NCBI RefSeq assembly: GCF_032854445.1
Contig: NC_088295.1
Coordinates: 72,320,028 to 72,384,027, forward strand
DNA length: 64,000 bases
Reading direction: 5' to 3'
From: Liolophura sinensis
Lineage: Eukaryota > Mollusca > Polyplacophora > Chitonida > Chitonidae
In this document: positions 1 through 64,000 of the stretch, in pieces
Position numbering within the stretch: position 1 is the first letter of the stretch
Layout of the letters: each line of letters opens with the position of its first letter
Made by a program: the position numbers and the translations under genes
The notes under the pieces: generated by a model
Told to the model about the DNA's origin: nothing
Seen by the model: only the letters and a program-made list of their open reading frames with translations
Database searches by the model: none

Positions 1-3000
1 AATCTGTTACAGCTGGTAACGTTGTATTCATTTGTTACACAAGAATAATGCCCATTTCGGTCGGTATCTCGTCGTCTATTCGCGGGAAAGGACCATGGTT
101 GGAGACGTAAGTTGTTTCAGTCGCACGCCGTTTTTCCGGTTCGTATTCAATGTAATTATACAAAATACGATAGCTAAGAAACCGGAAATGCTGTCTCTGT
201 GTAAGGTGGTTAGAGGTAAAAAACATACATGTGGAACATTTTAAGGAGAAGCTACCTTTATTTAACTTCCACGCAAAACTAATGACATCTTGCGGAAAGG
301 TCTATCAAAATACAAATACCTGACGAATTTGAAAGAAGGAATGCCTTGGTAGATTTACGTTAAAAAAATTATATCAAATGGTTCCTCCAAATCCGGTGTT
401 AAATGATAGGTCTTTCCGAAGTCTGTTTCCCCTACTTTCAGTGGTTCTCGCTAGATTCATCGGATGTCATATACCACTTTTATCCTCCATCGGGCTGCGC
501 AATTACCTTGATAATCTTCAATTTTTCATTAGCTTGAGCGCTTGGGTTTGTGTTTATTTTCACATAAAGTGTAGATCTCTGTGTTTATGCATCATGTTAT
601 ATGAATTCAATACTTTAATTGTTGCCCTTCAACCGTGGACGCAATATGAAAACTATTCTCGTATAAGCCAGAAAAAAACAAAAGTGAACACAAACACCAT
701 CAATCAATACGAAAAACAGTTCCTTGAAATACCAAACCCTAGCGTAACTGAAAATCAGTAAGTTTAGCACGGCATCACTTTTATACTGTGGCGTATTCAG
801 AATAAAGCCCGGACGGGACGCTCGACAAGACGGGAAATATAGTGGGGACAAACAGAGCTTAACAGTTACCCCTGTCCTTTTTGTTTATAGCAAGACCGAT
901 TATCACTTGGCCAAGACATAAACAAGATTACCTAGGATATTTGTCAAATAGGAAGTAGTGTACAGCAGAGAATAGCATTCTTTGTTTTCTTTCATCCATC
1001 TTCGCTTAGTACGAATGATTTTGACCAAAGTTTAGCCACAAAGGAATGTCCAACGTTTAATATGACTGGAGCAGTTGTTTCAAACTCATTTTGTAGCTTA
1101 TGGTCCTTAAGTCATACGAGACCTCCAGCCAAGGTATGTTTTCTACTGACATAATAAGTTGTATGTTGGCATTGTAAATCGCTTATTTCTTCACTGTACA
1201 GCGCTGCTATCTTGTCAGAGCACCAGTCAGACAGTGTCATGGTTGATTTGAATTCAAAAAGAAAAAAAATGAACTCACTATACACAAGAGATGATGGTCA
1301 TCTTGTTTTCGGGAAACTTAACCGCATGTTGCGTTTCATGCCAACACGTTCTGTATAGTCTAAAAGATGCATGTAAATTGTCGAGCCTTTAGTTTTAAAG
1401 AGACGAGGCACCTGGAACCTTTGACGTCACGATGTACCGTAAGGCGCACCTATAGATTTACGGTTCAGGTGCCAAATATCGGTTCACTCGTTAGGTCAAC
1501 ATACTACTATGTTATGATAAACATCGCTTTTTTCTTTACCATTAAACTTAAGGAACTTCTGATTTCCAGCTGACTGAGAATAAACAAGCATCTCTTAAGA
1601 CGTGTAGAAATTCATGGCGTCAGACACAATCTGTTTACTTCTCTCGTTCATTTCGGCTTATCATCTAGCTATTGGACAGAGGTGATTTTAGTGCGTATTA
1701 ACTGCCCAATCTTGCAACACCATATCAACCCCACTGAAATGTTTTCTATACAAAAATACTTTTTCATTCCTGTTTAAAGAGGTAAAATGTTTTTTGTTTT
1801 TTTTTTACACGCAGAAAACTGATACCTAAACTTCCGTATTTTAAAGACTCCAGCACAGGACTAAGGTTAGAGCCATAAGGCGGCGCGATTTTAATAGCTG
1901 GTAAATGGTCACACATATTAAAGGAAAAATCCGGTCAGTTGTAAATTTATCTCAGTTAGCGCTTTATTCTAACTGTTCATATATATGATTAAAAGATAGT
2001 AAAATGCACCATATCTCACACACCGTATCTCACGCAGAATTTGGTTGGTTAAAAGAATAGTTATAGTAATTGCAAATTATTCGCGGTCACTGGTCTAGAA
2101 TTATTCACCATTTGTGTTGTCATCACATTTAACACATACATTAAAACAATGTAAAGGGATTAGGTCTGGAGGATGCTTAGTCCACCGGCATATCCTGGTG
2201 TATGCCGGAATATAGTGTGAAAGACTACATCAGCATAGGGAATAAAACCAGAGCAGCGACGGTACTGTGATAGTTACCGATATGGTCGGTTTGTTTAAAA
2301 GCTGAAAAGTTTCCACAGTTCTGGTGTGAATCTCAATATTTGGGTATAATGCCTATCACTACACTTTCGTCTGCTCTATTCACTGCAAAACACCTCACCA
2401 TCTCCCTACCAGTATAAACAATGATTTCCTCCAGGAACGAATGGTTAGAGGCAGGAAATATCTCACGCGATGTCAACCAAGATTGTTGGTAGGTCTATCG
2501 GTGGAATATAGAAAGGTTTTAGGGTTTGTGTTTTGCGACATAAAAGGTTATGTTGTGATGAGGAGGAAACTGGCTGGAGATCCGGGGTTACCACAACACC
2601 TTCTGTGTTGAAGTTCTTTCAGGCGGAGTCTTGCATCACTGGCACTCTGCTTCATAGCTGTTTCAAAAACCCTTAACTAGAGGCTGCATATTCAAATTCT
2701 CCGCGTTGAATTCATGGACAGTTACAATCCAAGCGCCACTGAGATACTCATTTTTCACTAACAATCAAACCCAACTAGCATTTCACAGTTTCGATAACGA
2801 ACATTCGATACATTCCCAGCATCATTGAGAAGTTTATTGCTTCTCTTTAAATCTTCCCTAATTCTTCACTTTTACATGGATTGTACTTTCTTAGTTCTTC
2901 AGTGGTTTGCGTTCAACTTTGGAAATTTGTCTCACAATTATTGACCTAGACTGTCCATTACAGTTGACAGTTGGTATACGAATGTCTACGGAGCCCAGTG

Positions 3001-4845
3001 TGTCTGGATTTGGTGTCCCGCCATGAATGTCCATAAACCTAACCGCCATCATGTAAGCGGAAAATGAGTGAGTTCAGCGCTGAACACCAATAAAATAAAG
3101 AAATAAACGAGTAAATCGATGCATGTTTGAGGTTTCTATTGTAGGAGGTCTTTTAACCATTATGTTTGGGATGCCCTTTTTCTAGTCTATGGTTGGTGTG
3201 CGAATGTCATGTTTGACTGATTCATATTATGTTTACATATTTGCTATTGGTACATAAATTCATGTCTTTGGGATATAGGATTTTTTAAAATTTCTTTATA
3301 GATGGGAATGTTCATATGTTCAACTTTCGTGTACGCATATTCCCCTAGCCCAGCTTGAAAAATTCCCTGTTAATAGGAGTGCCATTGTCTAGCCTGAGAA
3401 AGTTAGGTGCCCTTTGAAATAAGGTTATACCGCAGTTCTATTGCAACATCAATGAATCCCTAAGGTCTGTATAAGCACGTGTTTACCTCGTGAAAAGAAC
3501 AAAGCCAAGCTATTTTTAAAAGGTAAGCTCTTGTTCACTTCACACCTTTGAGCCAAATGAAAGGGTGCCTATCGGGTACTTTTATTTTGACAACACAGTG
3601 AGTGTCTGTAACTGAGTTCATAAAGAACAGTGGAAGTTGGCAGGTGTGGAGATTGGGCCTGGGACCAGAGCCCCGGAGTTTATACTGTGTGGATAAACTC
3701 CCGCTCCCTGGCCGGCATTCCCCTGGAGCTGGGAAGGGAGAGGCATTGTCTGCACCTGTATTACTTTCCACCTTGCACTTGAACTGAGCAAGCCTGGGAA
3801 CTCTCCTTATAGCTCTCAGGATTCTTCGGATAAACAGATCAAGAGGCTTTCATTAGTTTGTGTATATTGGACACTTTAAGGAGCATGCCGAACGTGTCTG
3901 TTTACCACAGTTTGTTACCAACAGCTACTAGAGTTGAGGATCATAAACCTCAGGAGCCTGGGACATTGTATCTATTCTAGCTGTGTGGGCTCTGCTAAGT
4001 CTTCTGAGATACAAATACCCCATTCAAAGCATGAAAGCAAAAGCTAGCAAATTGTCTAACAAGGCACTTGGAACTACTCATGTGCAACAAGTACCTTATC
4101 GTCTAATGGTGAGTTAGACAAAAAATAACATCTGGTTGACTGAAACTCTATTTAAAAATGATTGTTTCAAACAATAAGTATACAAGGCTCGTAATACTTC
4201 CAAGAAATGTAAACTTAATGCGATTGACATCGTTGACATCGTACATAACATAGCTTTGGAACCGTCACATATACGCTTACGGATATTGAGATATCATCAT
4301 TTTGTGCGGTCTCTGTGACGTTTGTCCGTTGTACACAAGCGTTTCATGTACGTGTGTGCCACACGTATTAGCCACCGCACGTCATTGCAGGCACAGATAT
4401 CCCGTGAGGTATTTAATTTATTCTGCCATGAAGCTATCCATTACGGAAAGTATTGGCATACCATATCTGTTGTTTGGTTAATAAAACTGAATGAAATTTT
4501 TCTTTTGAAAAAGGTAAAATTTGCAGAAAAGTAAAAGTGTCTGCTACAGCCATTCTTCTTCCACATTTTCATGGAAACAAAGCTTTGCGAAACCTCTCTA
4601 GTTCGCAAGGCTCTCAATGATTTTAGCAAATGCAGATTTTAGCGAGTAGATGGCCTTTCGGAAGTGAGCAATGGGTTCACTGCCGATATAGATATTAAAA
4701 AACGTATGTGCGACCAGAAAAGAGACCTGCATAGCCTCACACTACAAAAGATGTAGGTCTTTAGGATCTTTTCCACAAGGCAGCCATAGGCTACGTTGAC
4801 TGCAACTATTACATGGCGACTCCTGGTAGAAGGCATCAGACATGA

Positions 4846-5045
4846 CACCCCAGCCAGTCACATTATACTGACTCCAGGCCAACCAGTCCTGTTTCTTTTC
4901 TCTAATCTCTCAACGCTGAGCGCCATGTGAGGCAGCAGCAAGTGCCTTTTTGAATGTCCTCAGTATGACCCGACCCGGGTTTGACCTCAAGTCTCCCGAC
5001 TACGCTTTAACCATTTGGCCAACGAAGCGGTCGGTGACTCCTGTT
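4846..5045 (-). mobile_element. SINE, second family (tRNA-like head), old copy
   Basis: Read on the minus strand it begins with a tRNA-like box (GGCCAAATGGTTAAAGCGTA, then a B-box-like GGTCAAACCCGGGTCGG) and continues into a body with GCGCTCAGCGTTGAGAG and CAGTATAATGTGACTGGCTG. The same body appears at 11361-11552 and, more decayed, at 61222-61400, so it is a dispersed family distinct from the main SINE of the window. Confidence 0.6.
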
Positions 5046-5779
5046 AAACACGTCTGTTTGCTATGGCAGTTAGAGTGAGCTTAGTTTACTACTCCCTTGT
5101 GGAAGTTGTTCTCCTCCCATGGATATCAGTCATATGAAAATACATGGCATCACGTGTGTCAGTCCGTTGTTGCTGCACACCCTGCAGTATTCTACCTTAG
5201 CCGTTACATACGGTGATAAAGATGAAATCAAATTTGTTCTGCAAATTTTGCGCAACTTATTCTCATAAAAAAATTTAATTACACATCTGCGGCGCATAAA
5301 AGCCTATATGGTTGCATCGACACGCTTCCTGGAAATGCCTGATCAGAGGAAGACAAAACCACTCTAGCTGCAGGATGTTTAACAGCACTACGCTCTCAAC
5401 CAGAACACGTGACTATGGATAAACGGATTTATGAGTATCATGTTGGCAAAAGTGCATTTGGTGGACTTTTCCGTGTGAAAAATGCACTGGCATTAGATTA
5501 CTGTGTCTGCACAGCACAGTTTGGCTTGTGTACTGTTTGCTTGGCCACATGGTGGAAAGTGATGACTGGCCGCGGGCTACCGTGTCAAATGTTGTCGGAG
5601 ACATACTGCATGTATAGACAGCCAGCACAGCCACAGTGATCTATGATCGATTTTTTAAGTAAACTGTTTGCGCAGTGACCTAAATGTTATATTGATTTGA
5701 AAAATGCTATCTTTGATAATTCAATTTAATTACTTAATAAATCCTAAATTCTAATACACAGCACTATACCAGTCAATAG

Positions 5780-5970
5780 AGGATCTCGATACCTCGACCT
5801 CTCTTATACAGGTCAAAGTAGCGAGGCAGCGATATAGCTAAGCGAGGTAGCGAAACTGGGCAGCCAGGTGGAAAAATTATTAACAATTAACATTACCTCA
5901 TCACACTGATACCTCGCTACCTCGCTTCGTTGTCAGGAAGATAGGTAACGAGGCAACGAGGTAGCCATGC
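5780..5970. repeat. Direct and inverted GAGGTAGCGA repeats
   Basis: AGCGAGGTAGCGA at 5841-5853 has an exact reverse complement at 5914-5926, giving a 13-bp stem around a 60-nt AT-rich loop. Further imperfect copies (GTAGCGAGGCAGCGA before, AACGAGGCAACGAGGTAGC after) flank it. No transposase or known element end is recognisable. Confidence 0.6.
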
Positions 5971-6820
5971 AGCTACGCAAGACACACACCTCTCAGCGGT
6001 AGAAAACTTTAATACGTTAGAAAGAATTTTGTACCAATCCTCCTGTGTGGGAATAATTTATTGAATATTAACTAATAAAACTATTTATCGGCGCATTTAC
6101 ATTACTTGTAGATGACTACATAATAGCTAGATAATGTGTTAAACAGGGTTCTGTAAAGACAACTATAGTTCTCACAAACCTGTATTGATACACTTATAGC
6201 AGAAAACTCTTTTCATACTCTTTTCATACTCTGCCAGATATATATGGCTGTGTTCCTTCGCGAATTATAATAATTTGCTGCCCTGATTAGAGATTCAGTT
6301 ACACATTTTTTCTTGAAGCTTTGGCCCAATTACTGACACTTTTCATCTCAGCCATATGTTTTTCTTTTTATAGGAATTCAGATGCACTTTAAAGTGAGGT
6401 ACTTTTTGTTACATTCAGACAGGTCTCTTGTGAAGGCCTCGATTTCTTTTTGGTGTTTGGACTAAAATTTATGGCCGCACGCGAGCTTAGAGATGAGCAA
6501 TCCGTGTTCTTCTGAGAACACCTTATGGCGTTAAAGACTTCGGCGCTGTGGTATCTTCAGGCAGAAGTCTTCATCTATCACTTCAAAGCTTATAGGCTAC
6601 TTTTCCACAGCCTGAATACCGATGATAGCTGTTTAGGGGTCTTATGTTTACAGATATCTGGCATACCTTTAGTCCGAATAGGTTGAGTGCAATACAGGTC
6701 ACGTGACCCTGGATCTCACCGACACGCGAATGAACATGACACAGAAAGGATTGTGGAATTGTCTCCCAAAGGAGCCCGTATGGCAGTGGGATAGATAAAG
6801 ATTAAGGAACTTTCGGGTCG

Positions 6821-7095
6821 ATTTATTCATTTCTTCATTTATTTGGTGTTTTACGCCGTATTCAAGAATATTTCACTTATACGACGGCTGCCAGCATTAT
6901 CGTTTGAGGAAACCGGTCAGAGCCCGGGGGGAAACCCACAACCCTACGCAAGTTGCTGAAGACCTTCCCGCGCACGACCGCACAAGTCCAGCATGAGCTT
7001 GACTTGAACTCACAACGACCGCATTGGTGAAAGGCTCATGGGTCATTGCTTCGAAGCGGCGTGCTAACCCTCTCGTCCTTGGAGCGCAGTCAGCG
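6821..7095 (-). mobile_element. Main mollusc-type SINE, near full length
   Basis: The minus strand carries the family order: diverged tRNA-like head, TGAGTTCAAGTC.AGCTCATGCTGG segment, cysteine-free GC-rich middle (GGGTTTCCCCCCGGGCTCTG), then GTATAAGTGAAATATTCTTGA and the CGGCGTAAAACACCAAATAAA tail. Several mismatches to the family suggest moderate age. Confidence 0.75.
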
Positions 7096-8549
7096 ATCCA
7101 TTGATAATAAAGTGAAAAATACCTCTTTAAATGTACTTGCTGTTTTCTTAATTCCACAAAGGTAAATTACATCGTTGTGCCTTATGTTTATTTTTAACGA
7201 GAGAGTAAAAAATGTAGCTATGTTAAGATGTCTTTAAATACTCATTTAGTTCAGCTAGAAATTCAATAAATAGCTACAAAGGTATCTCTACCGTAGTGTT
7301 TACCTATAAACAGTGCTCAGGTCACGTATAGAGTCAATTTCAAAAAGAATTCCAGGAATTCCTTTACCACTTTGTATTATTTTTGGTACAAATAGAAATA
7401 ATGGAATTTATCTTGAGGGAACAAGCTCTCTTTCAGGAAAACCACACACTTATTATAAACTTTAAGAAACTTGGAGTGAACGTGTTTGATTAAATATCTT
7501 TGATGCACTAGTTTTTGCGGTAATAACGTGCGACGCTGGTTGAAATCATCACACGAATGTAACATACACTATCCAAGTAAGGAAAACTGACGGTGTCAGG
7601 CTTGAAACTATCCCTCTTGAAGTAAACAGGAAATCGTTGTTGCTTTCGCATACATGTCCAACTAAGATGCACAGGGCTTCATTACTATCATTATTCTGAT
7701 CAACAACAAACATACATCCATACTTTAAGGTTTACATATAAAACGTTTTGGAAATGAACAACTCAGAGCAACATCTTATAAAAACCAAAGCGAAATAAGA
7801 TACATAAAACACTGTTTAGTTAGCTCATTTAATTCATCCGTGCAGCAAACCTGGAGTGCTATAAGTAAACCACTGCCCTTCGTCACGTACCTGACAAACC
7901 TCCTGACTTAGAGCCGCAACTGAGTCAACTAGAGCTACATCTGAGCCAGTGATCTGATAAGTGACGTTCTAATCGGCTGCATTGAGAACAAGGCTTCACT
8001 GAATGAACTTGTGTGAGGGCGTCACACCAGATACAGCGTCTACCAATAACTCACGTATGCCATTGGGGCAGTGAAGCTCATAACTCCCTTGACTTCCATT
8101 CAATTTAAAGCATGTCACACATACACTGCGATTGAACACGGGGGCTACATAAAATGGCTTTTAAAATCGAAATTATTTGACATCCTGTTTGGAAGGTATA
8201 GTAAGTAGCCTGGAGCAATGTGAAGACAATGACTGTCCATCATGTTCAGAAATAAACAGTTACTCGCTGTGGTATATTATAGTACATATGACATTATTTG
8301 AGCACGAGGCCTCCGGTCAGTGGTCTCCAAGCTCTACTCTAACGCGTTATCCATAATACAATCTTCACAGTAGTACTGTCTGCAATATTAATGTCTAAAG
8401 TGCGCCTAAATACATCGTTATGTATTCGGTGTTTGGTAGAAACGAGTTATTAAGTTCTCTGTAGATTTAGTTGTTTGGTTTTGTTAAGTTTAATGGAGAA
8501 AATAAGATATGGTTATCATGTAATGGTATTTTCTGTTATTTTTTGACAG
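7096..8549. other. Upstream region of the GPCR gene, no coding signal
   Basis: No recognised exon. A good 3' splice site (TTATTTTTTGACAG, ending 8549) lies 133 bases before the GPCR start codon, so the 5' untranslated region is probably split by an intron whose 5' part lies in or beyond this stretch. Confidence 0.45.
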
Positions 8550-8681
8550 AATCTAAAGAAGACGTGTGGATCTTGAGTTTGAAAGAACAAGCCCACATTG
8601 TGCGTTGCGATGTGATCTACTTGTCTGCTGATCTACCAGTTTGAGCTCTCAGGCAATTCTTGGCTTACACAAAGCCCGCAC

Positions 8682-9833
8682 TTGGATTATATAGCATATC
8701 ACTGGAGAAACTCGGGCTGGCGAGCAGAAAACTGTAGAATAATCATGTCAACAACAAACATCAGTGTCACAACGGTACCAGCCATGGCTGGCATCAGCAA
8801 TTTCAACGACACATTCGGACATGGAGAGCTCGAGAAATACGATGAATTCATCGCTGCGTTGTATATGAACAAATGTGGATTGTGGATTTTGACAATAGTT
8901 GGACTTGTATGTAACACGCTCGCCTTCCTGACAATTTCTTCCATAAAGCCCTTCGCCGCGTCTTCCTTTTCCGTGGCTCTTCTGGCCATTCTGGACACAG
9001 TTGTGTTGGTCATGAGACTGTTTTATCATCAGCTCACGGCCTATGACGTCTCCATGGGGGATGCTGGTTGTGCCATCCTCAGCTTCCTTGGGTCGTTTTT
9101 TCTCCATCTATCTACCTGGACTTTGGTCACAATGACAATAGAGAGGTTTGTAGCCGTGTGGTTTCCGCTTCGAGTGTCGGAATTTTTCACTCTGAAGAGA
9201 GCCAAGTTATCCATACTTATAATTTCGTTCATCCTTATCTTGTTGAACATGCATGTCCTCTGGATGACTCATGAATACATGAACCCTTTTCCTCCAATCG
9301 CCTTAGACTGCGGCTTCAGAAATGAGTACAAAGAATTCGAGGCTGACGTTTGGTTCTGGGTTAACTCCTGCGTCTACGCCTTCATACCTTGTGCGTCTAT
9401 GATCGTCCTTAACGCTCTTATCATATTCGGTCTGCACAAGTCCTTCAAGATGCAGAAACAGATGATCAACGGCGAATGCAGTTCATCCAGCAAGAACATG
9501 CAACAGAGGCAAATAACCATCATGCTGGTGACCGTGTCGGTGGCCTTTGCCGTGTTTCTGCTGCCCGTGTGTATATTTTACCTGGCGCGGTGGGAGCCTA
9601 AGACCCTCCGCGAGACAGCTCGCTATTACCTTACCCATGAGATCGTATTCTTCGTAGCGGAGTTGCATCACGCAGTGAACTTCCTCTTCTACTTCTTCAG
9701 CAGCCGTAAATTCCGCACAATGATGATCCGTCTTGTCACTTGCAAGTACCCGTCGACTAGGCGATCCGTGTACCAGTCACAGCAAGGAGCAACATCCACA
9801 ACCCAAAGTACTTCAATGTTCAACGAGCTCTGA
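8682..9833 (+). CDS. Class A (rhodopsin-family) G protein-coupled receptor, probable neuropeptide receptor
   Basis: One uninterrupted 383-residue frame encodes a seven-helix plasma-membrane receptor expected to signal through heterotrimeric G proteins. Helices as read: TM1 67-88 (conserved Asn78), TM2 96-115 (Asp105), TM3 127-150, TM4 175-195, TM5 224-251 (Pro236), TM6 278-301 (Pro295), TM7 320-341. Cys130 and Cys210 can form the usual TM3-ECL2 disulfide. The DRY motif is ERF (154-156) and NPxxY appears as NFLFY (333-337) followed by a basic helix 8 and a palmitoylation-type Cys354. N-glycosylation sequons (NIS, NDT) lie in the N-terminus. Start: Met1 at 8682 is the first in frame, but Met22 (8745) lies just before the sequons and is an alternative. 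The coding part has no intron; a probable 5' UTR acceptor ends at 8549. The motifs resemble protostome FMRFamide-type peptide receptors, but the ligand cannot be assigned from sequence. Confidence 0.9.
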   Translation: MDYIAYHWRNSGWRAENCRIIMSTTNISVTTVPAMAGISNFNDTFGHGELEKYDEFIAALYMNKCGLWILTIVGLVCNTLAFLTISSIKPFAASSFSVALLAILDTVVLVMRLFYHQLTAYDVSMGDAGCAILSFLGSFFLHLSTWTLVTMTIERFVAVWFPLRVSEFFTLKRAKLSILIISFILILLNMHVLWMTHEYMNPFPPIALDCGFRNEYKEFEADVWFWVNSCVYAFIPCASMIVLNALIIFGLHKSFKMQKQMINGECSSSSKNMQQRQITIMLVTVSVAFAVFLLPVCIFYLARWEPKTLRETARYYLTHEIVFFVAELHHAVNFLFYFFSSRKFRTMMIRLVTCKYPSTRRSVYQSQQGATSTTQSTSMFNEL

Positions 9834-10382
9834 GAGAAAAGTTAGAAAACTTACAACACAATTCGTGTTCAGGATACGATATACAGCTCATTCACAGACG
9901 ACATATACCAACTCCTTTCAAAGCTTTATGTAGGCTTGTGATGAATATGCTTAAATTAGCTTTCAATATATTTATTTTTGTTAAGTTGTTTTCCACTCAC
10001 CCTCTTTATTAATCAGTACAAAGGAATGGAGTAATTATTTATCAGTATTACAACCCAAGCAAACGTGTGCGCGCAGGCGGCAAGGCTTTACATGGGTCTC
10101 TCTCAAAATGCCAAATTTTCTGCTAATTTTCAGATCCAAAGGGAGCCATGTATCTGTGGGACTGGCCACCGAAAACGAATTCTCAAGGGTGTAATAGTAG
10201 CAGAAAAACTTTTGTCTGAAAGGAGGGGAACCGCGGACACAGAATGCATTGTACGCTTTCATTCATTTCAATGGACTTTAATCGACTTTGGGAAAGAAAA
10301 CGCATGGAATACAAGGTGTGAATGGTTATCAAACAGCGTCTAGATCTGCGTCTATAGTTCGATGGCAGTGTCCTACACGTGG

Positions 10383-10497
10383 TAGTTCAGTTGAAAACTT
10401 GGAGGCAGCTCATGGTCTCGCAGCTCTGAGATGCATGTTGGTTTAGTTGAATACTTGGAGGCAGCTGATGGCCTCATACCTCTGAAAAGCGTTGGTG
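10383..10497. repeat. 57-bp tandem duplication
   Basis: Two adjacent diverged copies share the core ACTTGGAGGCAGCT.ATGG followed by CTC..A.CTCTGA. They differ at many positions, so the duplication is old. Confidence 0.6.
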
Positions 10498-11360
10498 GGT
10501 GCCATCCATGTACGATGCCTCCCTGATAATGCTATGTAAAAGGAACAGTCGTGATTTACTGTTTGAACTATTTACCTACTGCCATGCAACATGTCTTCTG
10601 CCCGAGAGGTCAACGCTTCCCAAGGCATCAAGCGCGGCGAGGACGTCTGTTTGGTGTCAGAGGGACACAGTTACTTGTTTACACAAAAAGTTCTGAAGGA
10701 GTATAGTTATTTCATCTTTTTCATATCCCATCTACCCACATTTTTACAAGAAATTTGTTATCGTTTCTTATAGCATTTTATCTGTAACACTGGCAACGTG
10801 TAGCATACAAACCAAGCATACATTCTTCCAACGCTGCTGTGAATGTTGACCCCATTCCCCTCCCCCCTTCAAAATGCCCCCTGTTTCTGAAATTATCTTG
10901 CAGCCTTAATAGCGACGTAGTAACATTCCCGAGTAATTTTCAGATGTGGGCTGATCAAATAAAACAGTGTTACAAATCTCAGGAAAATGTGCAATATATA
11001 TATATATATATAGTAGTTACATTTCCTTTCCCTTTTAATCCGCATGGTGCGCTCTCAGGATTCAATTCCCAAACAAATATATTTCAACTTTAAAATTTTA
11101 ATTCATTTTACAGGATTTAGATTTTAATGGTTTCCTATAGAAAAGCTTTCCCGCTGCGGATAGCAATCAAGAAGATGAAAATGACACTCAGAGCATCCGC
11201 CTCACCGGACTGAGACAAATTCGTCGCTCTGATGGCTTTTGAGCACATTCACAGGGCTTTGCTTCGACATTATCCCTTGTGAGTTGTTATATTCATTAAA
11301 CCTAGAACTCGATCCTGTGCTTCCTCCAAGGTGCCAAAGTTGTTAATCACAAAAACAAGA

Positions 11361-11552
11361 ATCTCTTCGGTTGCCTAATGGTTAGAAAGTGAACCTCGAA
11401 ATCCGAAGGCCTGGGATCAAACTCGGTTCAGGTCATATTAAAGACTTTAAACATGGTGCTTGTTGCTGCCTCGCTTGGCGCTCAGCTTTGAGAGGTTAGA
11501 GAGATCCTGAAAACAGGACTGGATGTCAGTATAACCTGACTGGTTGGATGGA
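11361..11552 (+). mobile_element. SINE, second family
   Basis: tRNA-like head (GGTTGCCTAATGGTTAGA, then GGGATCAAACTCGGTTCAGG) followed by the body GCTTGGCGCTCAGCTTTGAG and GATGTCAGTATAACCTGACT. Same family as 4846-5045 in opposite orientation. Confidence 0.65.
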
Positions 11553-12455
11553 GTGTAGGCACAGTATATATGTAATTACATGACTCCGTTGCCAGGCTGG
11601 TGTTCGCTACACTTACCCATGCTTTAAGGTGTATTTCATTTTTTTTCACAAAATTTACTTCTTTTCATCTAGAATCATTAAAATTGCTAACTTTAGTTTT
11701 TTGCTAACTCCTGAACATGTAAACATCTCCGTATTATTGCATGGTTTATAACAGTTTATTTTCTTTTGCAAAATTATCTTCTTCAGGACGATGCGGAATG
11801 TGTACCCGGCACCAGCCTGGCAATAAATTCCTCAACTGCGGTTGGCGAATTTCGGATAATGTTCAAGTAGACGCGTCGGTTACAAATGTTAACGACATGG
11901 TTGTGATTATTCACAAAAAGATAAAGAGATAAGAAATCAGCATTGAAATGATGAAAGGAATTGTAATTTAATGGCGTATACCTACACCTTCAAGATGGCG
12001 CAGGAGACAGATTTTGACTGTAAATGTAAAACTCCTAAACCTAAGCTAGAATAAATACTTCAGATCTCAGGTTTAACAAGCTTGGTAGACATTTTGCTCC
12101 TCGTCATCAGTTCCAGCAACTTGTCATCATTTGCGTGATCGCTATATATTCATTGTATACATGTACAGACCTTTCCATGTTCAAAGCATTTTAGCAGGTC
12201 AGTACGGATGTAGGTATCTTATTAGGTAGTTTTATTTCATTTTGCCAAGAATCACAAAGCAGCCATAGCCACTGGTTTGGTTCACAAAATTGAGTGATTT
12301 TTGTTTTTGAAAAAAGCATTTTTTGTTAAAATCAAGAGTGATGGCTACACAATAGGCTATACCTCTGCAAATTACATTGTATAGCAACATACTTGTCGGC
12401 TCAGTGTCATGCAGATCTCTTGAACCAATAAGGCAGCATTTTCAGTGTTCCTGGC

Positions 12456-12661
12456 AGGAGCCTCTCATCAGTACAATCGCTGTGAGTTCAAATCCTGCTC
12501 ATGGTGGCTTCCTCTCCGGCGGTATAAGGGAAGATCTCTCAGCAACCCGGGTTTCCCCCCGGGCTCTGCCCGCTTTCCTCCCAGCATAATGCTGGCCGCC
12601 GTTGTATAAGTGAAATATTCTTGAGTACAGCGTAAAACACCAATCAAATAAATAAATCAAT
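12456..12661 (+). mobile_element. Main mollusc-type SINE, head truncated
   Basis: Begins in the family segment GGAGCCTCTCA and runs through CTTCCTCTCCGGC, CCCCGGGCTCTGCCCGCTTT and the GTGAAATATTCTTGAGTACA tail to AAATAAATAAATC. The tRNA head is missing or unrecognisable. Confidence 0.8.
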
Positions 12662-14950
12662 ATTCCTGAATGAAGATGTTATCAATGAATAATGATTAAA
12701 TAATAACAATGTTTATTTGACAGTGAATCTGTAGGTTAGTAGTGTCCATCCATCGTGACTTCTTTCAACTAATCAGTGTCCGCGCCCTCTTCTTCACAGG
12801 AGAGTGTTCTTTGGAAATTTGACTTCGGATTTTGTTTTACGGGTTGATGGCCTGAATGGTGATTTGGATACATTGCTTATGGCCTGCAATTTAGAAAGGG
12901 TGTTTTAATTATATGAATTAGCGGAGGAAAAATAAAACAAAAACAAAAAACAATGGCATGGTTAATGGATTTATTTATCTCTTTGATTGCCTTTTAACGC
13001 CGTATTCACTAATATTTCCCCTGTGTGTGACGGCTGTGAAATCTATGGGTGGGTGAGGAAACAGGAATACATGGAGAGAACGAGAATAACTGAAGGAAAC
13101 AGGGGACAGGCCTAGAGTAAATCAACTCGCTTTTCCAGGTACCAGGTAAAACTCCTGACTTACGGAAGAGGTCTACAGCAAAAAGCTAGAGCTGATTTGG
13201 AGTTTCACTTCCAAGGACGCCCATCGGTTAAGGTAAAATAGACGCTTTATGCAAAAGGCTCCCAACACGTGGAATGTAACTGTTTTGTTATAGGAAACCG
13301 GTTTAAAAAGAACGATAGACAAAAAAGTTCGAATTCAGGGTTTATTAGAAAACAAAGCTCTTGATAACGTTAAGGGACATCTACAAGGAATTAAAGAATG
13401 ACTTCTTATCAAGTCTGTTTAATTACATTTAATTATCCATCGCCGGTCAAACCAGATAAATGACTCTCATATATGCAGTGATAAAACATTTCCAAATTCT
13501 CATAAATAAATTTATAGAGCAACTTGATGGAAATCTTGAAATATCAAGGACGTCAATGTGAGCATGGCATGAACGTTAGCGGTGACTGTGATACATGTAA
13601 GAATACGACATCTATCAATCAACCTGTTTGACTGAACTCCACTGGAACAGTCAAGTAAGTTCTACAGGCTTCAACTTCTCTCAATATTCAACACTTCTCT
13701 TAGTACACACCTATTATTATTTCCAAGCTCTAGTATAATAATTATGCTGATACACTATGTTCTCTGATATGGTATCCGTCACACATTTAATTAGTCTTCT
13801 GCTCACGTGTTCAGAACTATGGAACTTATCGTCCATGTTTAGATATCCGTACTATTATTAATTGCTCACCACCGAACTAGACATTGACACCTACATGTAA
13901 TACCGCAAGCTCTAAACATCGCTATGTTGGACGTCAATATCATTACAAACAAAATGAGGTTTAAATAATACTATTTTCCACAGGTTACAATGTTAAATGC
14001 CATAAGCTTGTTTTCGAGACCTTGACTTCATTGCCTCGAATGGCGTCAAAAAAGCGACATGCCTAAGAAAGTGTGTGGAGAGTAACCTGACTAAACTTAG
14101 CAGCAAATTCCACACAGGAACAAAATTAAACAGAATTTCCTAACATCTAATTCTGATAAAAATGTCCTTTATTAAGGTTATTATATACTGAAACCTGAAA
14201 ATAATTTCAAACCCGAAAGTGTCAGAAGCAGGGCTTGATGTAAAGGCGACCTCATATTCGGTAACTGGTGACGTCACTTGAGGCAATTAAGTTTTATGGT
14301 GTCTAACATCATAAATTAGAAAAAGTTTTCTAACTTCATTTTATAAGCAATAACAGTGAAGTCCGACACATCGATATGTACAGGTTGTGATATTAACAAA
14401 AGGCAGTTTAGTAATGAGCATCAGTGATTTTTTTAACATGGGCGACAAGATAAACGAAACAGACTATAGCAGATAGATATTGGCATCAAAAATGTTCGTG
14501 GGTATCACTGATTTATAAAAAGACACATTAACAAAATAAAAATATTCGTCTCACACTTTGCTCATATATTTAAAAACCACACTTCTTGAGCATAACCCTT
14601 CAAGATGTGCTTTCCTATATATTATCAATCGTTACAATTATGCATATCGTTACAGAGATATTAAATATTTAAACACCATGGAAAGAAGTATGAAAATACA
14701 ACACTAAGCATTACGAAAGTATGAAAATACAACACTACACAAATATATTTCCTCCATCATGAATGCCGTTAATTTCAGAAACTCCCGTACAACCGAAGTA
14801 GACGAGCTTACTACTCTCACATGTTAAAATGTCCAAAGTTTAAACGTGTTAAAACAATACATGCTAAATACTGTAATACGTGAATGTCAACCTCTTAAAA
14901 TGATACGCTCCGTAACAATTATTTGCAGGTTGTAATATGATGATAGATTA
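12662..14950. other. Intergenic, no gene seen
   Basis: Apart from the decayed SINE tail at 12970-13060 I see no exon, RNA gene or regular repeat in this AT-rich stretch. It lies between the 3' side of the GPCR and the 3' end of TPK1 (minus strand). Confidence 0.5.
12970..13060 (-). mobile_element. Decayed SINE 3' end
   Basis: TTTATTTATCTCTTTGATTG then TTTTAACGCCGTATTCACTA and a diverged TGACGGCTGTG, i.e. the reverse complement of the main SINE tail, fading beyond about 13060. Confidence 0.4.
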
Positions 14951-14955
14951 CAACA

Positions 14956-15152
14956 TTTATTTATTTATTTATTTAAATTAGTGTTTTACGCCGTTCTCAA
15001 GAATATTTCACTTACACGTCGGCCGCCAGCATTACGGTGTGAAGAAACCGGGTTGAGCCCGGGAGAAACCCACGACCATCCACAGATTGTTGACAGACCT
15101 TCCCACACACGACCGGGAGAGGAAGCCAGCTTGTTCTGCACTTGAACTCACT
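14956..15152 (-). mobile_element. Main mollusc-type SINE, head truncated
   Basis: A TTTATTTATTTATTTATTTA run followed by GTGTTTTACGCCGTTCTCAA and the family middle to TTGAACTCAC, all in reverse complement. It lies downstream of the TPK1 stop codon. Confidence 0.75.
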
Positions 15153-15544
15153 CTTACAATGCGGATAGGAACGCAAAACCTAGAAGAGTCTATAGTATGA
15201 CAGAAACTCCAGTCAAGTTACGAATCCACTACTCATTTTATAAAGTGTTCAAATCTTAAGTGTTAATCTTAACATTACGAATGCTTTTCCGTCCTCCACC
15301 ACACCAAAAAAGCTGGATTTATAATGAGTAAAGTTGTATACACGAACATTTCTGAGAGTTTTTAGAGAGTAGGTTAACTGTAAAGTAAACTAGGAGAGAT
15401 ATTTACAAAAATCTCCATTCCCAACTTGGCTTTCTGACACCTGGAAGAAGTCGGTTATAAACATCCCACATACGTTGAACAAACTGAAGTGAAACTGTAT
15501 ATCCCGTGATACTGATCCTGTATGGCAGAGTTTTACAGGTGAAT

Positions 15545-18500
15545 CTAATAGTTATACCCCATCGTCCATATCAAAGGATCAGAATTCAACACAGTAACCA
15601 CGCCACTTCCGTCATAGCTGTTGGATGTGGAGATCAACTCACCGAACTTCATCGTACTGTTGCCTACAAGAGAGCACTGGTACAGAAACGGGACATCAAA
15701 ACTTCATATCAACATTTCTCATTGGCACCTAGTTTATACTGGTTATGTTAAATTGGACCATCAAGTTTTTGTAGCTCTACGTGTCACTAATATGATCCAC
15801 CGAAACAAGCTTTTCCACTTCCACAATCCTGGTACACATTTATTTATTTCATTGGTGTTTTACGCCGTACTCAAGCATATTTCACTTATACGACGGCGAC
15901 CTGCATTATGGCGGGAGGAAACGGGCAGAGACCTGAGGAAACCCACAACCATCTGCAAGTTTCTGCAAGACCTTCCACGTACAGCCGGAGCGGAAGACAC
16001 AATGAACTGGACTTAAGTTCATAGCGAAGGTATTGGTGAGAGACTCCTGGGACAAGGCGCCAGGTGGGGTATACATTACAACCTCACCATGGAAGGTCCA
16101 GATAAGAGCTACCCTGGGCAAGGTTCGATTCACAAATATGAAAGTGGATATAATTGTTATTGTAAGAGGCGTTATTATTCAACCATACAAGTAATGATGT
16201 GGAAATACCGCATGCCTATTAACCACTTAAACTCACTGAGGTTCCACTTCAGACCTGTGGTAGTGACAGATTCACAGGGTCCACCCACAGGTACTAAGCC
16301 ACACCACTCTGCCTCTAACCCCGTCTGAACTTCAATCTTGTGTCGTCCCTGGAGCATGAACATGTCATGTATCATTCAATCTAAGTATATATATGTATAT
16401 AAGACCTCGTCTTCATTCGCGTATTAATCGCCAAACATGTACGTTCTGCGGCAAAAATCGCAAGACAATTTGCAAAACGAGCACTCAAATCAAACCACCA
16501 AAGTGTCATGTGAAGAGCAGAAGTCAACAGTTTTCAATGATGACAGAAAGACGTTATGTGAATGTTCTGGAAGCTTAAGTTTAATAAGTACCCAAATCCT
16601 GTACCATGCTAGTTTATGAACTGTGGTTAATCAAAGATTCATCACAGCCACTGTTAATATATCCCACATGGCGATTTTCATCCACATGATGCATAAACTT
16701 CCTCTAGTCTCAAAAATCTGACAGCGATTAACGACATCTGAGAAATAAAAAGGCACTCGAACAACACACTTAAAACACGTTGTAGAAACGTTTCTTTTGC
16801 CACAAGAGACAGTTGGAAGTATGTAAAAGAATGCATAACACCAGAATCGTACAAGATGGTTATGGAGGCTTCGTTAATTCATCCGAGAGAAAAATCATCC
16901 CCAAAATCACCGAAATATAGTTGACTTCAGATAATGTTTCCCTTCAAGTAGTCGAAGATATCTTTCAAGGCACCTCTATTTGTGCACTTCTAAGTGAGGA
17001 TGCCTTACGAATGACATTCCATGACAACATGGTTTTTCCTTTTTTCCAACACTACCCTGTCTAGGATTCCGTTTTCAACTACATGTACACAGGCGCCCAG
17101 TGAAAGCCATATCGTAACTGTTATAAAGGTCTATTGATTATGGAAATAATTCACTGGCTAGTCGATAATGTTGATGCTATATTTTGAAGGCGGTATCGCA
17201 TTTCCATTAAATGAAAATACAATTCGCCTTCGAATTTCGGGCGAGAGCCTCTACACCGTGCCCGTAATCATAAAAGTGATCTTCATTCCGTATGGATTCC
17301 ATTGCAATATTTTTGGATTTCATGATGTTGAACTAAAATCCAGACATGACAATATCTGTAAGGAAAACTAACGTGAATTTATGTTCAAAACACACTCAAA
17401 TAAAACGGAACTCACCGGTTTCAACAGCAATGCCACGGATTCTTTCGAGAAGAGCACTACGGGTTTGTTTAGGAACTCTCTGGCTTCGAATAATGTATTG
17501 ATGTTAGCCATCACGTGATCTAATCGACCGCCAAACGCTCCCACGACTACGACTCCTTTACAGTCCTGGAAACAGATCAACCGTGCGATGGTCACTCCTT
17601 TTAATCCTTAAGGCTTAAGCTTGTTTCCGATGGTATGAAATAATGCCGGTTTAAACTTTAAACACCTTGCCCATGGACATTATAACATCGTAATTTTTAC
17701 ACTTGCCTCAATACACTCGATTGCACCCTACCAAACATCTTCCCCAATAAGCAAAGGTGAAAGGGACGAAACTCTGAAAAGCGTCCTATGCACAAATTAA
17801 TAGAATCTAAAAGACATGAGTATTTATATATTTGTTTGATTGGTGTTATGCCCTACTCAAGAATATTTCACTTATATGACTGCGGCCAGAATTACGGGTG
17901 GGGATAGGGGCAGGAAACCGGGTTTAAACCCAGGGAGAACCAACGCAAATCCGCAGGTTGCAGACAGACCTTTTCACGCACCACCGGCCAGGAAGCCAGA
18001 ATGAGCTGGACTTAAACTCACATTGTTGAGAGCCTCCGGTGTCCTTGCGTCGCGCTGGCATACTAACCAAAAGACATGTAGTAACACACATATATGTTTG
18101 TATATATACATCTCACCAGCCCCCACAAAACTGAACACAGATGTATGAAGAAGAGTAAATAGTGAAACAACAAAATACTGCCTTTCCTTCGAATCATTGA
18201 CCTTGGTGGCCACCACTTTCAAGCACTTTGTAAAATCCGTGAAATCTTGATCTGGCGTCTCGATGATTTCCACTCCCTGTGAAAAAACAGCATTTTAGTT
18301 AAGACAACACTGATGACTATATCTTGTCTATGAGACAAGAATATATGTATATTTGGTCACATTTTGAGAAATAAAAAGGTATACATCTACATCTATATCA
18401 AAATAATGAAAACGGGAGTTTTATTTCCGGTTCTTCTTTCAGACATACATATTAGGGCCTACACATTATCAAAAATAATATGTAAAGGAGACAGCGAAAG

Positions 18501-20037
18501 TGGTCAACATTTATTTACTTATTTACTAGGTGTTTCGTATATTTTTTATCGTTTCAAGAAGTTTTCGGCAGGGTAACAACAGATCAGGTTTATGGATGGA
18601 AAGAGAACAAATCCGGAAAAGCTCGGAGAAAACTACCTCACCTCGCCAGGTACAATTCAAAGAAGCTTCATGCATCTAATCAAAATCTTAACTATACTAC
18701 GGAATTAACACAACAGTTGCCGATCCCTCTGTTATATTAGTCCCAGCTATACTTCATTTTAAAGCATCTGATTATTAGTATTTGGTAAAAACAAACCTGT
18801 AGTATTTGGTTAAAAATATGTAAAGCATGGTTAATATGTCCGAATTGCGACCAATATCCATCACCCGAAGCGCACTAACCTTCACCCACAGTCAAACTAA
18901 CCTTCTGCCGGAACAGAGTGATGGTCTCTGATGGACAGCTGTCAAAATCGCCGGTAATGACATCTGGGACATTGTTGCCCTTGGTTACTTTCTCAAGTCT
19001 AGACGCCCCACCATCTACTGCCACTTTGATAATGGCTGAAATGAATTATTTCTTGAATAAGAATGACGCTCTATCAGATAGTTGTCAGTTCCCGTTTGGC
19101 ATGTTTCAAACTGATAAAATCAGTGGTAATAATGCTGGCTTTCCACATAAGCAAATAAAATACCGACGTCTTACTTTCAAACCTCAAACCGTCAAAAACA
19201 GTTTGGTTGACGGTTTATGTACGAACGTCTGTTTCGATCCCAACCCCCATCGTAGTTTTACGTTATGAATTTGCTAAACGACGGACGAAAACAGTACTGA
19301 AATTACTGAATCTGTCACTACCACAGTCTGAAAAAAGTATGAACAAACCTTGGTGTTCTGAACAAGGCGATCTCCCCTCACTAGGCAAATGAGCCTTATA
19401 AACTTTCGAGACATTTTGAGACACAAGAATTCAACATTGAAAAGAATTACCAAAACATAACAAGAGACCTGCCTTTCTGCCATAAGTTCTCCAGAACTTT
19501 TTGCAAAGGTTCTAACGGGCGGTTCAAGACAACCAGAGCTAGATTCTTCGGTCCTGTAAAAGCAGGCGTGCTTACATGGTGATAAACTCCAGTATTTAAA
19601 ACATTTTCTGAATTATTCCTTTAACTTAATAGTTTAGATGCAGGTCTACCTTACAAACATAGATCATTAATCACGTTAGTGCCTAAGTTGTTTTCTAATC
19701 ATTCTGTTAGCTTAAGGGTTTACCAGATAAAATATGGGCCAAAATCACACCATTTGATTATGACATTCTTATTTAGGGAATCAACAATTTTCGGCCGCAT
19801 TTCCATACTCCTGACATCACAGCCTTTTTCAACAACTGACCATTTTGATTTCAGCAACAGCAATTTTCGGACACACTTTCACACAAATTTCGGCTTTAAT
19901 ACCAGCAATTTTCGGACACACTTCCACACAATTTTCGGCTTTAACGACCGCAACTCACCTGGGCTTACCAACTCACCTGGGCTGTTCTTGAGCACACCTA
20001 GCGGCTTCCATACTGTGGTATCCGGCGACTCTTCCAT
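15545..20037 (-). CDS. TPK1: Thiamine pyrophosphokinase, complete, 7 exons
   Basis: Encodes the cytosolic enzyme that transfers pyrophosphate from ATP to thiamine, making thiamine diphosphate. Coding exons in gene order: 19977-20037, 19473-19553, 18902-19035, 18202-18276, 17416-17565, 16237-16348, 15545-15663. They join in frame to 243 residues, the length I recall for human TPK1. Catalytic-domain motifs: DGG (55-57), GDFDS (76-80), [11 protein letters not shown] (99-109) and GGRLDH (129-134). The C-terminal thiamine-binding domain has [24 protein letters not shown] (196-204) and [14 protein letters not shown]. The exon 1 start is the Met opening [12 protein letters not shown], matching the human N-terminus in position. 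Intron 2 must use a GC donor (AAAG/GCAGGT) to keep frame. The exon 4 donor (AAG/GTCAAT) is weak and was chosen because it keeps frame and total length. The exon 1 donor lies in an 18-bp duplication. SINEs sit in introns 4 and 6. ORC2 starts head-to-head 1.9 kb away. Confidence 0.95.
15838..16060 (-). mobile_element. Main mollusc-type SINE in TPK1 intron 6
   Basis: Reverse complement of the family: TTTATTTATTTCATTGGTGT, TTTTACGCCGTACTCAAGCA, a diverged middle and GAGAGACTCCTGGG near the head. It lies 175 bases downstream of exon 6 on the gene strand and in the same orientation as the gene. Confidence 0.75.
17820..18068 (-). mobile_element. Main mollusc-type SINE in TPK1 intron 4
   Basis: Carries the tail (TTGATTGGTGTTATGCCCTA, CAAGAATATTTCACTTATAT), the middle with a small GGGGATAGGGGCAGG insertion, and a diverged head (GTGTCCTTGCGTCGCGCTGG). 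Fills much of the intron between exons 4 and 5. Confidence 0.75.
19858..19983 (-). repeat. Tandem duplications at the TPK1 exon 1 donor (18 bp x2, 45 bp x2)
   Basis: Two 18-bp units at 19966-19983 and 19948-19965 share 15 identical bases (minus strand AGCCCAGGTGAGTTG), so the exon end and its GTGAGT donor exist twice in a row. Immediately beyond, two 45-bp units (19903-19947 and 19858-19902), built on GGACACACTTTCACACAA, repeat with few mismatches. The second donor keeps reading frame and would add six residues (GELVSP). Confidence 0.85.
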
Positions 20038-21949
20038 CAGAACTGCTACTACATGGACAGCGTTGACATTATACAAAGAGAATTCGGGAACTTAAGCTTA
20101 TAAAGTTAATTTGATTCAACCATAGCCCTATCATGATTACTTGAACGTTATATGTGTGCCAAATTCCGTTTGTGTTATATCCGGCATATACTAGGTTTAC
20201 ATGTATATTGAAACAACGGATATTTTCTAATAACCAGCCATTAAATTAATATGTTTCATTGGATAAACAATTTATTGACAATACCGAAATATGATCCCGT
20301 CTGATGAAAAAAATGATATACCGACAAGTTTTTCTCATGAATTAATCAATGAAATGTTTAGGAACTGACTGACAATTAAGTTAGAGTGCAGATTTTGAAA
20401 TACATCATACATGACGTGTCTGCCGGCGTGCTTTTTGACAATGTTCATGACACATTAACAGCCAGTCTGTGTTCTATATTCATTCACATTTCATTTAACA
20501 CAATCATAGGCCTACTTTCGACAAATGTCAACACGAACTGGACTATCTCCTGCTGTCTAAACAGCAGGCCTATATTGCATTATTAACACACAGTTAGTAC
20601 ACATCTGGATTTACGCGTTACTGAAAAATATTTCACTTGAAGGCTCATTAATACAGGAAACCAGACAGCTAACCCCTTATAGTATATGTAGACCTATATA
20701 TGGTACGACTTGGAAAATATAGCAAGCCCACTGGCTTAATTTCGCATGTTGTCTCCATTCTTTACAGCGAACAGAGCAGTGAACATCTATCCCATTAGCG
20801 AATGAATGAATAATAATGGCTTAACGCCACATCAGCAATATTTCCGCCATATCGTTGAGGATCCATCAATAACAGTTCTAAATGAGGTTGTTTTAAACTA
20901 GCCCCAGGTGATTATATATATTGTACATCATTGCTGGCATTCTCTGATACAAAAGCAATCTGAGTTACCAGCAAATATATAGCAGACATGTATAGGCTTT
21001 GCTGCCTGCATGGCCAAAGGGCAACAACAGATGTCCGCATGGCTATACTTAGTATCAAACGCCTTAATTACACGCGGAGTGTAATATACACCTATGACAG
21101 GGTAGGGGGCTGGTCGAAATGCTCTGTAGAAAGAGTGGTGATGAGATGGCTGGAGAGCTCCATGTTCCTCCACCACTGATATTCTGTGTTCGAACAATGT
21201 GTGCGAGGCTCCACAAGAGACGTGTATATACGTACATGTACTTGTCTGGCATAGGTAGATATAAAGATATCCTTTTTAGCAACGAATTAACGCACCATGT
21301 CGTATGGTTGTATTGTAGGCCCTACAAGGCAAAAATAAAGCACTACCGAGTACAAATAAATCGAGCGATAAAATAAGCATCGACTGACGACTTATCAACA
21401 GTTAATTCAACTATGGATATGTTTAGCCCGATCAATACATTGCAACTTGTATGATTCGCAAATGACAATGCCGGAAGCAAGCAGAAAACCCAGCAGTCAA
21501 AAACAACTGAATACCAGTAGAACCAGATGGACAGTATCGGACAGCTGGTGGCGGGAAGTTGTCGCGCCACAACACACTATTTTAAAAAAGTAAACCTGAA
21601 ATATTATCGGGTAGTGGATCGTGTAATGAAAAAAACACACCGGTATTTAGAGATTCACTCTTAACCTTGAAGGCATAAGTTAATTTGACTTTAAAAAATG
21701 TACATAATAACAATACGCGCATCAATTACAATAGCGGATCTTTTCGGGTAAAACTTGGATGTTTTAAATTAGTCCGTGTCGGATTAACGACCCTAGGTTT
21801 CACATATTTATAAACCTCTTGCTCACATGGTCAGCAGAGACAGAAATTCTGGGAAAAACAAAACACTACGACCAAATACAGCGTAAAATCTATTATTTTC
21901 ATCAGATTGGTGTTGACTGGGGGATCTGTTGAAGACAGACGAAGAGTAA
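20038..21949. other. Divergent intergenic region between TPK1 and ORC2
   Basis: Shared 5' region of two head-to-head genes. No exon recognised. A decayed repeat of another type (TGGCTTAACGCCACATCAGC, near 20817) is present. Promoters of both genes presumably lie here, but I cannot point to a TATA box or other element with confidence. Confidence 0.5.
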
Positions 21950-24900
21950 ATGGCGACCTCAGCCCGGAAGAAGGTTTCTGTCACGTTTGCAGGGGACGAC
22001 GATGTGGTCAATCACATTGTGTATGCGGAGGAACGTCAGTCCGGTAATAAACCAGTAAAAGTTCAAGCACCGTCAATCCGACACATACAGGGCGTTTTCC
22101 CTCTGTAACCCCATCCCGCAACTAATCTACCTGCACAGTTTAAGGGTCTCCTGATGTGATATTTGTCAGAAAATCTGCATACATGTATCTTCATTGGACT
22201 GTGTCTTTGTCCCTATTTTACACAACACCACAACAAACCCATCAAAATAATCTTCAGACCCAGAAAATGCACTAATTAAATCTTTTCTCATCATATGGCA
22301 TTATCTTATAAGACAATGGCATATGGACTAGAACATGCCAAATTTTCAACTTGATGACCCAGACTATGACACAAAACAAGTCTTTTGTATCCCTCTAGAT
22401 ACCCTACCCACATCTTTGCAAATTTCTGACAAAAACAGTGTCAGATTAATCATTCACAATTTAGTGTGTATGTTAATTGCATTTCTTACCTGCTTAGTGA
22501 AATAAAATATGATATTTTCAAAAAGCATAGGTGGGGTGCCCCACATTAACACATGAGAATTGTTTTGCATTGTATTTTATACATACTTATGACAAACAGA
22601 AAGAGATATGCACATTTTACTCCATGGTATTGTCTTAGAAGATAATTAGATTAATCTTAATTATTGATTGTTTTTATATATGTTGCACATAGTCACTGTT
22701 TAATAAGGATTATTTTGAGCTCATTATTATTAGTGTTCTGTGTTTAGTATAAGGCAAGGAGTGGTCGAAAATAAATGTGCAGATATCTGACTTCAGAAGA
22801 CCCTTAAGGCTCCAAACATTTCTTAACAATCCAAATGGTGACCCGTGATCTGTCTTCCCATTTATCTGTAATCCATTAAATACAAATCTTCCAGAGAGCA
22901 AATAATTAAGCAAAGAAAAACTCACAGTAATCTTTATTAAATAATAATACAGCGGGCATTGTCATTAAATTACATGCTTTTTGATAAAGATATAAATAAA
23001 GCATGCTCAAGTAATCATGACGTAATTAATTTACAACTTTACATGTACTGCCTCCGTATTTATTTTTCTGACATTCATTCGGTCAGTGGACAACAAGGTA
23101 AATGACAGAATGTAAGGAGGGACTTTAACTTGCTGAATTATTAAATGTAAATGGTGAAGTACTATGCAGTATTCTAGTACCTATGTACATGATGTGTTAT
23201 TTTGGCAGTTTCGGATTCATTTTTTTGTCATGCAGTATGATGTACGTCAGCCCTTTAAAAAATCGGATGTTACAGCTGTACATGTAGAAGATAATCAGTG
23301 GACATGTGAAAGGGTAACGTTTTATTCTTGTCAGACTTACGACTGCGAAAAAGGTCTTCAGCTTCAAGATCAGGAAGTTACAGAAATACATCAAAGAGTA
23401 AAAATAATGAAAGTGATGGTGACAGTGATGAGGAAAATTTGGCCACACCCCTTTTTGGTAAGACATTGAGACTAAACTCGATGTAATTTTCGTATGGTTA
23501 AAAGCAATTCTTGAAAGTAGGTGAAACTGAAGTTTTTGCTTTCCTACCTAGATACACTGTAGCAACAAACACATTAGTTAAATGAGACTGAGGGCATTGC
23601 TATACATCCTGTTCTCTACATAGAAATAAGGTAGATAGTGTACATTGTGATTATGTTTGTGGTGATATGTAAAATGCCTGTAAAAATTGGAGGAGCACAT
23701 TATATGTTCCTTCATTAATATTCTTCTAATTGTGCTATTCTTGTGTTAAGAAAATGTTTAAATGTTTTGTTTCCCCTGAGGCCCTTCTTCCAAGTGAACT
23801 GTGACTAAATCTAACCAGTAAAATCTTAGATACAAAAGAAGTAACCTGCCATCAGTTTAGCTCCTCTGCCCTGCACTCATACATGTATACTGTATTTCAG
23901 GCCCACTTCAGGATGACAATGTCTTTGTCCAAGGAGCTGATCTTTTCCAGTTTAAAAGCACTAAAAAGTCTGACCAAATGATACTGAAGGGTATGTGTAA
24001 CATTACAGACATGATCTTTGGCTTATCTGTGAGAAGATATGGTGTAAGAAAACAATGAAAATCTAGCCAGATCTTGTTGTGATGTTATTCTGTAAAAAAC
24101 CATTTCATGCCTGCACGTGGGAAGGTCTGCCAGCAACCTGCCGATGGTCCTGGGTTTCCCCCAGCCTCTGCCCGGTTTCCTCCCACCATAATGATAAAAT
24201 TTAACAATGAAATATTCTTGAGTATGGCATGAAACACCAATCAGATAAATAAATAAATAAGATAAATAAAATTCCATTCTTTATCCTTTGATGTTATTTT
24301 CTCTGTTCCACAGTCCATCTCTGGACATAGCCTGTAATTAATAATACATTTATCTATTTCCAGCTAATGAAGCTAGGACTCCCAGATCTAAGTCTCAGAG
24401 TGAACCAACTCCGAAATCTAAGTCTTTGAGGAAGCAAGCAGCACAAGGTTCCAGTAAGAACTTTTCATGACGCTTCTGTCATCTGTGGTGAAAGTCAAAG
24501 AAATTTTATAACCCAGGGAAATCTCTTTAACCAGTCTTTTGAAAGGGCTCTCCAATAACAATACCATAAAAGTAGACTGTCCCATTAGTGACGAGAAAGT
24601 GTTTAAAAAGTAACATGCACAGCAAGAGGGTGTTTCAAGGTTTTCCAATAGATTATCTCCCCTTAGTGTTCCTGTCAGACTAGAGAGAATGTACCACATG
24701 TATACAGACTAATTGTGCAAATTCCATGCCTTATTTTATTTTTGTGGTGTGTCGGTATGGAAATTTACCAGCTTGAAGGTCTAGTTTAGTTAAGTCTTTT
24801 CATTACTTTCCTTGTAAATAAATTAGATAAATGGGTCAAATTGAATAAAAATACTGCTGAGAAAAATGATAAAACGTAGAAAGCTTTTGCAGTTCTCAAG

Positions 24901-27900
24901 TTGTGCATTCTGGCCTGATAGAAATATCTGTTTTCTGAATTGTTCCAGGTGTAAACCAGAAGACACCCGTCAAAAGAAAAACAGGACAGAATGGGAAGAG
25001 AATTGAAGCCACCACGCCTTTCAGGTTAAGAAAGAGAAATCATCTAGAAGGTAAGTCAGAGGTGAAATCTTAATTTCTTACCTGAAGCAATGGCTCTAGT
25101 CATTAATAGGTAGATGTAAAAGGCCTTGAATTCCTGGGTTCATAATTAGACATACATTTTAGACAGGTTGTTAGTTGTTATGCCAGTTCAGGTAGACCTA
25201 TGTGTACGTATATGCCAATACAGCAGTTATGAAATCATCCTCGCAGTCTCATCTGATTTTTATTTAATTATTTATTTCATTGCAGTTTTACGCGGTATTC
25301 AAAGATATTTCACTGATACAACAGTGGCCAGCATTATGTTGGGAAGAAATAGGGGAAACCCGCGACTATCAATAGGTTGCTAGGAGACCTTCCCATGTAC
25401 AAATGGAGAGGTTGTCTGCTTCTAACCAGACCATTATTGGCCAGTGATATAGCGAGTTCAAATCCCACTACTGCTGGCCCCACAGCAGTATTGCATGTAG
25501 GACAGGAGGTTTGCCAGGAGTGAACTCTGCCCTTCACTCATTAACTTGATCATCTACATATAAATGGAAGTTCTTGAGGTTGACATAAGACACAAATGTA
25601 GTAAATACTATAAGTTAAACCAGTGCATTGCATAATGGATAAACAGTCTACTGTAATTCTTCAACCTTTTCGCATGTTTACGAGGTGTTTATTCAGGCAT
25701 CTTCTGAAAACATTATTCAGTGTTGACTGATAAAATTAGACTTTCTGTGAAGCCCAGAAACTCACAAATCCAACCAGTGTAGTTTTGTCTCCAAAATTAA
25801 ATTATAAATGTGCATAAATTGCAATAAGATTGGCTCTTTTAAATGTGAAAAGGTTGAGGAATTGGGTAATATTTAATTCAGAAGGTTCATATTTTCCCAA
25901 ACCCGAAGAGTGAGTTGAAACATTCAGGACGAGGTATCAGGCTTTATACCAACACAAACACACTATTGAATTTATCACAATAAAAGGTGTTTACAGACCG
26001 CTGAAATAAGACCAACTGTCATATGTCTAAGTAAGATGCTTGTTGGTGTTGTTGTTGTTGAACAGGTGATGACTCCTCAGATGACAGTATTGACTCCCTC
26101 AGTGAGGAAGGGGAAGATTGGAAAGGATCTAAGGAGGCTCACCCCCCAACGCCCTCTGCACAATCCACACAGAGGACGCCTAGAAGACGCCCTGTAGTTG
26201 ATGACGGTCACATGGTTAGTGGAAACTTGCATCATGTGATCATGTGATCAATTCAACAATCATTATTCTCAAGGTTTTCCATATATGAAAAAATCTCATT
26301 AGTTTAGTAACCTAAGTTTCCATTTTGTAATTTATGAAATTGAAATCGACTCACCATTGTTAAAAATAAGACATCAGCTATTAACCTTAGCCATTTCGGA
26401 AGAGGGTGGAAGCTGACCTAAATGGTCACAGCCCATTTTCTTGTGACATGCGTGAGATGCATCATGTTAAGGAAGCAGGACATGATGGTGCGTCTTTTGT
26501 ATCCCACGCTCATGGCATGTACCACACTGCTGTCCATGTAGGAAAAAGCCAGGTAATTGATTTTGACATATTGTAACTTCTGTAGACAACGGTGGTCGTT
26601 CAAAATTCTATGGACTGCCTTCTAGTGAACTTTTATTAAACCCTGATTTTTACATGTAAGTTTTCCTTTCTGCCAACTTTGATGACCTTTTTCAATTCAG
26701 TAGCTAAGCTGTTTTCTTATTTTCCCATTTCAGCCAGACATGGTTGGGGATTACTTTGAGATTCAGAGTGGAGGCCCAGGGCCTACATCAGACAGAACTC
26801 TGGCCAAACTTGGCGCTTCTCGCATGAGTGAATCGGCACTTTCCAACATTCTTCAGTCTGTTCTTACATCTCACAAGAGGGAGTGTGCTCAGCTAGTGGA
26901 ACAACATGGTCAGCTGTTCAGTCAGTGGATGTACCAGATGTGGTCAGTTCCGCATGCAGCACCTTGTTTTGAATTATAAAATTTACATACTTTACACCGA
27001 GAAGAAGCCTTTTATTCGTTTTATTTGGTGTAGAGAATTTTCTCCAACATTGATGAAAGTATTTCGTTAAAAAGGCTCTGTATTAGCTCAGAAAATGACA
27101 ACTTTAGGATGTTTTTAAGTTCTTCATTAAGTGTTTGAAATATGTAATTAGAAGGTCACTTGTCTGATGATTGAAACTTGAGTGCAATTTTTATGGTTAA
27201 ATATTCATTAAGAAGAAAAAAAAAAAGCCACACCTATCAGGAAATTAAGACGTAAATCTGTATGTTTTGTTTTTTCCATGATATTTCAATTTTGTGTTTC
27301 CAATCAGCAACGGGTTCAACTTGCTGTTATATGGCCTGGGATCTAAACGCTCTTTAATGGAGGAGTTCAGAGTAAAAATATTACACGATTTCACTCACCT
27401 GGTTGTCAATGGTTACTTCCCAAGTCTCACAATGAAACAGGTAATTTGTTTTCTTTTCCTCACTTAAGTACATGGTCATGTTTGCTCCTTGAGTATGAGT
27501 AAATTTAGTATCTGAAATTTTGTTACTGGAAGAAATTAATGAAGATTTGCATTTATTACTTGGATACAATTTAACAGTACATGTATTGGAAGTTGCTATG
27601 GAAATGTTTACTTTTTAATTTATGGACTTGGTCTCCATCTACATACATTATAGTTCATGAGAGATTGTTTGTTTCAGATTCTGAATTCTATAACAGAGGA
27701 TATCTTAGACCATTCTGCCAACTTTAGGAATCCTTTGGACCAGATAGATTTTATCAAGCAACATTATACATCAGAAGGTAAATTGTCGATGTTAATGGTT
27801 TTCTACATGCATCATCAACAGATTAGTGACATTTTACAGTGGACAAATGCACTGTGCTTAAATGGATTTTAAAACCCAGGAATAGAACTTGGCATGGTTT

Positions 27901-30900
27901 GTGACTGCATCATTAAGATACTTGTCTTTCAATTGCTACAGTACAGCCGGATCTACTCTTACCTTCGAATGGTCAAGGCGCCACGATTGACACGAGTAGT
28001 TCTATCTACTATTCTAGTTTCAGTTTACACTAAAAATTTATTATTACTTCCTTGTAAACCTGTGCTGGCTATGTGAAGGGCCAAACCAATCCAATAGACT
28101 GGCACTAGGTTTGTCTTAAAGCCTACTATGGGCAGTAATCATTATGAGATTGTGAAAATTTGTGGTCTCGAAGCTGCTTGCCTTCTACCAATAGGATATA
28201 AATCATACATGAGAAAGTTGATCATTTACTGACCAACCTTGTTGTAGCATTAAACAGACACCAAATAGATCAATTAAATATATAATGATATCTCAGATTT
28301 CATCATCAGGAGTAGCACTAATATATACACTGACAACTTTTCCGAACGGAGCAATAATCAAATAAAAAAGTGTTTAAAACAAGGGCCAAAGACATCGTGC
28401 ATCTATACGTTTTTCCTTATGGCTTAGCTGTGACTTCATATCATGAAATCAAGAAGGTGCTTGCAAGGTGCAGTGGTTGCCTTATAAACTTAAGCAAATA
28501 ATTAGAAGCCTATTTGTGTTTTCCTTCTTTCAGATGAACAAATAACGATCTACTTGCCATATACAACTTAATAACAACTGTTTACATTCTTTTGTGACTG
28601 GTTTCAGGTTATGAGGATGTCTACATTATCCTGAACAACATTGATGGCACCATGTTAAGGGCTGAGAAGACACAAACCATGCTGAGTGTGCTGGCTCAGA
28701 TACCAGGCTTCCACATCATAGCTTCTATAGACCACATCAACGCCCCACTGAGTAAGTTAGGCTTCCACATCATAGCTTCTATAGACCACATCAACGCCCC
28801 ATTGAGTAAGTTAGGCTTCCACATCATAGCTTCTATAGACCACATCAATGCCCCACTGAGTAAGTTAGGCTTCCAAATCATAGCTTCTATAGACCACATC
28901 AACGCCCCACTGAGTAAGTTAGGCTTCCAAATCATAGCTTCTATAGACCACATCAACGCCCCACTGAGTAAGTTAGGCTTCCACATTATAGCTTCTATAG
29001 ACCACATCAACGCCCCACTGAGTAAGTTAGGCTTCCACGTAATAGCTTCTATAGACCACATCAACGCCCCACTGAGTAAGTTAGGCTTCCACATCATAGC
29101 TTCTATAGACCACATCAACACCCCACTAAGTAAGTTTGGCTTCCACATTATAGCTTCTATAGACCACAACAACACCCCACTGAGTAAGGCTCCACATCAT
29201 AGCTTCTATAGACCACATCAACGCCCCACTGAGTAAGTCAGGCTTCCAAATCATAGCTTCTATAGACCACATCAACGTCCCATTGAGTAAGTTAGGCTTG
29301 CACATCATAGCTTCTGTAGACCACATCAACACCCCACTGAGTAAGTTAGGCTCCACATCATAGCTTCTATAGACCACATCAACGCCCCACTGAGTAAGTT
29401 AGGCTTCCAAATCATAGCTTCTATAGACCACTTCAACGCCCCACTGAGTAAGTTAGGCTTGCACATCAAAGCTTCTAAAGACCACATCAACGCCCCACTG
29501 AGTAAGTTAGGCTTGCACATCATAGCTGCTATAGACCACATCAACACCCCACTGAGTAAGGCTCTGCATCATAGCTTCTATAGACCACATCAGCGCCCCA
29601 CTGAGTAAGTTAGGCTTGCACATCATAGCTGCTATAGACCACATCAACGCCCCACTGAGTAAGTTAGGCTTGCACATCATAGCTTCTATAGACCACACCA
29701 ACACCCCACTGAGTAAGGCTCTACATCATAGCTTCTATAGACCACATCAACGCCCCACTGAGTAAGTTAGGCTTCCAAATCATAGCTTCTATAGACCACA
29801 TCAACGCCCCACTGAGTAAGTTAGGCTTGCACATCATAGCTTCTATAGACCACATCAACACCCCACTGAGTAAGGCTCCACATCATAGCTTCTATAGACC
29901 ACATCAACGCCCCACTGAGTAAGTTAGGCTCCACATCATAGCTTCTATAGACCACATCAACGCCCAACTGAGTAAGTTAGGCTCCACATCATAGCTTCTA
30001 TAGACCACATCAACACCCCACTGAGTAAGGCTCCACATCATAGCTTCTATAGACCACATCAACACCCCACTGAGTAAGGCTCCACATCATAGCTTCTATA
30101 GACCACATCAACGCCCCACTGAGTAAGTTAGGCTTGCACATCATAGCTGCTATAGACCACATAAGTGCCCCACTTAGTAAGTTAGGCTTGCACATCATAG
30201 CTTCTATAGACCACATCAACACCCGACTGAGTAAGTTAGGCTCCACATCATAGCTTCTATAGACCACATCAACACCCCACTGAGTAAGGCTCCACATCAT
30301 AGCTTCTATAGACCACATCAACACCCCACTGAGTAAGGCTCCACATCATAGCTTCTATAGACCACATCAACGCCCCACTGAGTAAGTTAGGCTTGCACAT
30401 CATAGCTGCTATAGACCACATAAGTGCCCCACTTAGTAAGTTAGGCTTGCACATCATAGCTTCTATAGACCACATCAACACCCGACTGAGTAAGTTAGGC
30501 TCCGCATCATAGCTTCTATAGACCACATCAACACCCCACTGAATAAGTTAGGCTTAAACATCATAGCTTCTATAGACTACATTAACGCCCCACTGAGTAA
30601 GTTAGGCTTCCAAATCATAGCTTCTATAGACCACATCAACGCCCCACTGAGTAAGTTAGGCTTGCACATCATAGCTGCTATAGACCACATCAACACCCCA
30701 CTGAGTAAGGCTCTACATCATAGCTTCTATAGACCACATCAGCGCCCCACTGAGTAAGTTAGGCTTGCACATCATAGCTGCTAGGGGCCTCCGTGGCTCA
30801 GTCGGTTAAAGCGCTAGCGCAGCGTAATGACCCAGGAGTCTCTCACCAATGCGGTCGCTGTGAGTTCAAGTCCAGCTCATGCTGGCGGCCGTACGTGAGA

Positions 30901-33900
30901 AGGTCTGCCAGCAACCTGCGGATGGTCGTGGGTTTCCCCCGGGCTCTGCCCGGTTTCCACCCACCATAATGCTGGCCGCCGTCGTATAAGTGAAATATTC
31001 TTGAGTACGGCGTAAAACACCAATCAAAAAAAAAAAAAAAAAAAAAAATCATAGCTTCTGTAGACCACATCAACGCCCCACTGAGTGAGTTAGGCTTGCA
31101 CTTCACAGCTACTGTAAACCACTTTAATGCTCCACTGTGTAAGTTAGCCATGTATAGACCACATGAGTGAGTTGGGTTTCCACATCATAGCTTTTATAGA
31201 CCACACCAAGGCCCCACTGAGCAAATGTAAGTTAGGCTTCCATATCATAGCTTCTGTAGACCACATCAACGTCCCACTGATGAGTTAGGCTTCCATGTCA
31301 TACCTTCTATAGACCACTTCAACATCCCTCTGATGAGTTAGGCTTCCACATCATAGCTTCTGTAGACCACATCAGTGCCCCAATAAGTAAGTCAGGCATG
31401 TCTAGTCCACATCAGTGCCCCACTGAGTAAGTTAGGCTTCCACATCATAGCTTCTGTAGATAACATCAACGCCCTACTGAGTAAGTTTGGCTTCCATATC
31501 ATAGCTTCCATAGGTCACACAACAAACCAGGAAAAATGGGATATCAAAATTTTTATCCTATGATTGGAACATTTCATATTAGTCATTATGTATAAGTATT
31601 AGTGAAATTTTTCAAAACAGTATCATTGATCATCGTTCAGATGGGAAAGGGTGCTGGGTTGTAATAATTAGAAATTGATCAAAGGGCTTTGATCCAGCAA
31701 TTGCTTTGAGGTTCACACGCAGGTTTTCAAGGTTTGCCATTTTGGTTTAAGTTAAACTTAATATGAAGATATTATGAATGGGAACTGAATGGGTTAGAAT
31801 ATAAAGGGAGATAACTCTGAGTACTCTCATCTTTAATGTTTAGAGTTTTCTGTCACAGATTCTGTCTAATACATGATGATGGGGATGGGGGGTGGTGGAT
31901 TGGGTGAAATACCCAATTTTCTCTTTTCCGAATTCATACATGTATAAGTTGTGTGTACATAAAACTTGCATACATATCAAGTTTTATCGACTTTCTGTGT
32001 TGTCACTAGTCTGGGACCAGATGAAGTGCAGCCGGTTTAATTGGCTGTGGTACGATGTGACGACCTACTTACCTTACACGGAGGAGACATCCTACGAGAA
32101 CTCGCTGTTGGTGCAGCAGACCGGTGCACTGGCCCTCAGCTCTCTCACCCATGTCCTTAAGAGTTTGACACTCAATGCAAGGCGCATATTTCTGCTACTC
32201 GCTCACTTTCAGATGGATAACAAACCAGGAAACCCTGCATACACAGGCAAGTCCTCTTGATAGTCTCTTAGAATTAATTAGCATTAGTTAATAAATGTGA
32301 AAGAATTTCTGTGGTTGTTGATCGTGCGTTTTTTCCTGCCAGATATTGTGCTGATCAAGTTCATTTGTATCACTCAGGAGCCTCTCACCAATGTGGTCGC
32401 TGTGAGTTCAAGTACAGCTCATGCTGGCTTCCTCTCCATCTGTACGTGGGATGGTCTACCAGCAACCTGCGGATGTTTGTGGGTTTCCTCCGGGCTCTGC
32501 TCGGTTTCCTCCCACCATAATGCTGGTCTCCGTCGTATAAATGTAATATTCTTGAGTACGGCGTAAAACACCAATCAAATAAATAAATAAATACTTTCGT
32601 GATATGTACTAGGGTTGTTATTTTTTATTTTCCATTCTTTCTGGAATGTCTTTTCATGATATCTACCAGGGGTGTTATATTTTATTTTCTCTTTATTCAG
32701 GAATGACCTTTCGTGATATGTACCTGGTGTGTTATATTTTATTTTCCGTTCTTTCAGCAATGTCCTCTCGTGATATCTAACACTTTCATGGTGTGTAACA
32801 GGTGTGTTATATTTTATTTTCTCTTCATGCAGGAATGTCATCTCATGATATGTACCAGGTGTGTTATATTTTATTTTCTCTTTATTCATGATATCAACCA
32901 GGGGTGTTATATTTTATTCTCTCTTTATTCAGGAATGCCCTTTCGTGATATGTACCAGGTGTGTGATATTGTATTTTCTCTTCATTCATGATATCTACCA
33001 GGGGTGTTATATTTTATTTTCTGTTCAATCAGGAATGAGCTTTCGTGATATCTACCAGGTGTGTTATTTTTTATGTTCTCTTCATTTCAGGAATGTCATC
33101 TCATGATATGTACCAGGTGTGTTATATTTTATTTTCTCTTTATTCATGATATCTACCAGATGTGTTATATTTTATTTTCTGTTCATTCAGGAATGACCTT
33201 TCATGATATATACCAGGTGTATTATATTTTATTCTCTCTTTATTCAGGAATGCCCTTTCGTGATATGTACCAGGTGTGTGATATTGTATTTTCTCTTCAT
33301 TCATGATATCTACCAGGGGTGTTATATTTTATTTTCTGTTCAATCAGGAATGAGCTTTCGTGATATCTACCAGGTGTGTTATTTTTTATTTTCTCTACAT
33401 TTCAGGAATGTCATCCCATGATATGTACCAGGTGTGTTATATTTTATTTTCTCTTTATTCATGATATCTACCAGGGATGTTATATTTTATTTTCTGTTCA
33501 TTCAGGAATGTCTTTTCAGGATATGTACCAGGGTGTTATATTTTACTTTCTGTTCTTTCAGGAATGTCTTGTCGTGATATCTACCAGGGGTGTTATATTT
33601 TATTTTCTGTTCTTCCAAGATTGTCTTTTCGTGATATGTACCTGGTGTGTTATATTTTTTTTTCTCTTCATTCAGGAATGTCTTTTCAGGATATGTACCA
33701 GGGGTGTCACATTTTACTTCCTGTTCGTTAAGGAATGTCTTTTCGTGATATATACCAGGGCTGTTACATTTTACTTCCTGTTCGTTCAGGCATGTTTTTT
33801 CATGATATCTACCAGGGGTGTTATATTTTATTTTCTGTTTTTTTCAGGAATGTCTTTTCGTGATATGTACCAGAGGTGTAGAGAAAGCTTCCTAGTGAAT

Positions 33901-34659
33901 AGTGATCTTACTCTGAGGACACAGCTGACAGAGTTCAGGGATCACAAACTTATCACCTCCAAGAAGGTAGGATTACCTAAGTTCAGGGCTGTAGAGAGTC
34001 TTCCCAGGCCAAATTCTGCCATCCATTGAACTGGCTAAGAAGGAAACCTGCCTAAAGAAGTAGTATATTATTCTTCCGACACTCTTTCTATTTAGTTGTG
34101 TTTGTAAAGCAGAGAGTTCATTCAGAAACACTGCAAGGTAGGAGGGGAGAATGTTGTGTTTTTACTCATTCCTTATTGCATATTTTAAGTTGCTTACAAC
34201 TGTTGTTTTGCTATCTGGTATTAAAAAATATTCATTAGTTGTGTCATATATGTGAACAGATCTTGAGTATGACAGTAAACATTGAAGAAGTAAATCACTA
34301 CTGCTTGTTTGTATGCACTATGTTCAGACATAATGGGTATGAAAATGTTTCCTTTCTTAATGAAAAGATTGTGCCAAAAATATCAAATTAGTGTTGATAT
34401 TTGGGTTCAAAACAAAAAGCCAGCTCCGCATGTCATTTATGGTAACCATTGAAATATATTCATTTAACATTAGAAGTGTTTGTACTTCATTACTTCAGAG
34501 CAAAAGAAATGCCAGCTTAACTTAGACCAAACCTCATATGCTATCTTTAATTTCTGTGATCAGGGTCATGATGGAATGGAGTACCTGCTAATTCCAGTAG
34601 AAACAGCCACATTGTCAGAGTTCCTGGAGACACAAGAAGACCGTCTGACCCAAGACTGA
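21950..34659 (+). CDS. ORC2: Origin recognition complex subunit 2, complete, 13 exons
   Basis: ORC2 is a nuclear subunit of the ATPase complex that marks replication origins and helps load the MCM helicase. Exons: 21950-22043, 23335-23457, 23901-23990, 24364-24453, 24949-25050, 26066-26214, 26734-26942, 27308-27440, 27678-27777, 28608-28751, 32010-32246, 33848-33966, 34564-34659. They give 561 residues, against 577 as I recall for human. The N-terminus has [14 protein letters not shown], the conserved ORC2 start. Residues about 30-216 are a basic, acidic and Ser-rich tail, likely disordered. The AAA+-like domain starts near 217: [10 protein letters not shown] (Walker A position), YIILNNID (Walker B position), [12 protein letters not shown] (397-411), [20 protein letters not shown]. 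The C-terminal winged helix has [20 protein letters not shown]. Intron 11 uses a GC donor (CAG/GCAAGT). Introns 10 and 11 hold large arrays built from their own splice junctions. Splice sites near the arrays were chosen by phase and homology. Confidence 0.96.
24110..24268 (+). mobile_element. Main mollusc-type SINE, 5' truncated, in ORC2 intron 3
   Basis: Starts at CACGTGGGAAGGTCTGCCAG and ends in AATCAGATAAATAAATAAAT; a short unrelated stretch replaces the GGCCGCCGTCGTATAAG part. Confidence 0.75.
25260..25412 (-). mobile_element. Main mollusc-type SINE fragment in ORC2 intron 5
   Basis: Reverse complement of the 3' half: TTTAATTATTTATTTCATTG, TTTTACGCGGTATTCAAAGA, CCAGCATTATGTTGGGA and GGTTGCTAGGAGACCTTCCC. 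Orientation opposite to the gene. Confidence 0.7.
28706..31515 (+). repeat. Minisatellite of the ORC2 exon 10 end plus its 5' splice site (54-bp unit, about 45-50 copies)
   Basis: The first copy is the true end of exon 10 (residues from Gly397) with the donor CTGA/GTAAGTTAG at 28751/28752. The same 54 bp (coding for an 18-residue [18 protein letters not shown]-type peptide) then repeats head to tail. Unit lengths are 54, 53 and 49 bp, the last two losing TTAG or CT-region bases. The first copies are all 54 bp and stay open in frame from the exon to 29236. Nearly every unit keeps GAGTAAG. A 259-bp higher-order repeat occurs around 30162 and 30421. A SINE interrupts the array at 30784-31048, and units beyond about 31060 are more diverged and irregular. 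Confidence 0.95.
30784..31048 (+). mobile_element. Full-length main SINE inside the ORC2 intron 10 array
   Basis: Head GGGGCCTCCGTGGCTCAGTC with tRNA A-box character, B-box-like GTGAGTTCAAGTCCAGC, the GC-rich middle, the ATTCTTGAGTACGGCGTAAA tail and a pure A run of about 24. Flanks ATCATAGCTGCTA (30771-30783) and ATCATAGCTTCTG (31048-31060) look like a target duplication, but the host array is itself periodic. Few differences from the family make it young. Confidence 0.9.
32374..32593 (+). mobile_element. Main SINE, head truncated, in ORC2 intron 11
   Basis: Runs from AGGAGCCTCTCACCAATGTG through the middle to ACACCAATCAAATAAATAAA. It sits directly between the exon 11 donor (about 130 bases upstream) and the start of the splice-acceptor array. 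Confidence 0.85.
32594..33870 (+). repeat. Minisatellite of the ORC2 exon 12 start plus its 3' splice site (57-bp unit, about 20 copies)
   Basis: Each unit contains a pyrimidine tract (TTTATTTTCTGTTCATTCAG), then GAATGTCTTTTCGTGATATG and TACCAGG.GTGTTATATT. The last unit is the true acceptor and the first bases of exon 12 (GA ATG TCT TTT CGT GAT ATG TAC CAG). Most units are 57 bp; some lack the GAATGTC part and are shorter, and the last full intronic unit is 58 bp. Many units therefore display a complete acceptor, and those with CCAGGTGTGT also show a weak donor 26 bases after it. Confidence 0.94.
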
Positions 34660-34961
34660 AGAGCTGGCTTCTGTCAACATTGTTATATACAGGACACAAA
34701 AAAAAGATAGTTGACTTAGCTATGTGCAGAACTGTACACCTGTTTGCTGTCAACACTGTCATGCACATGTGCATATGGATCTGGTGACTTGTGCATATGC
34801 AGGACTGTGCACCTGTTTGCTGTCATCTGCAGTACATATGGGACAGGTGACTTGTCTATGTACAAGACTGTACACTTGTTTGCTGTCAACACTGTTATCT
34901 ACAGTATGTATGGGACAGGTGACTTGTCTGTATGCAGGATTGAACACTTGTCTATATGCAG

Positions 34962-35005
34962 TATATTCTTGAGTATGGCGTAAAACACCAATCAAATAAA
35001 TAAAT
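34962..35005 (+). mobile_element. Very short SINE 3' end in the ORC2 3' UTR array
   Basis: Only TATATTCTTGAGTATGGCGT, AAAACACCAATC and the AAATAAATAAAT tail are present, flanked on both sides by CTATATGCAG (34952-34961 and 35006-35015). This fits a severely 5'-truncated insertion with a 10-bp target duplication, although CTATATGCAG also belongs to the host repeat unit. Confidence 0.75.
34995..35000 (+). terminator. Candidate ORC2 polyadenylation signal (AATAAA) inside the SINE tail
   Basis: This is the first AATAAA I noticed after the ORC2 stop (336 bases downstream) and it comes from the inserted SINE tail. Whether it is used is unknown. Confidence 0.35.
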
Positions 35006-35494
35006 CTATATGCAGAACTGTACACCTGTTTCCTGTCAACACTGTCATCTATGGTACATATGGGACAGGTGACTTGTCTATATGCAGGACTGTGCACCTG
35101 TTTACTGTCAACACTGTCATATACAGTACATATGGGACAGGTGACTTCTCTGAAAGCAGGACTGTGCACCTGTTTGCTGTCAACAGTGTCATCTGCAGTA
35201 CATATGGGACAGGTGACATTTCTATATGCAGGACTGTACACCTGTTTGCTGTCATCACTGTTATCTGCAGTATAGTACATATGGGACAGGTGACATCTGT
35301 TTGCTGTCAACACTGCCATCTGCGGTACATATGGGACAGCTTACTTGTCTATATACAGACTGCTTTGGCAACAGTAAGTGGTCAACAATGCTCTTTGGGC
35401 TATTTGCGCAGTCAAACAATTGTTGAAGACCACATTTTTTGTGTGGCGTGCACATCTGTACATCACGTTTGCAAAAGTGCCATTTACTTGCCAA

Positions 35495-35576
35495 AGGTCA
35501 GTGGGTTTCCCCAGACATTTCCCATAGTCTATAATGCTAATCGTCATCGTATAAGTGAACATTTCGTGAATTTGGG
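35495..35576 (+). mobile_element. Decayed SINE 3' half
   Basis: CAGTGGGTTTCCCCAGACAT, TAATGCTAATCGTCATCGTA and TAAGTGAACATTTCGTGAAT align with the main SINE middle and tail but with many differences and no A-rich end. Confidence 0.5.
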
Positions 35577-35736
35577 GCCATAAAATTCTTAAGAAACAAT
35601 TTAAAGCACGTTATGTTAACAGATGTCAATGCTTGTGAAGTCAAGTCATTAACCCACTTCAAATGATTAACTGTTTGTCTCATAGAATCTTGTACGTCTC
35701 ATTAAAAAGTTTCAAATACAACAATCAACATAGACG

Positions 35737-35800
35737 TGACGTCAGAGATTTCTGATTAGCTTTCCTCAGTGCCCAAAGAATTTGCGATTATTATTTGCAT
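35737..35800. promoter_or_regulatory. CRE palindrome and octamer pair
   Basis: A perfect TGACGTCA (35737-35744) lies 48 bases before a perfect ATTTGCAT octamer (35793-35800), which is followed by ACAAAAGCAGG. Both are textbook activator-binding words, and together they suggest a promoter or enhancer, but no recognised gene starts here and chance occurrence in AT-rich DNA is possible. Confidence 0.3.
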
Positions 35801-36156
35801 ACAAAAGCAGGAAGCATCTCTGCACAAATCAAGCAGCGGAAAGTCGTTGAGAGGTGTATTAAATGTGTTTGTTTTTGCTGTATCAGGAACTTTGCAGGAC
35901 TATCTGCTGATTGACAGGTAACTGTGTAAGGTTGTGATGGACAAAGTTGCAAGTGTTACATGTATGTGTCAACGACTTTTTCTGGCCTCAGTGAGAGACA
36001 GTAAACGTTTATAACACATCCCACAAGGATTTTGGATTTATAGATATGACAAGATGCAGCTATTGCATATTTGCGCTCGTTTCCTATTGCTCTGACATTG
36101 CATACATCTATTACACAGCAATTGTGTGAACAGGGCAGCAGGGTGCGTGTTAAAAT

Positions 36157-36403
36157 ATTTATTTCTTTTATTTGATTGTTGATTTACGTCGTACTCAAGA
36201 ATATTTCACTCATACGACAACAGCCAGCATTATGGTGGGAGGAAACCGGGTAGAGTCCGAGGAAACCCAAGATCATCCGCAGGTTGCTAGACCTTCCCAC
36301 TTGCAGCCAGAGAGGAAGCCAGCATGAGCTAGACTTGAACTCACAGCGACCGCATTGGTTAGAGGCACATAGGTCATTGCGCTATGCTGACCTCCTTGTC
36401 CAC
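36157..36403 (-). mobile_element. Main mollusc-type SINE, near full length
   Basis: Reverse complement: TATTTATTTCTTTTATTTGA, CGTCGTACTCAAGAATATTT, AGCATTATGGTGGGAGGAAA, TTGAACTCACAGCGACCGCA and a diverged tRNA head. Lies in the convergent ORC2/MDH1B gap. Confidence 0.8.
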
Positions 36404-37388
36404 ATGTTAAAATAAATTAACCAGGCAGTAAAAGTGACAATTAGCTCTTGTTTGGGGTGACTTTCCTCATGTACATGTAAACGACTCAGATTGTACATGT
36501 AGTACTGAAATGTGTATTTTAGTTCAACCATTAAACTGTGTGATGTATTTAATCAGGTGAGGTTAATTTTGTGTTTGTATATAAGTAATTCTCTAATTAT
36601 GCTTTGTAAATCCATTGTGGTTGGCTGTTTTTTGTATGTGGATAATTGAATCACGGTGTATTTACCATTTTTTATTTAGACTTTGTCCGTGGTATGATGA
36701 TGACACACTTTGTGACTTGGTTCAGGAATTCATTTCATGGTTGTAAATTTGGGTTCCCAGATAATTTTGTGAATAGTTTATTATTATTATTATAGCACAG
36801 ACTTCATGTACGTTCATCCAACACTGCTCCTGACTGCCATTTTTCATCACCAAATGGCTGAAGTACTGCCAGGAGGATGTTAAACCTTGTTCAATTACCT
36901 CTACATGTACGTATATTAAGTCTGCGTTAGTGGTTTCTTTCTGTCAACGAGTACATGTACAGTGGGGGGTTTGTCCCATTTGTGCATGTTTGTTTGACGT
37001 TGAAGTTTTACATGTGGATTAAGTTGCTTTTGCAAATAACCTGCTCCTTGGCATTAAAGGATAAAAGATGGTATAGAAAGGATACACAGAATGTATTAAT
37101 TGAGTTGTGAAAATAACTTGTAAAACATCAATGGAAGTTCATGTAGACCACAGCTTATTATATACAGGTGATCAGTTGAATTCATCAGTTCGTCAAAAAT
37201 ATCACAGAGATGCATGTAATAAAGACAGTGTCCATGGCATTAACATCACACTGAATCATCTGGACTTGTGACATGTAGAATGTCTTCAGTCAAGCAACAA
37301 CATACATGGTCATATCAACAGTCCTAGTGTCTGTTGTGATCTACATGTACATGTACATTCCTTCAAAGTCCAGAATCTATCACAGTTC

Positions 37389-40300
37389 TCACTCAGCAGT
37401 CTCCTCTCCATCTTTTGTGACACTTGTTTCCTTTTCTGACTCTGCAACAATATAATAACACATAAATCATCGTAAACACGTAAAGTTTAGCATTTTGCTT
37501 CATTTTGACAGATTCATCTATCTTACATGGCCACATAAAACTTTTGTGTGAAGTTTGGTTAATTACCTACTGGTATAAGGAAGACAAGTGTTGGCACCAC
37601 AAGTATAATTTTAAGGCCTTTACGTGTATGTGCTTCTTAAAAGTGCATTTTTGCCTACTAAACTTTAGGTGTACAAGATGCAAAGTGGCCACACACATGT
37701 ACACTAGGTAGACTATAAGTGGAAAACACTGGAGTTTCAACACATTGACTCTCTATTTTAAAAGTAAAAAATGGCTACCATACCAATGACAGATGTACAA
37801 CGTTGACTCCTGGCAGAATGCTGAACTCACCTCGAAGCTGGATTTCATTTATAGGATTTATGTTTTATTTTATTATCAGTACTGCCTCTTTCACCAATCA
37901 GTATCAAAATGGCTAGTGGTACTATGCTTAGTTGGCCTACCTTCTAATGTGATGAGCTGTTCCGATGACTTGAACTGGACTGAGTCGGCCTCGCCCCCAT
38001 CAGTGGATGGGACTGCCTCTGCTGTGGGTGGGGGTGTTGGTGCCTTAGGAGGGGGAAACATCACATACTTCTCTGACAGAAGGTCCTGAAATCCATTACA
38101 AGGCTGAGCTGAGTATCGATCATTCACATAACAGCCTGTTATGAAACTCCGTTTGTGTACAGATTTTTCTCCATCATGTATGTATTCTGTCTGTGTTGTC
38201 TCCAACAGCTGATTGAACAATGAGTTTGCTGGCTCAAATCAAGCTCAAAGCTTCTTTAACTGTGTGGTTTTAAGTACCATGTCCAAAACTACTGTATACA
38301 CCAGATTTGCACAGCTGAGGTGTAATATATATATTTTTTTTATAAATAAGTTTTAATACAATATAAAAATAGCTGTTTTGAGTGGTGCACAGGGACCCAT
38401 GCACATAACACACTTGGGATAAACAAAAGCACTAAATCATTTATGCCTATGCTTCAACATTACAGACTTTGGTGACTGCACAGGATTCAGCTCTTTGTAG
38501 TTTTTATGTGTATTTTTTTAAAAGCTCGAGCACGTACATGTAACATCTCAGGTGTGAGAAAGACATAAAATGCACGAAAATTGCAGAACTGTATATCCCT
38601 GCCCACTGTCACAATGCTATAAACCAGGACATGTGGGTTTGCGGGTCCAGGAGCAAAGAAATCCAGGTCGTGCACATTCAAGAAATCTAACTTTCTTTTA
38701 TCACCAGACTGGTTTGAGGTGGTACAGACCTGAACTGTGTCATTTATCTTTGCCTTCATGGGTTCAGTCAGGTTGATATCCTGAACCACATTCCAGTAAC
38801 CCTTGGGGTTCAATGTGACTGGGTAAGAGAATACCAGGCCTTCAGGAACACCATACCACCCTGTTGTATGAAAACCGTGAGAGTACAGAGTTAGTCATGA
38901 TCAAGGGAATGAATGTGGAAAAACCAATAAATCATTTATACATACATGTATTTACTCATACAAATATACTCTAGAATCTAGAAATGCTCTCCTTGTACTG
39001 AAAGAAGTATATGTACAGTGCATGTGTAGGACTACACATATATATACATGTGTTAGTAAACAATTTCACATAAGCCCTCAATCATCACTCAGGTTATACA
39101 GGTACATGTATGCAGCTCATAATGTGCCAAAATGATTACTGACTTTGAACAAATATTAAATGAGATAAGTTTCACAGAACATTCCAGAAAAGTCTTACTG
39201 CACATGTAGAATTTAACACTTGAAAAAACTGACTAAAATGGAGCAAACTCAAACACTGATTACCATTACCTTCTGACACAACAGCCAGAGAGAACATCTG
39301 ACCGCTGGGAGAACCATTCCACCAGTGTCCCACCATGGTGGTAATCGCTGCCGCTCGAGACATGGTAGCAGGGTGACCTAACTTCTCTTGTACTTCAGCC
39401 TTTCTCTGCTTCACAAGGGAAGGAAACTCTTCTCCTACCCACTTGTCATCGTGCAGCATCTCCAGGACTGGCCGAGAGAAAGATGGAGGTCCCCAGACTG
39501 CCCCATCATAATTGTGAACACGGGCATTACTCAAGTCAACATAATGAGCATCGTAACTATTTCCCCACACAATCACATCTACTACATCATCAGAATTCAC
39601 CTTCAACTGGTTGGAGACGATGGCTTTAGCGTGATTCTCGGTCAATCTGGACAAGCCCACAAAATTCTGGCGTGGGATGTCTGGGGCATTTTGTAACATC
39701 ATGAACACATTGAAGTTGACAGGACCCTCACCTGCAAGCATCACTTTCACATTGGGTTTGGCGACCTCGTTAATTATTTTCGCATAGTTTGAAAAATACT
39801 CCGCATTTTTCTGTAACCAGGTAGACTTCTCACAGTCAGGCTCACAGGGAATCTCATCCAAAAGAAGTATAACACTGCAGTCGGAGAAAGCCTGATGTGT
39901 GTTTGAAGTCACAATGACCTCACGCAACAGACCTTGTGCCAAGTCCAAGGCCTCCATCTCTGTCCCTTCCAAATAATCCAGCCGATCGTCTGCTGCCAAC
40001 AGATGCAGTGACACTTCCGTAGTCTTCCCAAACACATCTCCCTGAGCTATTGTGTTGATCATTCCATAGCTAACACCACTGCTTGCATTGGTGATGCAGA
40101 CATGAAGTGGGTTACTCTGACTTTTGAGTAGTTTCTCCTCTTCATCAACTTCAATTTTGGTTTGTTGATTTTCTTCTGCGATTTTGCGCATGTCACTACT
40201 CAACAAGTCTGAAGAAAGTCCATAATAACCTGAGGCATATTCCTGAAAATCATTGGCACCTCCAATAAGAACCCCTTTCCCTCCCCGGTCAATAAGTTCT

Positions 40301-42264
40301 CGCCATATCAAGGGTGACTTCTGGTGGTTCCAACCACGTTGCTGACAGGTTTCTGACAACCAATCCTGAAATATACCAAAATATCATTATGTTATGTATT
40401 ACTGAATTGTGTCATAATCATCATAAAAACAAACACTAAAGCAATAAACACATTTTAAACTAAAAACATACTGCACATTTTACAATTCTCTGTAAAGCAG
40501 AGGAATTTTATTAAAGTTTACATATATATCCAATTCGCAGTATATCATTGTATACAATAATTTGTATATTAAATACCATACTCCAGAATTTTTTTCACTT
40601 GTGTGATGTTGGTCAGACTTTTATGTGGAGGAAATCTGAGAGTCTTCAGTCAACCACCAACCTTTGGCACTTTAAGAGCTCAATTTTCCCACACTTCACA
40701 TGCAGACTTGCATCATCATACTGGTGGAAAATAGCTAAATGTTCATGGTCTTCAGTGAACGTAAGACTGCTCAAACAGCTTCATTACAAACAGTGAGAGA
40801 ACAGAGGACTCAACATTCCCTGAGTGAAAAGAATCACTCAGATATGGTCCACTCCTGATGAATAATGACAGAATTTTAAAATCGACAGACTAAATTCACA
40901 TTGAAAAAAAAACATGTACCATGTTCTTTCTGGCAGAATATACTGGCATGATGCAGATAAAAATGTGGGTAAGATTATTACCTCCCACTCTTCAGGTGTT
41001 TTTAATATTTTGTGAAGTTTAAAGTCTGGAAGGTTTTTCTGTAGCCTGTCCCCAAGTAATTCAGCCTTAGCATAATACGGGCAATCAGCACGACCTGAAA
41101 AACAACAACACAAGGTTTATATGTAATCAAGACATCTGTTATTGAGGCTTAAATATGTGCCACAGGTAAGAAATGTACCCATGACACACCCACCTTCTGC
41201 AGTGATCCCAGTCTATCAGACCACGAATCCTTTGAAATGTATTTGCCTTTTATATATATTTGCCGATGGCAAAAAAACTGTGATCCAATTTTAAACGTCG
41301 TCTACACATAGTTTAGACTTCCAGATGGCTGCTGACAAATATCTGATCTTGAGTGAACAATCAAATTTTCAGTTTGTTTTATCTGGGTTTCCTCATCTCC
41401 TAGCTCAACAAAACTATTTTTTTGACCGATTTACCTCCTCTTGCAGCACCAACTGTTGTGTAGACTACAGAAGGCGTTCAGTGAACGTCAAATGTTACAC
41501 ATGGCTTTGTGTGGGTAATTATGCAGCCTACCGTGCAACTTGCTCTATGTTCTACATGTAACAAGCTCTGCGTACAGTTTGTGGGTATAATGAATAGTTT
41601 ATGAAACATGGTTGGTAGAAAGGTAGATCCTATTTTGGTTTACCATTATGTTTAGTTAGTGCATGTGTGATCCATGAGCGAACATTGCTTTATGGGAATC
41701 TCTGCATTTGCCTTATTTGCATGTTACCTCACTGGGCAGACCGCTACACCATTGACGACTTCCCTTGTAGTTCTCTTAATTGACATTTTTAGAAAAATGT
41801 AGACCTAGGGCATTAGTTAGGAGTCGAACGTACTCTTATTTTTGTATTAGCTGAAGCATGGAGTAGAATAGATGGTTGAACCAACTCAAAAAACCTGAAT
41901 TTCCCTTGGCAATACGCCCCCATAAAATCTAAACAAAATCTTCTTGTAAACAACCCTGCAACAGCCGTGCTATATATATACAAACTGAGTACATATAGCC
42001 GGTCTCCACACCACTTTTTGGTTTATATACATTGAAAACATTCATTGAAAAGTTATTCGAGTTTTCAAGATGTCAAAACGTGGGAAAGGCAAACCCTCTT
42101 CTTAAATACTCCAGCTGTTGAAATTTTGATTTAACGACTGAGGCATAAATGTATATCATATTTCAACAGTTATATTACATTATTTTTAAGCATGTCATTG
42201 TTTTCAAGTATTTAGAATTTAGTTTAGATTCAATGCTATTACCTGCCACAACGATCTTCGCCAT
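37389..42264 (-). CDS. MDH1B: Malate dehydrogenase 1B-like protein, complete, 6 exons
   Basis: Exons in gene order: 42243-42264, 40982-41094, 39270-40365, 38730-38860, 37941-38085, 37389-37441. They join to 519 residues; human MDH1B is 518 as I recall. Exon 3 alone encodes about 365 residues. The N-terminus [20 protein letters not shown] with the later [20 protein letters not shown] looks like a glutaredoxin-type fold with CPYY in place of CPYC. The MDH/LDH-type region follows: [20 protein letters not shown] (degenerate nucleotide-binding loop), [11 protein letters not shown] and [20 protein letters not shown]. By recall of cytosolic MDH (RLDHNRAK, WGNHSS), the catalytic His is Ser here and the catalytic Asp and a substrate Arg are also replaced, as in human MDH1B, so malate oxidation is unlikely. 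The C-terminus is a Pro-rich then acidic tail. The role is unknown. NIFK starts head-to-head 785 bases away. Confidence 0.93.
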
Positions 42265-43048
42265 GTTGTATGTGGTTGCTACGTAGTAACACCACCTTGT
42301 TCGCAATGCCTGTTAGATGATATCCTGATGATAGCTTTCCAACCACGGTAAACCAGAGCACATTACAAGATCATGCACAAATACTGAGTGTGGAAACATA
42401 CAACGATGCTGATCATCCACGCCTTTAGCTCTCGGTTTCAAGAGAAAACTATAGTTACTTAATGCATACGTTTCGGATGTCTGGAACCATGAGAACTAGA
42501 CCCCCAAGGTTCGTACCTTGCCAATATGTCAGGTACTAACCTAGATGCGGCATTATCTCCCTTTGACAAACTAAAACCTGGAGTTGACAATGGCAAAGAT
42601 GATGAGTCTCAAATAGAACATTTTCTCTATTGTAAAATTACAACGCAGTATATTTTATGACAGAAGGTGATAAATCACGGAATAACAGGGTATACATACA
42701 TGGTGTGACACGATAGCTAATGAAGTGTACGTACGATTACAACACTGCAGAGATATACTTTTGTCTTGGAATAATTTCCTGCAATGAGGAAATGTACGAG
42801 TCAAGCATATTGTTGCTTTAAAGGAATAAATCTGTGTTTGATCCGAATATGAATTTTTCAGAGGGTAATCTGGTCTGTTATTGCACTCACTCCTACAGAA
42901 TTCTCAATTCTTACTAGAAAAAATTATGCAAATGGATATTAAACAAACGTATGATGAAGAAACTATAAGATGGTGACGTTCCATGTAACTTTCTTCCACA
43001 TTTTCCGATGCTTTTGGCGATTCTCATTTTTAGTTTATCATAGAGCAC
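42265..43048. promoter_or_regulatory. Divergent promoter region of MDH1B and NIFK
   Basis: The two start codons are 785 bases apart on opposite strands with no exon between, so the promoters of both genes should lie here. No TATA box or other element is clear enough to name; a shared bidirectional promoter is an inference from spacing. Confidence 0.45.
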
Positions 43049-46000
43049 ATGGTTAAACATGGCAGCGAGAAGGGAAAACTGTTGCTACCTGAGAGTGTCA
43101 GTCTGGACGAAAAAGAACAGGCTGACTTAGAGAAGCAGATGAAAGTGATAAAGAAGAAAAAGGTAATTTCAAGTAAAACACAGGAGATATCTTGAATTAA
43201 GAACTGATTCACCTGTTTATAGGGAGTTGTATGGAGGCAATAAGGTATTCAACAACAACGCTGTGATACACGTATTAAAAATAAAGAAAAACAAAAACAC
43301 AATTTCTGAAGTTTACAGTTGAGGTTGCTGTCACGTGTACAATGACATCAGTTTATTGAAGAATCCGCTTTTCATAACGAACATTTAAGAAGGGGCTTAC
43401 TGAATATTAGTCCATCTAGGTGGACTAGGTGGACTCGGTGTGCTATTTTTTTTAAATTCTATATTGTAAGTCCATTGCCAACTCTCAAACAAATCCCCAC
43501 ACATCTGTGCAGTCCAACTTGATGGACCCGATCACATAGAGGTGCACGCTCACGGCACCCAAACTTACCTGCACTAATATACAAGTTCTTTTTTCTGCAT
43601 TTTTGGATTGAGTTAGGAATGTTGAAGTTGTTCTTGAAGGCGGCAATCAGACCAAACCTCAGTTGCGATTCAACCCCGAAATAGGTCACGTGACACTTCA
43701 AAATGTCTGGGAGGCCTCCGTGACTCAGTTTGTTAGCGCGCTAGTGCAGCCTAATGACCCAGGACGTGGGAAGGTCTTGCACAACCTGCGGATGGTCTTG
43801 GGCTTTCCACGGGCTCTGCCTGGTTTCTTCCCAACCATAATGCTGGTTGCCGTCATATACGTGAAATATTTTTGAGCATGGCTGAAAATGGCTGTCTATG
43901 GTGATGCACTTGGTTCCACCAAAGTTCCAAAAGTCGGTGTGACCTCCACGCAGCAAGTTAATTAGTTTCATAGGTGAGGATAGTAAACTAGGAGGGTAGT
44001 ATTGAGATTCCACTCTTAGATTACATATAAATGAGCAGAGGAGGCAAGTTAGATTGGTATAAGTGGGAAGGAGCAGAGAGTTTGAAATCCGCACTACATT
44101 TTTTGAGAGTTAGGGATGGACTCAGTGTTACGATGAATGCAAGAATTTTAAAATAGCTCACTTAGTCCATCAGATGGATTAACTATCTTAATTGCCATTG
44201 CCAACAAGTTTCATTGTAAATGCCGAAGATAAGTGAGTGAGAGAGTGCTTGGGGTTTAATGTCCTACTTAACAATTTTTCAGTCATATGACGTCGAGGGT
44301 GTCCTTAGAGTGTATGTAATGTGCCTCTTTGTTGCAGGAGGGATTTCCTCCGCTCTTTATCTCGTGCAGCTTTCAACTGAAATGAATTACCAAAGTCAAG
44401 TAAGCTGCCCCGCGCAAGCCAATATACTGACATGGGTCAACCAGTTGTTGCATTATCCCATTAATGCTGAACGCCAAGCGAGGAAGTTACAACTTCCTCT
44501 TTTAAGGTCTTAGACGTGACCCCGACCCAGGATTGACCCTGGATAAAAAACGTGACTTTAGTAAAGAATTGGTTGCTGTCACATGATAAACTTAGGTCAC
44601 TTCATTGACGTGAAAAAGTCAGTGGTATAGTTTCTAAGCAAGATATTCTGAAATCCTCACTCTCTACAACCCTTAAAACTGCTTGGTTAGATTAGCCAAC
44701 ACAGGATAAAATTGTCGTAACCATAGAGCAGAGTAAACTACCAACTGGGATTTGTAAAGACTAGGTTTGTGTCAATGTGTTGCTGTCCATGTTCATTTTG
44801 ACGTGATTTTTTTCCCACAGCCAAGTGTTTATACCGAGTATTCATTGGTTAAAAATGAATGGGGAGATGCTTGATTTACAATAAAAAATAAAGCCTAAGT
44901 ACACTGTTCTTCACACTATTTTCTGTCAAGTGATACTATCAACAATGAGTGTTCAGCATCAGTTGCAGTTCATATAAACTTCATTGTATTACCTTTCAGT
45001 TTCTTGTGAAAAGTTTTTGGATTTAATTTTCCATCAGAAACTTGACCATTGTTGTGGTAGAACGTGACCATTGTTGTGATGGAATGTGACCATTGTTGTG
45101 ATACAACATGTTTTATTAGACATCTTTAAGACAAATGAACATGATAAGAGTTGGATACTCATGTGCCCGTGTCACATGCTTTTGTCACATGAACTACATC
45201 TGAGAAGGGTCTCCTTCATGTGTGGCACATCTCATTTAGGGAAGCATGTGAAGATGTATAGTCCATTTTCTTTCAGAATCTGTCTACCATTCACCAACTG
45301 GATGAAATGAAAATGGGCGTGGAAGTTGCTTCGGCTGGAAGTTGTTTGGTTGGCTAAGTGTCAGTATAATATGACACCATGTCTGGTGTCCTTGACATGG
45401 CTTTGCAGTTTTCAGTGATTTACATCTATAAATATGTCAGCTTTATTCTGGCCATCTACAAGGAGACAGCATCGTGATATAACCGAACTATTTTTGAGAC
45501 TGACCTTAAACCCAAATCGAACAAACAAACATTGGTTATGGAACTGATACAGCACTGGTTCCATTTGTTTCTGTGTCATCAGCTTCATCTCCAATAGACT
45601 GTCCTCAAGCAGAAACTCTGGATAATCATATGTGTTTTTGTAACATGAAGATCTGTTTTGTGTTGTTTTCAGCCCAGCTGGAGTGGCCTTCAGCCAGGAG
45701 TGATCTATGTAGGGCATATTCCTCATGGCTTCTATGAAAAGGAGATGAAATCTTTCTTCTCACAGTTTGGCAGAGTTCAAAGACTCCGGATTGCAAGAAG
45801 TAAAAAGGTATGGAAGAATAAAAAGTGAACATTGTGGTCGAATAGTTTAAATTGTTTTATTACATTTATACATTGTTTGCTCAGTCCATAAAAATGAAAG
45901 GGAAAATTGAAGATAAAAAATGTTCAAAAGCTATTACTGAGAGATAAGGAATTACTATTATATTACTGTGGTTGAGTTCAGACACATGTTGGTTAACATG

Positions 46001-49000
46001 CCAGCGCAGCACAATGACCCAGGAGCCTCCCACCAATGCAGTTGCTGTCAGTCCAGCTCATGCTGGCTTCCTCTCCGGTTGTATGTGGGCCTTGATGCAA
46101 GTCAAAAAAAACACATTATTGCAATGGACACTTGTCATGTGATCATTATAGATTTTAATCTTTGAGGTCTGTTAGGATCACATGACATTCTGCAACTTAT
46201 CCCTCAAAATTTAATCCTCGTCACTGTTGTTTGATACCACTTACAGGTTCAAAATGCTATTTAGAATGTACCTTTGACACATGAGCTTGAATATTGTTTT
46301 CATTATTGTAAAAGTTCCAGTTTGTTTCACTATCTGTATTTTTCCCATACACTATTATACACTCCCATAATGGTATGTTTTCACACTTTTAATGGATCCA
46401 CTACTTTTATCATTCGCAGGATTGTTTGACCTATTGTGGTTCCGTGCTAACATCATATGTTTCATGATGCTAGCCCAATCAATTGCCAAGAAAGTAAACT
46501 AGACACACGTGTGTTTCATAAATTCTTGGTACAGTGCTATTGTCTTTTTTTGTCCTCTGTTGGATACCAGTAAATGGGACATTGGCATTTGTGCTGTGCA
46601 TCATTCCATCTCGCAAACAAGATCAACATCACACCAGTGAGAGAAGAGCTGGGATTGGTTCTCATTTTTTTGTGACAGGGGAGGTAAATGCACAATGCTG
46701 CTTTCTATGTAATTATCTCCCCTTGTTGAAAAATACTGTCCAAATAGCTGGTGGTGGTGGGGTAACATACATGTAAAACAATTATATTTGGGAAATATGC
46801 AGACTTTTTATAGCCATGTCTTAGTTCCGTGTGCCTCAGTTGTGTGCGATGCTTTTAAGCTATTTGTGTTTAAGTCTTTCACATACATGTGTATTTGAAT
46901 GTCACAAGGAATTAAGGTGAGCAGGGCTTTCAGTGCCCTTTTGGACAGGTTACCCCAGAAAAGTAGCCAGTTGCCTGACAGAGAATTAAAAAACTAAAAT
47001 AGCATTGGTCAAAACATGCAGCTACATGAACTGATATATTCCTAAACAGAACATTTTATTGAAACGAGCAGGCAGCAGAAAACCACTGTCAGGCAGTAGT
47101 CCTACTGGTGATAGCAAAAGAGGCCGAACAGCTGATGGCTGTAGCCTATGTTGTTGTTGTTTCGCCACTAATTTCTATCAAGCTTATTTTGCCTCAAAAT
47201 GACCATCCCCTCTGTCACCCTTGACACGTCGGTGTGCAGGGAAATATTTTTTGCGATGGTACTTTTGCGTCTAGTGTGAAATCAATTTATTCCATACATT
47301 CTATACTTCTCATACAGCGACATCCCATGTTGTTTTCAGTATCAATACCTGAGGTGAAATCTGATTGGACCATGAATCATGCATATTTATGAAGGAAGGG
47401 TTCAGGGTTCTGACGAGTTAATATGGCTCAGTAAACCAAGGTAGATGATGTTGGACATCGCTTAGACACTAGCTTGATTAAATGGAGATGTGCTAAGCCT
47501 ATGCACTAGCTTTTGAAAATTTAGTTCTTTGTTAGAATGATTGAAAATATTTTTGAAAGACTAACACAATACATGAAAGTGAAATATGTGATGCAAAGTT
47601 GCAATCTTTTGAGTAATGCTATATGAGTGAATTCATGTGAGATCTAATGAATCCCCACGACTGCTAAAACTAGCTCATTCTTCGTCTCCTATCAAAAGTT
47701 AGAAAGTGGACAAGTATCTTTCGTTTCTTCCGTAGAAGGTTTTCTGTGTTGTGGGGGTTTTTTGCCAGTGAAAAATTATCTGCCACTTAGTAATTTAGAA
47801 AACCAAATCAACACTTTGATGCTGACTCACTGCGCAACGACAGCAACACAGTATTAAAATTCAAAATGCCTTCAAGGAATTCCTGAACAATATATGATTT
47901 GAACCAATACCCAGATGAATTTAGAAATTGCATTTCATTTGTGATTGACTAAAAGAAAATGCATGTGAACAGCATATATAGGTATCAATAAACATGTTTA
48001 TGAGTTGTTGTTGTTTTCGGTTTGGACATGTTTAGGTGTTTACTGTACTTGCCTGAGAAATATCATGGGTGTTAGTTAGCAACAACAAAGCAGATCATTG
48101 TAGGCTGAATGAGAAAAGCCTACTGTACATCTTCATCTTCTCTGAAGCACCATTTTCAGTGGAATTTATGCATATAATTGTTCCGAAAATGATGTTAAAA
48201 TGATTTGTTTGTGTCAGTACAGGTGCAAGCTTCATAAAACTGTGCAAATTGTGAAAAGGTTGAAAAATTAGGGTAATTAAGTGTCATGAAGACGCATGAA
48301 ATAAGAACTCTTACAGTCTTAGTATCCAACAGTGGCCAGAAGTGAAGGACAATAGACATGTTGTATGGGAGCAAGTAAATAATACTCACAAGTGTCAAAT
48401 TTTATTACCTGACTTTTAGACTTTGGTTTTAAAACTCTTAAGCAGTTGGAATAAATTAATCTCTCAAAACTGTTGGGGAGGGATTCACTGTTTCTGTGTA
48501 AATCCCTCTTCTGTATGCTTCAATAAGTCTGGAGACAATCAATGGTAATGGCTAATCTTAAAATCTTTGTAACCACTCCAATCAAAATAGAAAAAAAAAA
48601 ATACACCAACCATTTTAGATCACTTGTTGAACACACTGATAGCTGCAGTGAAGCCAGCATGTCCATGTTGTCACATGTTAGTAAAGCGTTATTCAGTGTT
48701 TCGGAGCACGATACCAGCGATAAACAATTGACTTTTAGCCTGAGCTGTACTGTACCTGGTAACGCCTTCTAATGAACTCCTCAGGCGAGATATTACAATG
48801 ATGTTGGAAAGTGTGGTGTCCAGTTACACTGCTTTGTTAAGCTTGTACAATTACGTTTACATGTGTTAAAATCACTGCTGACCTTTTTGTTTATATGTGT
48901 AACGTAAAAAATATTTGCATGACATTTGTGCAGTTAGAGACATGTTTACGATTCTAGGCCCAGTTATATGACAGTCATGCAAGCAGTGTGACCCTGTAGC

Positions 49001-52000
49001 AACAGGTCAGATTTGAGAACAACTCAAATGGGCACAGTAGATAACAGAGCTTTCAGCTGTTTGACAAACACCAGCATGACAGCTAAAGGTTATCACTGGA
49101 GGTTGCTGTTATTGAACTAGCAGAGACATGTATAAGTATTACAGCCCACCTCTTGATAATGCTTCTTGTCTAGAAGTACATCCGGTACACGTACCAAGTT
49201 GACGGAGGAGGTTATGTGGGGACACTCCTTATTCAAAGCCGGGGCCTTCAGGTCCAAGTAGTTAGTGTGGTAGCATAGCACAATGGCCCCGAGGCCTCTG
49301 ACCAGTGTGATCACATTGAGATCATGCTGGCCTCTTCACTGGTTGTACATTTGAAGGTCTGACAGCAATCTGCAGACGGTTGTTGACTTTCCCTGGGGTC
49401 TGTTCGCTTAAACAAATATTGCTGTCCCAGTTCTGTCAACCCTAGATTAACATATATACTTTGATTTGTTTTGATTCATCTGTAAACTTGTATGTTGTTA
49501 CAAGTCTGGCTGAAAGTTTGTCAAGCACATGTGTAACCCCAAATTGTGTTCCAGAGTCGAACAAGTACATACTCACAAAAATCCATGTCGTCTTGCACTT
49601 GGGCCCTCCATTATGGGAATGGCCAATAATAAAAGATAGGATGTGAAAAGTTTGAACAGATGAACAGACAGACAGACAAAGCACCTGTGTAATATAGAGC
49701 TACATATCACATCTAGGGAGACATATGAAATGCAAACTGTCACTTTTAAGATGCAAAATAGATGACTTTTGTGAGATTCTCATATCATTTGCATGTAAAA
49801 AAGGGCAGAAATTTTCTTCCTTTCTCTGATTTTCAATGATTTTTGTGAGATTTTCCTATCATTTGCATGTAAGAAAAGGGTAGAAATTTTCTTCCTTTCT
49901 CTGATTTTTTGTGAAATCCTTCACTGATATGTTCTTATAGTTTGGAGACTGGAACTGAAAGTCTTGATTCAATGTAAAGCTTCAAAACAAAGAAAAATAT
50001 TAATTAAGAAGTAATGTTTACTTCAGGCAAAGGTGTTCATAAGAAGCATTTGTTTTGCATTAACTTCCGTTTTGAACATATATGTTCATTTATTTCCCTC
50101 TGGAATGTTTTTGTTTTTATTTTGCTGGTTTTTACTCTGAAAATGTTTGCAGACGGGTCATATCAAGGGCTATGGATTTGTGGAGTTCCAGTGTAAGGAA
50201 GTGGCAAAAATTGTTGCTGATACCATGAACAACTACTTGATGTTTGAAAGATTGCTGAAATGTAAGATTTTAACCAGTCTTCATGTATGTTAAACATTCC
50301 AAGGCTGCATTTTCTACATGTACACAAACATACAGTCCTTGATATGGGATATAATGAACTTGTGTGTAATAATCTCAATTTAAATCTGTATCGATTTTGA
50401 TGAACACACTAGGTACTGAGTGCTGTGAACTGTGATTTCCACCCACTGTTTTTTTCTCTGGTTCTCCCTGGGCTGAGTGGTTCTCTCTGTCAGGTTTCAT
50501 GCACCCACATAAAGACTGCTGTCGTGTGTTTGTCGGTGTGTGTGTACATCAGTGTGTCTTTGATTGTATACATCATTGAATGTTTGATGTGTACATCCTG
50601 CAAGTCCAGCTCATGCTGACTTCCTCTCCGGCTCTTCGTGGGAAGGCCTGCAGCAACCTGCGGATGGTTGTGGGTTTCCCCCGGGTTCCTCCCACCATAA
50701 TGCTGGCCACCGTCGTATAAGTGAAATATTCTTGAGTGTAGCGTAAAAACGCCAATCAAATAAATAAATCAAATGTACATCCTGTAGGTGAGTACTTGCC
50801 CCAGGACAAGGTTCACCCTGACACCTTCAAAGGCTCCAACAGACCATTCTCCATGCCTAAAAGCCACCTCCTAGCCATTGAGAGACACAACCGAGTCAAA
50901 TCTGATGATGTGGAGAAGAAAAATCAGCTGAGTTTTGTACAAAAGTATGAGAAGAAAATGGCCAGACTAGCAAAACTCGGCATAGATTATAAGCTAGAGT
51001 CCTTGGTGAGTACCTTGTTTGTGTGGAATTCACATTTCAAATTTCTACATGCTCAAATCTTTGGTGTGAATGATTGTTCACATTGGGCCCAGTTTCACAA
51101 AGCAGCGTACAACATTTTCTTATCGTACATTTCTCTTATGATATTTTGCACTTATTGCACATGTGCAACATCTTTGTAAGACTGATCCCTGGTCTTTTGT
51201 CTGAATGATTGTGCAGGTGATGCATATCAGTTAATATGTGTGCTGGGTGAGTGTAAAGGACTATGTATATTTTACAGCCAGATTTGTTCTTTGTGAGTGT
51301 AGAGGACTATTGTACAGCCAGATTTGTCCTTTGTGAGTGTAGAGGACTGTTGTACAGCCAGATTTGTCCTTTGTGAGTGTAGAGGACTGTTGTACAGCCA
51401 GATTTGTCCTTTGTGAGTGTAGAGGACTGTTGTACAGCCAGATTTGTCCTTTGTGAGTGTAGAGGACTGTTGTACAGCCAGATTTGTCCTTTGTGAGTGT
51501 AGAGGACTGTTGTACAGCCAGATTTGTCCTTTGTGAGTACGGTCAGATCCACAGTTAGAACAGTGGTGATTGTTAATAGTAGTTTCATTCAGTCATAGCT
51601 TGGAAAATGTTTTATAAACACTCATTCTTAAGCTATTGTGCTGGGACAGGGAGTTACTATATTCCCTCCTTGCCAGTATTCATCTTGCCTACTTGACAAT
51701 AAGAGTTTATAGATCCATTTTCACAGTCGTAGATTCATAGACAACCACTTGTCTTCAGCCAGTATGTATGTCACCCACTGAAAAGTTTGAATGTGACTTG
51801 CCATTGGTGAGGGGTTTACTTACTCTTGGCACTACGGTTTTCTTTCCTCGTAAAGCTGATCACCATTATGTGCAGGAAAAATGTAGGAGTATGGCATACA
51901 GCAAAACTCATTGAATTTATCAAGTCTTTGTCTTATTACAGGAAAATTCTGATGTCATGAAGGCTTATAATAAGAGAAAATCTGAACAGGATGAAAACGC

Positions 52001-52505
52001 CAGTGACACAGAGTCTGCCAAAAAGAGAAAGTTAAGTAAAAAGACCGATGAAAGCAACATGGCTGATACTAGTGACAAATATGTTCTAGTAGAAGACAGT
52101 GACGAGGAAGACATTGTTTTCCGGACACCTCCCCAAACGGTAAAGTCCACCATTTTGTCTTCCTCTAATACCACTGCAAAGAAGAAGAAGATTTCTCAGT
52201 CTGTCGGTAAAACATTCACAGAGCTGATCAAGGATGAGTGCCTGTTGTCACCGATTACTCTGGTGAAGGCAAAGGGCGAAAGGAAATCGTTACCAAGTAA
52301 CAGAACGAGAACACCTAGTGCTCACAAGAGAAACCGAAAGGAGACAAGGTCAGCTAACCTTCACAGGAGAGCTGAGACTGCCAAAACGAAAAGAATGCAA
52401 GTCCAGAGTCCTGAGATTGGCGAAGGGAAAAACACACCAAGGCGAACTGTGTCAACGGGAAGCAAAGCAAAGGTGCAGAGAAAGGCTCAGAGGAAGAGTT
52501 TGTGA
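43049..52505 (+). CDS. NIFK: NIFK-type nucleolar RRM protein (MKI67 FHA-interacting), complete, 5 exons
   Basis: NIFK is a nucleolar RNA-binding protein that takes part in large ribosomal subunit maturation and, in vertebrates, binds the Ki-67 FHA domain. Exons 43049-43162, 45673-45807, 50153-50261, 50788-51005 and 51942-52505 join to 379 residues (human 293 as I recall). The start [10 protein letters not shown] was chosen because the other nearby ATG (43057) runs into a stop. One RRM spans about 46-125: RNP2 VIYVGHI (48-54) and RNP1 KGYGFVEF (88-95), followed by [21 protein letters not shown], typical of NIFK. A conserved basic region ends in [13 protein letters not shown]. The last exon encodes about 187 residues of Lys/Arg/Ser-rich, likely disordered tail with [12 protein letters not shown], the counterpart of the human DDEIVFKQP region. 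The tail is longer than in human. A 5'-truncated SINE abuts the exon 4 acceptor and a 40-bp repeat array lies in intron 4. AATAAA follows at 52704. Confidence 0.95.
43710..43888 (+). mobile_element. Main SINE with internal deletion, in NIFK intron 1
   Basis: Head GGCCTCCGTGACTCAGTTTG and CGCGCTAGTGCAGCCTAATG run straight into GACGTGGGAAGGTCTTGCAC, skipping the B-box region and TCATGCTGGCTTCC segment. Tail ends near TTTTTGAGCATGGCTGAAAA. Confidence 0.75.
44225..44550. repeat. Decayed dispersed repeat in NIFK intron 1
   Basis: GAGTGCTTGGGGTTTAATGT, CCTACTTAACAATTTTTCAG and TCATATGACGTCGAGGGTGT at one end, and TGAACGCCAAGCGAGGAAGT with GACCCCGACCCAGGATTGAC at the other. The second part resembles the second SINE family body and head in reverse. 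Probably an old composite mobile element. Confidence 0.4.
45043..45110. repeat. 22-bp tandem repeat, 3 copies
   Basis: TGACCATTGTTGTG occurs three times at about 22-bp spacing, each followed by a variable 8-base word. Intronic in NIFK intron 1. Confidence 0.7.
45990..46092 (+). mobile_element. SINE 5' half, NIFK intron 2
   Basis: GCGCAGCACAATGACCCAGG, AGCCTCCCACCAATGCAGTT and CATGCTGGCTTCCTCTCCGG are present and the 3' half is missing. Confidence 0.65.
49265..49412 (+). mobile_element. Decayed SINE, NIFK intron 2
   Basis: AGCATAGCACAATGGCCCCG, AGGCCTCTGACCAGTGTGAT, CATGCTGGCCTCTTCACTGG and GCAATCTGCAGACGGTTGTT follow the family order with many differences and no tail. Confidence 0.5.
49761..49912. 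repeat. About 77-bp tandem duplication, NIFK intron 2
   Basis: Two adjacent copies share TTTTGTGAGATT.TC.TATC, ATTTGCATGTAA and AGAAATTTTCTTCCTTTCTC, with few mismatches between copies. Confidence 0.75.
50601..50773 (+). mobile_element. 5'-truncated SINE abutting the NIFK exon 4 splice acceptor
   Basis: Starts at CAAGTCCAGCTCATGCTGAC and ends in CAAATAAATAAATCAA. The 11-bp word TGTACATCCTG flanks it at 50590-50600 and 50774-50784, a clean target-site duplication. The right copy is followed directly by TAG and the exon, so the element inserted 14 bases from exon 4 and displaced the old branch-point and pyrimidine region upstream. Confidence 0.9.
51246..51540 (+). repeat. 40-bp tandem repeat in NIFK intron 4, about 7 copies
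   Basis: Unit built from TGTGAGTGTAGAGGACTGTT and GTACAGCCAGATTTGTCCTT; inner copies are identical and the outer ones diverge. The last copy ends GTCCTTTGTGAGTAC, one mismatch from the exon 4 donor junction GTCCTTGGTGAGTAC located at 51000-51014. Confidence 0.9.
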
Positions 52506-52703
52506 TAGGGACCAGTAAGATAACAGACTAACCTGTGTATGAATATGTTACTGGAATAATGCTACACTATCTCCTGTTAAATAATTTTGTGCTAGGTAAA
52601 ATTGACTGGAGTGTTACCCATGTCCATTTTCAAATCATAAAACTGCCTTTGTTCACGATGTAAAATTCCTCATGGCTGTCCAGTAAGCAGGATATGGTGT
52701 ACC

Positions 52704-52709
52704 AATAAA
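52704..52709 (+). terminator. NIFK polyadenylation signal AATAAA
   Basis: AATAAA lies 199 bases after the NIFK stop codon in an AT-rich 3' flank, a normal distance for a short 3' UTR. No other strong candidate is nearer. Confidence 0.5.
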
Positions 52710-54340
52710 ATTAATGATGTAGCGCCAGTAGCTACATGTGCCGATGTACATCAGAGCTTTCTGAGGTTGTGTTTGCGTGTCACGAGGAGCGCCAAGGCCG
52801 TTGTCACCTCCATCTTGCTCTTCAGCCCCAAGGGTTATTTCAAGGGTTTTGGTTTAAATCGTAACTAATTTGTTAACTATAATATAATCTGCTTTCAGTG
52901 TATTGGGAACAGGATTTAAATCAGTGAGCTACTCCTAACCATGAGATGCCAGTTCAATCCCAGCTTTGGACCAGGGAATTTGTAGATTGTTCTCATTTTC
53001 TTAGTTCATAGGTGACTTAGTGATGATAGTCAGTTGACAGTGTTTCCTCAGTAGCAGTTGCTTGCCAATTTACTCAGTCTTTTATTTGATGAAGGTTGTT
53101 AATATTCCATGAATAGGACATGACAGCCTGCAGGTTCCCTCCATCCATGATGGTCATGGACAAAGTGTTCAGTATGACTTTGAGCAACTATCAATCACTC
53201 AACTGTTCAATTGACTGTATGGGATTTGAACCATAACCTCACGTGACACACTACGAACTCATTCCATCTGGAGTTTCCTTGCAATAGTAGTAGCAAACTA
53301 AACATATTAGAGCCTAACAGCATGCGGTGCTTGACAAATCTGACTCCACTTTTGTTTGGTTTACATACAGGTGTTTTCATGCACAACAAGGTAAAGCAAA
53401 CTCAAACGAGAAAACCAGTGCGCCAGGCTTCGTTGTTTCGTACTGTCAGTTACCCCGTTGAGGCTGCGCGAAAACATTCGTATTTTTTTTTTTATAAGTG
53501 ACATGGTATGTCATAATGAGAGTATTACTTGAAGATCGCTACATGACGGCTTTAAGAATTCTACAGCTTTAAAATGTGTTGAATATACTCTTCACTTCTT
53601 TGAGAAGGCTGTGGAGAGCTGTCGTTATTTGTACTTCTACTATCTGAAATGCGTCTCCCACAGCTATATTGTTGGACCTTGGCCAGTGCTACTGTCAATA
53701 CTGCCTCCAACTCGGCCGTACAACTTCCAACTAGGTCAGTACAGTTTTGCTTTGGAAGCCTGTATTTCCAGATCGCCGTGCCCCAGTAATGTTAATACTA
53801 ATGATTAATTAATAGTGATGGTAGCGTTTCATTTCAGTGAGTTTTGGTGATTTTGCAATGTGTACGTTGTGTGCAGCGGTTGTTTAATTAGTAGCGTGAA
53901 TTTTGTGGTCGCAGAGAAAGCCTGCCGCATTTGGGACTTATCAGCTGTATGGCGACATCTTCGTGATATGACCGACATGCTGTTCAAATCGGCAACAAAC
54001 CCACAAATAAGCAAAGTCAATACTGAACATTTTGTCCTAAAGGGCAATGCTCCCGCAATACCACCGGTATTCTCTCGTTATGAAGCTAGACCCTTCTCAC
54101 ACCTTCTTGGAATTCCCTTGGACTTTCTGAGTTTTGTTCACCGCTAGCATATCATTTCCATGTTCAATACTGTGAATGCAGTAATATCGATAAATCTTGC
54201 AATCAGATTTCCCAGACCCAATCACGTGGAATGAAACAGCGTGTCGTTGGGATCCGGCACTGCAGTCTGCAATATGCCTTGTGCTAATACATACAGATCT
54301 GTCTATACACATTTTGCCGGCTTCTTTACTGAATGATCCA
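52710..54340. other. NIFK 3' flank, no recognised gene
   Basis: No exon recognised with confidence. An open stretch at about 53913-54147 (including ACRIWDLSAVWRHLRDMT) has exon-like composition and follows a plausible acceptor (TTTTGTGGTCGCAG), but I recognise no family. Confidence 0.4.
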
Positions 54341-54492
54341 ATTTATTTATTTATTTTACTTTATTGTTTAACGCCACATTTGAGAATTTTTCACTTACAC
54401 CGCTGATTATGTATTAGAATCTGAGTTGAGGCATATACTGTAACAGTACTGCACGTGGATGAGCTGAAGGTTTCCATTCATGTGTCAAATAC

Positions 54493-54648
54493 AGGCGGTA
54501 AGTGGCAAGGTCTCTCAGCAACCTGCGGATGTTCGTGGATTTCCTCCGGGCCCTGCCCAGTTTCCTCTCACCATAATACTGGCCTTCGTCGTATAAGTAA
54601 AATATTCTTGAGTACGTCGTAAAACATCAATCAAATAAACACATCTAA
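54493..54648 (+). mobile_element. Main SINE, 5' truncated
   Basis: GTGGCAAGGTCTCTCAGCAA through TTCCTCCGGGCCCTGCCCAG to ATTCTTGAGTACGTCGTAAA and AATCAAATAAACACATC. A decayed reverse-oriented tail fragment (TTTGTTTAACGCCACATTTG type) lies just upstream at 54341-54410. Confidence 0.75.
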
Positions 54649-54727
54649 TACACGCGAGTTCTTGGGCGGGGCTTTCACCCCAGTGTCTTTTCTGTTTTTA
54701 TATATGTCATCGTTCCATTCTTTATTA

Positions 54728-55007
54728 GGGGCCTCCGTGGCTCGGTTGGTTAGCGCTTTTTACCGGTTAGCGCGCTAGCGCAGCGTAACGACCCAGGAGT
54801 CTCTCACCAATGCGGTCGCTGTGAGTTCAAGTCCAGCTCATGCTGGCTTCCTCTCCGGCCGTACGTGGGACGTCTTCCAGCAACCTGCGGATGGTCGTGG
54901 GTTTCCCCCGGGCTGTGCCCGGTTTCCGCCCACCATAATGCTGGCCGCCGTCGTATCAGTGAAATATTCTTGAGTACGGCGTAAAACACCAATCAAAAAA
55001 ATCAAAA
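54728..55007 (+). mobile_element. Full-length young SINE with clean target duplication
   Basis: Complete family copy with tRNA head (GGGGCCTCCGTGGCTCGG), B-box-like GTGAGTTCAAGTCCAGC, and tail ending CAATCAAAAAAATCAAAA. The 14-bp word TCCATTCTTTATTA flanks it at 54714-54727 and 55008-55021. The head holds a short internal duplication (GGTTAGCGC...GGTTAGCGC). Confidence 0.93.
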
Positions 55008-55021
55008 TCCATTCTTTATTA

Positions 55022-56638
55022 CAGTCTAATGTCTTGTATATTCTGTAAGACTAATCATCAAGATGTGCTTTACTCTTCGATCAAAAACAGACATAAAGTA
55101 GACTACTGACATAAAGTTTTTCATTAGAGTTGATGAGAGTGAAAAGGATAGCGTACTTTGAACACCATGTGAAAAATATCAGAACTAGGACTACCCGGTA
55201 CAAGGAACTTAATTGTCACAATGCATTTTGACTTCATATTGGGGATGGGGGAGGGGGTTGTCTTCATGACTATTTGCAAGGCCTCGCTGTCGTTATACAG
55301 CTTATACCGTGTAAAATCCCGAAAGAGGGAGCTTCTCAGAGGGTTGTTCTATAGCACAGTATAAAGCAGAAAATACAGCCTGATGCCTAAACGGGTTATG
55401 GTTTCTGCACGTGCTTGCATAAGGTAGGTGTTTTAAACCCGACCTTGAACAGGGAATTCCCCCTTTCTCACTGCTTCTGGAGTTATGCCGATATTAAGCG
55501 GCTGGCGATGCTCTTAAGGCAGTTCGTGCAGCCATAATCCTTGAACCACGTGTTTTTTACCAATCGGTAGTTTTTCCCGGGAACTCCGATTTTCTCCACC
55601 CATAAAAAACAAAAACTGCCCCCCATCTTATAAGTAAAAAGCGCATAATGAGTATGTTAAGCAGCATTCGGATTTATAGATCAAATATATCCCGGTAAAC
55701 CAAATGTTGCCAGATGTCTGATTTTTACACTGTAAGCTGTATTAGTATATAAACTGACAACTCTTCCGAGCACTTTGTGCCATGGTTAAACCAACACCCC
55801 GGGGCACGAGTATTGCCAACCCATGTTGCATTATTATCGACTGTTCAAACCATCTGGCATCATGAACAATTATACCTGTTGTTTTGTATAAGTCTATTCC
55901 CTCTGTATACTTGATACCCACAATCTCCTGAACAAAACATCAACACCTAAATCGATGTACCAAAACATCGATTATACGGATTGACATTCACAAAGTAGAA
56001 GTTTCAAGAGATCAAATGTTGCTTGAGGTATAAAGTTAATAGTGTCGCAAGGCTGTTTTAAGTATTCACAATTATATACATTGGAAGCCATGATTCACAC
56101 ACTCAAAGTATCAATTTTGACAAAGTCTACTGTGTGGGTGATGGTAGCATGTATTCTGGTATTATAACAATGTTCTGTCATATTCTACATGATATCCTGT
56201 TGCAATCTGCATGTTTAATAAGCAGAATATGTGTGTTATATTTAACAGAACAATCTGTTGCAATAACACAATACATTCTAGCATCGCCCAGGCAACAGAC
56301 GTTATGTTAAAATTAACAGATTATTTTTTGGAGTGCATATGATCAGGCAAATGCAACCACAAAATTTTGGTAATTTCTTTTCCACTGTGATTATAATACG
56401 CAAAAACATTGTTTTGACCCTTCTTCTGTATTGTATGGTATCAGCTCCCGTATGGAAATCTATTTTGTGATAATTTTGAATTGTTCTTAATCTCCTCAGT
56501 AAGAGGTAATGCGAACACAAGACCAGTGATACTGTGATAGTCAATATTGCCCAACCATTTTATGAATATGTTAAATTGCTCTGTGTGTTTGTTCTAATTA
56601 GGACACGAAGGTAAAACAGGCATTTGGTTTGATATTTG
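55022..56638. other. No gene seen
   Basis: AT-rich sequence with no recognised exon, repeat array or complete mobile element. Confidence 0.5.
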
Positions 56639-56726
56639 GTCGTGGGTTTCCCCCGGGCTCTGCCCGGTTTCCTCCCACCATAATGCTGGCCGCCGTCGTA
56701 TAAGTGAAATTTTCTTGAGTCTCGCC
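56639..56726 (+). mobile_element. SINE fragment (middle part)
   Basis: TGGTCGTGGGTTTCCCCCGG, GCTCTGCCCGGTTTCCTCCC and GTATAAGTGAAATTTTCTTG match the family closely; the head and A-rich tail are absent. Confidence 0.7.
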
Positions 56727-57623
56727 CACGTACAATTTCAAACTTTCATCATTAAAACTCATACTTGTCCAAGGCTTAAAGAATTTTCACCAATTTGATA
56801 ACAAGCATGCACCTGTGCAAAATGGCAGGCTGTCAGAGAAAAACCGATTTTCCACCCTAAATTACACATAAGCTGCAGTGCTAATGGGGTCCTGATTCCT
56901 ATCACAGCAGCCAACTTTTGTCACAATCAGTAATTTTTGCACCTCATAGTTCATAACACCTCTCAACCTCACACACAAACTTAGGGCTTGTCACATGCAA
57001 AATTTTAGAGTATGAGGAATTTAACTTTGCTACCCCTGTCTTGGAAATGTGCCTGTTTGTCCGCTTCTGATAATTCTTCAGCGTGAAATTCAAAGCTTTG
57101 TAGTGCGCATACGGTTCAAAATATCTCAACCACGTCAAATGATTTGGAAAGCCGGGATGTTTATCTGCAAGAAAAAGGAAAGAATTCTATTTACAAAGTA
57201 TTTTTCATTTTCCAATAACAAACATTTAGAAAATTATGGCTTTTTAAGAAGATTTTCTTCTTTACGGCAGTATCAAGAAAAAAAGGTAAAATCCAAAAGT
57301 GACAAAGTGTATATCAAAAGATACGTAATTTATTTGACAATTAACTTCCAAAATATAGGACATGTCTTTTCAACTGGCTTTTCAAAATTCCAGAAAAGTC
57401 CACGTTGATTAGGGTCAAAGTACACATATGTATCCAAATTGACGTAGAAATTCTCAGAAGCATGAATAGGGCTTAAGAAAAGACTAGTATCTCTTTCACA
57501 TACTGATAGTGATGAAGCCCTTTAAAAGAACACCCACTCCCCCTGTCCTAACCAGCATCCCCCATGGCTACCATTGGTAGGCTGGCATATCCCTCCCGAG
57601 AAACGGAAGTGCCAATGGGGTCC

Positions 57624-60157
57624 TGTTATGTATGACTATTTAACGTTTTCATGTACTGTTAGTCTGCAGACCTTTGTGAAAGCATAACAGGCCCTGTTAT
57701 ATATGTACAGTGCGGACCGGATGGAAAACACCTTGTTCAATGCTTCGTTTATTTCATTGGTTGTTAATTCTGTGTTTAAAAATAGTTGAATCCACCTGGA
57801 ACGTATATAAGCCATGTTTTCTGTGCAGAGTGGAGGTATTTTTGCTACATCCACTGGGAGCCAGGAGAGTGTGCGACGCTGTCGTATCGAGTCCATTATA
57901 TTGATATGAGCTGGTGATGCCAGTTTCATTTGGGAGGACAGATTTTTATGCCGGCACCGTTTGTGTACCACAGTAGTACTGATGTCTGGTTTATGTGAAT
58001 TTCTGCGGAAGTCACGTTTATTGGTGTTCGGATCTTTATTATGATTATACAGTGTTGACTGTGTAATTTGTTTAACACGCTGACCTCACCTGACCGACAA
58101 GGTCGTCAAGGACTCTAAACTGAAGTTTTCAGTTTTGCAAAGGATGTTCGTTCTGCCACAAGGTGACAGTAAAGTAAGTATGACAAAGAGACAGTAAGAC
58201 GCAGATTTGAAGTTGGTCAGAAGGTATTGGCCTTACTTCCAGTTAGTGGTAAGCCACTTGAAGCTCGTTATTTTGGACCTTATGTAGTAGACAAGAGGCT
58301 AAGTGATCTTAATTATATTATTTTCACTCCTGATCGGCGCAAATCTAGACAACTTTGTCACATTAACATGTTAAAGCCATATGTGGACAGAGATAGCACT
58401 GATCTCAATGTTGTACATCCTAGTGGAGTTGCTATCTCTTGTTTTCCAGTGCCAAGTTGTAAAAGAGAATTAAAGCGTTTTTGGAGCATGGCAGGTTATT
58501 ATCGTAAGTTCTGTAGGAACTTTTCATTTGTTAGTGAGCCACTAACTCAGCTGTTAAAGAAAGGTGCTAAATTCTTGTGGTCCATTGAGTGTCAGAGATC
58601 TTTTGATAGATTAAAGGCCATGCTAAGCAGCGGCCCCATACTTGTAGCACCTGATTTTAATTTACCATTTAAGCTAGCTGTTGATGCTAGTGATATATCT
58701 GCTGGGGCAGTTTTGTTACAAGCAAATGAAACAGATCACGTTGATCACCCTGTATGTTTTTTCTCTCGAAAATTTGACAAGTGCCAGAGAAATTATTCGA
58801 CAATAGAAAAGGAGTGTCTGTCCTTGATTCTAGCATTACAGCATTTTGAAGTATATGTGACTTCGTCAAGTTACCCCATTGTTGTGTATACAGATCACAA
58901 TCCCTTGACCTTCTTGCACAAACTAAAAGGTAAAAACCGAAGATTGTTACGGTGGAGTTTGCTTTTGCAAGAATTTGATCTAGAGATTAGACACATAAAA
59001 GGGAAAGATAATGTGATTGCTGATTGTTTGTCACGTGTCTAGTTGGTTTTCTGCAGCTTTGTTTTTAAAGACTGTGGTAAACTTTGTTATTATTCATAAT
59101 TATGAATATGTTAAAGAAAGTTTTATGCAAAACTTTCTTTCCCTGAAGGGTGGGGGTGTTATGTATGACTATTTAACGTTTTCATGTACTGTTAGTCTGC
59201 AGACCTTTGTGAAAGCATAACAGGCCCTGTTATATATGTACAGTGCGGACCGGATGGAAAGCACCTTGTTCAATGCTTCGTTTATTTCATTGGTTGTTAA
59301 TTCTGTGTTTAAAAATAGTTGAATCCACCTGGAACGTATATAAGCCATGTTTTCTGTGCAGAGTGGAGGTATTTTTGCTGCATCCACTGGGAGCCAGGAG
59401 AGTGTGCGACGCTCTCGTATCGAGTCCATTATATTGATATGAACTGGTGATGCCAGTTTCATTTGGGAGGTCAGATTTTTATGCCAGCACCGTTTGTGTA
59501 CCACAGTAGTACTGATGTCTGGTTTATGTGAATTTCTGCGGAAGTCACGTTTATTGGTGTTCGGATCTTTATTATGATTATACAGTGTTGACTGTGTAGT
59601 TTGTTTAACACGCTGACCTCACCTGACCGACAAGGTCGTCAAGGACTCTAAACTGAAGTTTTCAGTTTTGCAAAGGACGTTCGTTCTGCCACAAGGTGAC
59701 ATTACTCTACGTCTCTGAACGGCTCGTTTGTGAGTTTCTGCGGGAGCTGTGACCGTTCTAAAGTGGATTATACCTCCATGCCTGTATTTACCCTGTGTTG
59801 TGCTCTGCGGGTGTGACGTCATTCAAAGGCTTGACTGTTTCAGTTCTGTGTAACCTGTGTACTGTGTTCGCGTTCGCTAACCTAGCGAAGTACCTGACTG
59901 GGACAATTTGTGACTTGTGCGAACTGTGTGTTTATCCCATGGTCTTTACGTTGGATCTCCTGGAATACGTTCCTTGGGATGCAAACGTGAACTGGAAACT
60001 TTTAAAGACCGGTAATACTGATGTGTATGTTTTTTTATGTTGTTGTTGTTGAACTGTCTGTAAAACTGTACGTCTCATTTTATATATAAAGCATTGTTTA
60101 CATTGTAATACTGAGTCACTGAGTCTGTTTTCTGTTGCTGTTTTCATTACCGTAACA
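57624..60157 (+). mobile_element. Ty3/gypsy-type LTR retrotransposon, reduced fossil
   Basis: Two long terminal repeats in direct orientation begin TGTTATGTATGACTATTT at 57624 and 59157; the right LTR ends in ACA at 60157. GTCC flanks the element at 57620-57623 and 60158-60161, a 4-bp target duplication. A purine-rich tract (GAAGGGTGGGGGTG) precedes the right LTR. Between them lies a single pol-derived stretch with an integrase C-terminal part, then reverse transcriptase C-terminal and RNase H parts. The element is broken: the interior is far shorter than a whole element, with at least two large losses. By eye about 8 differences separate the LTRs over about 545 bp (near 1.5 percent), so the insertion is fairly young. 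Integrase before RNase H recalls the Gmr1-like order of Ty3/gypsy elements. Confidence 0.88.
58227..59042 (+). pseudogene. Pol-derived remnant of the LTR element
   Basis: A 271-codon open stretch. The first part (EARYFGPYVVDKR...LCHINMLKPY) resembles the GPY/F region at the integrase C-terminus. The second (MAGYYRKFCRNFSFVSEPLT, then AVDASDISAGAVLLQ and YTDHNPLTFL) is the end of reverse transcriptase and RNase H of Ty3/gypsy elements. It is an incomplete fossil of a larger polyprotein, not a host gene. Confidence 0.88.
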
Positions 60158-60161
60158 GTCC

Positions 60162-63100
60162 TGATCCCATATAGCAAACGTAGAGAGCGGCACTGCGCTC
60201 TAAGGAGATTACAACTGCGCCACTCTTTCCCAAACCGCACGCGCTTCCAACCCATAAGCTTATAGGGAAAAAGACATTCGTTATCAATAACTGTTAAATC
60301 GGAATGAAACGGTTTTAAACCGTTAACGAATTTGGATATATTTCAACGAATGTTACCGTATCCTGAACAACTGACTAATCACATTTCTTTATTCTATTCT
60401 ATCCTGAATCCTACAAGTACGTGCCAACTTAATTAGGCCTAGCTGCCCCGTTAAACCAGCCCATATAAGGACAAATGCGCCATAATTTACGGCTGAACTC
60501 CTTGTATATGCATGCCGTAGTAGGTTCTAGAAAGTATATCGCTTCAGTTTACTGTTAATCATCTTTTGATCAAGTTTTTGTTATCCGTTCACCAACGGAG
60601 AGTTGTTGGATGGGATATGGGAATTTTACTTTTTTTGTCTGGTTTAATCTTTAAATGTTTACCAAAATGAATTTCTCAGTCATTGTCAAATATTTGCATG
60701 TCAACACGACGTCCAAGGAGAGGGATATTGGACTGTGAATGGGTTATTTGACAATTGATGTTTGACGCGTATCAACTACCCAAACGAGGAGTTTGCATCC
60801 ATGTCAAGATAACTGTTTTTTTTTTTCAGTTTTACCGGCTTCAGTCTTTCTGTCTTTGTAAAATTTTGTGTACACAGCATCCAAGGAAGGCAGTGTAAAT
60901 TCAGCAGGTTTGAGTAATTGTGTTAATGGCATTTTATTAAGAAAAAATAGTGTAATTATTCTCGGTCGTTTTACAAATATTATATAAAGGGGAGGAATAT
61001 TGCAAATTCAACAGAATTGACACATATTAATGACCTAATCCATATACGTTATGGTTCTTTCAGACTTACTCACAGGGAACAACGGCAGGCTACGTCAGAT
61101 GCGTCATGTTTATGCGTATGTGTGTATGTATGTATGTACCTCGTACATTTGTGATATATAACGAGGAGGAAACATACGGTATGTGTGCACATATACTGTG
61201 TCTTTTTGTAGCTGTAGCAGTAGGCGTTCATGCCGTCTGTATCTGTTTCCTCGCTCTAACCACTCACTGCTGGGCGCCAAGTTAGGTAGCAACATGCACC
61301 ACTTTTTTGATCTGCCTTTATTAAGACCCTACCCGGGTTTGATGCCAGGTCTCTCGACTTCGATTTGTGTAGACACATTCGATTAGGGAGATAAAGGCGG
61401 ATTGCCACGTCGCTGACATCCCCCCACCTTTACCGGTCTCCTACTTCAATAAAAATGGACCGATTTCATCAAAACTTTGGCTTCTCGCTCATCATTAGTT
61501 AAGCTTTCCGTTTGTATAGCAATTATACGTGGCACTTTTAACAACATTTCCAACCCGAAACACAGGTTTACACACAACCACAGCCGCCGCAGATGGTCCA
61601 GTCGAAATCTCCACTAGCGAGGTACAAACCAAAGTAAGGGGGCAAAATTTATACCTGGAATTCCACACTCTGTTAAATTTGTGCACCGGTTACTAGTACA
61701 AAACTGGAGGGAAAATTTAGGCACATATCAAACCAGTTTGAAAGCCAGTTCAAGCATGGTTCCAGACAGTCCTATTTCTGTGTATCTCTAAACCACTGCA
61801 AACCTTCCGAAGTGCCCAGGGGCCTCTTTTGCAGTCTTCTGAGTCATTTGGGTTTTTTGGTTTTTGTTGGTTTATGCTCGTTATTCATGTAACGGAGATC
61901 ACCTGTCCCTGATCGCCCTCCGGTACAGGTTAGCTATGACGCGCTTTGGATACGTCATGTTATGATTCTGTTTGTATGACATCACACCTCGCCACTCGGT
62001 CGACAGCTGTCCCGAAAGGAGTGCTTGATATTATTTTACTGCCGAGTTCTAAGCGATGTCTCGTAAGTAGAAACCATATTGTTTACATGATTCTTTCTAT
62101 ATAGCGTTCGTTAGTGTTTATATATATTCCTGACAAGCTTCATTTGTAGGTTATTTATAACAGTTAGTGTGACGTTGTTTCGCTTGTGCGAGGTAAAGAT
62201 CACTGCAACTGAATAGCATTGCTACAGCGAGCGGAAAGTTCAAACCGGTGCGTAAGTTGTACGGGTGATCATCACATGTTCAGTGTCATTTACCTATTTC
62301 TGCATGATATTGTTGCGTTATTCTGAAGACTTTTCTATTACTTTCAGCGAGATATTTGGTTCGTTCTATCTTGAATTTCGTTATGACATGGTATTTGCAC
62401 TATTGCGCATGCAGTTTTCAATGCAGCTATGTGACGATAAGTTTCAATGAATTGTCGTACAGTTATACCAGATTTAGATATATCTGTTAATTCAGCTGTC
62501 GTGATTCAAATCAAAATTGCCCGAATAGGATTTCTTGTGTCTAGTACCATTTTTTGGTTACTTTGCTTTACACAATTAATGTTTGTGTATTTAGGTAGAC
62601 ACTGATGTCTTGACTGTGTAATGTACCGGTTTTCTGGGTTGGATACGCCGTGTATCTCCTGGTGTCTTCCTGGTTAACAGGGTTTTATTAAGTTTATCAC
62701 GATTTGTCTGATAATTATCATATCGTTTGCAACAATATTGCTATACTTTTTTGTGTTCGGCTTTATAGTTTGTGTTGAGAAAATATAATGGTGCGCACAC
62801 TTTGCCAAGGGTTTACTGTGTATACGTGTATACTAGTATAGAAAAGCCGACGTCTGTCACTTCTCTATAATAATAACTGTCGTAGTCTTAAGGTAGCATA
62901 ACTCTGAAAAACTGAACAACACAGGAATCGTTGGAATAGCATGTATTTCTGGCGTAGCAGCCAAGGCAGATATATATCGAAAGCAATCAACTATATAAAC
63001 ACTGCATTATTACGTCCCCAAGGTACGTTTAAATTACCTAAACGTAGCCTACCTGAACGATATACATTTAATTCCATTTAACAACGTCTTATCATTTTAT

Positions 63101-63911
63101 GCAGTATTCATTACAATATCCAACCCCCTTTGTACAGTGCATACATAAGTTCATTTAATAATATTAAACCACGTTTATGTCGTATGCATTTAAACGGCGC
63201 CCGGTGGTTCTTCTCCATTCAGTGGTAATTTGGAAAGGCAGACAGGCTGAGTGTTCCTCAATGAACTGTAAGCTATGGTGGCAGGAAGTCAGCCGGCGTG
63301 CATTGTTTCTAACTGGCCCCCATGGTCATAAAACGCAATGATACCTAACTGGCAGATTGCGTCCTGTCTAGTGAATATACGATAGCACCAGACCATGTCA
63401 CATTTATTTACAATGTACTGTAATTAGATATAGGTACGGGGATAATTGCCTCGCCCTGCACCTGTACGCACTGTTAGACATATACACACATTGTGTATAG
63501 ACGTGTGTGTCTGGATTACACGTGAATATAACATACATTGCATGATGAGTTTATTAACAGACATACAGTGATAAATCCATAACTAGACATATAGTGATAA
63601 ATTCATTAAAACAGTAACCTTATTTAATATCTCCTTAATACTAGTAACTGTACATACGATAATAACTAATAACCAGCGCTTGGAGTTTAAGATACTTAAA
63701 TATGCATTATTCTCTGATCTACACGAATTGTTTATTGCATATGTTTGAAATAAACATATCTTTGTAACATTACTTATGTCACATTCTGTGTTTATGTTTA
63801 TAGGGTTATTCACGGGACCAGTGGATAAAATTATACACATGAAGACCTAGCCACAACAAAATCGTGTGTTTGGTTTATTTCTCACGTCACAACAAGCAAT
63901 CGTTGACGAAG
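60162..63911. other. No recognised gene
   Basis: No protein family recognised. A decayed second-family SINE lies at 61222-61400 (minus). At 62056 the words ATGTCTC/GTAAGT follow a GC-richer leader and could be a very short first coding exon (Met-Ser) with a strong donor, but nothing downstream confirms it. Confidence 0.4.
61222..61400 (-). mobile_element. Decayed second-family SINE
   Basis: Reverse-complement match to the second SINE family: CTCTAACCACTCACTGCTGG, GCGCCAAGTTAGGTAGCAAC, and GACCCTACCCGGGTTTGATG corresponding to the B-box region. Confidence 0.5.
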
Positions 63912-64000
63912 ATGGCTGTAGCTACCATGACAGCTTTGACACTGTATGTTTTAAACATAATCGGCGAGTGTTTATTCAGTGTGAAACTGATTAAGCAAAT
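63912..64000 (+). CDS. Possible 5' end of a gene running off the window
   Basis: ATG at 63912 has a good context (GAAGATGG) and the frame stays open to the window end: MAVATMTALTLYVLNIIGEC followed by LFSVKLIKQ. The hydrophobic N-terminus could be a signal peptide or a membrane anchor. I recognise no family and see no splice donor before the edge. A chance frame of 29 codons is quite possible. Confidence 0.3.
   Translation, partial: MAVATMTALTLYVLNIIGECLFSVKLIKQ

Follow-up and report, generated by a model that had tools for sequence, protein, structure and literature searches.

Minisatellites that span exon-intron boundaries have been described in amphioxus under the name of mirages and, according to the available parts of the two reports, they occur in several genes and at both 5' and 3' boundaries (PMC3087553, PMC3902484). 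In these parts the loci named are globin genes, Adh3 and others as cited (PMC3087553) as well as PGBD5, Adh and troponin C (PMC3902484). Unit sizes are given as 10-72 bp for Adh3 and 150-160 bp for the globins, and for BflGb6 the units are 81-100% identical, with 6 and 3 copies in its two haplotypes (same available text, PMC3087553). In human segmental duplications internal tandem repeats at exon-intron boundaries affect gene structure (available part of PMC2812944), and in a mollusc, the abalone, an intronic minisatellite is associated with intronic length variation (available part of PMC6905558). Within the open-licence part of the literature we found no exon-boundary minisatellite from a mollusc, only those of amphioxus and of human segmental duplications. 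Word searches did not find "tandem" in the body of the publication on the Liolophura genome (PMC11068029), nor "tandem repeat", "minisatellite" or "satellite" in the main text on four new chiton genomes (PMC12005716).

Here we describe two such arrays in neighbouring introns of one chiton gene. The window analysed is a stretch of 64,000 nucleotides from Liolophura sinensis, the species name following a published correction (PMC12441733), and the assembly comprises 632 scaffolds and 609.5 Mb according to the available text of its publication (PMC11068029). Both arrays are hosted by ORC2, whose product is a DNA-replication protein. Joining the last seven exons gave an open ORC2 C-terminus, and the best database match of the query was P0001, which shows 100% identity along the query and carries the NCBI name ORC2-like isoform X2 (Liolophura sinensis). 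The gene and its arrays are arranged as follows, where a slash marks the exon-intron border:

21950..34659, plus strand, ORC2 coding region, 13 exons matching P0001
28608..28751, plus strand, ORC2 exon 10, true donor CACTGA/GTAAGTT, end at residue 409-410 within the RecA-like domain (residues 233-478)
28705..30783, plus strand, donor array of 54-bp units made of the exon 10 end and donor, 39.4 copies (TRF)
32010..32246, plus strand, ORC2 exon 11, ending in the GC donor ACACAG/GCAAGT
32369..32593, plus strand, dispersed repeat with (AAAT)n tail, directly abutting the 5' end of the acceptor array
32594..33879, plus strand, acceptor array, a partial unit and 23 modules of mostly 57 bp (TRF, cutting at the T-rich tract)
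32885..33514, plus strand, higher-order repeat, a 315-bp multi-unit block in tandem (TRF row 32885-33612, 2.3 copies, 92% matches)
33816..33879, plus strand, terminal array copy, comprising the functional acceptor (AG 33846-33847) plus 32 nt from the start of exon 12
33848..33966, plus strand, ORC2 exon 12, start at residue 489 of P0001 within the winged-helix domain WHD_ORC2 (residues 484-543)

Across both junctions, at exon 10 and at exon 12, the protein aligns with ORC2 chains of the PDB, which we take to be the human and fly entries. The donor of intron 11, located at 32246/32247, is GC instead of GT, and P0001 agrees with this junction. In P0001, a single database gene model (isoform X2), exon 10 is joined at the first donor and exon 12 at the last acceptor, which means that the exon-proximal site is used on both sides and all other copies are intronic.

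The initial annotation had proposed that the start of exon 12 together with its 3' splice site is repeated about 20 times in units of about 57 bp, each with a T-rich tract, an AG and the exon 12 head. The composition of the units was borne out, and with 23 modules their number was also about right, but for usable acceptors, of which there are 17, the estimate was slightly high. TRF reports overlapping rows across 32594-33879, the top two being 32885-33612 (period 315, score 1256) and 32885-33873 (period 158, score 1122). Cutting yielded 22 upstream modules and the true exon 12 head, with the partial unit at 32594-32612. Most modules are 56-58 bp long, five have 43 bp and one has 75 bp, and the last one runs on into exon 12. 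A full module begins with about 31 nt that have the T-rich tract and its AG at their 3' end, and continues with 26 nt that copy the exon 12 head. Since the first bases of the module, GGTGT, match exon 12 too (AGGTGT), what was duplicated is best understood as some 26 nt of intron plus about 31 nt of exon.

As had been claimed, the array ends with the true exon 12 acceptor (AG 33846-33847, first exon base 33848), and its homology extends 32 nt into the true exon 12 before it ends. With a threshold of at least 70% pyrimidine at positions -16 to -3, AGs in the acceptor register were found in 17 of the 23 modules, the true one included, whereas the five 43-bp modules have lost the canonical AG. 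The upstream units diverge from the true copy by 7-18%, so that the exact string GAATGTCTTTTCGTGATATG, which had been read as a part of the units, is present in some of them but not in all. Compared with the true copy, mismatches were found at 93 of 677 positions in the intron part and 55 of 506 in the exon part, and thus the pseudo-exon part is not clearly better kept. Mismatches at codon positions 1, 2 and 3 of the pseudo-exon copies (8/156, 19/173 and 28/177) were set aside because the copies share ancestry. Copies near exon 12 are no more similar to the true one than remote copies are (22 copies, Spearman 0.002, P 0.99). When a 121-bp probe of the exon 12 junction was compared with the 609-Mb assembly, all matches lay at the ORC2 locus (at least 15). 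Rfam at gathering thresholds gave no match in 30500-35500.

The donor array in intron 10 is the counterpart of this structure, and the earlier statement that one gene carries a donor array and an acceptor array, each composed of the neighbouring exon edge, is supported. Its 54-bp unit joins 47 nt from the 3' end of exon 10 to the 7 nt with which intron 10 begins, and the exon 10 end with its donor is copied over 40 times in the intron. Beyond an inserted dispersed repeat, diverged copies continue up to about 31523. Starting at the true donor, a scan for five kinds of donor hexamers detected 46, and the inserted repeat accounts for at least one of them. The full frame is kept by nine of these 46, namely the true donor and the next eight, so splicing from any of donors 2-9 would lengthen the protein by a multiple of 18 residues. 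In this array similarity to the true copy declines away from exon 10 (rho -0.61, P 8e-6; 45 of 49 blastn pieces used, the copies being non-independent). The exon 10 junction probe matched the ORC2 locus only, with at least 46 matches in the 609-Mb assembly.

Use of the upstream acceptors would mostly be harmful. The nearest one, with its AG at 33788-33789, adds 58 nt, shifts the frame as had been predicted, and leads to a premature stop. The same outcome is predicted for 14 of the 16 upstream acceptors in total, in support of the view that the choice of acceptor is not neutral for the protein. Only acceptors 33506 and 33620 would keep the frame, with 114 and 76 added residues, respectively; all of these results presuppose that nothing is removed between the acceptor in question and the exon 12 end. 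The 26-nt micro-exon mimics pointed out in the initial annotation are present in nine units, seven with CAG/GTGTGT, one with CTG/GTGTGT (32701) and one with CAG/GTGTAT (33191). Inclusion of a single micro-exon (nine of 26 nt, one of 25 and one of 44) results in a premature stop in 11 of 11 units. Since upstream acceptors and micro-exons mostly give stops, the cell should mostly ignore the array, and P0001, a single database protein model (isoform X2), is normal and does so.

Acceptor strength was considered as a sufficient cause for the choice of the site and rejected. With a simple, untrained matrix, the true site scored 13.1, the same as 33562 and below 33676 with 13.8, and therefore the choice must rest on other context. 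The true site has a run of seven T, while 15 of the 16 others have runs of 3-4 and 33676 has T8. The purine fraction of the downstream exon beyond the shared head is 0.62 at the true site and 0.29-0.44 at the others, so that among the 17 only the true site combines the T7 run with a purine-rich downstream exon. All 17 acceptor modules have at least 28 AG-free bases upstream of the AG, in which a branch point and the tract would fit, and judged by the letters each copy could be a complete 3' splice-site module. We infer that exon definition from the downstream donor, aided by the T7 run and the purine-rich exon, selects the exon-proximal acceptor.

The ORC2 arrays resemble the amphioxus mirages in several respects. 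Their units span the boundary, those of the acceptor array combining the intron 11 end with the exon 12 head, a single end copy forms the genuine junction while the rest are intronic by P0001, and many but not all copies keep the AG or GT, in the acceptor array 17 of 23 modules. The units measure 54 and 57 bp, with the 7-18% divergence of the acceptor units given above. The differences are that the host is a chiton and not a cephalochordate, that there are 23 and over 40 copies compared with the 6 and 3 given for BflGb6 in the available text (PMC3087553), that the arrays lie in two neighbouring introns of one gene, and that they are known here from sequence alone. With the human case ORC2 has in common the minisatellite-size repeats at exon-intron boundaries; in recent paralogues of the human genes, by contrast, expansion of the repeat makes exons longer or gives rise to new introns (available part of PMC2812944). 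Intron gain by tandem genomic duplication likewise involves an intragenic tandem duplication with splice signals, but the ORC2 array sits inside an existing intron (available part of PMC4974935).

The array can also be compared with two further kinds of gene structure. In tandem alternative or mutually exclusive exons, repeated exon-like units lie between constitutive exons. The ORC2 copies differ from these, as they comprise an exon head of about 26 nt and every one of the 11 inclusions ends in a premature stop. A recursive (ratchet) splice site is made of a T-rich tract followed by AG/GT, and the CAG/GTGTGT of several units would be a candidate for such a site, although in some units it does not directly follow the tract.

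To see how common such arrays are, two samples of the genome were used. In eighteen 10-kb stretches at fixed positions on scaffolds C1-C4, 39 minisatellite arrays (period 15-200, at least 2.5 copies) account for 9.3% of the DNA (16.8 of 180 kb). The second sample consists of 49 kinase hits out of 138 listed matches, giving 98 edges, and was not picked for repeats: 20 hits were taken with 500-bp flanks, 20 with 300-bp flanks and nine in six stretches with 200-bp flanks, where short exon-like matches were preferred and long single-frame ones excluded. Pfam hit edges only approximate true exon edges and are not always such edges, so 98 overstates the number of junctions surveyed. The ORC2 junctions (2/24) were left out of the edge count because ORC2 was the finding. 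A splice-site duplication was found at five of the 98 kinase exon edges, four arrays and one doublet, and the four arrays carry the exon's own splice site:

L036 and L037, acceptor arrays at kinase exons
L039 and L042, donor arrays at kinase exons

In L037 (G000:C3:13489085-13490297) the acceptor array ahead of the kinase exon has 80-bp units in 6.8 copies (93%) and reaches the end of the sequence examined, beyond which it may continue. The doublet, L079 (G000:C8:49941089-49942088), contains about two copies of the 3' end of the kinase exon with its donor, 76 bp apart, and is possibly a newborn boundary array; the kinase is presumably Aurora-like. Three further arrays in kinase flanks (L035, L045, L047) do not touch a hit. 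Together with the amphioxus mirages, which are known already in the available literature, these five duplications speak against an exceptional nature of the ORC2 arrays.

The number expected by chance was calculated as array density times unit length, which gives 1.25% per edge if arrays of at least 2.5 copies are counted and 1.66% if every TRF row of period 15-200 is included. The 9.3% array fraction itself was rejected as a null because an array meeting an exon intrudes by at most about one unit. For all TRF rows, five edges of 98 were observed with 1.6 expected (Poisson P 0.025), and for arrays of at least 2.5 copies four with 1.2 expected (P 0.036); compared with the sparser arrays of the kinase flanks, four were seen in the first 80 edges with 0.24 expected, as a rough value. 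Given the small sample and thresholds that were chosen once the data were known, a preference for splice junctions is suggestive only. The small sample does suggest that boundary arrays are frequent in this chiton genome.

We consider the acceptor array, with a probability of about 0.85, to be an exon-boundary minisatellite of the mirage kind, an expanded tandem duplication that is carried as an intronic passenger. A tandem duplication would have captured the final 26 nt or so of intron 11, T-rich tract and AG included, together with roughly 31 nt from the beginning of exon 12, and this unit would then have grown to 23 copies through slippage or unequal exchange, every copy except the exon-attached one being a passenger in the intron. 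Such an array may be tolerated because the exon-proximal acceptor, the sole copy joined to the full exon and the downstream donor, stays in use, and most mis-spliced products would contain a premature stop. The same process may have taken place, mirrored, at the exon 10 donor. This chiton genome abounds in minisatellites, and boundary arrays turn up in unrelated genes. What the data show is the anatomy of the sequence, its origin at a single locus, the gene model, the consequences for the frame and the recurrence in a sample, while the order of events, the neutrality and the choice of the exon-proximal site by exon definition are proposed. In its exon part the unit repeats the coding start of exon 12, and across that junction the protein can be aligned with ORC2 chains of the PDB, which makes the exon the likely origin of the array. 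A pre-existing repeat or transposon that supplied the sequence and was adopted by exon 12 is accordingly very improbable. It is true that the array is bordered on its 5' side by a dispersed repeat, but this repeat is widespread and its presence there means little, whereas the junction probe matches the ORC2 locus only (a lower bound). An assembly artefact would be just as surprising. Tandem repeats are prone to mis-assembly, and the HiFi coverage is only 14x, but the mean HiFi read of 8,347 bp exceeds both arrays (1.3 and 2.8 kb), as far as the available text of the genome paper states these values (PMC11068029), and the units show individual substitutions and a higher-order structure.

A functional role, in which unproductive splicing to rival acceptors or 26-nt pseudo-exons reduces or adjusts ORC2 output, would be in agreement with the 16 upstream in-register acceptors that keep their AG, 14 of them leading to a premature stop, with the GT donors behind the micro-exons of nine units and with the room for a branch point in each of the 17 modules. 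Nevertheless we regard it as improbable, as the P0001 model ignores the array, five units have lost the AG, the exon part of the copies is about as diverged as the intron part, and similar arrays occur in unrelated kinase genes, so that no ORC2-specific role is needed. Compatible with the passenger minisatellite that we favour is the more tentative idea that splice junctions are preferred sites of birth or survival of minisatellites in the chiton lineage, either because the boundary promotes duplication or because the conserved copy keeps the array recognisable for longer. The excess at kinase edges, which is larger against the density of the kinase flanks, points in this direction, and so does the donor array, which is most exon-like beside the exon. 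However, apart from the sample size, the post hoc thresholds and the approximate Pfam edges, the cases are uneven among the batches (four among the first 20 exons, one among the last nine and none among the 20 between them), and the acceptor array has no gradient; we hold this idea to be possible but doubtful. Simple growth outwards from the exon predicts a similarity gradient, which is present in the donor array and absent in the acceptor array. A neutral exon-boundary minisatellite is still the most likely mechanism, and the array looks like a by-product of a repeat-rich genome and not like a new splicing device.

New in this case is the boundary array, doubled, in a chiton gene and the sign of its frequency there, while the kind itself is known from amphioxus, as the available texts attest. 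Exon-boundary minisatellites are thereby extended from amphioxus genes to a mollusc genome, in which the small sample suggests that they are common. If so, an annotated assembly together with RNA data would make it possible to study the way in which the spliceosome settles on a single acceptor among 17 that are nearly identical, or on a single donor among more than 40, and to ask if boundary arrays feed intron gain. If the preference for junctions is true, a few percent of chiton exon edges would carry tandem copies of their own splice site, providing natural experiments on splice-site competition and raw material for intron sliding and gain outside chordates.

Several other elements were observed in the window. 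A third array in ORC2, at 34820-35272 with 72-bp units in 6.2 copies (TRF), lies 3' of the stop codon and presumably in the 3' untranslated region. In a downstream gene, which we take to be NIFK-like, a donor-like TCCTTG/GTGAGTA is located at 51005, and about 270 bp beyond it a 40-bp array of 6.7 near-identical copies (51273-51538) contains TCCTTTGTGAGTG in most units; this is perhaps a displaced or decayed donor array. The dispersed repeat with the (AAAT)n tail, which we assume to be SINE-like, is found at 30784-31047, 32369-32591, 54764-55007 and other positions. Two queries gave 18 and 17 blastn pieces in the window, themselves included, and the repeat occurs in 17 of the 18 sampled stretches. 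The region 57636-59618 resembles a retroelement remnant, with reverse-transcriptase RNase H and integrase C-terminal matches in one frame (58173-59042), which is flanked by two near-identical minus-strand frames (57636-58085 and 59169-59618). Finally, an open frame of 405 amino acids at 8616-9833 shows a rhodopsin-type 7TM match in one piece.
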